DNA of 64,000 bases. Source: Marinobacter sp. MDS2. GTDB lineage: Bacteria > Pseudomonadota > Gammaproteobacteria > Pseudomonadales > Oleiphilaceae. The DNA lies in assembly GCF_030718085.1 (NCBI RefSeq), contig NZ_JAVAJF010000001.1, forward strand, positions 1,798,001 to 1,862,000. Direction: 5' to 3'. The notes beneath the pieces are model-generated. The model was not told where the DNA came from and made no database searches. It was given only the letters and a program-made list of their open reading frames with translations. Shown piece by piece: positions 1 through 64,000 of this stretch. Position 1 is the first letter of the stretch. Each line of letters opens with the position of its first letter. The position numbers were made by a program, and so were the translations under genes.

Positions 1-989
1 TGCGCCTCGAGATAGGCCCAAACGAAGACGCCCGACCATACACCAATGGCCACACCCAACATCAACAGGCCTTGTCGCCAATGACAACGAGAAAAAACAA
101 CGGCCGCCACGAACAGCACCAACGCAAGAATGACAAAACCGACCAATGGTGAAGGGGAATACAAACCGCCATTGCGAAGGGTTTGCGCGCCCAACGCCTG
201 AATCACCACGCCGGGAAGCACCTGATGAATCGGCGTTGCCAGTGTGTCCCCCAACTCGATGGCGGTAGCCCCAATCAACACATCCCGGCCGCGCAGGACC
301 TCATCTGGCACACGGCCTTGAAGCAAATCGATAAACCGAACATAACGGAAAGACTGGGGAGAGATGGTGTAATCCACCCAGGTTCCGCTGTCTGACTGCT
401 CTGCAAGCGCGCTCCAGGCTCCGCGGTAGAATTCATCCGGCCATCGAAATCCGACGGAAAGATAACGCACCAGACCGTCGCTGGAGGGGTGCATATTCAC
501 AGAGACCAGTTCCACACTGTCTGCCAATGCCGTTATCGGGCGCCGGATCATCAACGCGGATTCGGCCTGGCTGCGCCGTTGCACAAAGACAGGCAAATAG
601 GTGGGGATGTCTTTTGAAATGGACTGGATTGCCTGTTCCAACTCCCGATCGCCACCAATACTGGAGGGAGAACTGAAATCCACATCGATCATCAGCGAGC
701 GAATCCCCGCGTTCTCCAACTGGTTAATGGCGCGGGCGTGAACGCTCCGAGGCCACGGCCACTGCCCTATGGCCTCGATGCTGGCGGAATCAATTTCGAG
801 AATCAGCAGATTACTAGGCTGCTCTTTGACCAAATGGCTGATGATGCGGTCCCGCAGCCCGGCTTCCGGGCGCTCCAAAATGCCCTGCCAGAGCAGCAAT
901 ACGAATACCACCCCAGCTAAAAAGGCGGCCAGCATGGCCTTCAGGGCCGAGCGGGATCGACTGAAAACTCCGCTCGATATCGACTTCAT
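1..989 (-). CDS. CHASE2-domain sensor protein, C-terminus outside window
   Basis: The reading frame opens with ATG at 989 and stays open to the window edge, so about 329 residues are visible. Seen: a short cytoplasmic N-terminus, a membrane segment near residues 19-36, then an extracytoplasmic domain with the CHASE2 signatures LLILEID and GQWPWPR followed by LMIDVDFSSPS, and a second hydrophobic stretch near residues 285-310 before the edge. CHASE2 domains usually sit in front of adenylate cyclase, GGDEF or kinase outputs; the output here is not visible. The start codon overlaps the stop of the upstream FecR-domain gene as ATGA, so the two are probably translationally coupled. The family assignment is firm; the signalling output is unknown. 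Confidence 0.85.
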   Translation of the reverse strand, partial: MKSISSGVFSRSRSALKAMLAAFLAGVVFVLLLWQGILERPEAGLRDRIISHLVKEQPSNLLILEIDSASIEAIGQWPWPRSVHARAINQLENAGIRSLMIDVDFSSPSSIGGDRELEQAIQSISKDIPTYLPVFVQRRSQAESALMIRRPITALADSVELVSVNMHPSSDGLVRYLSVGFRWPDEFYRGAWSALAEQSDSGTWVDYTISPQSFRYVRFIDLLQGRVPDEVLRGRDVLIGATAIELGDTLATPIHQVLPGVVIQALGAQTLRNGGLYSPSPLVGFVILALVLFVAAVVFSRCHWRQGLLMLGVAIGVWSGVFVWAYLEA

Positions 990-2101
990 AGAATCGGGTT
1001 CAGAGGTTCTAACAGGTCATCAATCAATGCACTTTCGTTCTGATCATCGTCGTCATCGTCGTCAAACTCGTCGTCGTCAAAGTCATCCTCATCAAAGTCA
1101 TCTTCATCAAACTCATGGTCGTCGAAATCAGCCTGACCAAAGTCGTGATCATCGGCACCCCCGAGTTCCAGGCCAGCATCGAGATCCAGAACATCATCTA
1201 CGCCCAAATCCAGCCCCAGATCCAGTCCATCGTCTACATCTACATCAAGCCCCAAATCGAGCCGATCATCCAAACCGATCTCTGCGCCAAGGCTCAGACC
1301 TTCGCCCCCTGCCGGTTCGTCCCCCTGCCCCATCTGACCGCCGGTTTCGGACGATACATCACCGCTCATATCACCGGGAACAGTTGTCGACGCAGCCCCG
1401 AGATCAACCATTTCCTGCAACTGAGCATCGAAGCTGGCAGGCTTCTCGCGGCCACTTTCTGTCACCGCAACCGCCCCGGCTGCCGGCTCGGTGCTTGCTG
1501 AAGCGGCGGATTGCTCTGACTGTTGGAACGTTTGGATACCGGCCTGCATTTCGCCAACCCCCACAACATCGCCGGGTGCCATCATCTGGGTTTGCTCACT
1601 GGCAAGATCGAGCACTTCCAGCGAGCCTTCCGTCAGAGTAACCAACGAAGACGTGTCGGTCGTTACAATCACAAACTGCGTGCCCTTTACCGTCGACACC
1701 AAAAAGGGCGTTTCCACACTAAACTCATCCGGCTGACGCTCAATTCGATAAAACACCGTGCCAAACCACTGCTTTATCCGGGTTACCAGCCCGTCCGATT
1801 CTGCCGTATTGGCTTGTAAAATAACGTGAGACCCGCTTTTCAACTCGAATTCCGAACCAGCCTGACTGATCAGGCCCGATGCCTCTGCCAGAGCCCGAAA
1901 TTCAACCGGAGCTTCGACAGCCATTCCCGCATGCACGGGTTTCCACGCCTGTTGTTCATGGGCCCGGTACTGCACCTGCCCGGTAAAAGATTCGACGCGA
2001 ATAGGCTCTGCAGCCATAGCGACCAAGGTCAGCATCATCAGGGACAGGCCCAGAATGCAGCGATACATCTTGCTTTTGGCTGGGCCAATTAGAATGTCCA
2101 T
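986..2101 (-). CDS. FecR-domain exported protein with acidic tail
   Basis: This 371-residue protein has a signal-peptide-like start, then a FecR domain around residues 75-160 containing VETPFLVSTVKGTQF and EGSLEVLD. The last third is low complexity: LDLGLDVDVDD-type repeats lead into a run made almost entirely of Asp and Glu with Phe spacers. I chose the ATG at 2101 because GGGAG lies just upstream; an ATG at 2068 would give a tighter signal peptide, and a longer frame reaches 2134. FecR domains outside iron signalling often occur beside CHASE2 sensors and secretion genes, as here. The acidic tail may bind calcium or other cations, which is inference. It is coupled by ATGA to the CHASE2 gene. 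Confidence 0.82.
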   Translation of the reverse strand: MDILIGPAKSKMYRCILGLSLMMLTLVAMAAEPIRVESFTGQVQYRAHEQQAWKPVHAGMAVEAPVEFRALAEASGLISQAGSEFELKSGSHVILQANTAESDGLVTRIKQWFGTVFYRIERQPDEFSVETPFLVSTVKGTQFVIVTTDTSSLVTLTEGSLEVLDLASEQTQMMAPGDVVGVGEMQAGIQTFQQSEQSAASASTEPAAGAVAVTESGREKPASFDAQLQEMVDLGAASTTVPGDMSGDVSSETGGQMGQGDEPAGGEGLSLGAEIGLDDRLDLGLDVDVDDGLDLGLDLGVDDVLDLDAGLELGGADDHDFGQADFDDHEFDEDDFDEDDFDDDEFDDDDDDDQNESALIDDLLEPLNPIL

Positions 2102-2223
2102 TTCTTCTCCCGTTATCTCAGTTCGATACTGCAACGGCTAATAATGTTCTATGCTAGGAATGTTTGTATAAGCAGAGGCTACACAAGCTTATTAAAGACC
2201 CTAGCCCGCTGGCTGTAAAATTA

Positions 2224-3753
2224 ATGGACACACATAAATTGCGAAACATGGCTGTTCACGCGCTTCTCCTTTTAGCCGTACTCATTTTACCCACTGCCGA
2301 TGCTTCCGCTGAGGAGCCAGTTCTGGGCGCAGTGGTTTTTGAGGGTGTCTCTGCCTTCAGCACGCCGCAGCTTATCCCCCTGTACGCGAATAGCCTAGGT
2401 GAACCCATCACCCCACAACTCAAAACAGGCCTGCACACACGCTTTCGCGGATACTACCTTGAGCAAGGCTTTCTTTCCCCGGCTGTAACGATCCGCACAC
2501 ATCCGGACAGCGTGCACATACTGATTGCCGAGATCACCGAGCCCCGCATCGCTGAAATCCGGATTACCGGTGGAACGGAAGATCTGCGAAACGCCGTACG
2601 CGACCGTCTTGCCCCCCTGAGGCAACGCGTCCCCATTTCCCAGCACGATATAGAACGCTTCAACCGAACGCTGGAAAAGGCGGTCAGAGTAGGGCTAGCC
2701 GCTACAATTGACGAAACGTCTCCGGGCCAACATCGGATTGCCTACACCCTGAAACCGGAGATTCATGGCGAACTGACTTACAGCGCCGAAGGCAGTCAAA
2801 CCCTGGGCCAACATATGGTCGCCGGCAAACTCCGTGTTACCGGACTGGGCGCGGGGATTCGCGAGATCTACCTTTTTGGACTTCATACCCTCGAGTCCAG
2901 TGGCTACCGAAATCTCGGAGCCGGCTTGTCTTATCATGCGACCGACACCGATACCGTTTATGCCGATGTCAGCAGCTCGCGAGCGGTACCTCAAGGTCAA
3001 CGAATTCGTCCCGAACGGGAGTATGAGCGTATCTGGTCCCAGGTACGGTGGCGCCACCGTGTGCTGGATTCCACGTCCTTCACGCTAAGCCTGGATAGCA
3101 GCCTGATTCTGCGGGATTACACTCGCGAACGGGGCAACGACACCGAAGTGGATGAGCAACTGCGTATGGCCAGTCTGGGCGCTCTCGCCTACGCAAAAAG
3201 TACCGGCAATCTATCAAGGTTCGGCGTGTCGGGCCGCGTGGGTGTGGATAACTTTGGTGCAAAGCGCAGCGGTTCTCGTGCGAACGATTCCCTGGATCTG
3301 GATTTTCAGATTCTCCACGCCTTCTACACGCTTTGGCAGGAATTGCCCGCGGATTTCTCTTTGAAGCTTGACCTGTCTGGCCAATATTCCAGCGACAATC
3401 TGCCCTACTCTCAACGTTTCTCTATCGGTGGCAGTAACATAGCCCTGGCCTACGAACCAGGAGAGTTCAGCGGGGATTCCGGGCTGGGCTCCAAGCTGGA
3501 ATTACGCCGCGGCTTCAGCAGTGAACAATGGATACCAGGCTCTCGATGGGTTCCCTATGCCTACTACGGCGTTGCCCGAGCCTTCCAAAACCAGAGCGGT
3601 GATCGCGAATCAGGTGCCGCCGCAGGTGCAGGGCTGCGCTTCCTGAACCGTAAGGTATCCGCCTACATCGAAATGGGTAAACCCTTGACCACAGCTTCCG
3701 CCTATAAAGACAAAGACCTTCGGTTGACTGGGCGACTTACCACTTACTTTTAA
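2224..3753 (+). CDS. TpsB/FhaC/ShlB-type outer membrane transporter
   Basis: This predicted outer membrane protein of about 509 residues belongs to the two-partner secretion transporter family. It has a signal peptide ending near ADASA, POTRA-like domains over roughly residues 30-190 and a C-terminal beta-barrel. The family barrel motif is recognisable as YEPGEFSGDSGLGSKLELRRG, and FSIGGSN sits just before it. The C-terminus ends in TTYF, typical of barrel proteins. The frame extends to a TTG at 2164, but the ATG at 2224 directly precedes the signal peptide; ATG 2248 is also possible. No TpsA exoprotein partner is visible nearby, so it is an orphan here. It is divergent from the FecR-CHASE2 pair, which suggests a shared process. 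Confidence 0.82.
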   Translation: MDTHKLRNMAVHALLLLAVLILPTADASAEEPVLGAVVFEGVSAFSTPQLIPLYANSLGEPITPQLKTGLHTRFRGYYLEQGFLSPAVTIRTHPDSVHILIAEITEPRIAEIRITGGTEDLRNAVRDRLAPLRQRVPISQHDIERFNRTLEKAVRVGLAATIDETSPGQHRIAYTLKPEIHGELTYSAEGSQTLGQHMVAGKLRVTGLGAGIREIYLFGLHTLESSGYRNLGAGLSYHATDTDTVYADVSSSRAVPQGQRIRPEREYERIWSQVRWRHRVLDSTSFTLSLDSSLILRDYTRERGNDTEVDEQLRMASLGALAYAKSTGNLSRFGVSGRVGVDNFGAKRSGSRANDSLDLDFQILHAFYTLWQELPADFSLKLDLSGQYSSDNLPYSQRFSIGGSNIALAYEPGEFSGDSGLGSKLELRRGFSSEQWIPGSRWVPYAYYGVARAFQNQSGDRESGAAAGAGLRFLNRKVSAYIEMGKPLTTASAYKDKDLRLTGRLTTYF

Positions 3754-3807
3754 TGCACAGCGCAGAAAATCCACCATCTAATATCCAGGAGCTCAGTCAT
3801 TATCGAA

Positions 3808-4137
3808 TTAATGCTGAACCGACGACGAAAACACATTCATCACCACAATCCCGCTCACAATCAGCGCCATACCGACAATGGCAGGTAAATCCAGCTTTTG
3901 GCCGAACATGGCTGCTCCCACTAACGAAATCAACACCACACCGGCACCCGCCCAAATGGCATAGGCCACGCCAACGGGAATATGGTTCAACACCAACGAC
4001 AAAAAATAGAACGCCATGCCGTAACCCAACACCACGATGATGCTGGGGATCAAATTGGTGAACCCTTCGGAGGACTTCAGGGCAGCCGTGCCGGCCACTT
4101 CGGCAATAATGGCAAGGGCGAGGTACACGTAACTCAT
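3808..4137 (-). CDS. Small multidrug resistance (SMR) efflux protein, EmrE/QacE type
   Basis: A 109-residue membrane protein with four predicted helices. The family's membrane-embedded glutamate is present in AIIAEVAGT (residue about 14), and the WAGAGVV motif of the third helix is intact. SMR proteins work as dual-topology dimers that exchange protons for cationic drugs, or for guanidinium in the Gdx branch. The GxAYAIWAG pattern favours the EmrE/QacE branch. ATG 4137 is preferred over an in-frame ATG at 4152 because AAGG lies about eight bases before it. It is a single gene, convergent with the TpsB-like gene. Confidence 0.88.
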   Translation of the reverse strand: MSYVYLALAIIAEVAGTAALKSSEGFTNLIPSIIVVLGYGMAFYFLSLVLNHIPVGVAYAIWAGAGVVLISLVGAAMFGQKLDLPAIVGMALIVSGIVVMNVFSSSVQH

Positions 4138-4190
4138 AGTAAAACCTTTCAAACAGGGCTCAGGTGTCAGTTGGCGCCATCATGCTGACT

Positions 4191-5228
4191 CTATGCGCCT
4201 TTTGCCAGTGCCCGAGTGAGATCCGCCGCGGGAACTTCCTTGCAGCCGCTGACATTCTGGCCCGCCCACAACGGCGAGAACTCGCCGCAATTAGCCTGCT
4301 CCGCGGCCGCACGCAGAGGCGCCAAAGCCGCCGAAGCCAGCGGGAATGCTGGCGCTGCCGGGCTGATCGGCCCAAGCTCTTTCATAATACGGTTCACAAT
4401 ACCCCGAGCCGGTCGCCCCGAGAACACGTTGGTCAGAGCCGTCACGGCTGCGGCATCACTTTTGATAGCCGCACGGTGAATCGCGCTGGTGTTGGCTTCC
4501 GGACACAACAGGTACGCCGTGCCTACTTGCACACCAGCCGCTCCCAGGGCCATGGCAGCAGCCACCCCGTTCGCATCTGCAATGCCGCCCGCCGCAATCA
4601 CTGGCACCTTCACCGCCTTGGCAATTTGAGGCAACAAGGCAAAGGTTCCGAGCTGGCTGTTGAGATCATCAGACAGGAAAATACCGCGATGCCCGCCAGC
4701 CTCTATACCCTGCGCAATGATGGCATCCACACCCTGTGCTTCCAGCCAACGCGCCTCTTCCACCGTGGTCGCGGTAGAGAGAATTTTTGCGCCCCACGCA
4801 CGCACGCGGTCCAGTAAATCCTGCTCTGGCAGGCCGTAATGAAAGCTGATAACGGAGGGCTCAAATTCCGCCAGCACATCGGCGGCTTCGGCTCCGAAAG
4901 GCAGCCGCCCGGCCCCGGCAGCAACGTTGTTTTCATCGATACCAAACTCCCGATAATAGGGCGACAAAGCTGCTTTCCACTTTGCATCTTGCTCCGCATC
5001 GGGTTCGGGCTGGGTATGGCAGAAAAAATTCACGTTGAACGGCCGGTTCGTTCGGGCCTTGATCGCCGCCAATTCCTTACGCATAGCGTCTACACCTAAC
5101 ATTCCACACGGGAGTGACCCCAGGCCCCCGGCCTCGGATACCGCAATTGCCAGCTCACTGCCCTGCACGCCCGCCATCGGTGCCTGGATAATGGGCAGTT
5201 CGATACCCAAAAGTTCCTGAATGCTCAT
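4191..5228 (-). CDS. Nitronate monooxygenase (2-nitropropane dioxygenase family)
   Basis: This 345-residue FMN enzyme of the NPD/nitronate monooxygenase family has a TIM-barrel fold. Near the N-terminus it carries PIIQAPMAGVQG, mid-protein QGIEAGGHRG with the conserved His region that binds FMN and substrate, and then PVIAAGGIAD and GAAGVQVGTAYLLCPEA for phosphate binding. Such enzymes oxidise alkyl nitronates such as propionate-3-nitronate to aldehydes and nitrite. Its start codon overlaps the stop of the upstream GST gene as ATGA, so the pair is probably one transcript. The exact substrate cannot be read from the sequence. Confidence 0.88.
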   Translation of the reverse strand: MSIQELLGIELPIIQAPMAGVQGSELAIAVSEAGGLGSLPCGMLGVDAMRKELAAIKARTNRPFNVNFFCHTQPEPDAEQDAKWKAALSPYYREFGIDENNVAAGAGRLPFGAEAADVLAEFEPSVISFHYGLPEQDLLDRVRAWGAKILSTATTVEEARWLEAQGVDAIIAQGIEAGGHRGIFLSDDLNSQLGTFALLPQIAKAVKVPVIAAGGIADANGVAAAMALGAAGVQVGTAYLLCPEANTSAIHRAAIKSDAAAVTALTNVFSGRPARGIVNRIMKELGPISPAAPAFPLASAALAPLRAAAEQANCGEFSPLWAGQNVSGCKEVPAADLTRALAKGA

Positions 5229-5884
5229 AGGCCACCTCTTTCGATTTGGGATGGAAAAATCACAACGTCATCGCCTTCCTGCCACGGCTGGTATTTGACC
5301 ATCACTTGCTGAAACACCGGATGCTCCAGCCAAGTGGTCAGCCAGTTCTGTAGCTTGGGGTAAGGCAGGCTGTAGAACACGTCGCGATCGACGTGGGCAA
5401 ACTGGCGCACGAACGGCATTACGGCAATATCCGCCATGCTGATGCCTTCTCCCAGCAGAAACGTATTCTGGCCCAGCAAATCCTCTAAAGCCTGCAAAAA
5501 CACCTCGCCCTGTTGCCGGTATTCCAGCTGGCTTCGCTCAGGGTGCCGGTCGGCGTACTTGTAACGGTCCAGCCAGTGTTTGAACTCGTTGTCGTTGCGC
5601 TCAATCAGGGCGCCCGCCTTCGCCAGATCCGTGTTGAGCAGTCCCTGTGGGTCGCTCTGCTGCAACGCCCATTCGAGAATGTCCCGGCTTTCCTCGATCA
5701 CCTGTAGCTGGCGGCCGTCACTGTCGAGCAGCTCCAGCACGGGCACTGTGCCTTTTGGGCTGATGGCCAGCATTTGCGGCGGTTTGTTTTTCAGAACGAT
5801 TTCCCGCAGTTCAACCTGCAGCCCGGCAAATACCAAGCCTAAGCGGGCGCGCATGGCGTAAGGGCAACGGCGGAAAGAGTACAA
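5225..5884 (-). CDS. Glutathione S-transferase family protein
   Basis: About 219 residues with an N-terminal thioredoxin-like domain containing SFRRCPYAMR, where the Cys sits at the position used by omega/beta-like GSTs, then KGTVPVL with the cis-proline and EESRDILEW for glutathione binding. An all-helical C-terminal domain follows. The frame has no ATG near the expected start; the best candidate is the TTG at 5884, without a good ribosome binding site. An in-frame TAA lies only 30 bases upstream, so the protein begins right at its first beta strand. It overlaps the nitronate monooxygenase gene by four bases. Family call is firm; start uncertain. Confidence 0.8.
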   Translation of the reverse strand: MYSFRRCPYAMRARLGLVFAGLQVELREIVLKNKPPQMLAISPKGTVPVLELLDSDGRQLQVIEESRDILEWALQQSDPQGLLNTDLAKAGALIERNDNEFKHWLDRYKYADRHPERSQLEYRQQGEVFLQALEDLLGQNTFLLGEGISMADIAVMPFVRQFAHVDRDVFYSLPYPKLQNWLTTWLEHPVFQQVMVKYQPWQEGDDVVIFPSQIERGGL

Positions 5885-5986
5885 GCGGTGAAGAGAGGTA
5901 GTGATAGTAGGTTACCTGGCTATAAACAGTTGGAGGATCAATATGAAAGCGTCAGTTAACCTATTATTTATCCTTTTTTCAAACGC

Positions 5987-6886
5987 TCAATCGGAAGGAG
6001 AAACAACTGCACGCGAGACAAAATAGTGCCTACCCAGAATGACCATTAAAATACCGCCAAGCACTAAAACCGAAGACTCGGCTAAACGCAGAGTAACCGC
6101 CTCATGGGTCACTAAAACGCCACCCATCGCAGCGATGATTGGAACACACAACTGAACCACAGCCGCCTGAGTCACCGACAGCCCTCTGAGTGCGAAATAC
6201 CACACCGCATACCCCGCGCCAGACGCAACAGCACCAGACACGATCGCCAGTAGCACACCCTGCTGAGTTACATGAGCATCCTGTAGAGTGAAAACAAGCA
6301 AGATCAGAACAAAGGGCGACGTTCTCAAGAAGTTATAAGCCGTGTCTGCAAGCGGCTGCGTTGAAGACCGTCCAACAAGCGTGTATCCGCCCCACGCAAT
6401 ACCCGACACCGTCATAAGAAGAAAACCCGCCAACGATGGCGTGGTGACGCTCGGAATAATCAAATACACGAAACCTGAGAACGCAATGAATAGCCCCAAC
6501 CACTCGGCAAAATGAAGCCGGTTCCCCAAGACAATGCCAACAGCAATCATGGTGATCTGAACCGCCGCAAACAGGATTAACGCACCGGTGCCGGTGTCTA
6601 GAGAAAGGTATCCGTAAGAGAAAGCCAACGCATAGACAAACAACAGACATGCGGCCAACCAGCTCCCGCGGGACTGGCCTTTCTTTGGCCTCTTCGTCAT
6701 GGCGACGACGACCATCAGAACGGCGATTCCCGACAGAAGCCTTATCATCGTGAAACTGGCTGCATCAATGGCATTGCCGCCCAAAGCTAAACGGCAAAGC
6801 ACGGAGTTACCCGCAAATGCCAGAAGCGCAAAAACGGTGCAAGCACTGATTTTTATCGTCTTTTTATTCATCATCCAATGCTTCAC
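5987..6886 (-). CDS. EamA/DMT-family permease
   Basis: A 299-residue inner membrane protein with about ten hydrophobic segments in two EamA repeats. The first repeat includes FAGNSVLCRLAL and the second begins near ISGIAWGGYTLVGR. Drug/metabolite transporters of this type export amino acids or other small metabolites; the substrate is not predictable here. The start may be ATG 6886, 6874 or 6871. The gene reads in the same direction as the TetR regulator gene 40 bases upstream, so the regulator may control it too. Confidence 0.85.
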   Translation of the reverse strand: MKHWMMNKKTIKISACTVFALLAFAGNSVLCRLALGGNAIDAASFTMIRLLSGIAVLMVVVAMTKRPKKGQSRGSWLAACLLFVYALAFSYGYLSLDTGTGALILFAAVQITMIAVGIVLGNRLHFAEWLGLFIAFSGFVYLIIPSVTTPSLAGFLLMTVSGIAWGGYTLVGRSSTQPLADTAYNFLRTSPFVLILLVFTLQDAHVTQQGVLLAIVSGAVASGAGYAVWYFALRGLSVTQAAVVQLCVPIIAAMGGVLVTHEAVTLRLAESSVLVLGGILMVILGRHYFVSRAVVSPSD

Positions 6887-6927
6887 CGAATGTTTAAATT
6901 GACGGCTTTGTGGTGTTCAGAATAAAC

Positions 6928-7515
6928 CTATAACGACTCCATCAAGGCAAACATTCGATCGATCATAGACTGAGCCAAATGATCGACGCCCGGACGATTA
7001 AAGTAGCTGCGCAAACCTGTAAATTGAACTTGAAAAAAACGCGCATACTCCAGCCCCGACACACGGCTGCTCAGCTCTCCACGACTGATTGCTTGTTCAA
7101 ACAATGTCGTTAAATAGACCTCAAACTCAGCCGATAAATCGACACTTAGATCGCGTAACGGAGACTCCGTTTCAGAAAACTCACCATTTGCTTTAACCAA
7201 CATACAAATAGCACTTGGGCTGCAGCCCTTTTCTTTCACAATCACGCTTTCCACAAAGGCGCGTAATCCCCCGAGTACCGTACCTGAGCCGCATACAAAA
7301 CCGTCGATCTTGGCTTTCATTTGTGCGGTGTAAGCTTTCAGAGATTCGCTGTACAGCCCCTCTTTCGAGCCAAATGCCGAGTATATGCTACCCGGGCGCA
7401 TGTTTACGGCATCTTGCAAATCGCGCGTGGACGTTGCGTGAAAGCCCTTTTTCCAGAAGAGCTCGCTAGCAACGCGCACCACGTTTTCGCGCTCGAACTT
7501 GACCTTATTTGCCAT
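6928..7515 (-). CDS. TetR-family transcriptional regulator
   Basis: A 195-residue repressor with an N-terminal TetR helix-turn-helix: VVRVASELFWKKGFHATSTR and DLQDAVNMRPGSIYSAFGSKEGLY. The C-terminal ligand domain is helical. The ATG at 7515 has GAAGAAAG just upstream; the frame extends to a TTG at 7530, which is less likely. It is divergent from the AhpD-like gene at 7621, and two matching palindromes lie between them. By analogy with the family it likely represses that gene and itself; the ligand is unknown. Confidence 0.88.
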   Translation of the reverse strand: MANKVKFERENVVRVASELFWKKGFHATSTRDLQDAVNMRPGSIYSAFGSKEGLYSESLKAYTAQMKAKIDGFVCGSGTVLGGLRAFVESVIVKEKGCSPSAICMLVKANGEFSETESPLRDLSVDLSAEFEVYLTTLFEQAISRGELSSRVSGLEYARFFQVQFTGLRSYFNRPGVDHLAQSMIDRMFALMESL

Positions 7516-7532
7516 ACTTTCTTCAACCAAAA

Positions 7533-7570
7533 TGAGCGATTGCTCAATTTTAACTTGAGCGATCGCTCAA
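7533..7570. promoter_or_regulatory. Twin palindromic operators for the TetR regulator
   Basis: Two copies of one dyad lie in the divergent intergenic region: TGAGCGATTGCTCA at 7533-7546 and the perfect palindrome TTGAGCGATCGCTCAA at 7555-7570. Their centres are 23 bp apart, about two helical turns. This is the arrangement expected for cooperative binding of two TetR dimers between a regulator and its target. Confidence 0.75.
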
Positions 7571-7620
7571 ATACAACTACAGTGGCTCCCGAAATCATCC
7601 AAAACCGTTAGGAGTGACTG

Positions 7621-8163
7621 ATGGCAGACTTTACTCTGTACACCAAAGAAAACGCACCGGAACAAGCGAAGCCGTTGCTGGAGGATTCCATCGCCGGGTT
7701 TGGCATGATCCCGAACCTCCATGCGGTCATGGCAGAGGCGCCCACGCTGCTTAAGGGCTACCAGGTACTGCATGACTTGTTTCAAAAAACCTCGTTTAAT
7801 GCTGAAGAGCTAACCGTGGTGTGGCAGTCCATTAACGTCGAACACGATTGTCATTACTGCGTTCCTGCACACAGCGGAATTGCGGCTTCAATGAAGGTCG
7901 ATCAGGACATTGTTGATGCGCTGGTAAACCAAACTCCACTGGCAGACCCCAAGCTGGAAACCCTGCGTGAAACAACGCTCGCCATGACGCGTGAACGCGG
8001 TGTGATCAGTGATGAGCAAATCGAAAAGTTTTTTGCAGCGGGTTACGGAAAGCAGCAGCTACTTGAAATTATTGTGGGCTTATCTCAGAAAGTGATGAGC
8101 AACTACACGAATCACCTTGCTGATACGCCAGTAGACGATGCGTTTAAGAAATTCGTGAAGTAA
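7621..8163 (+). CDS. Carboxymuconolactone decarboxylase/AhpD-like protein
   Basis: A 180-residue all-helical protein of the CMD/AhpD family. The redox motif HDCHYCVPAH (CxxC plus His) sits near residues 79-88, as in peroxidase-associated AhpD-like proteins, and not the true lactone decarboxylases. TAGGAG lies six bases before the ATG. It is divergent from a TetR gene with paired operators between them, so it is probably induced by an electrophile or oxidant; that part is inference. Confidence 0.85.
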   Translation: MADFTLYTKENAPEQAKPLLEDSIAGFGMIPNLHAVMAEAPTLLKGYQVLHDLFQKTSFNAEELTVVWQSINVEHDCHYCVPAHSGIAASMKVDQDIVDALVNQTPLADPKLETLRETTLAMTRERGVISDEQIEKFFAAGYGKQQLLEIIVGLSQKVMSNYTNHLADTPVDDAFKKFVK

Positions 8164-8428
8164 CGGCTGTTTGTATCGCGGAAAAGGCAGCCCAGGCTGC
8201 CTCAAGAACCACCAGACCTGGTCAGCCGCACCGCAACGTTGCTGTGCGGCGCTCCAGTGCAGGCCTCGTGCTGTGAGCCGAAAAGCGTGACCCATTGATC
8301 CTTAATCAGCAGCAACGCCCCGCTGTCAGCACTATTCCCATTACTCGTGACGTAACTGCCCGCGTAGTTGAAATGAAACTTGCCACAGCTGCGTAGCGGT
8401 CAGGTGGAGTGTATCGTTCAGCACCCTG
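8164..8428. other. Non-coding stretch with an ORF remnant next to the integron's distal end
   Basis: No intact gene is visible. On the minus strand a frame open from 8399 to the stop at 8202 reads like a decayed protein C-terminus (it includes SGALLLIKDQWVTLFGS) but has no start codon. Two hairpins lie in it: 8186-8201 (arms GGCAGCC/GGCTGCC) and 8225-8250 (arms GCCGCAC/GTGCGGC). A weak, degenerate attC for the last cassette may occupy roughly 8349-8422, but I cannot define its boxes. Confidence 0.4.
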
Positions 8429-9091
8429 TCATGAGATAAGGGATAGAATTCTAGATAATAAAGACCTACGCAAATTTGCGCTTAATATCCAATCTGAAAT
8501 ATCAAAATACTGATATCGCTTGCGAAAGAGCGATAGACCATCCATTACATGCTCTCCCTCTGGATCCTTCAGATCGGGCAGAGAAAGATGGTTTGAGGCA
8601 CCGTATTCGTTAATTCCTAATGAAATCTTATTGCGAAAGGAAAGGGCATGAAATCTTTCTAGATGGCCTTGCTCGCATCCATCTCGATCACAGAACTTTA
8701 CGAAAAATGGCGTATTTGCATCCCTGGCGTCTTTTAATCGTGCAATTCTTCGATTCCATTTTCTGTAGGCCTCTTCCTGTGATTTGTAATGCAAGAAATG
8801 GATTTCTATGTCCCCACAAACGACTCCAACTGGATAACTTGGCGTCGCTGACATGTATTTTGAAACCGTTGAAAATTTAATCTCTGAATCGATACACGTT
8901 TCGAAATCTTCTAGAAACCGAACGTAGCATTCAGGAAAAAGGAAAAGGCCGACAAACGGAGTGTTGTATTGCCTGTCGAGGACATTGTATAGCTCATATC
9001 CCCAGCAATTATTTGAGATAATTACAAAGTGGTTATCATTCAAGCGAAATTTCTCGATTGCATGACCGAGTTTTTTTATTGCTGGCTGCAT
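8429..9091 (-). CDS. DUF1919-family protein (last integron cassette)
   Basis: A 220-residue protein with the DUF1919 signatures: FVIISNNCWGYELY near the N-terminus, NTPFVGLFLFPECY, then YPVGVVCGDIEIHFLHYKS. Members are often found in surface polysaccharide loci, but the activity is unproven. ATG 9091 is chosen because AGAGGAAAC precedes it; the frame extends to 9121, into the neighbouring attC. It is the cassette most distant from the integrase, and no clear attC follows its 3' end, so it may no longer be excisable. Confidence 0.75.
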   Translation of the reverse strand: MQPAIKKLGHAIEKFRLNDNHFVIISNNCWGYELYNVLDRQYNTPFVGLFLFPECYVRFLEDFETCIDSEIKFSTVSKYMSATPSYPVGVVCGDIEIHFLHYKSQEEAYRKWNRRIARLKDARDANTPFFVKFCDRDGCEQGHLERFHALSFRNKISLGINEYGASNHLSLPDLKDPEGEHVMDGLSLFRKRYQYFDISDWILSANLRRSLLSRILSLIS

Positions 9092-9105
9092 TTTGTTTCC
9101 TCTGA

Positions 9106-9184
9106 CTAACGCTGCTAGCATCAGCGGCGACCTTTTTTCAGCGAAGCGGAGACAAAGGCATCCGAGTGACGCGCCTGGTTAGCT
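9106..9184 (-). repeat. attC site of the Phd-ParE cassette
   Basis: Bounded by CTAACGC at the left and GGTTAGCT at the right, with internal near-palindromic arms around 9121-9170 (CAGCGGCGAC against a GTGACGCGCCTG side). The toxin stop codon TAA lies inside the right-hand core. Structure and position between two cassettes identify it. Confidence 0.8.
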
Positions 9185-9481
9185 GTTCTCAAGCATGTAC
9201 GCCCGAAGCTGTCGCTCCTCTGGCATGACATAGAGAATGAGAACTCGCTTATCATCCTCACGATAAAAAATGCGACACGGTGGAACCACTACCTCCCTGT
9301 ATACTGAATTAGGGAGTTCTGGAGGAATCCGTCCGGATTGGGGAGAATCTTCCAAACGCCCGGTCTTATCGAAAACTTCCTGGACCAGGTGACTTGCGGC
9401 TGCACGATTATCCAGAGCAATGTACTCAGCGATGGCATCCAGTTCTTGGAGGGCAGGCTCCGTCCAGATTACTTCAGCCAT
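9179..9481 (-). CDS. ParE/RelE-type toxin
   Basis: A 100-residue type II toxin of the ParE/RelE superfamily. Seen: the opening WTEPALQELDAIAEYIA, the helix hairpin, GRIPPEL, then YREVVVPPCRIFYR and VLILYVMPEERQL at the end. This could be a gyrase poison (ParE) or an mRNA interferase; the sequence favours the ParE side but does not decide it. It overlaps the antitoxin gene by 13 bases. The two genes form one integron cassette. Confidence 0.85.
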   Translation of the reverse strand: MAEVIWTEPALQELDAIAEYIALDNRAAASHLVQEVFDKTGRLEDSPQSGRIPPELPNSVYREVVVPPCRIFYREDDKRVLILYVMPEERQLRAYMLENS

Positions 9482-9726
9482 TTACTCATTTTCTCCCTGG
9501 CCTCACTCTGGCTGTACGTTCTTCCCTCAAGTACAGCACGCTCTCCCCGTGAGAGCCCCTCAAGCAGCTCAAGTCGACGTTGCATAAACTCATAATCTTG
9601 CACATCGACAAGGTATGCGGATGGTTTACCGTGCTCCGTGATCAGTATCGGCTCCTTAGACAAGCGCAAATCTGCAAGAATCTTTGTGGCTTGGCGCTTG
9701 AGATTCGTAACAAGCTCAACTTTCAT
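9469..9726 (-). CDS. Phd/YefM-type antitoxin
   Basis: An 85-residue antitoxin with an N-terminal Phd/YefM DNA-binding fold (LVTNLKRQATKILADLRLSKEPILITEHGKPSAYLVDV) and a C-terminal toxin-neutralising tail. It precedes and overlaps the ParE-like toxin gene. A TATAGT element about 40 bases upstream on the same strand may be its own promoter, so the cassette need not depend on an integron promoter. Confidence 0.85.
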   Translation of the reverse strand: MKVELVTNLKRQATKILADLRLSKEPILITEHGKPSAYLVDVQDYEFMQRRLELLEGLSRGERAVLEGRTYSQSEAREKMSKWLK

Positions 9727-9790
9727 GGGCTCACCCTGAATCAGACTAGTAGTGGCACTATAGTATCACTTTTCAGGTGGGGCAATCACA

Positions 9791-9847
9791 GCTAACGCTA
9801 AGCTAATGTGCGCCGCCTACGGGGTCACCATTGAGCGGCTTGTTAGC
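9791..9847 (-). repeat. attC site of the BrnTA cassette (short)
   Basis: A short site of about 57 bp, bounded by CTAACGC and TGTTAGC. It overlaps the 3' end of the BrnA-like gene, which supplies the last 15 or so codons inside the site. Arms such as GCTAACGCTAAGC and GAGCGGCTTGTTAGC pair imperfectly. Confidence 0.72.
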
Positions 9848-10072
9848 AGATTCTGCTTGTAGACGCTCAACCAGCCACACCTTGATGATTGATTGGCGGG
9901 TAACGCCGATACGCGCAGCCTCACGATCCAATGACTCTACGACCCAAGCAGGAAAGTCCACGTTAATTCGCTTTTGCTCCAGATTGGTACGACGGGCCGT
10001 GGATAGATCAAGGTCATCGATGATATCTTCCTGACCTCCATCGAATTTTTTATCGAAGTCTTTAGCTTTCAT
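9803..10072 (-). CDS. brnA: BrnA-like antitoxin
   Basis: An 89-residue antitoxin with a C-terminal ribbon-helix-helix (KRINVDFPAWVVESLDREAARIGVTRQSIIKVWLVERL). Family knowledge: BrnA binds both the operator and the BrnT toxin. AGGAGG lies nine bases before ATG 10072, which I prefer over a TTG nine bases upstream. It follows the toxin gene with an 11-base overlap, the normal brnT-brnA order. Its tail runs into the attC site. Confidence 0.85.
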   Translation of the reverse strand: MKAKDFDKKFDGGQEDIIDDLDLSTARRTNLEQKRINVDFPAWVVESLDREAARIGVTRQSIIKVWLVERLQAESANKPLNGDPVGGAH

Positions 10073-10325
10073 AGAGCTCAACCTCCTTCTTGCGGGAACG
10101 CCTGACTGAAATCAGCCGAATACGACTTTCCCTATACGTGACGACAGCCGACCAATGCTTTTCGCCAATTCTGCCTATCAGCACGAACCTTGGCTCACCT
10201 TCTGATTTTGCCCGTATTTCCAGCAGATACGGGTCTTTCCATAGCTCTTGAGCAGACGCGAAATCCATACCATGCTTATCAAGGTTGGCCTGACTTTTAG
10301 CTTCGTCGAATTCAAACTCATCCAT
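10062..10325 (-). CDS. brnT: BrnT-family toxin
   Basis: An 87-residue RelE-fold ribonuclease toxin. The family motifs are FEFDEAKSQANLDKHGMDF at the N-terminus, the central RFVLIGRIGEKHWSAVVTYR and the terminal RLISVRRSRKKEVELYE. Members degrade RNA and stop growth until BrnA neutralises them. It is the first gene of its cassette, and AAGGAA lies 12 bases upstream of the ATG. Confidence 0.88.
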   Translation of the reverse strand: MDEFEFDEAKSQANLDKHGMDFASAQELWKDPYLLEIRAKSEGEPRFVLIGRIGEKHWSAVVTYRESRIRLISVRRSRKKEVELYES

Positions 10326-10383
10326 GAGTATAAATTATTCCTTTTTTACTCAGCTCGCAAGATTTAAAAGGTGTGGTGCAACT

Positions 10384-10460
10384 GTTAACGCCCGGCTCAC
10401 GCGCCGGTTTGGAGCCGCGAAGAGGCGGAAAATCCGTCTCTGTGCAGCCGCTGGTTATGC
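10384..10460 (-). repeat. attC site of the HigBA cassette
   Basis: Bounded by GTTAACGC and TGGTTATGC. The inner arms include CGGTTTGGAGCCGCGAAGAGGCGG, closely similar to the attC sites at 11128 and 14946. The antitoxin stop lies in its right end. Confidence 0.82.
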
Positions 10461-10769
10461 CCTGTGTCCGATTTCGGATACAGCAGTCCACGGACGAATA
10501 TTCTTCAACTGATCCTCTAGGGCATCTTCGGCAATCTCAGTGTCGTAGGCTGCCTGAGCTCGCAACCAGTAGCCGTTAGACAAACCAAAAAAGCGACAGA
10601 GCCGCAGGTCCGTGTCGGCGGTAATCGAACGTTTTCCCGCAATGATCTGGCCTATTCTCTGGGCAGGCACCCCGATTTCTTTGGCCAGGCGGTACTGAGA
10701 AATGCCCATCGGCTCCAGAAAATCTTCTTTGAGCAACTCGCCTGGTGTAACAGCGTCAATGTTGCGCAT
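10455..10769 (-). CDS. higA: HigA-family antitoxin
   Basis: A 104-residue antitoxin with the HigA XRE-type helix-turn-helix: TPGELLKEDFLEPMGISQYRLAKEIGVPAQRIGQII, then TADTDLRLCRFFGLSNGYWLR. ATG 10769 has AGGAGG six bases upstream; the frame extends upstream to 10889 but that part is antisense to nothing useful. It follows the HigB gene by 10 bases, toxin first, as is normal for higBA. Confidence 0.88.
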   Translation of the reverse strand: MRNIDAVTPGELLKEDFLEPMGISQYRLAKEIGVPAQRIGQIIAGKRSITADTDLRLCRFFGLSNGYWLRAQAAYDTEIAEDALEDQLKNIRPWTAVSEIGHRA

Positions 10770-10779
10770 GAGCCACCTC

Positions 10780-11058
10780 CTAATGGTAATCAACAATTTC
10801 GACATCTTCCGCGCCAGCCTTGGTCCAGCGGAAGCAAACCCGGAACTGATTGTTGATTCGAATGCTGTGCTGACCTTGCCGGTCACCATGCAATGGCTCC
10901 AACATATTTCCGGGCGGTACTCTCAAATCATCCAACTGGCTTGCAGCTTGGAGTTGCCGAATTTTCCTCAAGGCAACTCGCTCAAAGTTGACGAAGCGCC
11001 TGACACGGCGTCCGCTTGCCAGTTTCTCGGTATCCTTACACTTGAACGATATGATCAT
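10780..11058 (-). CDS. higB: HigB-family RelE-like toxin
   Basis: A 92-residue mRNA interferase of the HigB/RelE superfamily. The diagnostic stretch is PGNMLEPLHGDRQGQHSIRINNQFRVCFRW, followed by EIVDYH at the C-terminus. HigB cleaves mRNA on the ribosome. There is no obvious ribosome binding site upstream of the ATG, so the start is less sure than the family. Confidence 0.88.
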   Translation of the reverse strand: MIISFKCKDTEKLASGRRVRRFVNFERVALRKIRQLQAASQLDDLRVPPGNMLEPLHGDRQGQHSIRINNQFRVCFRWTKAGAEDVEIVDYH

Positions 11059-11127
11059 GATTCAATGATGACGGGGCGCGTTATTAACGTCAAGCGTTAT
11101 GATCTGACGGATGGATCTGGAGAAAGG

Positions 11128-11204
11128 CATAACGCGAAGCTTTGCGGCAATTTTGCAGCCGCAAAGCGGTGGAAAAATTGTCCGGCAACAGCGGCTGGTT
11201 ATGC
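11128..11204 (-). repeat. attC site of the YefM-YoeB cassette
   Basis: Bounded by CATAACGC and TGGTTATGC, with arms GCGAAGCTTTGCGGC and GCCGCAAAGCGG. It resembles the sites at 10384 and 14946, so these three belong to one attC subtype. Confidence 0.83.
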
Positions 11205-11205
11205 A

Positions 11206-11469
11206 TTATTCGTAGTGGCTCCAGAGCCTGAGAACTTTCACCACTCGCTCGTCATAGAGCACTTGGTAGACCAGACGACGCTGAATATTGATGCGGCGTG
11301 AATAAGCCCCCGCAAGATCACCAATGAGCTTCTCAAATGGAGGCGGCTTGCGGTATGGGTCTTCCGCTATCAGCGCTAACAGTTCCTGGGCTTTTGGCTT
11401 GAGGCCGCTGGAGGCCAACTTCTTTGCATCTTTCTGGGCTTGCGTTGTATAGACCAACTTCCATGTCAC
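11206..11469 (-). CDS. yoeB: YoeB/Txe-family toxin
   Basis: An 87-residue ribosome-dependent mRNA interferase. Family motifs: WKLVYTTQAQKDAKKL, NPYR-like DPYRKPPPFEKLIGDLAGAYSRRIN and RLVYQVLYDERVVKVLRLWSHYE, with the terminal His-Tyr used in catalysis. It overlaps the antitoxin stop by four bases (ATGA), which couples translation. Confidence 0.9.
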   Translation of the reverse strand: MTWKLVYTTQAQKDAKKLASSGLKPKAQELLALIAEDPYRKPPPFEKLIGDLAGAYSRRINIQRRLVYQVLYDERVVKVLRLWSHYE

Positions 11470-11708
11470 CAGTCCAGCTCCTCATCGCATTCATCCACGG
11501 GGGTATCCATCCCCTCACGAATAGACTCCCGCATGCCCGGTACGGACAATAGGTACAGTGTTTCCTGAATTGCAGACCAATCTTCTTCGGACACCAAGAC
11601 GGCTCTGTTTCGTTTACCCATGATGATGATTGGCTGGTGGGACTCAGCAGTTTCGTCGATCAACCGATAAAGGTTGCTGCGCGCCTCAGTTGCTGTGATT
11701 CCGGTCAT
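11466..11708 (-). CDS. yefM: YefM-family antitoxin
   Basis: An 80-residue antitoxin of the YefM/Phd family. It opens with TATEARSNLYRLIDETAESHQPIIIMGKRNRAVLVSEEDW, the DNA-binding half, and ends with an acidic tail EGMDTPVDECDEELDW that wraps the toxin. AGAGGTG precedes the ATG. A strong promoter with a palindromic operator lies just upstream. Confidence 0.9.
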   Translation of the reverse strand: MTGITATEARSNLYRLIDETAESHQPIIIMGKRNRAVLVSEEDWSAIQETLYLLSVPGMRESIREGMDTPVDECDEELDW

Positions 11709-11740
11709 GACGCACCTCTTGCGTGTTTAACTTTTGACCA

Positions 11741-11768
11741 ATTGTACGCCTTTGCGTACGTGCGTCAA
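11741..11768 (-). promoter_or_regulatory. Promoter and operator of the YefM-YoeB cassette
   Basis: On the minus strand, a -35 TTGACG (11763-11768) and a -10 TACAAT (11741-11746) are separated by 16 bases. The perfect palindrome GTACGC-CTTT-GCGTAC at 11744-11759 fills the spacer and overlaps the -10, as expected for an autoregulatory YefM operator containing the core GTAC. Confidence 0.75.
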
Positions 11769-11781
11769 GACGAACGCCCTG

Positions 11782-11863
11782 CATAACGCCGCTAGCATGC
11801 GCGGCTTTGTAGTGGAGGCGAAGCCGCAACGAAAAGACGTCGCCGTGACTGGCCTGGTTATGT
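11782..11863 (-). repeat. attC site of the molybdenum-carrier-like cassette
   Basis: Bounded by CATAACGC and GGTTATGT. It shares AGCATGCGCGGCT and TGGAGGCGAAGCCGCAA with the site at 12339, so the two form a second attC subtype. Confidence 0.83.
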
Positions 11864-12322
11864 TGATTGCTGTATCACCCGGCCGATCGCCTGCTTCACA
11901 TAGCGGTATATTCCAGGACAACTGCTTGATCTAGGGCCTGCAACATTCAATACACTTACGTTAAATTCCCGGACAAACCCGCTAAGAACTTCTGCTGCGC
12001 GCGATGATTCAACCAGCTCAATATCAATAAGCTTGTACGGTTTGCCTTGCCGAATGCAAAAGAGAACGGTTGCTTCCGTTCCCCCATGAAGATACGACTC
12101 GTAAAAAATAGCCGTGCCGTCTGAATCGATAACATTTTGCTTCGTTCGCTGGCGATAACCACCGCCGATTTCAGTCAACGTGTATGTGTCATTGATCGGC
12201 CCATCTTCAGCCATACGCCCAACAGGGCAGCTTCCTCCAATTGGAAAGCCCGACTCAAGAGCCGCATCTAACGCCGCCCGGTCAGCACCGGTTTGTCCAC
12301 CACTTATGACCTTTGAGAGCAC
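11858..12322 (-). CDS. Putative molybdenum carrier-family protein
   Basis: A 154-residue protein with a Rossmann-like fold of the molybdenum-carrier/YpsA-like group (PF12694). Signatures: VISGGQTGADRAALDAALESGFPIGGSCPVGRMAEDG and RTKQNVIDSDGTAIFYESYLHGGTE. Related proteins bind molybdate-like cofactors or nucleotides, but function is not established. The start is a GTG at 12322 with GGGGTAGG upstream. It is a single-gene integron cassette. Confidence 0.8.
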   Translation of the reverse strand: MLSKVISGGQTGADRAALDAALESGFPIGGSCPVGRMAEDGPINDTYTLTEIGGGYRQRTKQNVIDSDGTAIFYESYLHGGTEATVLFCIRQGKPYKLIDIELVESSRAAEVLSGFVREFNVSVLNVAGPRSSSCPGIYRYVKQAIGRVIQQST

Positions 12323-12338
12323 GACCTACCCCAATCAA

Positions 12339-12421
12339 CATAACGCCAGCCAGCATGCGCGGCTACGGAATGGAGGCGAAGCCGCAATGTAGTAGGCGTC
12401 GCGTGCCTGGCCTTGTTATGG
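12339..12421 (-). repeat. attC site of the Ada-type zinc-protein cassette
   Basis: Bounded by CATAACGC and TTGTTATGG; arms CATGCGCGGCTACG and GGCGAAGCCGCAATG. Very similar to the site at 11782. Confidence 0.82.
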
Positions 12422-12425
12422 GTTC

Positions 12426-12716
12426 TTACTTGGGCAACTGTTTCCAAGGATAGTCCTCCTTCCCCTCTGGCCCAGATTTCCATTCTTTATAACGCGATAC
12501 CATGCACCGCCCGCACGGCCTGTAGCCAGCGTGAATGGCATCTTGTTCATTCGCAAAGAAGACACGATGTTCTGCATAGCCTTTAGAGAGCGCTCCTTTG
12601 GCCGCAGAGCAATCCAATCGACCGTAAATTCGCGCTTTGGAGTTGCCACCCAGAGAGCCAGGCGTTTTGCTGATGACGGTAGTTCCGTCTGCGGACAATA
12701 ATTTATAGGTCTTCAC
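12426..12716 (-). CDS. Stand-alone Ada-type metal-binding domain protein
   Basis: A 96-residue protein built on the Ada zinc-binding fold. It shows RIYGRLDCSAAKGALSKGY, then HRVFFANEQDAIHAGYRPCGRCM, giving three Cys at the family's positions. In Ada this domain takes methyl groups from DNA phosphotriesters using one Cys; stand-alone versions are common and their role is unclear. I chose the GTG at 12716, six bases after AAGGGAG; an ATG at 12734 lies inside the attC core. It is a single-gene cassette. Confidence 0.75.
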   Translation of the reverse strand: MKTYKLLSADGTTVISKTPGSLGGNSKARIYGRLDCSAAKGALSKGYAEHRVFFANEQDAIHAGYRPCGRCMVSRYKEWKSGPEGKEDYPWKQLPK

Positions 12717-12731
12717 TGATACTCCCTTACC

Positions 12732-12836
12732 CATAACGCTTTTGTTCAGCGGCAGCCTTGGCGCAGCGAAGCGGAGACAAGGCTGTCCGGTGGAGGGCCT
12801 TCAGGCCCGGAACGTACTGGAACTATTGGTTAGGCA
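12732..12836 (-). repeat. attC site of the coiled-coil cassette (longest)
   Basis: About 105 bp, bounded by CATAACGC and TGGTTAGGC. It contains GGCGCAGCGAAGCGGAGACAAGG and the sub-hairpin GGGCCTTCAGGCCC. The right half resembles the attC sites at 13553, 14023 and 14510. Confidence 0.82.
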
Positions 12837-12839
12837 TGA

Positions 12840-13520
12840 TTACTGCCGGGCGCGATTACAGACGAAAGTAACCAAATCGGCCTTGCTTGAACCTGACACA
12901 AGCTCAGCCCACTGGACATTGTCGTACATTTTGATATTTGATTGGCTGCCATCACCATATCCTAAGTCCTGATAGCGCCTCTTGTCGCAGTCAATTCGAG
13001 TCACAGAATATCCATGACTAGCTGAGCTCACCCTACTATGCACCGTCCGCAGATACTCCCCATCAGATTCAGTAGTGATGAGATAATAGCTGGCCTTTTC
13101 GGACATGCTTCTTGGGATTAATTCTCCTTCTGGAGCGGACTGAGAGGATGATTGTTTTGTAACCTCGCCCGTATAGCTCGACGAATTATACCTTTCCGCC
13201 GAATTTTCCATTTTAAATGATGCGAATATAAAGAAACCAATTACTGACAACCCAGCAGTGATACCAACAAACCTGGCAAAAAGCTTATTTTTAAGTTTTA
13301 ACTCTTTTTTCTTTATCAACTTTTCACGCTCTTTCAGCGACTTCTCCAATGCTTTGAGCTCTGCCTCTTTTTTATATACCCAATCCTCCATTTTTTTTCG
13401 CCGTTTCTCATCGCGTTCAGCTTTGAGGTGTGCCGCTTTATCAACGAATTCTTCTGTCTTTTTACCAGCGCTCTCAATATAGCTAGCTGCTTTGCCCTTC
13501 CAGCCATCAATTCTGCTCAT
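12840..13520 (-). CDS. Unknown coiled-coil membrane protein (cassette)
   Basis: I do not recognise this 226-residue protein. Residues about 15-80 are very rich in Lys and Glu with heptad spacing and should form a long coiled coil. A single membrane segment follows (FVGITAGLSVIGFFIFASF, about 84-102). The remaining 125 residues form a soluble domain with two Cys (RIDCDKRRY and FVCNRARQ at the end). GGAGGGG precedes the ATG. The topology suggests a bitopic protein with the coiled coil in the cytoplasm. It has no partner gene in its cassette. Confidence 0.7.
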   Translation of the reverse strand: MSRIDGWKGKAASYIESAGKKTEEFVDKAAHLKAERDEKRRKKMEDWVYKKEAELKALEKSLKEREKLIKKKELKLKNKLFARFVGITAGLSVIGFFIFASFKMENSAERYNSSSYTGEVTKQSSSQSAPEGELIPRSMSEKASYYLITTESDGEYLRTVHSRVSSASHGYSVTRIDCDKRRYQDLGYGDGSQSNIKMYDNVQWAELVSGSSKADLVTFVCNRARQ

Positions 13521-13552
13521 TTTATTCGGCCCCTCCGGGCTTAAATATTATT

Positions 13553-13638
13553 GCTAACGCCAGAATTAAGGGGCGCCCGAATAGGGCGTCCGGTGGACGG
13601 CCGCTAGGCCGGGAACGAACTTGAATGATTGGTTAGGC
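13553..13638 (-). repeat. attC site of the exported-protein cassette
   Basis: Bounded by GCTAACGC and TGGTTAGGC. The core GGCGCCCGAATAGGGCGTCCGGTGGACGG recurs almost unchanged in the sites at 14023 and 14510, which defines a third subtype. Confidence 0.86.
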
Positions 13639-13643
13639 ATTTT

Positions 13644-14018
13644 TCAGTCTCCCGCTCCGCACGGAGCTGCCGGTAATTTGCCTGCCAGAGTTCGCTGCCA
13701 TGCAGTGGCAACCTCTTGGGAACTGAATGCTCCATGTAAGTCCCCATTAGACATTGGCCCCATTATCGTCGCCCTCAAGAACTCCTGATCACCGACAACA
13801 AGGCGGCTCATTCTGCCAATGTTTGCTTCAGTGAACCTCTCAAAACTAGTGGCCCCAACTTTTGTCAGCTTTACGTGAACCGGCCATTCATTCTCGATCT
13901 GTGTACCTACTGCCGATTGCTGCACGTAAGCCGAACACAAGTGAAAATCTAGCTCAGTCTCTGCTAATACAGCACCGGGGGTAACCAGCAAAAGGGTTGC
14001 GACCCATTTCATCATCAC
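13644..14018 (-). CDS. Small exported protein with a SecD P1-head-like domain (cassette)
   Basis: A 124-residue protein with a clear signal peptide (KWVATLLLVTPGAVLAE). The mature part contains VKLTKVGATSFERFTEANIGRMSRLVVGDQEF and then GAFSSQEVATAWQRTLAGKL, which resembles the SecD/DUF P1 head subdomain pattern (a 'leT..nvG..l.i..dg' motif and a 'f...eA..la..l' helix). That similarity is by eye and moderate. Two Cys (positions about 28 and 120) could form a disulfide. Several ATG codons at the start are possible. Function unknown. Confidence 0.68.
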   Translation of the reverse strand: MMMKWVATLLLVTPGAVLAETELDFHLCSAYVQQSAVGTQIENEWPVHVKLTKVGATSFERFTEANIGRMSRLVVGDQEFLRATIMGPMSNGDLHGAFSSQEVATAWQRTLAGKLPAAPCGAGD

Positions 14019-14022
14019 GATT

Positions 14023-14502
<480 letters not shown>

Positions 14503-14509
14503 CTAGCAA

Positions 14510-14593
14510 CATAACGCCTGCATAAACGGCGCCCGACTAGGGCGTCCGGTGGAGGCCCATCGGGCCGGAACGAATTTAATGCACTGGTTATGT
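14510..14593 (-). repeat. attC site of the YnfA cassette
   Basis: Bounded by CATAACGC and TGGTTATGT, with the shared arm GGCGCCCGACTAGGGCGTCC and the sub-hairpin GGCCCATCGGGCC. Confidence 0.87.
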
Positions 14594-14920
14594 GGTGCGC
14601 GGCGCAAACATGATGATTGCCATACCTACCAGCGCAACGGCTGAGCCTACCAAGTCCCAAGCAGTTGGACGGATGCCATCTACTGCCCACAGCCAAAGTA
14701 TTGCCATGAAAATATAAACGCCACCGTAAGCAGCATAGACCCTACCAGCGGCTGTCGGATGCAATGAAAGCAGCCAGGCGAATGCTGCAAGACTCAATGC
14801 ACCAGGCACCAAAAGCCAAATAGTTTTGCCCTCGCGAAGCCAGAGGTAAGGCAGATAACAGCCGACAATTTCTGCAAATGCGGTAACGAGGAAAAGGCCA
14901 ATTGTTTTCAACTCAGGCAA
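14588..14920 (-). CDS. ynfA: YnfA/UPF0060-family membrane protein (cassette)
   Basis: A 110-residue protein with four predicted membrane helices. Family motifs: [21 protein letters not shown] at the start, [20 protein letters not shown], then [17 protein letters not shown]. YnfA proteins resemble SMR transporters, and efflux activity has been suggested for some. The start is probably the TTG at 14920, nine bases after AAGGAG. Single-gene cassette. Confidence 0.88.
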
Positions 14921-14945
14921 AACAACCTACTCCTTGGCAGTAACA

Positions 14946-15016
14946 CATAACGCCGCGCTCTGCGGCAATTTTGGAGCGCAGCGGAAAAATTGTCCGCCAG
15001 CAGCGCCTGGTTATAC
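14946..15016 (-). repeat. attC site of the membrane-protein cassette at 15011
   Basis: Bounded by CATAACGC and TGGTTATAC; arms GCGCTCTGCGGCAATTTT and AAAAATTGTCCGCCAGCAGCGC pair well, as in the sites at 11128 and 10384. Confidence 0.86.
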
Positions 15017-15730
15017 GAATGTGGCCGAATAAAATCCAGTTAGCAGTGCACCAAAGATCGTAAATCCTGATCCAATATGGATGATGTATCTAGATACACG
15101 AAACTTCAAAATCGCTGACCAAATATCGAGCATACATTCATAAGCCATGTACTCGTCTGAAGGTGAGAGGCCTGATTCTTCATTTTTCTCTTCTTTTTTC
15201 TTTCTTCCGAACACGGTGTGAGCAGAGCTTCGAAACCGGAATAATGGCCAGAAATTAGCGAACAATGGCAGGTCGAAGTAGTCTTCCATTACTGTAGGAA
15301 GATGAATTCGAATAACATGCGTTCCAACATCCAACGGAACTTCTGGATTGCTTAGCGTGAGCTGGTGCAAATCCCCATTTAAAAGACGCCTCTTAGCGGC
15401 TCGGGGGAGAAACGGCCACCTTCTCCACGGACTCTCTTGTTCCAGAATGTCTCTATAAAGAATGTCAACATTTAGGCGGACTCGTTCATGTAGGTCTGTC
15501 TGCCAAATCAAACCGATGGCTCCAATTGCGGAACCAAACGTCGCTAGAATTGCTCCCGATGACAGCAGGGTAACCAAGGTGGCTTGGCTTTCAGGTCGAG
15601 ATAGAATCTCATACGCAATAGCGCCTCCGACGAAATAGACAAGGGTGATAATAAGATAATGCAGCCTCAAGTGGTGATGGGTGCTTTCCTTTGCAGGCCG
15701 CTTTTGATTGTCTTCTTTTTCATCACTCAC
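15011..15730 (-). CDS. Unknown multi-pass membrane protein (cassette)
   Basis: I do not recognise this 239-residue protein. Three hydrophobic segments are visible: LIITLVYFVGGAIAYEIL (about 26-43), LVTLLSSGAILATFGSAIGAIGLIW (about 52-76) and a C-terminal IIHIGSGFTIFGALLTGFY (about 216-234). A cytoplasmic region of about 130 residues between the second and third includes a Lys/Glu-rich loop (FGRKKKEEKNEES). The start is a GTG at 15730. A, T-rich codon use differs from the flanking core genes. Confidence 0.7.
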   Translation of the reverse strand: MSDEKEDNQKRPAKESTHHHLRLHYLIITLVYFVGGAIAYEILSRPESQATLVTLLSSGAILATFGSAIGAIGLIWQTDLHERVRLNVDILYRDILEQESPWRRWPFLPRAAKRRLLNGDLHQLTLSNPEVPLDVGTHVIRIHLPTVMEDYFDLPLFANFWPLFRFRSSAHTVFGRKKKEEKNEESGLSPSDEYMAYECMLDIWSAILKFRVSRYIIHIGSGFTIFGALLTGFYSATFV

Positions 15731-15756
15731 GTTTCACCACTGACCTCTTTAATTAG

Positions 15757-15828
15757 TATAACGCCCTGAATAAGCCGACAATTTGGAGCGGCCGCGGAAA
15801 ATTGGTCGGCTTGATTCAATTGTTAGCT
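15757..15828 (-). repeat. attC site of the TIR-protein cassette
   Basis: Bounded by TATAACGCC and TTGTTAGCT; arms AAGCCGACAATTTGGAGC and GGAAAATTGGTCGGCTT pair almost perfectly. Confidence 0.86.
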
Positions 15829-16725
15829 GTGTTCGATATCGTATCCCGCATTTCTCAACTCAGCATCTAATTCACTTCGCCAATTTCCCGCGGCATCCAT
15901 GGTTATGTAGACAACACCACTTATATCATTAGGCGTTTCAACGGTTCCTTTCACTAAAGCAGCTACACGTGATCTTGATAATTTTGCAATGAGATAACCA
16001 TGCTCAAAAACAACATTTTGACGGGCTCTCCATTTATAGCCGAGGCTGTCGCGCTTTGCGCCAACGTCACACTCTGTATAAAGGACTATGCCAAAACCTA
16101 CGTTGCTATAATGGTCAATCTTTTCAATAATCGTTCTACCACCACTAGCTTGCAAGTGAAGGATTATCGGCTCAAGCCCTTTAGATTCAACGTAAGATTT
16201 GACATCGTTTTTCGCATGCTCATCATGACCATGAACAATAAACACCTGATCTCTATTAAATTGCGCGCCCTCTTCAGCTGGCTTATTCTCTGGAAGATCT
16301 TGCGTTGGCACGTCTTTATTAGCATTGGTTATATTGTTTTCTTTAAGAACTCTCTGGAGATCAATATTTTTTATAGCCCAATGTGTCCGAAAGAATTCAT
16401 ACTCTTCAATACCTAACTCGAGTGCGACCCTTTCTATATTTTCAGTAGAAATAACTCCGATACTTTCGTCACGCTCAAAGATTACGCGGTAATCTCTACC
16501 CGAAGCAGTGATGTTCGTGATGTTGCCAACGAATGCGCCCCCCTCGCAGTGTTCGTGCATAAATAGGCACGGATATGACTTAATTTCCCGCACTACATCC
16601 GGACCGAGATTGCGATACCGCATTTGAGTTTCTGAATCAGTGTACTCAAGGAAGCGGGAGGCAGAGACCGTCACTTCGTTCTCAGTTTCTTCTGGGCCAA
16701 TGTAACCCATGAATAAGTTATACAT
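15823..16725 (-). CDS. TIR-domain (CAP12/Pycsar-type) putative defence effector
   Basis: A 300-residue protein. Residues about 160-298 match the bacterial TIR-like family PF10137: VFIVHGHDEHAKNDVKSYVE, the GRTIIEKID loop, NVGFGIVLYTECDVG, RARQNVVFEHGYLIAKLSRSRV with the likely catalytic Glu at 241, and SGVVYITMD. Family members include NAD-degrading effectors of cyclic-nucleotide anti-phage systems. Residues 1-130 form a separate domain I do not recognise, with a conserved-looking FMHEHCEGGAFVGNI stretch; residues 131-158 look like a linker. GGGAAAG precedes the ATG. It is alone in its cassette, with no cyclase beside it, so the N-terminal domain is presumably its sensor. NADase activity is inferred. 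Confidence 0.85.
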   Translation of the reverse strand: MYNLFMGYIGPEETENEVTVSASRFLEYTDSETQMRYRNLGPDVVREIKSYPCLFMHEHCEGGAFVGNITNITASGRDYRVIFERDESIGVISTENIERVALELGIEEYEFFRTHWAIKNIDLQRVLKENNITNANKDVPTQDLPENKPAEEGAQFNRDQVFIVHGHDEHAKNDVKSYVESKGLEPIILHLQASGGRTIIEKIDHYSNVGFGIVLYTECDVGAKRDSLGYKWRARQNVVFEHGYLIAKLSRSRVAALVKGTVETPNDISGVVYITMDAAGNWRSELDAELRNAGYDIEHS

Positions 16726-16742
16726 TTCTTTCCCTATTTACA

Positions 16743-16813
16743 GCTAACGCTGTGGCTTTGCGGCGTACCGGAGCGCCAGCGCAGGTGCGTCCGACAACAG
16801 CCAATTGTTATAT
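16743..16813 (-). repeat. attC site of the first cassette
   Basis: Bounded by GCTAACGC and TTGTTATAT, with arms GGCGTACCGGAGCGCC and GCGCAGGTGCGTCC inside. It separates the first two cassettes after the integrase. Confidence 0.82.
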
Positions 16814-17281
16814 TTTTTCATAGTGTCTCGTAACCTCTTGCTGCGCCACTTTTTGAAACAGAGATATTTTTTCTCGGGCATCCGCCACCATTGTGTCAAG
16901 CAAGCCGGTCTCTTGTTGATTTTTGCTCAAACAAATAAACGACTGGACAGAATACATCGCTTCGTAGGCTTTCAGCCGAATTGTGTCGTCGGAGATTATC
17001 TGCAATTCATTAAAAGCACGGAGGTACTGGTTGTAGTCATCGGAAGCAGGAGAGCAGCTGCTATAGAGATAGGTTTGAATAAGCTTTTGTGACAAAGATA
17101 GGAAATCTACATATTTCGACTTCTTTTCCTCTTGAAGAGCATAGAAAAATCTCCGTTGCTCTTGGTCGTTTTCATGCTCCTGCTTTTTGACCAACACAAA
17201 GTAACCAAAAACGCTCGATATGGCGGCTCCGAGACCAATCTTTACAGCCGTATCCACAACACCAATCCAGGTCAAATCCAC
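16808..17281 (-). CDS. Unknown membrane-anchored protein (first cassette)
   Basis: I do not recognise this 157-residue protein. One membrane segment lies near the N-terminus (AVKIGLGAAISSVFGYFVLV, about 12-31), followed by a basic-acidic stretch and a helical, probably coiled-coil cytoplasmic domain. The start is a GTG at 17281, seven bases after TTGGAG. It is the cassette next to the integrase, so it is likely the most recently acquired before the integrase died. The layout, one helix then a helical domain, resembles proteins in several phage-defence loci, but that is only an impression. Confidence 0.7.
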   Translation of the reverse strand: MDLTWIGVVDTAVKIGLGAAISSVFGYFVLVKKQEHENDQEQRRFFYALQEEKKSKYVDFLSLSQKLIQTYLYSSCSPASDDYNQYLRAFNELQIISDDTIRLKAYEAMYSVQSFICLSKNQQETGLLDTMVADAREKISLFQKVAQQEVTRHYEKI

Positions 17282-17295
17282 TCAGAACTCCAATA

Positions 17296-17400
17296 CTCGG
17301 TCAAAATATAACAGCAATTGGATCGATGTCTCAGTGATTGCGAAAAATTGACTGCTTCGTTATCACGGATTTTTCGAACCCCAGTACACCGATCAAAAAC
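17296..17400 (-). other. Probable attI region
   Basis: This stretch lies between the intI promoter and the first cassette. A core-like GTTATAT reads on the minus strand at 17306-17312, just before the first cassette gene, and is identical to the core at 16807-16813. I cannot define the other attI boxes or the cassette promoter by eye. Confidence 0.4.
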
Positions 17401-17450
17401 ACGTAAAACAAAAGCTTAGCTCAGTTTTTAGAAGCCTACTACGTAATCAT

Positions 17451-17497
17451 TTGACTTCTGTGATCTGCGCCACCAATAATACTGTTCAAATATACAG
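17451..17497 (+). promoter_or_regulatory. intI promoter with a perfect LexA box
   Basis: A -35 TTGACT (17451-17456), an 18-base spacer and a -10 AATAAT (17475-17480) precede a LexA site CTGT-N8-ACAG at 17482-17497. The site covers the predicted transcription start, 26 bases before the intI ATG, as in SOS-regulated integrons. Confidence 0.82.
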
Positions 17498-17523
17498 TTA
17501 TATTTTTGGCACGGAGGCCCAAA

Positions 17524-18296
17524 ATGCAAGGAAAGCAACCTCGCCTTCGCGATCAGGTTCGCGCGGTGATTCGCGTTAATCATTACAGCATTCGTACCGA
17601 TAAAACCTATTGGTATTGGATTCGCTATTTCATTCGTTTCCACCAAATGAAACACCCACGAGATATGGGCCCGCCGGAGGTTAATGAGTTTTTGACCTGG
17701 CTTGCCGTACATCGCAATGTTGCGGCAGCCACGCAGGCACAGGCGCTGAACTCTTTGGTGTTTTTGTACGACAAGGTATTCGGGACTCCACTCGGCGAGA
17801 TTGGAGAGGTAGTCCGGGCAAAGAAGCCTCGTAAGTTGCCCGTGGTGCTCACGCACGATGAAGCGATGCGCATCATCAACCATCTCAGTGAACCTAATAA
17901 GCTGATAGCATCCCTCATGTATGGCTCGGGTTTGCGGGTAACCGAGGCCTGTCGTCTGCGCATCAAGGATCTAGATTTTCAACAGCAGGTAATCACCGTG
18001 CGCGACGGAAAAGGCGCCAAGGATAGAACCACCTTATTGCCTGCCACGCTTATAGAGCCACTGCAGAGCCATGTTGAGAACATCCGCAAAGCCTGGCAGC
18101 AGCGTAGTGAGGAGTTTCTGCACCCTGTCAGTATGCCCTTGCCTTCCGCCACACCTTCGCCACTGAACTCCTAAAACGTGGCAACGATATTCGCACCGTG
18201 CAGGACCTCCTCGGCCACGCCGACCTGCGAACCACCCAAATCTATACCCATGTTCTTGGGCAAGGTTTTGCGGGGGTTCGCAGTCCGTTGGGATGA
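17524..18296 (+). pseudogene. intI: Integron integrase intI, inactivated by deletion and frameshift
   Basis: The first frame (17524-18174) begins like an integron tyrosine recombinase: RVNHYSIRTDKTYWYWIRYFIRF, then box I SLMYGSGLRVTEACRLRIKDLDF with its Arg, and the GKGAKDRTTLLP Lys region. After about residue 203 the frame is lost. The C-terminal part continues in the +2 frame from about 18132 to TGA 18296: [37 protein letters not shown], with the catalytic Tyr intact. The combined length is about 257 codons against about 320 in the family, so roughly 55-65 residues are missing, including the IntI-specific insertion and the start of box II; the HxxR His position reads Leu. The GGAGG ribosome site before the ATG remains. 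Confidence 0.88.
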
Positions 18297-18320
18297 ATGC
18301 AGCTCAGCGTTTGTGAGTAC

Positions 18321-19379
18321 TCACCACTCCAACTGCGCCCCAGTCTGGTACTCAATTACCCGCGTTTCAAAGAAGTTCTTTTCTTTGCGCATGGTGGCTT
18401 GCTCATCCAGCCAGGGCGAGACGTTTTTCGCGCCCGGGAACGGGTCTTCCAGCCCTACGGTGCGAGCGCGGCGGTTGGCCACAAAGCGGAATTGTTCGGT
18501 GTGGTATTCCGCGGAGTAGCCCAGTATCGGGTCGCGCAGAATATAGTTGGCGTAGTCGCGCTCGGCGGCTTCGGATTCTTCCCACATCTCGCGCACGGCC
18601 TTCGGGTCCAGGCTGATGTTTTCTTCTTCCAGTATCTGGTTCACCACTTTCAGGCCGAAGGCGAAGTGCATGGCTTCATCGCGCAGGATGTACTGGAACT
18701 GCTCACCGGTGCCGCGCATCAGGCCGCGGCGTTGCAGGGCGAAGATGGGGCTGAAGCCGTTGTAGAACCAGCAGCCTTCAAACACCGCCGCAAAGAACAG
18801 GTACGACATGATGAATTCTTGCAGGTCGTCTTTGTTGCGCAGGTTGATGTCGGGGCGCATGGCGGCGTCCAGCCGGCGGTTGGCCATCTGGATTTTAGCG
18901 TTGATTTGCGGCACCACGCGGTAGCGATTGTAGATTTCGCTCTGGTCCAGGTTCAGGGTTTCAATGCAGTGCTGGTAGGTCCAGGTGTGCAAGGCCTCTT
19001 CGTACACTTGGCGCGCCTGGTAGATTTGCAGCTCCGGCGCGGTCATTTTTTCCATCACCGCCAGGCCGATGTTGCGCATGGCCAGTATGTCGGAGGTGGT
19101 CAAGTAAGCCACCACGTTTTCGAACACGTGCTTTTCCGCCGGGTTCAGGCGGTGGTGGTAGTCGTGAACGTCTTGCGCCATGTTCACGTCCAGCGGGGTC
19201 CAGTGGTTTTTGTTGGCGTTCATGAAGAACTCCCAAGCCCACGGGTACTTGAACGGCGCCAGCTGGTTTACGTCGGTTTCGCCGTTGATCACGCGTTTGT
19301 CGTCTACGTTCACCGGGGCCACGCTGCTGTCTGCAGCGGGCTGGCTTTTTGGTTTGGTTTCGTCGTCCCAATTCAACAT
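18321..19379 (-). CDS. nrdB: Class Ia ribonucleotide reductase, beta (R2) subunit
   Basis: A 352-residue R2 subunit that carries the di-iron centre and tyrosyl radical. YEEALHTWTYQHCIETL shows Glu, His (+3) and the radical Tyr (+7) with the same spacing as E. coli E115/H118/Y122. AVFEGCWFYNGF and DEAMHFAFGLKVV supply further ligands. The C-terminal tail binds R1. ATG 19379 is chosen because GAGAGG lies eight bases upstream; the frame runs further, to 19469, into nrdA. It follows nrdA by 28 bases in one operon. Confidence 0.95.
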   Translation of the reverse strand: MLNWDDETKPKSQPAADSSVAPVNVDDKRVINGETDVNQLAPFKYPWAWEFFMNANKNHWTPLDVNMAQDVHDYHHRLNPAEKHVFENVVAYLTTSDILAMRNIGLAVMEKMTAPELQIYQARQVYEEALHTWTYQHCIETLNLDQSEIYNRYRVVPQINAKIQMANRRLDAAMRPDINLRNKDDLQEFIMSYLFFAAVFEGCWFYNGFSPIFALQRRGLMRGTGEQFQYILRDEAMHFAFGLKVVNQILEEENISLDPKAVREMWEESEAAERDYANYILRDPILGYSAEYHTEQFRFVANRRARTVGLEDPFPGAKNVSPWLDEQATMRKEKNFFETRVIEYQTGAQLEW

Positions 19380-19407
19380 GGTTGTGCCTCTCTGAATAAG
19401 TAAGTGG

Positions 19408-22176
19408 TTACTGACAGGCTTCGCAGTCGGGTTCGTCGATACTGCACACTTGTGGCTGCGGCGCGGCAACCGGGGCGGCTTGCTCGTTCACGCCGGTGGC
19501 GCCGAGTGAGCGCAGGTAGTAGGTGGTTTTCAAGCCACGTTCCCACGCCAGCTGGTACAACTCGTCCAGTTTTTTACCGCTGGGTTCGGCCATGTACAGG
19601 TTCAGGCTCTGGGCCTGATCCAGCCATTTCTGACGGCGAGAGGCGGCTTCTACCAACCAACGGGCGTCGATCTCAAACGCGGTGGCGTAGCGGGATTTCA
19701 GTTCGGTGGGTATACGGTCAATTTGCTGCACGCTGCCGTCGTAGTATTTGAGGTCGTTCACCATCACGTTGTCCCACAGGCCGACCGCCTTGAGGTCACG
19801 CACCAGCGAGGGGTTCACCACGGTGAATTCGCCAGAGAGGTTCGATTTCACGAACAGGTTTTGATACGCCGGCTCGATGGATTGCGACACGCCCACGATG
19901 TTGGAAATGGTGGCGGTGGGTGCAATGGCCATGACGTTGCTGTTGCGCATGCCGTGCTGGGCGATGAGTTCGCGTACCGGCGCCCAGTCCAAGCGGCTGT
20001 CGGTATTCACGTTGATGTCGTCTTCGCGGCGGGCGTTTTTCAGCAGTTCGATGGAGTCGATGGGTAGAATGCCCTGGCTCCACAAGGAACCTTCGTAGCT
20101 TTCATAAGCGCCCCGCTCCGCCGCCAGCTGGGCGGAGGCGCGAATCGCGAAGTAGCTCAGCTGCTCCATGGCCACGTCGGCGAATTCCACCGCTTGCGGG
20201 CTGGTGTACGGCAGGCCCAGTGCGTAGAGCGCATCTTGGAAGCCCATCAGGCCAAGGCCGACCGGGCGGTGCTTCAGGTTGGAATTGCGTGCTTGGGGTA
20301 CGGCGTAGAAGTTGATGTCGATAACGTTATCGAGCATGCGCACGGCGGTGTTTACGGTGCGCTCCAGGCGCTGCACATCCAGCTCGCCATTGGCGATGTG
20401 AGCCGCCAGATTCACCGAGCCCAGGTTGCACACGGCAATCTCATCGGCGCTGGTGTTCAGGGTGATTTCGGTACACAGGTTGGAGCTGTGGACTACGCCC
20501 TTGTGCTGCTGCGGCGAGCGCAAGTTGCAGGGGTCTTTGAAAGTGATCCACGGGTGGCCGGTTTCAAACAGTACGGTCAGCATTTTGCGCCACAGCTGTT
20601 TGGCCGGGATGGTTTTGAACAGCTCGATTTTGCCTTCCGCGGCCAGTGCTTCGTAATGCTCGTAGCGCTCGCGGAATTCGTTTCCGTACAGGTCGTGCAA
20701 ATCGGGCACGTCGCTGGGGCTGAACAGAGTCCAGTCGCGGTCTTGGCGCATGCGTTCAATCAGCAAGTCCGGCACCCAGTTGGCGGTGTTCATGTCGTGG
20801 GTACGGCGGCGTTCGTCACCGGTGTTTTTACGCAGTTCCAGAAACTCTTCGATGTCCAGGTGCCAGCTTTCAAGATAGGCACACACCGCGCCTTTGCGCT
20901 TGCCGCCCTGGTTTACGGCGACGGCGGTGTCGTTCACCACTTTCAGGAACGGCACCACGCCCTGGCTTTGGCCGTTGGTGCCTTTGATGCGGGAGCCCAA
21001 TGCGCGCACGGGTGTCCAGTCGTTACCCAAACCGCCAGCCCATTTCGAGAGCATGGCGTTGTCGCGAATCGCGCCGTAGATGTCTTCCAGATCGTCGCCC
21101 ACGGTGGTGAGGTAGCAGGACGAAAGCTGGGAATGGCGAGTTCCGCTGTTAAACAGCGTGGGCGTGGAGGCCATGTAGTCGAACGACGACAAAAGATTGT
21201 AGAACTCGATGGCGCGGCTGTTGGGGTCGTCTTCACGCAGCGCCAAACCCATGGCCACACGCATGAAGAATACCTGTGGTAGTTCCAGGCGGTCTTCTTT
21301 CCAGTGCAGGAAGTAACGGTCGTACAGGGTTTGCAGGCCGAGGAAACCAAACTGTTGGTCGCGCTCGGGCTTGATCGCCGCGCCCAGCTGTTCCAGGTCA
21401 AACGCGGCCATGGCTTCGTCCAGCAGTTCGTAACGAATGCCGGCGTGAATAAAGGCGCTCAGGGCCTGTGGATAAACCTCCGCAAGGCTCAGGCTGGTGT
21501 CGAGATTCAGAGCGGTCACGCTTTCAAGGCGCAGTTGTTCCAGCAGCAAACGGGCAGTCACGGCGCTGTAGTCGGGCTCACGCTCGATACGGCCACGAGC
21601 GGTCATAATCAGGGCGCTCAGTACCTCGGCTTCGTCGATTCCGTTGTAGAGGTTGCGGATGGCCTCTTCCACCAACGAATCGCCTTCAATGCCTTCCAGC
21701 CCTTGAGAAGCCTGCTCGACTTGGCGTTTCATCAGGCCTAAGTCCAAGGGTACGGTACGGCCACTGGCTTGTTTTACGGTGAGATGAGGGTGCGCTTCTA
21801 CGGGTTCGTGCTGGGCGCGCTCACGGGCGTGTTCTTCACGGTAGAGTACGTAGGCGCGGGCCACTTTTTGTTCTTCGGCGCGCATCAGGGCCAGTTCTAC
21901 CTGATCCTGGATGTCTTCAATGTGTACCCGGCCACCGGCTTTCAGGCGGCGACTGATGGCCTGCACAACCTGTTCGGTTACGCGGTGGACGGCATCGTTA
22001 ATTCGGGCAGATCCGGCGGCTTGATCGCCTTCAACCGCCAGGAAGGCTTTGGTAACGGCTACGCTGATTTTAGACGGGGTAAAACTGACCAGATTGCCGT
22101 TGCGCTTGATAACCTGCAGGGCTTCTGTGTCGGACGGTGAGGTGGGCCGCGGTTCGGCCAGGGCTGTAGCAGACAT
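19408..22176 (-). CDS. nrdA: Class Ia ribonucleotide reductase, alpha (R1) subunit
   Basis: A 922-residue R1 subunit that reduces ribonucleoside diphosphates to deoxy forms. An N-terminal ATP cone (VIKRNGNLVSFTPSKISVAVTKAF) is followed by a second cone-like region (TVKQASGRTVPLDLGLMKRQ), then the barrel with FNSGTRHSQLSSCYL, the active-site SNLCTEITLN and AVCNLGSVNLAAH, and a C-terminal tail with cysteines in CSIDEPDCEACQ. ATG 22176 has AGGAG eight bases upstream. A cobalamin riboswitch lies in its long leader, so expression probably falls when B12 is plentiful. Confidence 0.95.
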   Translation of the reverse strand: MSATALAEPRPTSPSDTEALQVIKRNGNLVSFTPSKISVAVTKAFLAVEGDQAAGSARINDAVHRVTEQVVQAISRRLKAGGRVHIEDIQDQVELALMRAEEQKVARAYVLYREEHARERAQHEPVEAHPHLTVKQASGRTVPLDLGLMKRQVEQASQGLEGIEGDSLVEEAIRNLYNGIDEAEVLSALIMTARGRIEREPDYSAVTARLLLEQLRLESVTALNLDTSLSLAEVYPQALSAFIHAGIRYELLDEAMAAFDLEQLGAAIKPERDQQFGFLGLQTLYDRYFLHWKEDRLELPQVFFMRVAMGLALREDDPNSRAIEFYNLLSSFDYMASTPTLFNSGTRHSQLSSCYLTTVGDDLEDIYGAIRDNAMLSKWAGGLGNDWTPVRALGSRIKGTNGQSQGVVPFLKVVNDTAVAVNQGGKRKGAVCAYLESWHLDIEEFLELRKNTGDERRRTHDMNTANWVPDLLIERMRQDRDWTLFSPSDVPDLHDLYGNEFRERYEHYEALAAEGKIELFKTIPAKQLWRKMLTVLFETGHPWITFKDPCNLRSPQQHKGVVHSSNLCTEITLNTSADEIAVCNLGSVNLAAHIANGELDVQRLERTVNTAVRMLDNVIDINFYAVPQARNSNLKHRPVGLGLMGFQDALYALGLPYTSPQAVEFADVAMEQLSYFAIRASAQLAAERGAYESYEGSLWSQGILPIDSIELLKNARREDDINVNTDSRLDWAPVRELIAQHGMRNSNVMAIAPTATISNIVGVSQSIEPAYQNLFVKSNLSGEFTVVNPSLVRDLKAVGLWDNVMVNDLKYYDGSVQQIDRIPTELKSRYATAFEIDARWLVEAASRRQKWLDQAQSLNLYMAEPSGKKLDELYQLAWERGLKTTYYLRSLGATGVNEQAAPVAAPQPQVCSIDEPDCEACQ

Positions 22177-22362
22177 ACCGTTATCTCCTGAATACGCGTG
22201 GGTTCTATAACCTTCGCGTACGCAGGACGAACAAAGCATCAACCCGAGCGGGCTGTCGCTGTGCCATGTTCGTTGCTGCTCACCTTAGGGTGCCAAAATG
22301 CAGGCGCCTGAGTCGCGAAGGTGCAGTCGAGCTGTTTTCTTCGTGGCGATAGAAAACAACAC

Positions 22363-22572
22363 GTCTCTGGCAGGTCTTCGGACTCAGGGGCGTGAACCTT
22401 GTGGTTCGGCCTTGTGTGGCGACTTCCCGGCGGTTGCCAGTGTCGTTATGCCACGCTCGTTCCCCAATACCGCTGCGCGTCAGTTCCGGATTCTCACCGG
22501 ATTCCCGGCTACCTTTTGATCGAAGTGTTTGAAATTCGCTCAAAACACAACATCTGGTAGCTAGCCAGAGAC
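22363..22572 (-). promoter_or_regulatory. Cobalamin (B12) riboswitch in the nrdAB leader
   Basis: Read on the minus strand, the leader contains the class hallmarks in order: GGGAATCCGGTGAGAATCC, then CTGACGCGCAGCGG, then CACTGG, GGGAAGTCGCC, and GAGTCCGAAGACCTGCC. Closing stem P1 is visible: GTCTCTGGC at the 5' end (plus 22564-22572) pairs with GCCAGAGAC at the 3' end (plus 22363-22371). A stem with GTTTTCT/AGAAAAC arms (22334-22357) follows and may be part of the switch's expression platform. Confidence 0.92.
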
Positions 22573-22578
22573 ACCACA

Positions 22579-22607
22579 ACTATATACACGAACTCATAGA
22601 GAAACAA
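22579..22607 (-). promoter_or_regulatory. Probable sigma70 promoter of nrdAB
   Basis: On the minus strand, -35 TTGTTT (22602-22607) and -10 TATAGT (22579-22584) are 17 bases apart and lie immediately upstream of the riboswitch. Confidence 0.65.
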
Positions 22608-22627
22608 GATCAGCGCAGGATTGCCGC

Positions 22628-23455
22628 TCAGAGGGCCGGAAAGCCCGGTAACAGAATGGATTTATCACGGGTGTCGGCCGGCGGTAACTCACCTCGTTCC
22701 GCCAATCGGTGGTAGGCAGCGTCGAACTCTGCCCGAAGGGTTTTCGCCCAGGGTGTGGCGGCTGAGAACAACCAGGCCCCTTTTCGGGTTCGGAGTTCGG
22801 TTTCCCGGAGTATCGCATCCGAAAAATCCGTTAATTCTTCTCGCACCGGATCACGGTAATCCAGCAGGTAGTCCCCTCGGCCACGCTTGAGCATATCAAT
22901 AGCCGAGCGGTGGCTCGGTGCGTTGGTAATCCGGATGTCGCCCTGCTGTTCCAGCCATGACCGAAGGCCGCCATAGGTGAACCCGTTGATCAGTATCACC
23001 ACCTGGTCGCGAAAATCGTCTATGTGCGTAATCGGCGCTTGGTCTTCGCGGTACCAGGCACTCAGTACAACAGACACCAGATTGATCTCGCTGTCGATCA
23101 CGGCATCCTGCAGTGCAGGCACGTTGGTCAAACCCAGCGCGAAATCGATGCTGCCCTTTTTCAGATAGAGGTATGCGCGACTAACGGGAAGATACAGGAA
23201 ATCCAGCTCATAGCCCGCCTCACGGGCCACCTTGCGGGTTACATCCAGCATCGCGCCTTCCGGCTCACCCTCCGCGTTCTGATAGGTAACCGGAGGGAAC
23301 TCCATGTAAGCCACTCGCAGGGTGCGGGTGGCTGGCTCGGTGTGCTGGATATTTTCTGCGTGCACAGTACCCACAACCCCTGTGAGCCAAAGCCCGCTCA
23401 ACAACACAACGATGAAGCGGTGCATAGCTCTGGGTATGAGAAGGCTAAGGCGCAT
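22628..23455 (-). CDS. Periplasmic solute-binding protein, SBP_bac_3 family (orphan)
   Basis: About 275 residues: a signal peptide (HRFIVVLLSGLWLTGVVGTVHAE), then a family-3 binding fold: LRVAYMEFPPVTYQNAEGEPEGAMLDVTRKVA, SRAYLYLKKGSIDFALGL and GRGDYLLDY. Such proteins capture amino acids or similar ligands; no permease or ATPase gene is adjacent, so it may serve a sensor or a distant transporter. ATG 23455 follows AGAGAG; ATG 23425 is the alternative. The frame also runs to 23524. Confidence 0.82.
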   Translation of the reverse strand: MRLSLLIPRAMHRFIVVLLSGLWLTGVVGTVHAENIQHTEPATRTLRVAYMEFPPVTYQNAEGEPEGAMLDVTRKVAREAGYELDFLYLPVSRAYLYLKKGSIDFALGLTNVPALQDAVIDSEINLVSVVLSAWYREDQAPITHIDDFRDQVVILINGFTYGGLRSWLEQQGDIRITNAPSHRSAIDMLKRGRGDYLLDYRDPVREELTDFSDAILRETELRTRKGAWLFSAATPWAKTLRAEFDAAYHRLAERGELPPADTRDKSILLPGFPAL

Positions 23456-23537
23456 AACAACTCTCTGGAATCTCTTTAGCGATAGAGAAGAGTAACAGAT
23501 CACAGGATTGTCTGTGCAACGCAATACTCACACTGGT

Positions 23538-25043
23538 TCAGAAAGCGTGAGTGACCATATACAAGCCGACGCCGCCCATCACCAATGTGTAAGGGAAGGC
23601 CATAATAACCATCTTGCCGTAGGACAAACGCACCAGAGGCGCAATCGCCGAGGTCAGCAAGAACAGAAACGCCGCTTGGCCATTGGGTGTGGCTACGCTG
23701 GGCAGGTTGGTGCCGGTGTTGATGGCTACGGCCAAGGTCTGGAAGTGTTCGTAACTGATGCTGCCGCTATCCAGCGCTTGCTTCACTTCACTGATGTACA
23801 CCGTTGCGACAAACACGTTGTCGCTGATCATGGACAGTATGCCGTTGGCAAGGAAGAACATGCCCGGCTGCTGGCCTTCCGGCAGGCTCAGAACGTAGTC
23901 GATAATCGGCTTGAACAGGTGCTGCTCGTGGATCACCGCCACCACGGCGAAGAACACCACCAACAATGAGGTAAACGGCAGCGATTCCTGGAAGGCTTTA
24001 CCGATTTTGTGCTCATCAATCACGCCGGTGAACGAGGTGATCAGAATGATCACCAGCAAGCCAATCAGCCCCACTTCAGCAATGTGGAGCGCAAGCCCCA
24101 ATACCAGCACCACCGCCGCAGCGGCCTGAACCCAGAGCGCGGCTTTATCGGAAGCCGTGCGGCTGGTGCGCTCGTTTTCGGCAAACTCTTCCAGCACCCG
24201 GCGCACGGGTTTCGGCAAACGGCCGCCGTAGCCAAACCAGCGCAGTTTCTCCAGTGCCCAACAGGTACACAGCCCGGCCACGAGAACCGGCAAGCTCACC
24301 GGCGCCATGTGCAAGAAGAAGCCCGCAAAATCCCAGCCCACCACTTTAGCAATCAGCAGGTTTTGCGGCTCCCCGACCATGGTGGCCACACCACCGAGCG
24401 CGGTACCAATGGCCCCGTGCATCAGCAGGCTGCGCAAAAAGGCACGGAAGTTTTCGAGATCTTCCCGGTGCAGTTCAACCACGTCATCGTCACTGTTGGC
24501 GTTGTGATCTTTTTGCTGATATCCCTTACCGGAGGCAACCTTGTGATACACCGAGTAGAACCCGACCGCAACACTGATGATCACTGCCGTAACGGTGAGT
24601 GCGTCAAGAAACGCGGACAAGATCGCAGCGGCAATACAAAAGAGCAACGAGAGTGCCGATTTGGAGCGCACACCCACCAGTATTTGGGTGAAGGTAACCA
24701 GCAATAGCTCCTTCATGAAATAGATGCCCGCCACCATGAACATCAGCAGCAGAATCACCGGGAAGTTGGTGAGCACTTCGTTGTAAACCGCATCGGCGGT
24801 GGTCAGGCCAATCAGCAAGGCTTCCACCGCCAGCAACCCGCCCGGCAGCAACGGGTAACATTTGAGCGCCATTGCCAATGTGAAAATAAACTCACCAATC
24901 AACAACCAGCCCGCAACGCCCGGCCCGAACACGTACATCACGATGGGATTGGCGATCAAAAACAACAGGATGACTTGTTTGTACCAGACGGGGGCGTTGC
25001 CGAGGAAGTTACTTTTAAAGCCGGACACGATGGAGTTGGGCAT
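23538..25043 (-). CDS. nhaB: Na+/H+ antiporter NhaB
   Basis: A 501-residue inner membrane antiporter with about 12 hydrophobic segments, matching NhaB in length and motifs. Diagnostic stretches: [22 protein letters not shown] at the N-terminus, [40 protein letters not shown] and [15 protein letters not shown]. It expels sodium using the proton gradient, which suits a marine bacterium. It is a single gene with a palindromic element upstream. Confidence 0.95.
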
Positions 25044-25137
25044 TGCTGGGTTCTTTTGAAAGTGGGCGTTAATAGGTTACGGGGTGGCGCCCATACTTTC
25101 CTTGATAATAGTCGGCTTGGTGCTGGCTAAAACGCCC

Positions 25138-25156
25138 CTGCATGGGCGCCATGCAG
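25138..25156. other. Palindrome upstream of nhaB
   Basis: The arms CTGCATGG and CCATGCAG around a GCG loop form a perfect 8-bp dyad in the 189-bp gap between nhaB and the COG0523 gene. No T-run follows on either strand, so it is more likely an operator than a terminator. No other gene is seen in this gap. Confidence 0.4.
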
Positions 25157-25232
25157 AGGACTTGGAGTCGTTATAGGATCACGGCCAACGACTCTTCAGT
25201 AAATCAGGAAGCCGTACCTTAAAGTCATTCGC

Positions 25233-26219
25233 TTAAGAAATAAAGCAAGCTGCGCGAAGCTGATGATCCAGATCATCGGGTTGCAGCGTTCGGCTAATAA
25301 TTTCCAGCCGTGATTCCTCGGCGGGCTCCGTTTCCAGGAGCGTTAGTGTGCCTTGCACGGCGTTTAACATCCACCAGCCATCGGTTGTGTGCACCACCCC
25401 TTTAAAGCGTTCAAAGTCCTCGTTACTGGCCAGACTTTGCAGAGCGATCGGATCAAACACGGTGTTTTTGTGGATGCGCCAGCCCATGCTGGTATAGCCA
25501 TCGCCCTTGTTAAAATACGACTGCCAGGGCTCTTCCGCCAGTGAGGGTTTTTCCTCCAGAGTTTTGTTGTGGTGATGGTGGTGAGCTTCAGGAAACTGAG
25601 GCGGAAGTTGGTCAGAATCCCCTGCCAACCATTCTAGAGGGAGCTGCCCTCCACTGATTTGCTCAATGCGCCGCTTTGCCGGTTGCCAGTCACTCGCCCA
25701 AACATCAAACCGGGCTAGCTGTTCGGGTGTGCACAGATCGGCTTTGCTCGCCACCAACAACTCCGCTACGGCTACCTGATCATGAAACTGCCGGCTGGCA
25801 AGCACCCGCTCGTCTTCAAGCCTGCGCGGATCAACCAGGCAAACGGACGTGGAAAGATGCAAAACGTCCCTATAGAACTCACCGGTCAGCGTTTCAATCA
25901 CTTGGGCCGGGTGCCCCAACCCCGTGGGTTCGATGAACAGCCGGTCAGGGCGCGCAAAACTGATCAAACTGTTGAGACCAATCTGCATAGGCAGCCCGGA
26001 GACGCAGCACATGCAGCCGCCTGGCACTTCTTTCACCGCCACGCCCTGATTCGACAGCATGGCGCCATCAATGCCCACTTCCCCAAACTCGTTGACCAAC
26101 ACCGCCCAGCACTCGCCTGCTGGCTTTTGCTTCATCAGATTAAGAATTGCCGTGGTCTTGCCTGCGCCTAGAAAGCCAAGTACCAGGTGCGTGGGTATGC
26201 GTGCCGGGGTGTTTGCCAT
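25233..26219 (-). CDS. CobW/COG0523-family GTPase (metallochaperone)
   Basis: A 328-residue G3E GTPase. The P-loop GFLGAGKTT is at residues 15-23, EFGEVGIDG follows, then the metal-binding CxCC motif as GGCMCC near 66-72, the Walker B-like FIEPTGLGHP and the G4-type ASKAD. A His-rich loop (HHHHH, about residue 210) precedes the C-terminal CobW_C domain. COG0523 proteins insert zinc, cobalt or other metals; the His loop suggests zinc or nickel but no target gene is adjacent to confirm it. It lies directly downstream of the glmS terminator. Confidence 0.88.
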   Translation of the reverse strand: MANTPARIPTHLVLGFLGAGKTTAILNLMKQKPAGECWAVLVNEFGEVGIDGAMLSNQGVAVKEVPGGCMCCVSGLPMQIGLNSLISFARPDRLFIEPTGLGHPAQVIETLTGEFYRDVLHLSTSVCLVDPRRLEDERVLASRQFHDQVAVAELLVASKADLCTPEQLARFDVWASDWQPAKRRIEQISGGQLPLEWLAGDSDQLPPQFPEAHHHHHNKTLEEKPSLAEEPWQSYFNKGDGYTSMGWRIHKNTVFDPIALQSLASNEDFERFKGVVHTTDGWWMLNAVQGTLTLLETEPAEESRLEIISRTLQPDDLDHQLRAACFIS

Positions 26220-26248
26220 TTTTTTATTAAGTCTTTACCAAATCGCCT

Positions 26249-26278
26249 AAAAAGTTACGGCCGGAAACCGGCCGCAAC
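26249..26278 (-). terminator. Rho-independent terminator of glmS
   Basis: On the minus strand a strong hairpin (GTTGCGGCCGG, loop TTT, CCGGCCGTAAC) is followed by TTTTT. It lies about 30 bases after the glmS stop. Confidence 0.85.
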
Positions 26279-26306
26279 TAAAAAACCTGTCAGCGTGGCC
26301 GGTCGG

Positions 26307-28139
26307 TTATTCGACCGTCACGCTCTTGGCGAGGTTACGAGGCTGGTCTACGTCGGTGCCTTTCAGTACCGCGACATGGTACGACAGCAACTGCAGAGGC
26401 ACGGTGTAGACGATTGGTGCGGTGATTTCATGGACCGACGGCAGCTGCATTACATGAATGCCGGGCTCGGCTTTCACGCCAGCGGCTTTGTCAGCAAACA
26501 CAAACAGCTCGCCGCCACGGGCACGCACTTCTTCCAGGTTGGATTTGAGCTTCTCAACCAAGTCGTTGTTGGGGGCAACCGTCACCACCGGCATCTCACT
26601 GTCCACCAGCGCCAGCGGTCCGTGCTTCAGCTCGCCGGCCGGGTAGGCTTCGGCGTGGATGTAGGAGATTTCCTTAAGCTTAAGCGCACCTTCCATCGCC
26701 ACCGGGTACTGAGAGCCACGGCCCAGGAACAGGCTGTGGTTCTTGTCCATGAAGGCTTTGGACATAGTCTCGATTTCGCCGTCCAATGCCAGAACGTCGC
26801 TCACTTGGCCGGGCACCAGGTGCAAAGCTTCAACGATTTCAGCTTCTTTCTCTTCGCTCAGGCCGTTGTGACGGGCCAAGGCCACCGAGAACAACAACAA
26901 GGCTACCAGCTGGGTGGTGAAGGCCTTGGTAGAGGCCACGCCAATTTCCGGGCCGGCCTGGGTCATGATCACCAGGTCGGATTCACGCACCAAGGAGCTG
27001 CCCGGTACGTTGCAAATGGCCAGTGCCGCGCGGAAGCCGGCTTTTTTGGCCTGCCGCAGAGCCGCCAGGGTGTCGGCCGTTTCGCCCGACTGTGAAATGC
27101 ACAGGAACAGAGTGTCCTGCTGAATCACGTGTTTGCGGTAGCGGAACTCGGAGGCCACTTCAACCGAACAGGGCACTCCGGCCAGTTCTTCGATCCAGTA
27201 ACGCGCGACCATACCGGCGTGGTAAGAGGTACCGCAGGCAATAATCTGCACGTGACGCACATTTTCCAGCAGCTTGGCGGCATCGGTACCCAGCGCTTGT
27301 TCCAGAACGCGGCTATCTGTGATGCGGCCGGTCATGGTGGCTTTCACCACCTTTGGCTGCTCGTAGATTTCTTTCAGCATGTAGTGGCGGTATTCGCCTT
27401 TATCGGCCGAATCCGACGCATGCTCAAAGCGGGTGATGCTGCGTTCAACCACGTTACCGTCGCGGTCTTCGATGGCGATCTTGTCCTTGCGGATGTCGGC
27501 GATGTCGCCTTCTTCCAGGAACATGAAACGGTCGGTTACCGGCAACAAGGCCAGTTGGTCAGACGCAATGAAGTTTTCGCCAATGCCCACACCGATAACC
27601 AGCGGGCTGCCTTCACGAGACACCACCATATGATCCGGCTCGTCGGCGTGCACGACCGCCAGGGCGTAAGCGCCGCGCAGACGGGTCATTGCCGTTTTTA
27701 CCGCCTTGTACAGGTTGTTGTCGGCCTGATAATGCTTGTTGATCAGGTGCGCAACCACTTCGGTATCGGTCTGGGAGGTGAACTCGTAGCCTTCGGCTTT
27801 GAGTTCATCGCGCAGTTCCTGATAGTTTTCGATGATACCGTTGTGCACGAGAGCCAGGCGCTCACCCGACATATGCGGGTGCGCGTTCAGCTGTGACGGT
27901 TCACCGTGGGTGGCCCAACGGGTGTGGGCAATGCCCATGTGGCCGGCAACGGGATTGGCTTCGATCGCGTCTGCCAAGGCAGCAACTTTACCAACTTCCC
28001 GGGCGCGCTGAACCTGGGCCTCGGCCCCGACAACGGCCATACCCGCGGAGTCGTAACCCCGATACTCGAGACGGCGAAGGCCCTCCAGCAGAATTCCCTG
28101 GACATCCCGTTCAGATACCGCTCCTACAATCCCACACAT
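26307..28139 (-). CDS. glmS: Glutamine-fructose-6-phosphate aminotransferase
   Basis: A 610-residue enzyme that makes glucosamine-6-phosphate, the first step to UDP-GlcNAc for peptidoglycan and LPS. The N-terminal glutaminase starts MCGIVG with the nucleophile Cys2 and contains [15 protein letters not shown] and [11 protein letters not shown]. Two SIS sugar-isomerase domains follow ([14 protein letters not shown] and [16 protein letters not shown]). The C-terminus ends in the invariant [11 protein letters not shown]. It follows glmU by 29 bases, so both steps of the pathway are co-transcribed. Confidence 0.97.
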
Positions 28140-28168
28140 GCTGCTATCACCTGTTCGTTAATCGGTCT

Positions 28169-29533
<1,365 letters not shown>

Positions 29534-29571
29534 GGGGCGATCAACTCCAAATTCGTTGGTCATCTCATAGT

Positions 29572-29645
29572 AAAAAACCGCATCCCGATGAAGGGCTACT
29601 GGTTTCCTCTCGGAACACCAGCGCCCGCCACCTGCGGATGCGGTT
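29572..29645 (-). terminator. Branched terminator between atpC and glmU
   Basis: An outer stem AACCGCATCC/GGATGCGGTT (29576-29585 with 29636-29645) encloses an inner hairpin (CTGGTTTCC against GGAACACCAG). On the minus strand the outer stem ends in a run of six T, so it should end the atp transcript. Confidence 0.75.
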
Positions 29646-29683
29646 CACTGTCAGGCCTGTCCGGGCACTGACGCAAGCACTGC

Positions 29684-30106
29684 TTATCGCAGGTTCTTGC
29701 GCAGTTTCTGGATAGTGCGCAGCTGAGCGGCGGCTTCTGCCAGCTCTGCTGCGGCCCGGGAGTATTCAAACTCACCTGATTTGTTCGCCAGTGCCTTCTC
29801 GGCTTCCTTCTGGGCTTCCAGAGCTGCAGCTTCGTCTACGTCTTTAGCACGAACTGCAGAGTCGGCCATCAGGGTCACGAGGTTCGGCTGTACTTCGATG
29901 TATCCACCGGATACGTACAGAATTTCCTCAGCGCCACCCTGTTTGATGATCCGCACTGCGCCCGGCTTGAGCGCAGACAGTAGCGGAGCATGGCCAAACT
30001 GAATACCAAGCTCACCCTCGGTGCCGGTGGCGATTAACATCTCCACCAGACCGGAGTAAATTTTCTCTTCGGCACTTACGACGTCACAATGTACGGTCAT
30101 AGCCAT
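29684..30106 (-). CDS. atpC: ATP synthase F1 epsilon subunit
   Basis: 140 residues. The N-terminal beta-sandwich includes [19 protein letters not shown] and [19 protein letters not shown]; the C-terminal helical hairpin ends in [12 protein letters not shown]. It is part of the rotor and can inhibit ATP hydrolysis. Last gene of the atp operon. Confidence 0.96.
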
Positions 30107-30143
30107 TTCTTACGCCTCTTGCGTCTGAAAGTGAAGAAAGGTG

Positions 30144-31562
<1,419 letters not shown>

Positions 31563-31592
31563 TCAATAAAACCAGTAGGTTAGTGAGCGCGA

Positions 31593-32453
31593 TCAAACAG
31601 ATGCTGCGCCGCTCACGATCTCCGAAATCTCTTGTGTGATCGCTGCCTGACGGGCCTTGTTATAAGCCAGCTGGAGCTCATCAATGATGCCACCAGCGTT
31701 GTCAGTTGCGCTCTTCATAGCGATCATCCGGGCGGCCTGCTCACAGGCCAGATTTTCTACCACACCCTGATACACCTGGGATTCGATATAACGTGGCATC
31801 AACCCGTCAAGAATCGGACGTGAGTCCGGCTCGTAGATGTAATCCCACTGGCGACCGATGTCGTCATCTGAACCTTCCGGCAGAGGCAAGAGCTGCTCTG
31901 ACTTCGGGCTTTGCGTCATGGTGTTTACAAACTCGTTGCTGATCAGGAACAGGCGATCAATCTTGCCTTCCTCGAACGCATTCAGCATCACCTTAACGCT
32001 GCCAATCAGCTGTTCCGCACTTGGGCTGTCGCCCATGTGGGTCAGGGCTGCCACCACATTTCCGCCGTAGCTGCGGAAAAAGGAGGCGGCTTTCTGGCCG
32101 ATGGCACAGATATCGGTCTCAATACCTTTTTCTTTCCATTCACGCATTTCGCGCACGAGCAGTTTGAACGCGTTCGTGTTCAAACCACCACACAGACCGC
32201 GGTCTGAGGAAACTACAATGTAGCCTACCCGCTTGACCTCGCGCTCCTGCATGAACGGATGACGGTAATCTTTGTTGGACTTGGCAATATGTCCGATTAC
32301 CTGACGCATCTTTTCGGCATACGGGCGAGTCGCCTGCATGCGTTCCTGAGCTTTACGCATCTTACTTGCCGCCACCATTTCCATGGCGGAAGTGATCTTC
32401 TGCGTGCTCTTGATGCTTCCGATCTGGTTACGTATTTCTTTTCCGACGGCCAT
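31593..32453 (-). CDS. atpG: ATP synthase F1 gamma subunit
   Basis: 286 residues. The N-terminal rotor helix starts [34 protein letters not shown] and the C-terminal helix ends with [27 protein letters not shown]. The middle Rossmann-like domain contains [11 protein letters not shown]. It forms the central shaft of F1. Confidence 0.97.
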
Positions 32454-32523
32454 AAGTCACTGCCTTTTCAAGTTAGACACTCAAAGGGACCAGCAGGCCC
32501 GCTTATCGGCGGGCCCAATGGAT

Positions 32524-34068
<1,545 letters not shown>

Positions 34069-34096
34069 GCCTTTGTCCTCAAACCTTGTGCTGAAA

Positions 34097-34633
34097 TCAG
34101 GAGCCCAGAGCTTTGGCCATTCTGGCCAGCTTGCCACGGACTGAAGCGTCGATAACCAGGTCGCCTGTGCGTACTACCACGCCGCCGATCAGAGACTGAT
34201 CCACTGCGGTTTCAAGCTCAACCTTGCGCTCCAGCTTTCTGGACAATGCGTCAATCAGTTTCTGTTGCTCGTCGCCCGACAGCTCGAATGCGGTATCGAT
34301 TGTCAGCTTAACGGATTGCTCCAGATCTGCACGATACAGAGCGAATAACGCAGAAACTTCTGGTAACAGGGCCAGACGCTTGTTTTCAGCAAGAATCAAC
34401 AGGAAGTTTCTGAGTGCTTCAGGCAGCGGCTCTTCAAAACAGTCTGCGAAGAGTTCCGCCTTGCGTTGCTCAGACAGGCCAGGATTGGCCAGGATGTTCA
34501 CTACCTCTTGGTCAGCCGCAACCTGAGCTGCGAAAGCCAGAGCCTGATCCCACTGATCAACGGCATTCTGGTCCTGCGCGGCTTTAAAAACGGCTTTCGC
34601 GTAGGGTCGGGCTAACGTAGTTAGTTCTGCCAT
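34097..34633 (-). CDS. atpH: ATP synthase F1 delta subunit
   Basis: 178 residues: [14 protein letters not shown] at the N-terminus, a helical bundle, and the C-terminal signature [30 protein letters not shown]. It links the peripheral stalk to the top of F1. Confidence 0.97.
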
Positions 34634-34645
34634 GATGACCCTCTA

Positions 34646-35116
34646 TTAGAGTTCTGCGGCCAGCTTTTCCAGCATCTCGCTGTGAGCTTTGCCGTCGACA
34701 GAGGTTTCCAGAATCTTCTCGGCACCTGCAACAGCCAAAGCTGCTACTTCATTTCTCAGTGCGTCGCGAGCCTGAACACGCTCCTGTTGAATTTCTGCCC
34801 TGGCCTGTTCAATAAGCTTTTCGCCTTCTTTGCGAGCGTCGTCCTTGGAGGCTTCGACGATCTGGGCGGCACGCTTGTTGGCCTGGTCAATCAGGGCTGC
34901 AGCTTCTTCTTTCGCTGTGCGCAGTTCCTTGGCCGCTTTCTCTTGAGCAAGCTCAAGATCGAGGGATGCACGGTCTGCGGCGGAAAGGCCGTCTGCAATT
35001 TTCTTCTGGCGCGCTTCCATGGCTGCCGTGATCGGCGGCCATACATACTTGACGCAGAACCAGACGAAAATAGCGAAGGCAATTGATTGCCCTATCAACG
35101 TAAGGTTTATATTCAC
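34646..35116 (-). CDS. atpF: ATP synthase F0 b subunit
   Basis: 156 residues: one N-terminal membrane helix ([23 protein letters not shown]) followed by a long, charged helix rich in Ala, Glu and Lys ([12 protein letters not shown] to EKLAAEL), typical of the dimeric peripheral stalk. Twelve bases upstream of atpH. Confidence 0.97.
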
Positions 35117-35205
35117 GGCAATATACCTCTTGCTATTCGTTGCGTCCTGGTTTCCGGAAATAGGGCGCGGTGACTTTCACCAGCGCCCTGCATTCGCGGT
35201 CTAAA

Positions 35206-35460
<255 letters not shown>

Positions 35461-35487
35461 TTAAGGGTTTGTGTATTTAAGGGTAAA

Positions 35488-36357
<870 letters not shown>

Positions 36358-36750
36358 TCATCGCTGTGGTTGCGGCCGGATAAGCCAGCGCAATGCCGTA
36401 CCCATCACAACCATCACAGCAAAAGTGAATAACAGAGCCGGTACATGTACTGGCTCCATTAAAGTGAAAACGGCCGCAAAAAAAATTGCGGTAAGGGCGA
36501 GTTTAATGCTCTCGGCCCTGAACATATTTCCAACCGCCACATGAATCTGGCGGGCGCCCTGATACCGAAAGGTCCGATGGGCAAAATACGCGTTTGGTAT
36601 GACAAAAATAAGACCGCCGATAAACGCGGAATAACCAGCCAAACGACTTTCTGTTAACCAAAACAGACTGAGAATGATCAGTGTGGCCATCTCTATGGTG
36701 AGCCACTTCGCCAGCGGCACGTACGTGATGGCTTTCCTATAACGGGTCAT
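36358..36750 (-). CDS. atpI: ATP synthase accessory subunit I
   Basis: 130 residues with four hydrophobic helices, including LAGYSAFIGGLIFVIPNAYFA, the AtpI/YqjQ signature. AtpI helps assemble the c ring. I prefer ATG 36750, which has AGGTG five bases upstream; ATG 36765 would leave only about an eight-base leader from the predicted transcript start. First gene of the operon. Confidence 0.88.
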   Translation of the reverse strand: MTRYRKAITYVPLAKWLTIEMATLIILSLFWLTESRLAGYSAFIGGLIFVIPNAYFAHRTFRYQGARQIHVAVGNMFRAESIKLALTAIFFAAVFTLMEPVHVPALLFTFAVMVVMGTALRWLIRPQPQR

Positions 36751-36779
36751 ATCACCTACTGTCATTCCAAGCGCGCGGA

Positions 36780-36808
36780 ATTATATGTGTTAACCGCTAG
36801 CGGTTCAA
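36780..36808 (-). promoter_or_regulatory. Strong sigma70 promoter of the atp operon, with a palindrome in its spacer
   Basis: On the minus strand, -35 TTGAAC (36803-36808) and the perfect -10 TATAAT (36780-36785) are 17 bases apart. The 14-bp perfect palindrome AACCGCTAGCGGTT (36792-36805) overlaps the spacer and -35, a position where a bound repressor would block RNA polymerase. The rest of the 200-bp gap to parB shows no gene. Confidence 0.8.
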
Positions 36809-36965
36809 CTGAGTCTTGGGGATAATCTGGATGTTTTTTAAGCAATTGAAGGTAACAGACGCTTCAACTTCACACAAGTTGTGGTCTGCAACCTATCGCG
36901 CAACCACATCTGGTGTTTACTGGTGAAACTAGGCCTTTCGGATGATTTCGCTAAATTTTCGGGTG

Positions 36966-37859
36966 TCAGCGAATATGACCCAATATTCCATCAAGTTCAT
37001 CCAATGATGTGTATTCGATCACCAGCTTACCCTTGCCCCGCTTGCCATGAGCGATCGATACGCGGGCGCCCAAACGCTCGGAAAGATCGTCTTGCAGGGC
37101 GCGAATGTTCGGATCAAGCGCTTGCTTCTCTTCCCCCTTTTCTTCCGGGGATTCCTGCTGCAACCGACGAACCAGTGCTTCGGTCTGACGCACAGAAAGG
37201 GATTTGGCAACAACCTGCCGCGCCACTTGCATTTGTTGCTCCGGCGGCAACGTCAGCATGGCCCGACCATGCCCCATTTCCAGATCACCATGCTCCAGCA
37301 TGGTCCGCACGTCTTCGGTCAGACCAATCAAACGCAAGAGGTTGGTAATGGTGGTACGGGACTTACCCACAGCCTCGGCAACCTGTGCCTGGGTCAAACC
37401 AAACTCGTCTTGCAAGCGCTGCAGAGCGAAGGCTTCTTCGATCGGGTTGAGGTTTTCACGCTGGATATTTTCAATCAGCGCCATGGCGATGGCGGCTTCA
37501 TCCGGTACTTCACGGATGATGGCGGGGATGCTGTCCAGCTCGGCCAGCTGAGTGGCGCGCCAACGCCGTTCGCCGGCAATCAATTCATAGCGACCATCCT
37601 CGATGGCTCGAACCACGACCGGCTGCATGACACCTTGTTGGCGAATAGAGTCCGCTAGTTCCTGCAACGCGGCCGGATCCATATCGCGGCGCGGTTGGTA
37701 ACGGCCACGCTGGATAAGGTCAACAGGTATGTCCTGCATCTCGCCGTCGCGCTTTGTGCTTTCGCTGCTCTGATTGAGGTTCACTTTGGAACCCTGCAAC
37801 AGAGCCCCTAAACCACGTTCGCCCAAGCCTCGCTTCTTCGCCGCCATGGTAGTAGTCAT
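36966..37859 (-). CDS. parB: Chromosome-partitioning protein ParB
   Basis: 297 residues. The N-terminal CTPase/ParB domain contains YQPRRDMDPAALQELADSIRQQGVMQPVVVR and GERRWRAT (the CTP-binding GERRxR motif). ENIQRENLNPIEEA and the helix-turn-helix GLTQAQVAEAVGKSRTTITNLLRL bind parS. The C-terminal dimer domain ends the protein. It overlaps nothing and follows parA by 48 bases. A parS site is visible in recF at 63468. Confidence 0.97.
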   Translation of the reverse strand: MTTTMAAKKRGLGERGLGALLQGSKVNLNQSSESTKRDGEMQDIPVDLIQRGRYQPRRDMDPAALQELADSIRQQGVMQPVVVRAIEDGRYELIAGERRWRATQLAELDSIPAIIREVPDEAAIAMALIENIQRENLNPIEEAFALQRLQDEFGLTQAQVAEAVGKSRTTITNLLRLIGLTEDVRTMLEHGDLEMGHGRAMLTLPPEQQMQVARQVVAKSLSVRQTEALVRRLQQESPEEKGEEKQALDPNIRALQDDLSERLGARVSIAHGKRGKGKLVIEYTSLDELDGILGHIR

Positions 37860-37907
37860 TCTTCCTAGTGAAATAATGGATGCATGGTTGCCTGACGGCG
37901 AACTATG

Positions 37908-38702
37908 TTACACCGCAACGGCGCTGGATGTCTTTTTTGTCCCGTGCCGACGGACCATCTCACCGGCCATCGCCAGGTAGGCAATGGCGCCCTTTGATGC
38001 TTTGTCATAGTTCAGCGCCGGCATGCCGTAGCTCGGTGCCTCTGCCAATCGCACGTTTCGGGGAATCACCGCCCGATACACCTTATCGCCGAAATACTCG
38101 CGTAACTGACCGGATACATCCAGTGTCAGGCTGTTGCGCGGATCGTACATGGTGCGCAAGATGCCTTCCATCTCTAACTGGGGATTCACCGTTTCCTTGA
38201 TTTGCTCCACGGTGTTCATCAATGCCGCCAGTCCTTCCAGGGCATAGTATTCACACTGCATGGGGATCAGCACGGAATCGGCTGCCGAGAGTGAGTTCAC
38301 GGTTAACAGGTTTAGTGAAGGCGGACAGTCGATCAGAATGTAATCGTAATTGTCCCGCACGTCACTCAAGGCCAGGCGCAACCGGTGTTCACGGCCAATC
38401 TCGTTCATCAGCTCAACTTCGGCGGCGGTCAGGTCGCCGTTACCCGGTAACAAGTCGAAACCGGCCGGATCGGTTTTTACCAACACTTCGTCTGCCGTCG
38501 CGCGCTTGGTCAGCAGATCATAGCCGGACAGCTCAAGCGTGTTTTTATCCACACCACTGCCCATGGTGGCATTGCCCTGTGGATCCATATCTACCAATAA
38601 TACCCGGCGTTTGATAGCAACCAACGACGCAGCAAGATTGACGCAGGTGGTGGTTTTACCCACACCGCCTTTTTGATTGGTCACTGCAATCACGCGCGTC
38701 AT
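37908..38702 (-). CDS. parA: Chromosome-partitioning ATPase ParA
   Basis: 264 residues with the deviant Walker A motif KGGVGKTT at residues 11-18, NLAASL, VDMDPQGNATMG and DCPPSLNLLTVNSL. ParA gradients on the nucleoid move ParB-parS complexes apart. Between rsmG and parB in the conserved origin-proximal cluster. Confidence 0.97.
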   Translation of the reverse strand: MTRVIAVTNQKGGVGKTTTCVNLAASLVAIKRRVLLVDMDPQGNATMGSGVDKNTLELSGYDLLTKRATADEVLVKTDPAGFDLLPGNGDLTAAEVELMNEIGREHRLRLALSDVRDNYDYILIDCPPSLNLLTVNSLSAADSVLIPMQCEYYALEGLAALMNTVEQIKETVNPQLEMEGILRTMYDPRNSLTLDVSGQLREYFGDKVYRAVIPRNVRLAEAPSYGMPALNYDKASKGAIAYLAMAGEMVRRHGTKKTSSAVAV

Positions 38703-38725
38703 GCTTTGCCTCCTGCTATTGCGGT

Positions 38726-39370
38726 TTACCGGGATGATGGGTGTCGGGTGACGATCAACAGGTGTCGTTCACCATCGGCACCGGGCACTTTCAGAGAATG
38801 GTTGGATTCTACCTGCCAACGGCTTGGAAGGGCAGCTACTTCATCATCCGGATACTGACCTTTCATCGCAAGAAACTCACCGTCTTGCGCCAAAAGTTGT
38901 CCACACCAGGACACCAGATTCTCTAAAGCGGTAAACGCCCGGCTGCTGATCTGACGAAACGGCTGCTCAGGCTGGCAATCTTCGGCGCGGCCGTGGATAA
39001 CCTCGACATTCTTCAAACCCAATTCCAATACACACTGATTCAAAAACCGGGTTTTCTTGCCATTGCTGTCCAGAAGCGTGAAGCGCTTGTCCGGGAACAC
39101 GATGGCCAGAGGAATACCGGGCATACCACCACCGGCACCTACATCGAGCAAGTGATCGGTGGTTACCCAAGACATGATGCTCAGGCTATCCAATAGCTGC
39201 CGCGACACCATCACTCGTTCATCGCGGACGGCGGTGAGGTTGTAGGCCTTGTTCCATTTATTCAGCAGAGCGAGAAAAGCCAGCAACTGTTGTTGCTGGC
39301 CATCACTCAAGGAAAGCTGCATTTCAGCCAGCCCATCTCGGAGCTGGCTCTGCCACTGTGGATAAGTCAT
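38726..39370 (-). CDS. rsmG: 16S rRNA (guanine527-N7)-methyltransferase
   Basis: 214 residues with the SAM-binding motif LLDVGAGGGMPGIPLAI, preceded by NLTAVRD and followed by SSRAFTALENLVSWC and a C-terminal LLIVTRHPSSR. It methylates 16S rRNA near the decoding site; loss gives low-level streptomycin resistance in other bacteria. It follows mnmG by nine bases. A perfect DnaA box lies at its start codon. Confidence 0.96.
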   Translation of the reverse strand: MTYPQWQSQLRDGLAEMQLSLSDGQQQQLLAFLALLNKWNKAYNLTAVRDERVMVSRQLLDSLSIMSWVTTDHLLDVGAGGGMPGIPLAIVFPDKRFTLLDSNGKKTRFLNQCVLELGLKNVEVIHGRAEDCQPEQPFRQISSRAFTALENLVSWCGQLLAQDGEFLAMKGQYPDDEVAALPSRWQVESNHSLKVPGADGERHLLIVTRHPSSR

Positions 39371-39379
39371 AGAGTTGGA

Positions 39380-41266
39380 TCAGGCGCTTTGTTTGCGGAG
39401 AAGATCCCGCTTTTTCAGGTGAACGAGGATTTGGCTGATCGCGGCCGGGGTCACGCCCTGAATGCGAGAAGCCTGAGCGACGGTTTCCGGGCGCACTTCC
39501 TGCAACTTCTGTTTGATCTCGTTGGACAAACCGCCGATCACTTCGTAATCCAGGTCTACAGGCAACCGGGTGTTCTCGTTCTTGCGCAGACGCTCGATTT
39601 CATCGGCCTGGCGGGAAATGTAGCCTTCGTACTTCACTTCGATTTCCACTTGCTCGGCCACAACCGGATCTTCCGCACGATCACCGCCAATGTCGGCAAT
39701 GTGCTGGTACACGATTTCCGGGCGGCGCAGCAGTTCGGCCAGAGACTGGTCACGGGTCATCGGTTGCTTGAGGAATCCGTTGGCGCGCTCGCCAGCTTCC
39801 GTGTTCGGGTGAATGCGGGTTTCTTCCAAACGGCGGCGCTCGCTGATGATGGCTTCGCTCTTTTCGCAGAACTTCTGCCAGCGGTCATCATCAACCAGAC
39901 CCAGCTTGCGACCGGTTTCGGTCAAACGCAGGTCGGCGTTGTCTTCGCGCAGAATCAAACGGTATTCGGCACGGCTGGTGAACATACGGTAAGGCTCACT
40001 GGTGCCCATGGTGATCAGATCGTCAACCAATACACCCAGATACGCTTCGTCCCGGCGCGGATACCACTCGTCTTTATCTTGCGCACGCAGCGCCGCGTTG
40101 ATACCCGCCAGCAAGCCTTGCGCACCGGCTTCTTCGTACCCGGTGGTACCGTTGATCTGGCCGGCGAAATACAGGCCCTGGATAAACTTGGTTTCCAGCG
40201 TGTGACGCAGATCCTGCGGGTTCAGGTAATCGTACTCGATGGCATAACCCGGGCGCAGTATGTGAGCGTTTTCAAAACCGGGAATGGATTGCACGGCTTT
40301 GAGCTGAATATCGAACGGCAAGCTGGTGGAAATACCATTCGGGTATAGCTCGTTGGTGGTCAAACCTTCCGGCTCTACAAAGATCTGGTGTGAATCCTTA
40401 TCGGCAAAACGATTCACCTTGTCTTCAATCGACGGGCAGTAGCGCGGCCCAACACCTTCAATGTTGCCGCCGAACATAGGCGAGCGGTCGAAGCCACTGC
40501 GAATAATGTCGTGGGTTTCCTCGGTGGTCCGGGTAACGTAGCAGCAGACCTGCTCCGGGTGCTCATCTCTACTGCCAATGAATGACATTACCGGTGCTGG
40601 GGTATCACCCCACTGCTCCTGCATGACCGAGAAATCCACCGTGCGGGCATCAATCCGCGGCGGGGTACCGGTTTTCAGCCGGCCCACATTAAAAGGCAGC
40701 TCCCGCAGGCGCTTGGCCAAGGCATTGGCTGGGGCATCGCCCGCGCGGCCGCCAGCATGGTTCTGCATACCAATGTGGATAACTCCGCCAAGGAAGGTGC
40801 CGGTGGTGAGTACCACGGTTTTCGCGTTAAAACGGATGCCGGTCTGGGTCACCACACCCACCACCTGATCGTTTTCCACAATCAAATCATCGGCGGCTTG
40901 CTGGAACAGCGTTAGATTGGGCTGATTTTCCAGCGTGTGGCGAATCGCCGCTTTGTACAGCACCCGGTCTGCCTGAGCGCGTGTTGCGCGAACAGCCGGG
41001 CCCTTGCGAGCATTCAATACTCTAAACTGGATACCGGACTGGTCGGTGGCTCGGGCCATGGCGCCGCCCAAGGCATCGATTTCTTTCACCAGATGGCTCT
41101 TACCGATACCACCAATGGCGGGGTTACAGGACATCTGCCCCAAGGTTTCAATGTTGTGGGTCAGCAACAGGGTTGCTGAACCCATGCGCGCGGCCGCCAA
41201 AGCGGCTTCAGTACCGGCATGGCCACCACCAATGACTATGACATCGAAACGGGTTGGAAAATCCAC
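39380..41266 (-). CDS. mnmG: tRNA modification enzyme MnmG (GidA)
   Basis: 628 residues, the same length as in E. coli, when started at the GTG 41266 ([20 protein letters not shown]), with GAGGTG just before it; the frame runs on to 41347. The FAD site is GGGHAG, and [21 protein letters not shown] and [15 protein letters not shown] are diagnostic. With MnmE it installs the cmnm5 group on U34 of tRNAs. MnmE is encoded 13 kb away here. Confidence 0.97.
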
Positions 41267-41652
41267 ACTACACCTCGGGAATCGGGGGATAAAATCAGGT
41301 GCGGGAGTATACCGCTTCATTGAAGAGATTGCAGTCAGAATGTGCAATTTTTAACCAGATTACGGGTAATCCCAAATCGCTGAGCCATCATCAATCGCGA
41401 AACACGACAAAAAGGTCGTTTTATACTCACCCGAGGTTAACGGAAATCGACGGTTTTTCAGTGGCTTGTGAGCAGCTTCTTACAAGTTTTCAAAGGTTTT
41501 ATCCACAGAAAAAACAGACCAAATTACCCGCTAATAATCACCTCAAACAACTGATAAATAACACATTTTAAATTCTAATCCAGATCTCTTACAGAACTTA
41601 TCAAACAAGTTATCCACAAAACAATCAAGGCAAATTAGGCCATTGGCGACAA
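41267..41652. other. AT-rich intergenic region upstream of mnmG with two perfect DnaA boxes
   Basis: No gene is seen in this 386-bp gap. TTATCCACA occurs perfectly at 41499-41507 and 41610-41618, 111 bp apart and in the same orientation, with A/T-rich sequence between them. In enterobacteria and Vibrio oriC lies next to mnmG, so this could be an ancestral or accessory origin, or a DnaA-regulated promoter. Confidence 0.55.
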
Positions 41653-44600
41653 TCAAGGCACACGAATCTGTTCCGGACCATCCACAGAGCCTTCGGCAAG
41701 GCGTTCCAGCTCTTTTTCCACAGCATTGGAGGATTTCGCAAATCGGGCCAACAAGTTATACAGCACGGGAATAATGAACAGCGTCAGCGTGGTCGCAAAA
41801 ATCAGCCCACCCAGGATAACCACGCCAATGGCTGCACGGCTTTCCGCCCCGGCGCCGGTGGCAATCACCAAGGGCACCGCGCCAAAAACTGTGGATATCG
41901 TGGTCATCAACACCGGCCGGAAACGGAGAATGGCACCTTCCAGAATGGCATCCCGGACTTCATACCCCTGGTCCCGAAGCTGGTTGGCAAACTCAACGAT
42001 GAGTATTCCGTTCTTCGCCATCAGCCCCAATAGCATGATGATGCCAATCTGACTGTAGATGTTCAGACTGATGCCCGACCAAGCCAACGCTAGCAAAGCA
42101 CCGGTGACCGCCAAGGGCACAGACAACATGATAATCAACGGATGAATCCAACTTTCGAATTGTGCCGCTAGGACCAGAAAAACAATCACGAACGCCAAGG
42201 CGAAGGTGACCAAGATGACCGATGACGATTCCTCGAATTCCCGGGACAAGCCCCGGAACGACACCCGCGCTTCCGGCGGTAAGTTATCCACAGCCAGATT
42301 GTTCAAATAATTGAGCGCCGTACCCAGATCGTAACCCTCGGCCAGCGAAGCACTGATCACCACTGCCGGTAACCGGTCAATGCGCTTGAGATCAGGGTTG
42401 GCACCAATTTCATCCACAGACACCAGAGCTTTCAACGGGATCAGCTCTCCCCCTGCCCTCGGCCGCATGAATATTTGCGCCAGATCGTTCGGGGTTGCGC
42501 GCTGGGCATCTTCAGCCTGAACAATCACATCGTATTCCTGGCCGCGGTCCATGTAGGTAGTAACTTGACGAGAAGCCAGCATGGTTTGCAGCGTCAGGCC
42601 GACGTCTTCAACGGTAATGTCGAGGTCGGCCGCCCGATCCCGGTCGATGTTGACCCGTAATTCCGGGCGGGTGAGCTCAAAATCGCTGTCGACGTTCAAC
42701 AGATTCGGATTTTCTTTCGCCCGCTCAACGATTTCATCACTCCAGGCTTGTACCGATTCGTAGTCCGGGCCTGCCACCACAAATTCCACGGGCTGACTAA
42801 ACCCTCGTTGGCCCAGTCCTGGAGGATTAATCACGTTGATGCGAACGCCAGAAATGTCTGCAAGCTTTTCACGAATTTCCGAAGTTACCTTCTGCTGCTT
42901 TATAGCACGCTCATCCCAGGGCACCAGCCCCATGATCATAAAGGCGCTGTCTTCTTCGTTTCGAAAGCCCACGATGGACAAAAATCGCTCTGCTATACCC
43001 TCATCCAGATATTCAAGCAGCTCCTCTTCAGCCTGTTGGACAAAATGATCGGTAAACTCCACGGTGGAACCCCGTGGCGCACCAACCGGCATAATGATCA
43101 CGCCGCGGTCTTCAGTCGGTGCCAATTCCTGTGGAAGATTCGGATAGATCGCCGCAGCCATAACCAGCCCGGCCACGCCCAACCCGAGCAACAAACCGGA
43201 TTGGCTTAAGGAAAACCGCAATGCTTTCTCGTAGCCACGGGTCAGACCATTCAATACCCTTTCACTGAACGCCCACAGACGATGCCCTTCTTCCGTTTCG
43301 GGGCTGTGTCTGAGCCATTTGGAACACAACATGGGCGCCAGCGTCAGGGCCACCAGGCTGGAAACAATCACCGCTGCGGCCAACGTAAAGCCGAACTCCG
43401 CAAACAGCCGCCCGATGTTGCCGCCCATAAACGAAATCGGCACGAAAACAGCCACCAAGGTCAACGTGGTGGCAATCACCGCAAAGGCGACCTGCTTGGC
43501 ACCGTGATAGGCCGCCAGCAATGGCGGTTCGCCCTCATCAATACGACGCTGAATGTTCTCCAGCATCACAATGGCATCGTCCACCACCAGGCCAATTGCC
43601 AGAATCACCGCCAGCAATGTCAGTACGTTGATGGAGAAGCCCAGAAAACCTAAACCGATAAAGGCCCCGATCACCGCAACCGGTATGGTCACCGCAGGTA
43701 TCAAAGTGGCGCGCCAGGAGCGCAGAAACAGGAAAATCACCAATATCACCAGCGACACAGAGATCGCCAAGGTGATCAGCACTTCTTTGATGGAGGCGCG
43801 GATAAAGATGGATTCGTCATAGCTTTCGGAAATCGACACTTCGGGAGGCAAGGTTTCACGAATCGATTCCAGCTCGGCTTTCACGGCGTCGGAAACAGCA
43901 ACCGTATTCGCTTTCGACTGGCGGATGATGCCCATCCCGATGGCCGTCCGCCCACTGGCCCGAAGTCGACCAACATCGGATTCCACCCCCATGTTTACGT
44001 TGGCGACTTCGCCCAGACGCAAAAGATCATTGCCATCCCGGCGCACCACCAGATTACGGAACTCGTCCACTGTGGATAAACGGCCTTCAGCCCGGACCGT
44101 GAAATTGCGGGTAGCTGAATCCACCGACCCAGCCGGGAGTTCCACGTTATTGGCGCGAAGCGCCTGCTCTACTTCGGCGACGGTAATGTTTCGTGCCGCC
44201 AGCTTTTCCCGATCCAGCCAAACCCGTATGGCGTAACGGCGTTCGCCGCCAATACGAACATCGGCCACTCCATCCAGCACTGAAAAGCGATCACTCAGTA
44301 CCCGGTCGGCAAAATCACTGAGTTCGGCTGCGTCCCAAACCTCGCTGGTCAGAGTGACCCACATCATGGGGCGCGCGTCGGAGTCGGCCTTCCTGACGAC
44401 AGGGGGATCGGCTTCATCTGGCAACCGGTTCAGGATGCGCGATACCGCGTCCCGCACATCGTTCGCGGCAACATCGATGTCTCGGGAGGTGTTGAATTCG
44501 ATGTTGGTTCGGGACTCACCCTGCTCGGTGGAGGATTCAATCGATCGAATGCCTTCAATCCCGCTGATACTGCCTTCAATCACTTGCGTGATCTGGCTGT

Positions 44601-44778
44601 CCACCACCTCGGCGGCGGCACCGGTGTATTCGGTTGAAACCGACACCACAGGTGGATCTATGTCCGGGTACTCCCGCACCGGCAGGCCGAACAGCGCCGA
44701 CAAACCAAACACAACGATGAGCAAGCTGAGAACGGTGGCGAAGACCGGGCGCTTGATGGAAATATCGGACAGCACCAT
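41653..44778 (-). CDS. RND-family efflux pump, inner membrane transporter (HAE1 type)
   Basis: 1041 residues with the AcrB-type architecture: 12 membrane helices, two large periplasmic loops, and two repeats. N-terminal ISIKRPVFATVLSLLIVVFGL and RPVFATV lead into DPPVVSVSTEYTGA. The proton-relay region ILAIGLVVDDAIVMLENIQRRIDEGEPPL is in helix 4. It exports drugs or metabolites with the adaptor encoded three bases upstream; the outer membrane channel gene is not here. The start of the second large loop is intact and the length is full. Confidence 0.95.
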   Translation of the reverse strand: MVLSDISIKRPVFATVLSLLIVVFGLSALFGLPVREYPDIDPPVVSVSTEYTGAAAEVVDSQITQVIEGSISGIEGIRSIESSTEQGESRTNIEFNTSRDIDVAANDVRDAVSRILNRLPDEADPPVVRKADSDARPMMWVTLTSEVWDAAELSDFADRVLSDRFSVLDGVADVRIGGERRYAIRVWLDREKLAARNITVAEVEQALRANNVELPAGSVDSATRNFTVRAEGRLSTVDEFRNLVVRRDGNDLLRLGEVANVNMGVESDVGRLRASGRTAIGMGIIRQSKANTVAVSDAVKAELESIRETLPPEVSISESYDESIFIRASIKEVLITLAISVSLVILVIFLFLRSWRATLIPAVTIPVAVIGAFIGLGFLGFSINVLTLLAVILAIGLVVDDAIVMLENIQRRIDEGEPPLLAAYHGAKQVAFAVIATTLTLVAVFVPISFMGGNIGRLFAEFGFTLAAAVIVSSLVALTLAPMLCSKWLRHSPETEEGHRLWAFSERVLNGLTRGYEKALRFSLSQSGLLLGLGVAGLVMAAAIYPNLPQELAPTEDRGVIIMPVGAPRGSTVEFTDHFVQQAEEELLEYLDEGIAERFLSIVGFRNEEDSAFMIMGLVPWDERAIKQQKVTSEIREKLADISGVRINVINPPGLGQRGFSQPVEFVVAGPDYESVQAWSDEIVERAKENPNLLNVDSDFELTRPELRVNIDRDRAADLDITVEDVGLTLQTMLASRQVTTYMDRGQEYDVIVQAEDAQRATPNDLAQIFMRPRAGGELIPLKALVSVDEIGANPDLKRIDRLPAVVISASLAEGYDLGTALNYLNNLAVDNLPPEARVSFRGLSREFEESSSVILVTFALAFVIVFLVLAAQFESWIHPLIIMLSVPLAVTGALLALAWSGISLNIYSQIGIIMLLGLMAKNGILIVEFANQLRDQGYEVRDAILEGAILRFRPVLMTTISTVFGAVPLVIATGAGAESRAAIGVVILGGLIFATTLTLFIIPVLYNLLARFAKSSNAVEKELERLAEGSVDGPEQIRVP

Positions 44779-44781
44779 GAA

Positions 44782-45873
44782 TCAGGACTCCTGCACAGAT
44801 TCAAAACGGTTGTCCGGAATCGACCGGTCAGATTCAACCACGCGAATGCGGTTCCCTGAACTCAGCCGGTCTTGCCCGGTGACTACCACAGCATCCTCAA
44901 GACTCAGGCCTTCCGTAATCTCCACCCATCCCGGCATGCGATTACCAATCTGGACCGATACCCGGCGGGCAAGGCCATCTTCCGCGACAAACACGTACTT
45001 CTCATCACCCCGCACCATCACCGCCTGTTCCGGTAACACCAATGCTTCTCGCTCCTGCAACGTCAGAGAGGCCGACATAAACTGTCCGGGCCGTAACTTG
45101 CCGTCGGGGTTGTCGATCAGTGCTCGCACCGCCAAGGTGCGGCTGAGCTCACTGATGCGGGTGGCCAGCTCCACCAATTGGCCGTCAAAATTCTCACCCG
45201 GAAACGCTGGTGACACCGCAGATACTGGTTGACCAACCCTGACCTGGCCAACAAAGCGCTCGGGTACTGAAAAGTTCAACTCCAACTGGCCGCTGGAATC
45301 CAGCGTGGCAATGCTGGTTCCGGCTTGCAAAAACGCGCCGGGGCTGATGTCCGAAAGCCCAATCATTCCCGCAAAGGGTGCTTCGATGCGATGGTTTTCC
45401 AGCCGGACTTGAGCGGCTTCCAATTCCGCCGCCGCTACGGCCACAGCTGTTTTCAGTTCATCCACCTGGGCTTGGGACACGCTGTTGTTGGCCCGTAAAC
45501 TTCGGGTTCTGTCATACTGCCGTCGGGCATCCGAAAGCCGCGCCTTCAAAACCGCCACATCAGCGCGGGCCTGCCGGTCGTCGAGGCGAAGTAGAACATC
45601 CCCTTGTTGAACCGGCTGACCGGGTTTCAGATTCAGCTCTACCACCCGGCCGCTGACTTCCGCCGTCAAATCAACGGAATCGACCGGCCGCAGGTTGGCA
45701 ACCGCGGAAATCTCATCTTTGATCTGGCGCAGTTGCGGTTTACTGATGTTGACTGTGGTCAGCTTCACTCGCCGATTTTGCCCTTCCGCTACCGGTTGCT
45801 GGTTCAGATAAATACCCGCTCCCACCAGCACCATGACGATAACCGCCAGCCCGACCAACCACTGCTTCCACAT
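44782..45873 (-). CDS. RND efflux pump periplasmic adaptor protein
   Basis: 363 residues: an N-terminal membrane anchor (WLVGLAVIVMVLVGAGIYL), a lipoyl domain split around an alpha hairpin (VSGRVVELNLKPGQPVQQGDVLLRLDD and HRIEAPFAGMIGLSDISPGAFLQAG) and beta-barrel and membrane-proximal domains. It joins the RND transporter to an outer membrane channel. A perfect DnaA box lies in the 315-bp gap upstream. Confidence 0.93.
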   Translation of the reverse strand: MWKQWLVGLAVIVMVLVGAGIYLNQQPVAEGQNRRVKLTTVNISKPQLRQIKDEISAVANLRPVDSVDLTAEVSGRVVELNLKPGQPVQQGDVLLRLDDRQARADVAVLKARLSDARRQYDRTRSLRANNSVSQAQVDELKTAVAVAAAELEAAQVRLENHRIEAPFAGMIGLSDISPGAFLQAGTSIATLDSSGQLELNFSVPERFVGQVRVGQPVSAVSPAFPGENFDGQLVELATRISELSRTLAVRALIDNPDGKLRPGQFMSASLTLQEREALVLPEQAVMVRGDEKYVFVAEDGLARRVSVQIGNRMPGWVEITEGLSLEDAVVVTGQDRLSSGNRIRVVESDRSIPDNRFESVQES

Positions 45874-46188
45874 GCGCTTCTACTACCTGTTAATAAAGTA
45901 CGTTGGGAGTTATCCACACCCCGGATCCAGAGTGACCTGCCCTGGCCGATTCAGTTCCACTTACCTTATAAGACTCTTCTAGACCACGCTATGTGCGTCA
46001 TTCAAAACCACTGAGTTTTGCATAATATTTACACACTTAGGATCTACTGCCATCTCCGTCATTTCAGCCAATTGTCCAATCTGACGGTGCGCAAGCGGCT
46101 TTTCGTCAATGGCAGCTTTCGCTGAATGCCGTACAACTAAAGGCATCAGGGCCATTGAGCCCTCTAATGCACACGGGAAGGATTGGAT
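45874..46188. other. Divergent intergenic region, adaptor gene to acyl-CoA dehydrogenase gene
   Basis: 315 bp without a gene. TTATCCACA lies at 45910-45918. Divergent promoters are expected but I cannot place them with confidence. AAGGA six bases before 46189 sets the start of the downstream gene. Confidence 0.5.
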
Positions 46189-48009
46189 ATGCCTCAGTAC
46201 AAAGCCCCCCTGCGGGATATGAAATTTCTGATGAACGACGTGTTCGATTATCCACGTCATTACGCGGGTCTGAGTTCTGGCGAGAACGCCACTCCGGATA
46301 TTGTGGAAGCGATCCTGAATGAGTGCGGCCGATTCTGTGAAGAAGAGCTGAGCCCGTTGTACCAGATTGGCGACGAAGAAGGCTGTAAGCTGGAAAACGG
46401 CGAAGTATCAACGCCGAAAGGTTTCAAAGAAGCGTACAACCAGTATGTGATGGGCGGCTGGCAGGGTCTGTCGGCCCCGGAAGAATTCGGTGGTCAGGGG
46501 CTGCCGGCTTCCATGGGCTTGTTCAAGCAAGAAATGATGGGTACCGCCAACTGGTCATTCGCCATGTACCCTGGCCTGTCGCTGGGTGCGATGAACACCA
46601 TTTACCTGCACGGCAGTGACGAGCAGAAGCAAACGTACCTGGTTCCGCTCACGGAAGGCCGTTGGGGCGGCACCATGTGTTTGACTGAACCCCAGTGCGG
46701 AACCGACCTTGGCCAGGTGAAAACCAAAGCCGAGCCTCAGAAAGACGGTACCTACAAACTGACCGGCACCAAGATCTTTATTTCGTCCGGTGATCACGAC
46801 CTGACCGAAAACATTGTCCACATCGTACTGGCCCGCCTGCCCGGCGCTCCGGCCGGTACCCGCGGCATCAGCCTGTTCATCGTTCCGAAATTCCTACCCA
46901 CCGAAGACGGCGGCGTGGGTGAACGCAACGGCGTGAACTGTGGCAGCCTCGAAAAGAAAATGGGCATCAAAGCTTCCGCCACCTGCGTGATGAACTTTGA
47001 TGATGCAACCGGCTACCTGATCGGCCCTGAGAACGAAGGCCTCGAGTGCATGTTCACCTTCATGAACACGGCTCGTATCGGTACTGCCATTCAGGGCGTT
47101 GGCCCGGCGGAACTGTCTTACCAGTGGGCGCTTGAGTACGCCAAAGACCGTCGTTCCATGCGCGCGCTGTCCGGCAAGAAAGAACCGGACCAGGTGGCCG
47201 ATAGCCTGATTCACCATGCTGATGTTCGCCGCATGCTGCTGACTCAGAAAGCCATCGCCGAAGGCGGCCGCGCCATGCTGTATTACGCTGCGAAAACCGC
47301 AGACCATATGGTGGAAGCGCATACTGCCAACGATGAAAAAGCGGTGAAAAAGCACGACGACAAGTTGGGCTTCCTGACTCCGATCCTGAAAGGGTTTCTG
47401 ACCGAACTGGGCAACGAAGCGGCAAACTTAGGGATGCAGGTGTTTGGTGGCCACGGTTACATCCGTGAGCACGGTATGGAACAGATCGCCCGGGATACCC
47501 GCATTGCCACACTGTATGAAGGCACCACCGGTATTCAGGCACTGGACCTGCTGGGCCGTAAGGTATTGCTGATGACACAGGGTGGCGCGGTACGTGAGTT
47601 CACTCTGAAGGTTGCGAACTTTGCTCGTAAGCATCTGACCAACAGCACGCTGCGTCCGATGGCCGTTGAGCTGCTGAAGCTGACTGCCCAGTGGAACCTG
47701 CTGACGGTACGCGTGATGCTGTCTGCTCGCAAAGACCGCGATGTGGTCAGCGCAGCGGCTTACGACTTCCTGATGTACAGCGGCTATGTGTCGATGGCTT
47801 ACATGTGGTTGCGTCAGGCCGCGGTGGCTTCTGACAAACTGGAGAACGGCGGCGAAGAATCCGAAGCCTTCTACCAGACCAAAATCAACACGGCAGAATT
47901 CTACTACGAGCGTTTGCTGCCCCGCGCTCAAAGCCATGCCACCAGCATGCTGAGCCCGACCCGTAATCTGATGCAGATCGAAGCAGATAATTTGGCCTTT
48001 ACCGGGTAA
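46189..48009 (+). CDS. Acyl-CoA dehydrogenase, DmdC/AidB-like long form
   Basis: 606 residues. It has the three-domain acyl-CoA dehydrogenase core (MCLTEPQCGTDLGQVKT and KIFISSGDHDL in the FAD domain, MQVFGGHGYIREHGMEQIARDTRI and YEGTTGIQALDLLGRK with the likely catalytic Glu) plus a C-terminal extension of about 120 residues. That layout matches 3-methylmercaptopropionyl-CoA dehydrogenase (DmdC) and other long-chain-like paralogs. Marine bacteria use DmdC on DMSP; substrate specificity cannot be read here. ATG 46189 follows AAGGA at six bases. It reads against its neighbours and ends in a strong terminator. Confidence 0.9.
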   Translation: MPQYKAPLRDMKFLMNDVFDYPRHYAGLSSGENATPDIVEAILNECGRFCEEELSPLYQIGDEEGCKLENGEVSTPKGFKEAYNQYVMGGWQGLSAPEEFGGQGLPASMGLFKQEMMGTANWSFAMYPGLSLGAMNTIYLHGSDEQKQTYLVPLTEGRWGGTMCLTEPQCGTDLGQVKTKAEPQKDGTYKLTGTKIFISSGDHDLTENIVHIVLARLPGAPAGTRGISLFIVPKFLPTEDGGVGERNGVNCGSLEKKMGIKASATCVMNFDDATGYLIGPENEGLECMFTFMNTARIGTAIQGVGPAELSYQWALEYAKDRRSMRALSGKKEPDQVADSLIHHADVRRMLLTQKAIAEGGRAMLYYAAKTADHMVEAHTANDEKAVKKHDDKLGFLTPILKGFLTELGNEAANLGMQVFGGHGYIREHGMEQIARDTRIATLYEGTTGIQALDLLGRKVLLMTQGGAVREFTLKVANFARKHLTNSTLRPMAVELLKLTAQWNLLTVRVMLSARKDRDVVSAAAYDFLMYSGYVSMAYMWLRQAAVASDKLENGGEESEAFYQTKINTAEFYYERLLPRAQSHATSMLSPTRNLMQIEADNLAFTG

Positions 48010-48027
48010 CTCCACCGGTAACCTCTC

Positions 48028-48059
48028 TCCCGGGTAGGTCTTCTACCCGGGATTTTTTT
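48028..48059 (+). terminator. Rho-independent terminator after the acyl-CoA dehydrogenase gene
   Basis: The stem TCCCGGGTAG/CTACCCGGGA (48028-48037 with 48043-48052, loop GTCTT) is followed by seven T. It also separates this gene from the convergent solute-binding protein gene. Confidence 0.93.
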
Positions 48060-48067
48060 GCAGAAGC

Positions 48068-48823
48068 TTATAGCCCGTATTTAGTCTCGATAGCCTGATA
48101 CATACCACTTTCTTTGATGGCTTCCAGGCTTTCTTGCAACTTCTGAATAACCTCATCCGGGGTGTTCGGGTTCATCGCGAGATACAGTTCAGACTCGTTA
48201 AACGAATAAACCGGTTCCAAGCCTTCCACATCTTGCTGTGACGCAAAGTAAGGTCCCGCCAGTCGATCCGAGATCCACAAATCTACCTGGCCCAGTTCCA
48301 AACGCTTGGGGTTGATGTCATCACTTTCCATTTGCGAGACTTTATAGCCACGATCCAATAGGTAGTTGGTCATCACATCGTTGCGAAAGCCTCCGTATAA
48401 CATACCTTTGGTATCTTCCAACTTGTCGATGTCCAGGTTGGTGCCGGCGGCTGCAAAAATTGTCCACAGGTTCTTCGTCAGCGGCCCTACCCATTTAAAA
48501 TTAGGCGCCCGTTCTTCGGTGTAGGTTGTGCAAAAAATGCCGTGGTTGCGTTTGCTCAGAGCGCGCTTGTAACCGTAATCCCAATTGCGCAGCTTGATGA
48601 CATGGTCCAGGCCCGATTTATCCAGAATCGCTTTGACCATCTCGGAACAGATACCGTCCACTTCGTTACCGTTATGCTCAAAAGCACGGCCGGTGGCACT
48701 CATGTTGTATGGAGGGAAATTCTCGGTATAGATGTAAAGCTTGTCGGAAGCTGACACCGGCGCGGCTCCGCCGCCCAATGCCAGAACGCTCACCAACGCT
48801 ATGAATTGACCCAATTTACGCAC
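48068..48823 (-). CDS. Periplasmic solute-binding protein, SBP_bac_3 family (orphan)
   Basis: 251 residues with a signal peptide ending near APVSAS. The mature part reads LYIYTENFPPYNMSATGRAFEHNGNEVDGICSEMVKAI, GYKRALSKRNHGIFCTTYTEERAP, then QVDLWISDRLAGPYFA, typical of amino-acid binding proteins of family 3. No permease or ATPase lies nearby. The C-terminus ends in YQAIETKYGL. Unrelated in detail to the similar gene at 22628. Confidence 0.86.
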   Translation of the reverse strand: MRKLGQFIALVSVLALGGGAAPVSASDKLYIYTENFPPYNMSATGRAFEHNGNEVDGICSEMVKAILDKSGLDHVIKLRNWDYGYKRALSKRNHGIFCTTYTEERAPNFKWVGPLTKNLWTIFAAAGTNLDIDKLEDTKGMLYGGFRNDVMTNYLLDRGYKVSQMESDDINPKRLELGQVDLWISDRLAGPYFASQQDVEGLEPVYSFNESELYLAMNPNTPDEVIQKLQESLEAIKESGMYQAIETKYGL

Positions 48824-48973
48824 GGATACTCTCCTTAATCATTTATAACCTATTGCCGATCAGTAAAATTCTGAGCGAATATAGGATGTTAGAGGCTAGA
48901 GAGTACCCGATTGCCCGTCATTCTTTGAGCACTAAACTGTTAGTTTTCGTAATAGTGCCAGGTTGAGCACGTG

Positions 48974-51088
48974 CTAGAACGTGACGTTCGCGGATAACCA
49001 TAGGCGGCGGCCTTCTTCCGCATTCGCGTATCGGTTTCCGTAGCTGCTGCCGTTGTCATATGCTTGATAATCAAGAAAGTCTTCATCCAGAAGATTGTAG
49101 ATTGTGGCGCTTAACGCAAGATTCTCGGTTGCCTGAAACTTCCCGCCCAGATGCACCAGAGTGACGGACTTGAAGTCCCCCAAATCCGCATAGGAAGGCG
49201 CGCCGCGAACCCGCTCTCTGGCACGATAACGCTCGCTTTCGTACTGTGCTTTTACGAACGTTGACCAACGCACTGACGGAGCCCAACGCAACTCGAGATT
49301 GGCCATATGCTCCGGCGTGTCGGTAAGCGGCTCGCCTTTATCCTCTCCGGATTTCTGCTCGCTGTCGGTATAGGTGTAGTTCGCTGCCAAGCGCCAGTCC
49401 TGTGCGAAAGGCACCGAACCGTGCAACTCCACCCCTTGGGTGATGGCTTCATCAATATTTTTGTCCTGACCAAACACGTCGGCCAAGGGCCAGTTACCTT
49501 TATCCACACACCCGGGGCGATTCGGATCCTGTGCATAACTGCAATTCAACAGATCCGGGCCGTCTGCGATCTTGTCTGTAAATTCGTTGTAGAAGACCGT
49601 AGCACCAACACGATATCCGGCCGGCTTTTCATACACCACCGCAAGTTCGGTTGACGTGGACGTTTCAGGTTGCAGATCCGGGTTGCCGAACAGGGGAATC
49701 GTACCTTGGCCGGTAAATCCGACGACGCCAGGATCCAGCTGTTCCAGGCCGGGTGTTTTATAACCTCGACTGACACCACCCTTGATGGTCAATTCCGGCG
49801 TAGAGCTCCAGACCAAATAAGCTCGAGGGCTAAATTGGCCACCAAAAGAGTCGTGGTGGTCGTACCGGCCACCCAAGGTCAGCGCCAGATCATCCGCAAG
49901 GAACCACTCATCCTCTACAAACAACGCTTTGGTTTTTTGTTTGAACTCCTGCTCGGCCACACCATCGGTCATCCGGGCATCAAACCATTGGCCACCCACT
50001 GTCAGAACATGGTTTTCGATGGGCATGACCAGCTTACTGTCTATGACCCGATTCTCTGCCTCCAATTCACGAGGCGAGCCGGGTGCTTTTCCGGGAACGC
50101 CCTTTGGAATAACCCGGCCACCGGTTTCAGTGACGTTTCTCATAATGCTTGTTTCAAGCGTCCCGATCGCAAACCGCCCTGTATGGCCGACGGCAAACTG
50201 ATCACGGTCGAACTCCAGTTCCGGGCCGTAGCCCCGCGGACCCAGTGTGCCCAGTTGACCTTCCGAGTTGTCGTAGTCCTGCTTACTGGTTTCTATATCA
50301 AGCCACAAATCGTGCGAATCGCTCGGGGTAACCGTGAGCCTTCCACCCACCGTATATTGCTCAGACTCGACCGGGCTAGGCCCCCGGGTGCTGACTTCAA
50401 TGGGGTCACCATTTAGGTCCAGAAACTCCAATTCCGATTCATCCCGCTCAAACCAACGGCCACGCAGTTGCAGGCCAATCAAGTTATCCACAAGGGGGCC
50501 GGTGGTGTAGGCACTGTAAGCTCGGCTATCGCCAAAATCCCGGTCTTGGTTCAGGGTGGTTTCCGCGGTCAGAGAGGTGGTCCACTCCGGGCTCACTTTA
50601 CGGGTAATGATGTTAATCACCCCACCCATGGCATCCGAGCCGTAGAGTGTGGACATAGGGCCTCGAACAACCTCAATGCGCTCGATGGCTGCTGGCGGGG
50701 GGAGAAAGCTGGTGGCCGTTTGCCCGAAACCATTAGGCGTTACATTGCCCGCGGTGTTTTGGCGGCGACCGTCAATCAGGATCAGCGTGTATTCGGCAGG
50801 CATGCCCCTCATACGGATATCAAAGCCACCGGTTTTACCCGCCGAACCGCTAACATCCACACCTTCTACATCGGCAAGAATATCGGTGAGGCTATAGGCT
50901 TGTTTGTTCTGAATCTCTTCATGGCCAATGACAGTAATGCTGGCCGGAGCCGCGGACTGACTCTGCTCAAAACCCGAGGCTGACACCACGATTTCATCCA
51001 GCTCGACGGGTTGCGCAAACACTTGCAGCGCAAAACCGGAAGACAAGACTGCAACCGCAGTCGAGAGAATGGAAGTCCTGAACTGCAT
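48974..51088 (-). CDS. TonB-dependent outer membrane receptor, CirA/FepA-like
   Basis: 704 residues: signal peptide (residues 1-26), TonB box region VELDEIVVSASG, plug domain with ITVIGHEEIQNKQAYSLTDILADVEGVDVSG and VRGPMSTLYGSDAMGGVINIITRK, then a 22-strand barrel ending in SANVTF. The class resembles catecholate siderophore or colicin I receptors. A Fur-like box precedes it, suggesting iron regulation. No TonB or siderophore genes are nearby. Confidence 0.92.
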   Translation of the reverse strand: MQFRTSILSTAVAVLSSGFALQVFAQPVELDEIVVSASGFEQSQSAAPASITVIGHEEIQNKQAYSLTDILADVEGVDVSGSAGKTGGFDIRMRGMPAEYTLILIDGRRQNTAGNVTPNGFGQTATSFLPPPAAIERIEVVRGPMSTLYGSDAMGGVINIITRKVSPEWTTSLTAETTLNQDRDFGDSRAYSAYTTGPLVDNLIGLQLRGRWFERDESELEFLDLNGDPIEVSTRGPSPVESEQYTVGGRLTVTPSDSHDLWLDIETSKQDYDNSEGQLGTLGPRGYGPELEFDRDQFAVGHTGRFAIGTLETSIMRNVTETGGRVIPKGVPGKAPGSPRELEAENRVIDSKLVMPIENHVLTVGGQWFDARMTDGVAEQEFKQKTKALFVEDEWFLADDLALTLGGRYDHHDSFGGQFSPRAYLVWSSTPELTIKGGVSRGYKTPGLEQLDPGVVGFTGQGTIPLFGNPDLQPETSTSTELAVVYEKPAGYRVGATVFYNEFTDKIADGPDLLNCSYAQDPNRPGCVDKGNWPLADVFGQDKNIDEAITQGVELHGSVPFAQDWRLAANYTYTDSEQKSGEDKGEPLTDTPEHMANLELRWAPSVRWSTFVKAQYESERYRARERVRGAPSYADLGDFKSVTLVHLGGKFQATENLALSATIYNLLDEDFLDYQAYDNGSSYGNRYANAEEGRRLWLSANVTF

Positions 51089-51123
51089 GAGCCACTCCTT
51101 AAGTTGAAAACAAATATCGGGAG

Positions 51124-51142
51124 CAAATGATAATCTTTTGCA
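51124..51142 (-). promoter_or_regulatory. Fur-like box upstream of the TonB-dependent receptor
   Basis: The 19-bp dyad GCAAATGATAATCTTTTGC lies 36 bases before the receptor ATG. It matches the Fur consensus GATAATGATAATCATTATC best in the central ATGATAATC. Confidence 0.6.
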
Positions 51143-51200
51143 TTTAATAATTGCAATAACTTAATTTAAGGAAAATAGTTCAGAAAATCATATATCTATG

Positions 51201-51231
51201 AAAAAGCCCCGCAGGCGGCCGCTTGCGGGGC
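51201..51231 (-). terminator. Rho-independent terminator after fghA
   Basis: On the minus strand a GC-rich hairpin with arms GCCCCGCA/TGCGGGGC (51206-51213 with 51224-51231) is followed by five T. It ends the adhC-fghA transcript before the TonB receptor gene. Confidence 0.9.
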
Positions 51232-51240
51232 GAAAGGCTG

Positions 51241-52080
51241 TTACGAATTCAGATACTTCGCGTGGAAGCGAAGGTGTTCTTCAATGAAACTGGCAATGAA
51301 GTAATAGCTGTGGTCGTACCCTTCATGCCGGTTCAGTTCCAGCGGATAGCCACTTTGTTTGGCCGCGGCTTCCAGCATTTCCGGCTTCAACTGCTCGGCC
51401 AGGAAGTTATCCGCTTCGCCCTGATCCACCAACGCCGGCACAAATGTGCTTGCCTTTTGCATCAGCAAGCTGGCGTCGTACTCGGCCCAGCTGGCGGTGT
51501 CTTTACCCAGGTAAGCGCCAAAGGCCTTCTTACCCCAAGGGCAATTGATCGGGTTACTGATCGGGCTAAACGCCGAGACGGACTGGAAACGCTCAGGGTT
51601 TCGCAGCGCCAACACCAGTGCACCATGCCCGCCCATGGAATGACCCGAGATGGAACGCTGATCACTCACCGGGAACATGTCTTCAATCAGTGCCGGTAAT
51701 TCGTTGAGCACGTAATCGTACATGCGGTAATGCTTGTTCCAGGGTGCCTCGGTGGCGTTCACGTAGAACCCGGCGCCCTTACCCAGATCGTAGCCTTCGT
51801 CATCGGCCACATCGTCACCGCGCGGGCTGGTGTCCGGGGCAATGATGGCCAAGCCCAGCTCGGCCGCCATGCGATGCGCGCCGGCTTTCTGCATGAAGTT
51901 TTCATCGGTGCAGGTCAGGCCGGACAACCAGTACAACGCGGGTACCTTTTTGCCATTGGAGGCCTGCGGCGGCAGATAGATAGCAAACCGCATCGAACAG
52001 TTCAGGGTCTTGGAGTAATGACTGTACTGCTTGTGCCAACCACCAAAACTTTTATTACTGCTCAAATTTTCAATAGTCAT
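51241..52080 (-). CDS. fghA: S-formylglutathione hydrolase
   Basis: 279 residues, an alpha/beta hydrolase of the esterase D family. The nucleophile elbow GHSMGGHGAL holds the Ser, with PALYWLSGLTCTDENF upstream and EGYDHSYYFIASFIEEH carrying the catalytic His near the C-terminus. It releases formate from S-formylglutathione. Encoded directly after the dehydrogenase gene, which completes the pathway. Confidence 0.95.
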   Translation of the reverse strand: MTIENLSSNKSFGGWHKQYSHYSKTLNCSMRFAIYLPPQASNGKKVPALYWLSGLTCTDENFMQKAGAHRMAAELGLAIIAPDTSPRGDDVADDEGYDLGKGAGFYVNATEAPWNKHYRMYDYVLNELPALIEDMFPVSDQRSISGHSMGGHGALVLALRNPERFQSVSAFSPISNPINCPWGKKAFGAYLGKDTASWAEYDASLLMQKASTFVPALVDQGEADNFLAEQLKPEMLEAAAKQSGYPLELNRHEGYDHSYYFIASFIEEHLRFHAKYLNS

Positions 52081-52134
52081 TGCAACCTCTCAATAAAACG
52101 GTCGCCGGTGTTATCCACAGGCGACCTGAATTCA

Positions 52135-53328
<1,194 letters not shown>

Positions 53329-53333
53329 TTATT

Positions 53334-53351
53334 ATTATCACGATAGATAAT
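53334..53351. promoter_or_regulatory. Dyad between adhC and the LysR gene, candidate LysR site
   Basis: ATTATC-N6-GATAAT forms an 18-bp dyad in the 196-bp divergent gap, and TTATC lies at the centre of each arm. LysR regulators bind such inverted repeats; the assignment is by position only. Confidence 0.5.
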
Positions 53352-53458
53352 CCACCATTCAGGCAAATCACCTTTACTGCACAGTAACAATCAGCACATA
53401 CTTTGCCTGCTGTATCTTGTATCTAAGCTTAGCCAACTCGTAACGCAAGGAACTGAAG

Positions 53459-54328
53459 ATGTTTATCTGGGAAGGGGTCAGTGAATTCGTTGCGGTCGCG
53501 GAAGCGGAAAGCTTTACCGCTGCCGCAAAACGATTGGGCATTTCAACCGCGCAGGTGAGCCGGCAGGTCAGCGCACTGGAATCCCGGCTTTCGACCAAAC
53601 TGCTTTATCGCACCACCCGCAAGGTTTCGGTAACGGAAGCGGGCCAAACCTATTACCAGTATTGCCGCCAGGTACTCGATGGTCTGGAAGAAGCCGAACG
53701 GGCCATGACCAACCTGCAACTTATCCCCAAGGGGAAGTTACGGCTAACAGCGCCGGTGACCTACGGCGAAAAGGTGATTGCACCCTTGGTAAACGATTTC
53801 GTAGTGCGTTACCCCGAACTGGAGGTGCAACTGAATCTGACAAACCAGAAGCTGGACCTGGTGGGCGGCGGCTACGATCTGGCGATTCGGCTGGGCAAAC
53901 TGGAAGATTCGACCATGATGGCCAAGCGGTTGTCGTCGCGAACCTTGTACGTGTGCGCTTCGCCGGATTACTTATCCACCTACGGTGTGCCGCATTCGCT
54001 TTCGGAACTGGAACGGCACAATTGTTTGCAAGGCAACCTGGATTACTGGCGATTTCAGGATCGGGGCAAGCCCCACAACGTTCGCGTCAAAGGCACTATG
54101 AAGTGCGACAGCGGTTGGGCGTTGCTGGATGCCGCCCTGAAAGGTATCGGGATCGTGCAACTCCCCGACTATTACGTTCAGCCATCACTGGCCTGTGGAA
54201 AACTCATCAGTTTGCTGGAACATTATCAAGAAGCCGACGACGGCATCTGGGCGATTTATCCACACAACCGACACTTATCCCCAAAAGTCCGCATGCTGCT
54301 GGATTTCCTGGACGAATCGTTAAGCTAA
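53459..54328 (+). CDS. LysR-family transcriptional regulator
   Basis: 289 residues. The helix-turn-helix lies at about residues 17-40 (AVAEAESFTAAAKRLGISTAQVSRQVSALE), and the effector domain begins near GKLRLTAPVTYGEKVIAP and ends with LLDFLDESLS. It is divergent from adhC-fghA with a dyad between them, so it may control formaldehyde detoxification. AAGGAA precedes the ATG. The effector is unknown. Confidence 0.93.
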   Translation: MFIWEGVSEFVAVAEAESFTAAAKRLGISTAQVSRQVSALESRLSTKLLYRTTRKVSVTEAGQTYYQYCRQVLDGLEEAERAMTNLQLIPKGKLRLTAPVTYGEKVIAPLVNDFVVRYPELEVQLNLTNQKLDLVGGGYDLAIRLGKLEDSTMMAKRLSSRTLYVCASPDYLSTYGVPHSLSELERHNCLQGNLDYWRFQDRGKPHNVRVKGTMKCDSGWALLDAALKGIGIVQLPDYYVQPSLACGKLISLLEHYQEADDGIWAIYPHNRHLSPKVRMLLDFLDESLS

Positions 54329-54333
54329 AACCT

Positions 54334-54355
54334 AGTGAGGCGCGCTCGCCTCACT
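54334..54355. terminator. Convergent hairpin between the LysR gene and mnmE
   Basis: AGTGAGGCG-CGCT-CGCCTCACT is a perfect 9-bp stem. The mnmE stop codon lies inside it. On the minus strand the hairpin is followed by AGGTTTTAG, a weak U-tract. It could stop both genes. Confidence 0.55.
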
Positions 54356-55721
54356 TGCCGATGCAGAACGAGCTGAAGATCTTGCCCAGTAGCTCATCCG
54401 GGGTCAGGTGCCCGGTGATTTCGCCGAGCGAATCCTGAGCCGCTTTCAGATCTTCCGCCAACAACTCTCCGGCCCCGTAGCCTTGCAGCTGGGATTGCCC
54501 TTGGATCAGTGAGTCCCGGGCACGTTCCAATGCGTCCAGGTGCCGGCGCCGTGCCAAAAATCCGCCTTCAGTGGTGCTGGCAAAACCAATACAGGCTTTC
54601 AGATGATCACGAAGGATATCCAGGCCTTCGGCTTCTTTGGCTGCCAGCCGCACAACCGGCGCAACTTGCCCGGATTCGTCACGGATACCCACTTGTTCAC
54701 CCGACAAATCCACTTTGTTTCGGATCACCGTGACCGGAGCATTCTTGGGTAGCTGGTCGATAAAATCCGGCCAGATTTCGTGGGGTTCGGTTTTATCCGT
54801 GGTGGTGGCATCGACCATCAGCAGAATACGGTCGGCCTGACGGATTTCATCCCAGGCCCGCGCAATACCAATCTGCTCGACTTCGTCCGGGCTGTCGCGA
54901 AGCCCGGCGGTGTCAATGATGTGCAGCGGCATGCCATCAATGTGGATATGTTCCCTGAGAACATCCCGGGTGGTACCTTCGATGGCGGTCACAATGGCCG
55001 CTTCACGCCCAGCCAAGGCATTGAGCAAACTGGATTTTCCGGCGTTCGGCCTACCGGCGATTACCACTTTCATACCGTCGCGCAGAATGGTGCCTTGCTG
55101 GGCTTCCGAAAGAATCTTTTCCACACGCTGTAACAGCCCGTCCAGATCGCTGGCGACTTTGCCATCGGCCAGAAAATCGATTTCTTCTTCCGGAAAATCG
55201 ATGGCCGCTTCCACGTAGATGCGCAGATGGGTGACCGCATCAACCAGGTCATCAATCTGCCGGGAAAACACGCCCTGCATAGAACGCACGGCGCAGCGGG
55301 CGGCCTGTTCGGAGCTGCTTTCAATCAGGTCGGCTATGGCTTCGGCCTGAGCCAAGTCGAGCTTGTCGTTCAAAAACGCCCGTTCGGAGAACTCACCGGG
55401 GCGAGCCAGTCGTGCGCCCAGATTGCAGACTTCGCGCAGCAACAGATCAAGGATCACCGTACCGCCGTGACCTTGCAGTTCGAACACATCTTCGCCGGTA
55501 AACGAGTGCGGATTCGGGAAGTACAGGCCGATTCCCTCGTCGATCAGTTCACCCTGAGTATCCAGAAACGGACCAAAGTGCGCGTACCGAGGTTTAGGGT
55601 CAAAGCCCAACATAGCACGGGCAATGGCTGATGCTTTCGGGCCGGAAACCCGGACAATCCCTACCCCGGCCTGTCCCGGCGCGGTAGCAATCGCGGCGAT
55701 GGTGTCGGTAGCTGGCTGCAT
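54351..55721 (-). CDS. mnmE: tRNA modification GTPase MnmE
   Basis: 456 residues. N-terminal folate-binding domain ([21 protein letters not shown]); G domain with [16 protein letters not shown] (about residue 224), G2/G3 EGTTRDV and [18 protein letters not shown]4-like RNKVDLS; C-terminal FCIGK with the conserved Cys. ATG 55721 follows AGGAAAG. It works with MnmG on tRNA U34. Confidence 0.97.
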
Positions 55722-55746
55722 AATTTCTTTCCTGACTAGAACTGAC

Positions 55747-55769
55747 AAAGGCTCCACAAGGGAGCCTTT
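55747..55769 (-). terminator. Hairpin between yidC and mnmE
   Basis: AAAGGCTCC (55747-55755), loop ACAAG, GGAGCCTTT (55761-55769) forms a 9-bp stem. Only a short T-run follows on the minus strand, so attenuation is more likely than full stop. Confidence 0.5.
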
Positions 55770-55792
55770 ATCGGGTCAGAAATACTAACGGA

Positions 55793-57496
55793 TCAGTATT
55801 TCTTGCCTGCGGTTTCCGCTTCAATCTTGCGGGTAATGTACCACTGCTGCGAGATTGAAAGAATGTTGTTCACCAGCCAGTACAGAACCAGACCCGCCGG
55901 GAACCAGAGGAAGAACACAGTAAAGATCAGCGGCATCAGCTTCATGATCTTGGCCTGCATCGGATCAGGCGGTGTCGGGTTCAGGCTCATCTGGATGAAC
56001 ATGCTGGCACCCATCAAGATCGGCAGGATGAAGTACGGGTCCATCTGGGACAAATCCTGAATCCACAGCATGAACGGTGCATGACGCAACTGAACACTCT
56101 CGAACAGTACCCAGTACAGCGAAATGAATACCGGCATTTGTACCAGAATGGGCAAGCAACCACCCAACGGATTGATTTTTTCCCGCTTGTACAGTGCCAT
56201 CATTTCCTGAGACATGCGCTGGCGGTCGTCGCCATATAGTTCTTTCAAACGGGTCAGTTGCGGAGCGACAGCACGCATTTTCGCCATTGAGCGGTAGCTG
56301 GTGGCAGAGAGGTGGAAAAACACCGCTTTAACCAGCACCGTTAGCAGGATAATGGCGACACCCCAGTTACCCACAAGGCCGTAGAACCATTCCAGAATGA
56401 TGAACAGTGGTAAGGAGATAAAGAACAACCAACCGAAATCAACGGTGCGGTCCAGATTCGGGGCCAGGGCCTCCAGGCGATCGATGATCTTCGGACCCAC
56501 GTAGGCAGTTGCGCCCACTTCGGTGGTTTCACCCGCAGCTACGGTGGTTGCCGGGTAAACAAAACCCATTACGTGCAAAGGACCGCGTCTTGTCGTCTGG
56601 AACTGGGCCGGTGTTTCAGAATCCGGTACCCACGCAGTAATGAAATAGTGCTGCAGGAACGCCAACCAGCCGTTGGTTACCGATTCGTTGATGCGTGATT
56701 CTTTGAGGTCGTCGAAGTCGTATTTTTCATAGGGATCTTCTGGTGTGCTCATCACCATACCCAGATAGGCCTTGATACCCATGCTGGCTTGGGAAGTAGG
56801 GTCAGGTGCCTGATCCCGAACAATCTTACCGGTGAAATTACCTTGCCAGGCGCTGTCTGACTGGTTGTCGATCAGGTAACGAACGCCGATTTCGTAGCTA
56901 TCGCGCTTGAACTCGTAGCGTTTGGTGATTTTGACGCCGGCATCGGTGGTGAAAATCAGATCCAGATTCAGCTCATCGCGGCCTTCTTCGAGCACAAATT
57001 CACTTGCTGCCGCTTCGAAGACGGGCGGCTTTGCAGCACTTCGGCCGTCAGGGCCGTCCCGTCCGATCAAACCACTTTCAAGAAAATAGGTACGGTTTGC
57101 CGTATTGGACAGCAGTTTTAACGGTTGTTCACTGTTCAGTGATTCATCGTAATCGAGCAGAGAGCTTTCAACGATGTTGCCACCGATACGATCCACTTTC
57201 AGGTTATACACATCGGTTTGAACGGAAATGTAGCGATTGCTTACATTTTCATCGGTTGCGGTGGCTTCGGATGCAACGCCGCCCGTTTCCGGAGTGGAAA
57301 ACTCTTCAGCACCGGTACTGGAAGATCCATTCTCAGGCAACACCATACTGTCAGCAGTCTGGTTACCGTTGGAAAGTGTTTCAGCCTGAACCACCTGTTC
57401 GGTTTGCGGCTGATGGTAATCTTCGTTCCAGGCTAGCACCATCAGATAACTGACAATCGCGAGTCCGGCAAACAAAACGATGCGTTGAATATCCAT
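55793..57496 (-). CDS. yidC: Membrane protein insertase YidC
   Basis: 567 residues: N-terminal signal-anchor (RIVLFAGLAIVSYLMVLAW), an extended periplasmic beta-sandwich, then five membrane helices with the conserved region YGLVGNWGVAIILLTVLVKAVFFHLS, RMSQEMMALYKREKINPLGGCLPILVQMPVFISLYWVL, and a C-terminal LVNNILSISQQWYITRKIE. It inserts membrane proteins alone or with SecYEG. Confidence 0.97.
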   Translation of the reverse strand: MDIQRIVLFAGLAIVSYLMVLAWNEDYHQPQTEQVVQAETLSNGNQTADSMVLPENGSSSTGAEEFSTPETGGVASEATATDENVSNRYISVQTDVYNLKVDRIGGNIVESSLLDYDESLNSEQPLKLLSNTANRTYFLESGLIGRDGPDGRSAAKPPVFEAAASEFVLEEGRDELNLDLIFTTDAGVKITKRYEFKRDSYEIGVRYLIDNQSDSAWQGNFTGKIVRDQAPDPTSQASMGIKAYLGMVMSTPEDPYEKYDFDDLKESRINESVTNGWLAFLQHYFITAWVPDSETPAQFQTTRRGPLHVMGFVYPATTVAAGETTEVGATAYVGPKIIDRLEALAPNLDRTVDFGWLFFISLPLFIILEWFYGLVGNWGVAIILLTVLVKAVFFHLSATSYRSMAKMRAVAPQLTRLKELYGDDRQRMSQEMMALYKREKINPLGGCLPILVQMPVFISLYWVLFESVQLRHAPFMLWIQDLSQMDPYFILPILMGASMFIQMSLNPTPPDPMQAKIMKLMPLIFTVFFLWFPAGLVLYWLVNNILSISQQWYITRKIEAETAGKKY

Positions 57497-57500
57497 AAAC

Positions 57501-57794
57501 TTAGTGTCTGGTCTGAGTAGTGGATTGGAGCGGTTCAGTTGGGCTAGCTGTCATTTCAGGATGTGTATTCCTGCTTGATTCAGTGCCTGGCACCGGATCA
57601 TACCCGGCATCCCCCCATGGATGACACCTCAACAAACGTGCACCAGCCAAGTAGCTGCCTTTAAGTGCTCCGTGATGTTGAATAGCCTCGACGGCGTATT
57701 GTGAACAGGTAGGAGTGTGTCGGCAATGGCCAGCCATCATGGGACTGATAGCGTATTGGTAGAATCGTATCGGTAACAGCAGAAGTTGGCGCAT
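57501..57794 (-). CDS. yidD: Membrane protein insertion efficiency factor YidD
   Basis: 97 residues with the YidD signatures [42 protein letters not shown] and [12 protein letters not shown]. It overlaps rnpA by one base and precedes yidC, the standard order. Confidence 0.95.
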
Positions 57795-58192
57795 TACTCG
57801 TTGCCTTGAGCGTTAGCATCCGGCTGGGTACTGGCAACTTGGTGATATTTTTTCTTCACCCTGCGCCAAATGTCGTTCAGAGCGGAACGAACATCGGGGT
57901 TTTCCAGCTTATTCAGCCCTTGCCTGCCTAGAACGATAATATCGAGGCTGGGTAAGTCCTGCTGCAGTCTGAATGTTTCCCGAACCTGGCGTTTTATCCG
58001 GTTTCTTTGAACCGCATGACGCAGGTTTTTCTTAGAGAAAATCAGACCGACCCTGGCATGACCGAGATTATTCGGGGCAGCCAGGATCAGAAAATTCCTG
58101 TGCGGAACCTTCAGCTGCACGTCATCAAAGACTTTGCCGTAATCTGCAGGCTTCAACAGCCGAACGGATTTTGGAAACGTCAAAGCCTTCAT
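57794..58192 (-). CDS. rnpA: Ribonuclease P protein component
   Basis: 132 residues. The basic core contains [30 protein letters not shown], the RNase P signature. It assists the catalytic RNA in maturing tRNA 5' ends. It overlaps yidD by one base. Confidence 0.95.
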
Positions 58193-58207
58193 GAGGCAGA
58201 AATCAGC

Positions 58208-58342
58208 TTACGCAGACAGACGTGCGCGGCCTTTGGCACGACGACGGGAGATCACCTTACGGCCGTTAGCAGTCGCCATACGGGCACGGAAGCCGTGAAC
58301 ACGCTTGCGCTTCAGGACGCTCGGTTGGAATGTTCTTTTCAT
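58208..58342 (-). CDS. rpmH: 50S ribosomal protein L34
   Basis: 44 residues, [30 protein letters not shown] and on to [12 protein letters not shown], which is the full L34 sequence. It lies 15 bases upstream of rnpA. Confidence 0.97.
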
Positions 58343-58985
58343 GATGATGTTCTCACAAATCGTAAATTGAAATTTGTAACTGGCTGCAAAATAGACAGCT
58401 GAAACAGGAGCGGCATTCTAGTCAAATCTGAGGGGAAGATCAATCGAAGACTGTCGTGCTGATCAAGTTTTCTGTGTGGGTAGATACCGCAACGATGAAT
58501 AATAAATGTATTAGGTTCTTTTAAATTTCTTTTAAAGATTAATTATTACTGTTATTACGCACCCTGTTTTCTGTGGAAAAGCCAAAAAAATCCTTTAATG
58601 ATAGTTTGTTATCGCAATGATAAGGGTTGTGACATCTGTGCCTAAGCCCTGTGTGTAAGATCAAGACGGATTGTGAACAAGTGTCGTTTTGGATTTCGGA
58701 CCGAGTTATGCCTCGATCGGTGCAGAGCTTTCACACAGGGCTCTACCCCGGCTGTGCACAAGGTTCTGTGTATAACTATTTTTTAAGTCATTTCTGTACA
58801 CAAGCTTGTAGATATGTCTGTAAGAGCTTGAAAGCATAGTTTAATTGTTTCCACAGGGTGTTCATTACCTAGATGAGCGCTCTTTTACTGAAGGGCCGGG
58901 CGGGGTAGAATTCGTGGTCATCTTGAATAGCGGGCGTGAGTTTTCCCCGTTGAGAGCATAGTCGGGTAGTTGGGAGCAGGCGGTC
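58343..58985. other. Candidate oriC between rpmH and dnaA
   Basis: A 643-bp gap with no gene. An A/T-rich tract at about 58497-58557 is a plausible unwinding element. DnaA-box-like 9-mers with one or two mismatches to TGTGGATAA lie at 58572 (TGTGGAAAA), 58672 (TGTGAACAA), 58753 (TGTGCACAA), 58767 (TGTGTATAA) and 58795 (TGTACACAA), all in the same orientation. Gene orientation flips at this point, as at the origin in Pseudomonas. Confidence 0.8.
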
Positions 58986-60458
58986 TTGCCTAATAGTATG
59001 TGGCATCAATGTCTTGAAGTACTTCGGGATGAATTTCCCGCACAACAGTTTAATACCTGGTTACGACCTCTCCAGTCCGATCACCGTGACGGGTTGTTGA
59101 TGCTGTTTGCTCCAAACCGTTTTGTGATGGATTGGGTCAACGAGAAATACCTCCGGCGTATAGAAGAAGTATTGAAAGATCTGAACGGGGGACAGGCGCC
59201 CCGGGTTCAGATGAAAGTGGGCTCGGCGCCCAAGCCGGACGATACGGTGGCTCGATCGGTTCCTGAAGTGGACGAAACGGGGCAAGCCGTCACCGAAGAA
59301 GAAAAGAGTGTTGCGGCCACGGCGGTTCAACGCACCGCCGAACCCAGTGAACCTGTGAATGCTCCTGCGCCGGCGCCTGCTCCGTCGTCATCGGCTAACC
59401 AACGCCGATCGGTGCAGGTAGAAGGTGATATCAAACACCAGAGCTTCCTCAATGAAACGTTTACCTTTGATACTTTTGTTGAAGGTAAATCGAACCAGTT
59501 AGCCCGTGCCGCATCCATGCAGGTTGCCGAAAATCCGGGGGGCGCATACAACCCGCTGTTTCTTTACGGTGGCGTTGGTTTGGGTAAAACCCACCTTATG
59601 CATGCCATCGGCAATGAAATTGTGCGCCGTAATCCGAAAGCCAAGGTCGCCTATCTGCGTTCGGAACGGTTTGTGGCGGATATGGTCAAGGCGCTGCAGT
59701 TGAACGCCATTAACGAATTCAAGCGTTATTACCGTTCTGTGGATGCGTTGTTGATTGACGATATTCAGTTTTTCGCCCGCAAAGAGCGTTCGCAAGAAGA
59801 GTTTTTCCACACCTTTAACGCGTTGCTGGAAGGCGGGCAACAGGTGATCGTCACCTGTGACCGTTTCCCGAAAGAAATTGTGGATATGGAAGAGCGCCTG
59901 AAATCCCGATTCGGTTGGGGATTGACGGTCATGGTCGAGCCGCCCGAGTTGGAAACCCGGGTAGCGATTCTGATGAAAAAGGCCGATCAGGCGAACGTAA
60001 AACTGAGTAGCGAAGCCGCCTTTTTTATTGCACAGAAAATACGTTCAAACGTCCGAGAGCTAGAAGGTGCGCTTCGTTTGGTGATAGCGAATGCTCACTT
60101 CACGGGTTCCGAGATCACTCCGCCGTTTATCAGGGAGAGTTTGAAAGATCTGCTTGCTCTGCACGAAAAGCAGGTCAGCATGGATAACATCCAAAGAACG
60201 GTTGCCGAGTATTACAAGATTAAAGTGTCTGATCTGTTGTCCAAGCGGCGTACCCGAACAGTCACCCGTCCGCGGCAAGTGGCGATGTTGCTCTCTAAAG
60301 AATTGACCAACCATAGCTTGCCCGAAATCGGGGATGCCTTCGGGGGGCGCGACCACACAACCGTTCTGCACGCGTGCAAGAAAATCCGAGAACTGCAGGA
60401 AACCGACCCGGGCATCCGGGAGGACTACCAAAACTTTATGAGATTACTGACCACCTGA
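58986..60458 (+). CDS. dnaA: Chromosomal replication initiator DnaA
   Basis: 490 residues. Domain I begins [26 protein letters not shown]; a long Pro/Ala/Ser linker covers about residues 85-140; the AAA+ domain has Walker [16 protein letters not shown] near residue 197, LLIDDIQFF and the KSRFGWGL sensor; domain IV carries [15 protein letters not shown] for box binding. The start is likely the TTG 58986 with GGGAG upstream, giving MPNSMWHQ; ATG 58998 is the alternative. Confidence 0.97.
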
Positions 60459-60512
60459 TGCGAAGGGTGGCAAGTTAATAACATTCACTTCCGATAACTG
60501 AAGCCGAGTGCC

Positions 60513-61616
60513 ATGAAACTGACAATCAGCCGTGAATCCCTGCTTACTCCGCTGCAAAGCATTGCTGGCGTTGTGGAAAAGAAACAAACCATGCCGGTTC
60601 TGTCGAACGTGTTGTTGGAAGCCGAAGACAACACTTTGACCCTCACTGGTACTAACATGGAAGTAGAGCTGGTTGGCCGGGTGACACCGGTGCACGTGGA
60701 CCAACCGGGCAGAATTACGGTTCCGGCACGCAAGCTGGCCGATATTTGCCGGGCTTTGGGGGATGAAGCGCCGATCGATCTGGCTCAGGAAGGCGACCGG
60801 CTGCACGTGCGCGCCGGCAACTCGCATTTTACCCTGTCGACCCTGCCGGCTGAGCATTTTCCGAACGTTGAAGACGAGCCGGAAAGCTTCCGTCTGGAAC
60901 TGCCCCAGAAAGAACTTGGCCGCATGCTGGATGCCACAGCCTTCGCAATGGCGCAGCAAGATGTTCGGTACTACCTGAACGGACTTTTGCTGGAAGTGGA
61001 TGCTGGTCACGTTCGTACCGTTGCGACCGACGGTCACCGGTTGGCGTTGGCACACTTTGATATGGCGACCGGCTGTCCGGAATCGCGTCAGGTGATTGTG
61101 CCGCGCAAAGGTATCTTGGAACTGGCTCGTTTGCTGGACGATGACGAGTCGCCGGTTACTCTGGTGATTGGAGACAACCATTTGCGGGCAACCGTGGGCT
61201 CTTACACCTTCACCTCGAAATTGATTGAAGGCAAATTCCCGGACTACAACCGCGTTATTCCGCGTGGCGGCGACAAGGTTGTCATGGCTGACCGTGCCAC
61301 CCTGAAAAACACGCTGCAGCGTGCAGGCATTCTTTCTCATGAAAACATTCGTGGCGTGCGTTTGAATCTCAAACCCGGGCAACTTGAAGTGTTCGCCAAC
61401 AACCCTGATCAGGAACAGGCCGAAGATGCACTGCCTGTGGACTATCAGGGCGAATCCCTTCAGATCGGTTTTAATGTAGGCTACCTGATCGATGTGATGA
61501 ATGCGCTCAGCGATGCTCAGGTGAAGGTAACCTTATCCAACCCGAACAGCAGCGCATTGATCGAAGCCGAAAATGATAACGGCTGTATGTACGTTGTCAT
61601 GCCGATGCGTTTGTAA
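60513..61616 (+). CDS. dnaN: DNA polymerase III beta sliding clamp
   Basis: 367 residues: MKLTISRESLLTPLQSIAGVVEKKQTMPVLSNVLLEAEDNTL at the start, ATDGHRLALA mid-protein and the C-terminal CMYVVMPMRL. The clamp tethers polymerase III and many repair enzymes to DNA. Standard position after dnaA. Immediately followed by an ABC1-kinase-like gene and not by recF. Confidence 0.98.
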   Translation: MKLTISRESLLTPLQSIAGVVEKKQTMPVLSNVLLEAEDNTLTLTGTNMEVELVGRVTPVHVDQPGRITVPARKLADICRALGDEAPIDLAQEGDRLHVRAGNSHFTLSTLPAEHFPNVEDEPESFRLELPQKELGRMLDATAFAMAQQDVRYYLNGLLLEVDAGHVRTVATDGHRLALAHFDMATGCPESRQVIVPRKGILELARLLDDDESPVTLVIGDNHLRATVGSYTFTSKLIEGKFPDYNRVIPRGGDKVVMADRATLKNTLQRAGILSHENIRGVRLNLKPGQLEVFANNPDQEQAEDALPVDYQGESLQIGFNVGYLIDVMNALSDAQVKVTLSNPNSSALIEAENDNGCMYVVMPMRL

Positions 61617-61634
61617 TTATTGCGGGAGATGTTG

Positions 61635-62906
61635 ATGGGACCTGTAGTGAATGGAATCAAGGGTGCGTTCAGGATTGGCCAAACCTTGAGCGTTCTTGGC
61701 CGTACCGGGTTGAACTGGGTTCGGGGTGATCGCCCCCCTACTCCGAAGCTGTTGCGTCAGACCTTTGAAAATCTGGGTTCGACCTACATCAAGCTCGGGC
61801 AGTTCATTGCCAGTTCCCCGACTTTCTTCCCGAAAGAGTATGTTGAAGAGTTTCAGTTCTGCCTCGACAGTACTCCGAATCTGCCGTTCAGTGTGATCAA
61901 AAAGATCATCCGGGACGAGCTGGGTCGGCCGATCAATGAGGTGTACTCGGAGATTGATCCGGTGGCTTTGGCCTCGGCGTCCATTGCCCAGGTACACGCT
62001 GCCAAGCTGATCACCGGTGAAGATGTGGTGATCAAGGTGCAGAAACCGGGTGTGGAAAACATTCTGCTGACCGATCTGAATTTCCTGTACCTGTCCGCCC
62101 GTATTCTGGAAACTCTGGCGCCCAAGTTGTCCTGGACTTCTCTGTCCGGGATCGTGGATGAAATCCAGAAAACCATGATGGAAGAATGTGATTTCATCAA
62201 GGAAGCCAACAACTTGAAAGTATTCCGGGAATTCCTGGAAAGCACCGGCAACGAAGACGCCACAGTACCCCGTGTGTACGAGCACGGCAGCAGTCGCCGG
62301 ATTCTGACGATGGAACGTTTTTACGGTGTACCGTTAACGGATCTGGAGAGCATTCGTGGTTATGCCAAAGATCCGGAACGCACCCTGATCACGGCCATGA
62401 ACACCTGGTTCTCGAGCTTGACCCAGTGTGAGTTTTTCCACGCGGACGTACACGCAGGAAACCTGATGGTGTTGAAAGACGGCCGGGTTGGGTTTATTGA
62501 TTTCGGTATTGTTGGCCGAATCAAACCAGACACTTGGCAAGCGGTGAGCGATTTTATTTCCGCGATTATGGTGGGTAACTTCGAAGGCATGGCCGATGCC
62601 ATGATTCGGATTGGTATTACCCATCGGGAAGTACAGGTTCAGGATCTGGCCGCGGACCTTCAGCGTTTGTACAAGCAGATGGACCGTATGGTGCCGGATG
62701 AAAGCGCTTATCTGATGGACCAGGCCGAAGACGACGTAAACCACATATTGATGGATATGGTCAAAGTCGGCGAAAATCATGGCTTGCACTTCCCTCGGGA
62801 GTTCGCGCTGTTGCTGAAGCAGTTCCTCTATTTCGACCGCTATGTTCACATCATGGCACCGGAAATGGATGTGTTTATGGATGATCGGCTAACCATGCTG
62901 CATTAA
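61635..62906 (+). CDS. ABC1/UbiB-family atypical kinase-like protein
   Basis: 423 residues. Family motifs: YIKLGQFIASSPTFFP (KxGQ), ASASIAQVHAAKL (Ala-rich loop in place of a P-loop), EDVVIKVQKPG, MMEECDFIKEANN (ExD), FFHADVHAGNLMV and VGFIDFGIVGR. UbiB relatives act in coenzyme Q biosynthesis or lipid biology, but this one is a paralog and its role is unknown. ATG 61635 follows GGGAG at six bases. It sits between dnaN and recF, an unusual place, with only a short gap to dnaN and a terminator after it. Confidence 0.92.
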   Translation: MGPVVNGIKGAFRIGQTLSVLGRTGLNWVRGDRPPTPKLLRQTFENLGSTYIKLGQFIASSPTFFPKEYVEEFQFCLDSTPNLPFSVIKKIIRDELGRPINEVYSEIDPVALASASIAQVHAAKLITGEDVVIKVQKPGVENILLTDLNFLYLSARILETLAPKLSWTSLSGIVDEIQKTMMEECDFIKEANNLKVFREFLESTGNEDATVPRVYEHGSSRRILTMERFYGVPLTDLESIRGYAKDPERTLITAMNTWFSSLTQCEFFHADVHAGNLMVLKDGRVGFIDFGIVGRIKPDTWQAVSDFISAIMVGNFEGMADAMIRIGITHREVQVQDLAADLQRLYKQMDRMVPDESAYLMDQAEDDVNHILMDMVKVGENHGLHFPREFALLLKQFLYFDRYVHIMAPEMDVFMDDRLTMLH

Positions 62907-62936
62907 CGAGCGAAGAAGCATAGCTTCTTGTACACT

Positions 62937-62975
62937 AAGGCAATGCTGGTGATCAGCATTGCCTTTTGTTTTTTT
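62937..62975 (+). terminator. Rho-independent terminator after the ABC1-like gene
   Basis: The perfect 12-bp stem AAGGCAATGCTG/CAGCATTGCCTT (62937-62948 with 62954-62965) is followed by TTGTTTTTTT. A second hairpin (AAGAAGC/GCTTCTT) lies at 62913-62929. The terminator isolates recF from the dnaA-dnaN unit. Confidence 0.93.
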
Positions 62976-63016
62976 AAGGCTTCAAGTTTCCATCTGATAT
63001 TGAGATTCCCTCCTCT

Positions 63017-64000
63017 ATGGCGCTTGTGAAACTCCAGACTCAGTGGTTTCGAAATCTGGAGCCTGAACCGATTTGGTTCTCCCCTTCTTTTAATCTGCTC
63101 TACGGTGCCAACGGCAGCGGAAAGTCTAGTGTCCTTGAAGCCATCGGGTATTTGGGGCTTGGCCGTTCCTTTCGCATCTCCCGGCATCAGGCTGTGGTTT
63201 CTCACGGACAGAACAAACTCACGGTGTTCGGTGCCTTGGACGCAGGACTCGATGAACATGGAGATGAAGGTGCTGGAGCGGTGGAGCATCGTGTTGGTAT
63301 CTCGCGCGACATTGTCTCGAAAGAAACCTCATTGCGAGTAAATGGCGAAGCGGTTCGTAGCTTATCGTCGTTGGCGAAACGGCTACCGGTTTCGGTTATT
63401 GATCCGGGGGTTTTCGATATTGTTGCGGGAGGCCCGGGTAAGCGCCGGCAGTTTCTCGATTGGTTAGTGTTCCACGTGGAACCTTCGTTTTCATCTATAT
63501 GGCAACAATGTCAGAGAGTGACATCACAGCGGAATCAAACGCTCAGAAATGGTAGAATCGATGAGTCGTTGATGAGGGTATGGGATAATCAGTTTTCCGT
63601 GCTTGCTGAATCCCTCAGCGACACCAGAGCCGCGGTTTTCCACAGCTTTAAAAGTGCCTTTGATGAAGTGCTCAAAGAGCTGGATGCAGGATGGACCGAA
63701 GGCCTTAAGCTCGAGTTTTATCCGGGCTGGGATCGTAGTCATTCTTTAGTGGATGTACTGAAGAATCATCGCGAACAAGAACGCCGAATGGGGCATACCC
63801 TTTATGGCCCAAACCGCGCTGATATTCGCCTGAAAATGGGCGGTCGTCCGGTGGCAGAAACTTTCTCCCGCGGACAACAAAAGACCCTGGTCATTCTGAT
63901 GAAGATTGCCCAAGGCAAGGTTTTGAGTGACTTGGGTAAACAGGTCACTTTTTTACTGGACGATATTAATGCCGAGCTGGATGTCCGTCATCGGATCATG
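63017..64000 (+). CDS. recF: DNA replication/repair protein RecF, C-terminus outside window
   Basis: 328 residues are visible. Walker A is LLYGANGSGKSS near residue 28-36; the Walker B region reads VTFLLDDINAELD at the end of the window. VIDPGVFDIVAGGPGKRRQFLDWLVF is also typical. RecF loads RecA at gapped DNA. About 35 residues remain beyond the edge. A parS site lies inside the gene at 63468. Confidence 0.95.
   Translation, partial: MALVKLQTQWFRNLEPEPIWFSPSFNLLYGANGSGKSSVLEAIGYLGLGRSFRISRHQAVVSHGQNKLTVFGALDAGLDEHGDEGAGAVEHRVGISRDIVSKETSLRVNGEAVRSLSSLAKRLPVSVIDPGVFDIVAGGPGKRRQFLDWLVFHVEPSFSSIWQQCQRVTSQRNQTLRNGRIDESLMRVWDNQFSVLAESLSDTRAAVFHSFKSAFDEVLKELDAGWTEGLKLEFYPGWDRSHSLVDVLKNHREQERRMGHTLYGPNRADIRLKMGGRPVAETFSRGQQKTLVILMKIAQGKVLSDLGKQVTFLLDDINAELDVRHRIM
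63468..63483. other. parS centromere site inside recF
   Basis: TGTTCCACGTGGAACC differs from the palindromic Pseudomonas parS (TGTTCCACGTGGAACA) only at the last base. It is 25 kb from parAB and near the origin, as expected. Confidence 0.88.

Follow-up and report, generated by a model that had tools for sequence, protein, structure and literature searches.

A probable integrase pseudogene beside nrdB in Marinobacter sp. MDS2 and the chromosomal integron array that it leaves in place

Chromosomal integrons often carry a damaged integrase gene. In the available part of the survey by Nemergut et al. (2008, PMC2426708), intI pseudogenes with a stop, a frameshift, or an indel make up nearly one third of the intI genes, and the accessible text of Cambray et al. 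(2011, PMC3108266) gives inactivated genes as 43% of 1,135 homologs and reports that loss of LexA control correlates with integrase inactivation. Work on Acinetobacter baylyi carrying class 1 integrons (PMC3510236) showed that an active integrase is costly and that it is rapidly lost by frameshift. The excerpt of PMC12444791 describes frozen integrons of Xanthomonas, and for Marinobacter sp. LQ44, PMC10295459 likewise lists attC sites without a working integrase. Among the papers searched, none joined an integron integrase pseudogene with Marinobacter.

The locus described here, from Marinobacter sp. MDS2, resembles the pseudogenes of the first two surveys, as far as their available text goes, in that intI is inactivated by an indel with a frameshift. 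Damage of this kind is common and well known, and the present locus is a young and well-delimited case of it. Unlike the cases behind the reported correlation (PMC3108266, in its accessible text), the pseudogene keeps its LexA box. The locus shares with the Xanthomonas integrons a fixed site, a deleted or truncated integrase, and arrays that are present and were dynamic before the loss; by the same excerpt (PMC12444791), inactivation in Xanthomonas is often old and common to lineages, whereas the lesion in MDS2 appears young and is found in one genome. It is also like a CALIN in having attC sites without a working integrase, and the same genome holds three such islands. Although no working integrase is present, an integrase pseudogene adjoins the array, where a CALIN has no integrase gene nearby, and the putative attI leader, a promoter-like site, and most of intI are retained alongside.

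The window, meaning the whole stretch of 64,000 nucleotides that was analyzed, belongs to an assembly of 3,449,993 bases in 10 contigs (completeness 100%, contamination 0.31%), and the lesion lies inside a 2.3-Mb contig. By IntI, the nearest named relatives are Marinobacter S6332, DY40_1A1, sediminicola, and 3-1899-Z, with 93–95% identity over 213 residues. The intI region of the window contains the following features.

17451..17480, plus strand: sigma-70-like promoter of intI, TTGACT-18-AATAAT
17482..17497, plus strand: LexA-box-like CTGT-N8-ACAG ahead of intI, kept in five of six aligned relatives
17524..18174, plus strand: 5' piece of intI, an open frame of 216 aa, of which about 206 are native and cover the N-terminal SAM-like domain and box I, the rest being a short out-of-frame tail
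18138..18142, plus strand: deletion junction, 187 bp net loss versus intact relatives, placed by alignment and length comparison
18144..18296, plus strand: 3' piece of intI, carrying the codons of the second Arg, GHAD His, and Tyr in a shifted frame; placed by profile match and alignment
18321..19379, minus strand: nrdB, the chromosomal anchor

The nrdB gene directly adjoins intI in the window and in the four closest relatives, versus a spacing of about 1.1 kb in HyVt-357 and 1-4A. The locus thus has a fixed chromosomal place common to related species, and its array of 13 attC sites (minus strand) points away from intI (plus strand). We read it as a Marinobacter integron of the sedentary chromosomal type. 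On the far side of nrdB, a cobalamin riboswitch (Rfam RF00174, 78.5 bits) was found at 22352–22579 on the minus strand, the same strand as a large ribonucleotide reductase-like gene (19408–22242) and just upstream of it.

From ATG to stop, intI measures 773 bp (17524–18296) versus 960 bp in the intact closest relatives. The alignment to intact genes of related genomes that the earlier note on this stretch had proposed was made at the DNA level with six relatives, and it gave one clean gap, a single block of 187 missing columns near 18138–18142. The 5' frame closes at TAA 18172–18174, and the 3' piece codes for 50 residues identical to residues 270–319 of P0002, the integrase of an intact relative (319 aa). 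TIGR02249, the integron integrase profile, matches in two frames, at 17551–18141 (profile positions 3–198 or 3–199) and at 18141–18296 (positions 263–312 or 263–314); the 5' piece scores 232.1 bits and the 3' piece 85.4 bits, so that the curated cut-off of 265 is reached in neither frame. In P0002 numbering, residues from about 207 to 269 (about 63) are gone and the remainder is out of frame, which agrees with the earlier estimate of some 55–65 internal residues lost before a frameshift.

The deleted part includes the ALARKYPG segment of P0002. In an alignment with IntI4 (PDB ID: 2A3V) this segment falls in the insertion region, and we take it to be the IntI-specific insertion; the loss of this element had been claimed before, and the alignment bears it out. 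The HxxR His (H268 of P0002, in the HTFRH motif) also falls inside the deletion. Box I (GSGLRVTE) is kept with its Arg, and the codons of the second Arg, GHAD His, and Tyr now lie in another frame, so that the catalytic residues of a tyrosine recombinase are not found together in a single frame. We assume here the catalytic roles of the box I Arg, HxxR His, second Arg, GHAD His, and Tyr nucleophile. The earlier statement that the catalytic Tyr and box I survive therefore holds for box I, which stays in frame; the Tyr and the second Arg survive as DNA only, because the in-frame product stops before both. Judged from its sequence, the window gene is a pseudogene of the IntI family and not a working member, and the two-frame profile match, the 187-bp gap, and the 216-aa product uphold the view that it is dead.

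The age of the lesion was estimated from private steps of the window gene in codons 1–204 and 270–319, compared with four relatives agreeing among themselves. There were 23 synonymous steps and four nonsynonymous ones, which replace three residues; an unconstrained gene would be expected to show about 76 of the latter. Background omega was 0.053–0.063 in three intact pairs and 0.017–0.032 in two more distant pairs. The unconstrained share of the window branch is near zero, with an upper bound of 6.5–9.4%; this figure comes from simple counting and may be distorted by recombination between lineages. When 151 bases round the junction were used as the query, the junction was found in none of the other 123 Marinobacter genomes; 40 of the 123 matched the query partly, with the two sides split or with one side, and the longest partial match (positions 45–151 of 151, 86%, in G143) lies within an intact gene. 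The substitution pattern and the confinement of the junction to one genome support the earlier proposal of a recent deletion, and the deletion looks young relative to the split from the sister species.

A sliding comparison over about 5 kb was used to consider the 3' piece, in which synonymous differences are numerous, as a recombined tract that imported the deletion; this was rejected, as its divergence of 8–10% is near the local background. The unusual part of intI is the middle, 17600–18000, which diverges from DY40 by 1–3% in a neighborhood that is mostly higher. This suggests, at the sequence level, that intI segments may have been exchanged between lineages before the deletion.

The control region is retained. 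The LexA-box-like pattern occurs twice in the window versus 0.72 expected, a count that alone is not significant, and promoter-like sites occur three times in 1.2 kb versus 1.1 expected. Neither element is clearly above chance by number, so the argument lies in their place and conservation (five of six aligned relatives). The promoter had been described as intact, in keeping with the promoter-like site at 17451–17480. The window case is one of inactivation without loss of the LexA box, for which the correlation in the accessible text of PMC3108266 does not account. In strain S6332, intI is intact, with an ISL3-family transposase gene (L039, 11–1240) some 130 bp upstream of it and a LexA box that is cut; the contig ends within the ISL3 element. 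To judge from its position, this insertion is a different route by which the same integron may be disabled or deregulated.

The array was searched with a covariance model of attC (R2) built from 26 sites of nine loci (L041–L045, L047–L049, L051), none of them from the window; the source was 30 attC sites found in 12 scanned loci. The RNAalifold structure was poor in pairs (five), and outer pairing was added by hand to give the 11-pair model used for searching. Over both strands of the 64 kb, R2 found 13 attC sites, all on the minus strand at 9105–16812 (E 8.4e-13 to 0.022), and no further site in the window at E ≤ 1. A model made only from the sites of other genomes thus returned the number of recognizable sites, 13, that had been counted earlier. 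From the attI side outward, the array reads as follows.

17309..17450, strand not assigned: putative attI-containing leader, conserved in L040–L044; similarity to the relatives' arrays stops here
16808..17281, minus: cassette gene, 157 aa
16743..16812, minus: attC, E 4.1e-7
15823..16725, minus: cassette gene, CAP12/Pycsar-type TIR domain; PADLOC candidate PDC-S35, E 2.5e-76
15757..15827, minus: attC, E 0.0011
15011..15730, minus: cassette gene, 239 aa
14946..15015, minus: attC, E 1.6e-10
14588..14920, minus: cassette gene, YnfA family
14510..14592, minus: attC, E 1.1e-11
14104..14490, minus: cassette gene, glyoxalase superfamily
14024..14108, minus: attC, E 8.4e-13
13644..14018, minus: cassette gene, weak SecDF P1-head match
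13553..13637, minus: attC, E 2e-10
12840..13520, minus: cassette gene, 226 aa
12732..12834, minus: attC, E 3.1e-9
12426..12734, minus: cassette gene, Ada-type metal-binding domain
12339..12420, minus: attC, E 7.8e-11
11858..12322, minus: cassette gene, circularly permuted YpsA (SLOG)
11782..11862, minus: attC, E 1.9e-9
11206..11708, minus: toxin–antitoxin cassette, Phd/YefM antitoxin and YoeB/ParE-like toxin
11128..11203, minus: attC, E 2.6e-7
10455..11058, minus: toxin–antitoxin cassette, HigB-like toxin and HTH antitoxin
10384..10459, minus: attC, weakest of the 13, E 0.022
9803..10325, minus: toxin–antitoxin cassette, BrnT and BrnA
9791..9847, minus: attC, short, E 0.00016
9179..9726, minus: toxin–antitoxin cassette, ParE-like toxin and Phd/YefM antitoxin
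9105..9183, minus: attC, most distal found, E 1.2e-5
8429..9121, minus: the array's last gene, DUF1919, no attC match behind
8223..8390, minus: remnant of a cassette gene, 56 residues, 37 of 56 identical to a longer copy at L088 3144–3632

The conserved leader ends at the place expected for attI, where the crossover point would lie. The four toxin–antitoxin cassettes are all in the far half of the array. At the distal end, the DUF1919 gene without an attC and the adjoining remnant (8223–8390) indicate that the array has lost its end; the description of a full array is therefore right for the 13 sites and cassettes in place and wrong for the eroded distal end. The TIR-domain cassette near attI is a defense candidate in a single-gene cassette. 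A Pfam scan of 18 array proteins revealed no drug-resistance gene, and "Glyoxalase/Bleomycin resistance" was rejected as one because it is a superfamily name only.

In four relatives (L041–L044), the attI-proximal 1.8–5.2 kb have attC sites in common with the window, whereas a match as long as a cassette occurs just once (550 bp, 96.7%, in strain 1-4A); L039 and L040, which hold no array there, were left out of this comparison. Since attI-proximal cassettes mostly differ between sister species, the array was turned over before freezing. Single cassettes recur across the genus, as scored at the best two candidate places per genome.

In the rest of the genome, attC sites lie in three islands without an integrase.

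L087, 2673–5816: four attC sites
L088, 2237–4511: three attC sites
L089, 2441–2522: one attC site

These counts come from searching the islands singly, and two of the eight sites are weak (E 0.017 and 0.027); a search of the own genome at E ≤ 1 gave 17 sites, 10 in the window array and seven elsewhere. Orphaned attC sites in the genome would thus number about 21 (13 in the array and eight in the islands). L088 holds a second YnfA cassette that differs from the window's at 36 of 327 bases (89% identical).

A search for a second intI, which the earlier note had advised, found none in the assembly, as none of the nine TIGR02249 matches (E ≤ 0.001) exceeds the 265-bit cut-off. Two are the pieces of intI, and four more come from a 322-aa and a 305-aa protein, each matched in two pieces; these proteins, the nearest two candidates, are XerC and XerD by curated cut-offs (364 versus 335 and 367 versus 330 bits). 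A 103-aa protein (L007) was rejected as an integrase; it covers only the first 86 of 315 profile positions, in the N-terminal domain, and stays below the cut-off. The two remaining matches, one of which is a 423-aa protein, are weak (E 2.3e-5 and 5.7e-5). Since the same search gives below-cut-off matches in all 14 control genomes, low scores carry little weight.

Here, we propose that the locus is very probably a sedentary chromosomal integron beside nrdB whose intI lost its function through a single internal deletion of 187 bp that also shifted the frame. This event would have cut IntI to 216 aa. Without IntI, site-specific capture, excision, and movement of cassettes should cease, and the cassette order would then be fixed, save for homologous recombination, deletion, or an IntI from outside. 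Drift, or the cost of keeping an active integrase, probably led to fixation of the lesion. The cassette genes, including the four toxin–antitoxin pairs, may keep a value of their own and resist loss.

The lesion itself could be read in two other ways. An intact gene from which the assembler dropped 187 bases would look the same, and the junction is indeed present in one assembly only. This artefact is nevertheless very unlikely: the longest word common to the breakpoint neighborhoods of the deleted stretch, compared in four intact relatives, is 7 bases, too short for repeat collapse and giving no indication of a long-repeat event or of the usual kind of assembly collapse; the site is internal to a long contig of a complete genome with little contamination, and the alignment shows the gap as one clean block. 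Alternatively, the short protein might serve, as a truncated integrase-like DNA-binding protein, in regulation or as a modulator of another recombinase. The promoter-like site and LexA box are intact and the kept codons are constrained; IntI-like proteins shortened in frame occur elsewhere, P0070 with 242 aa (18 member sequences) and P0073 with 260 aa, and nine 281-aa entries are listed among the best 120 of 7737 matches. The out-of-frame 3' piece is, however, equally constrained, a pattern that speaks more for a young lesion than for a new function, and none of 14 other proteins aligned with P0002 and the window's product, 13 of them shortened, ends like the latter; a functional short form is hardly to be expected. 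As a separate observation, P0070 (on 15 contigs) is without the insertion region and keeps its Tyr end, and P0073, P0097, and similar entries also have in-frame internal deletions.

The deletion of intI being preferred, its consequence for the array can still be questioned, as an integrase supplied in trans by another strain, a plasmid, or a phage might go on moving the attC cassettes. The window attC sites are well conserved, integrase-less arrays can be mobilized by a functional IntI according to the excerpt of PMC12444791, and an intact IntI-like gene occurs, among the matches listed, in 78 of 124 genomes of the genus. On the other hand, no other gene of the assembly reaches the IntI cut-off, and the one genome available gives no sign of movement after the loss; continued movement of this kind is rather unlikely. 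The earlier proposal that the array is frozen unless another integrase acts on it is consistent with that search, and we expect it to apply.

A broader reading may be offered tentatively. The Marinobacter integron might be switched off repeatedly by different fresh lesions despite kept LexA control, so that the cassette pools of species would switch between open and frozen states, and toxin–antitoxin cassettes and outside integrases would keep the frozen ones usable. The kinds of lesion at hand are the deletion in the window, the ISL3-type insertion cutting the S6332 LexA box, and deletions or stops elsewhere. As a single case, the window leaves the general view unchanged; it offers a datable integrase loss in an environmental genus with intact sister species, and this makes the idea of integrase cost testable outside clinical integrons.

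Across the 124 genus genomes, the P0002 query gave, among the matches listed, an intact gene in the 78 mentioned above (over 300 residues without a stop, identity of 40% or higher), broken pieces alone in 21, including the genome of the window, and no entry for 25; the figure of 21 is approximate, since it depends on the matches listed and some pieces lie at contig ends (e.g., G141). Among the listed matches of at least 70% identity, 28 genomes have an intact intI and 12 have pieces only. A fall of attC number with integrase loss is suggestive only: in Mann–Whitney tests that ignore kinship, p was 0.029 for intact versus broken, 0.00014 for intact versus none, and 0.12 for broken versus none. 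For the 112 genomes (of 124) with a completeness of 90% or more, counted with stricter filters and with up to 33 sites per genome, the median attC number was 22.5 with an intact gene (74 genomes), 15 with broken pieces only (21), and 8 with none listed (17).
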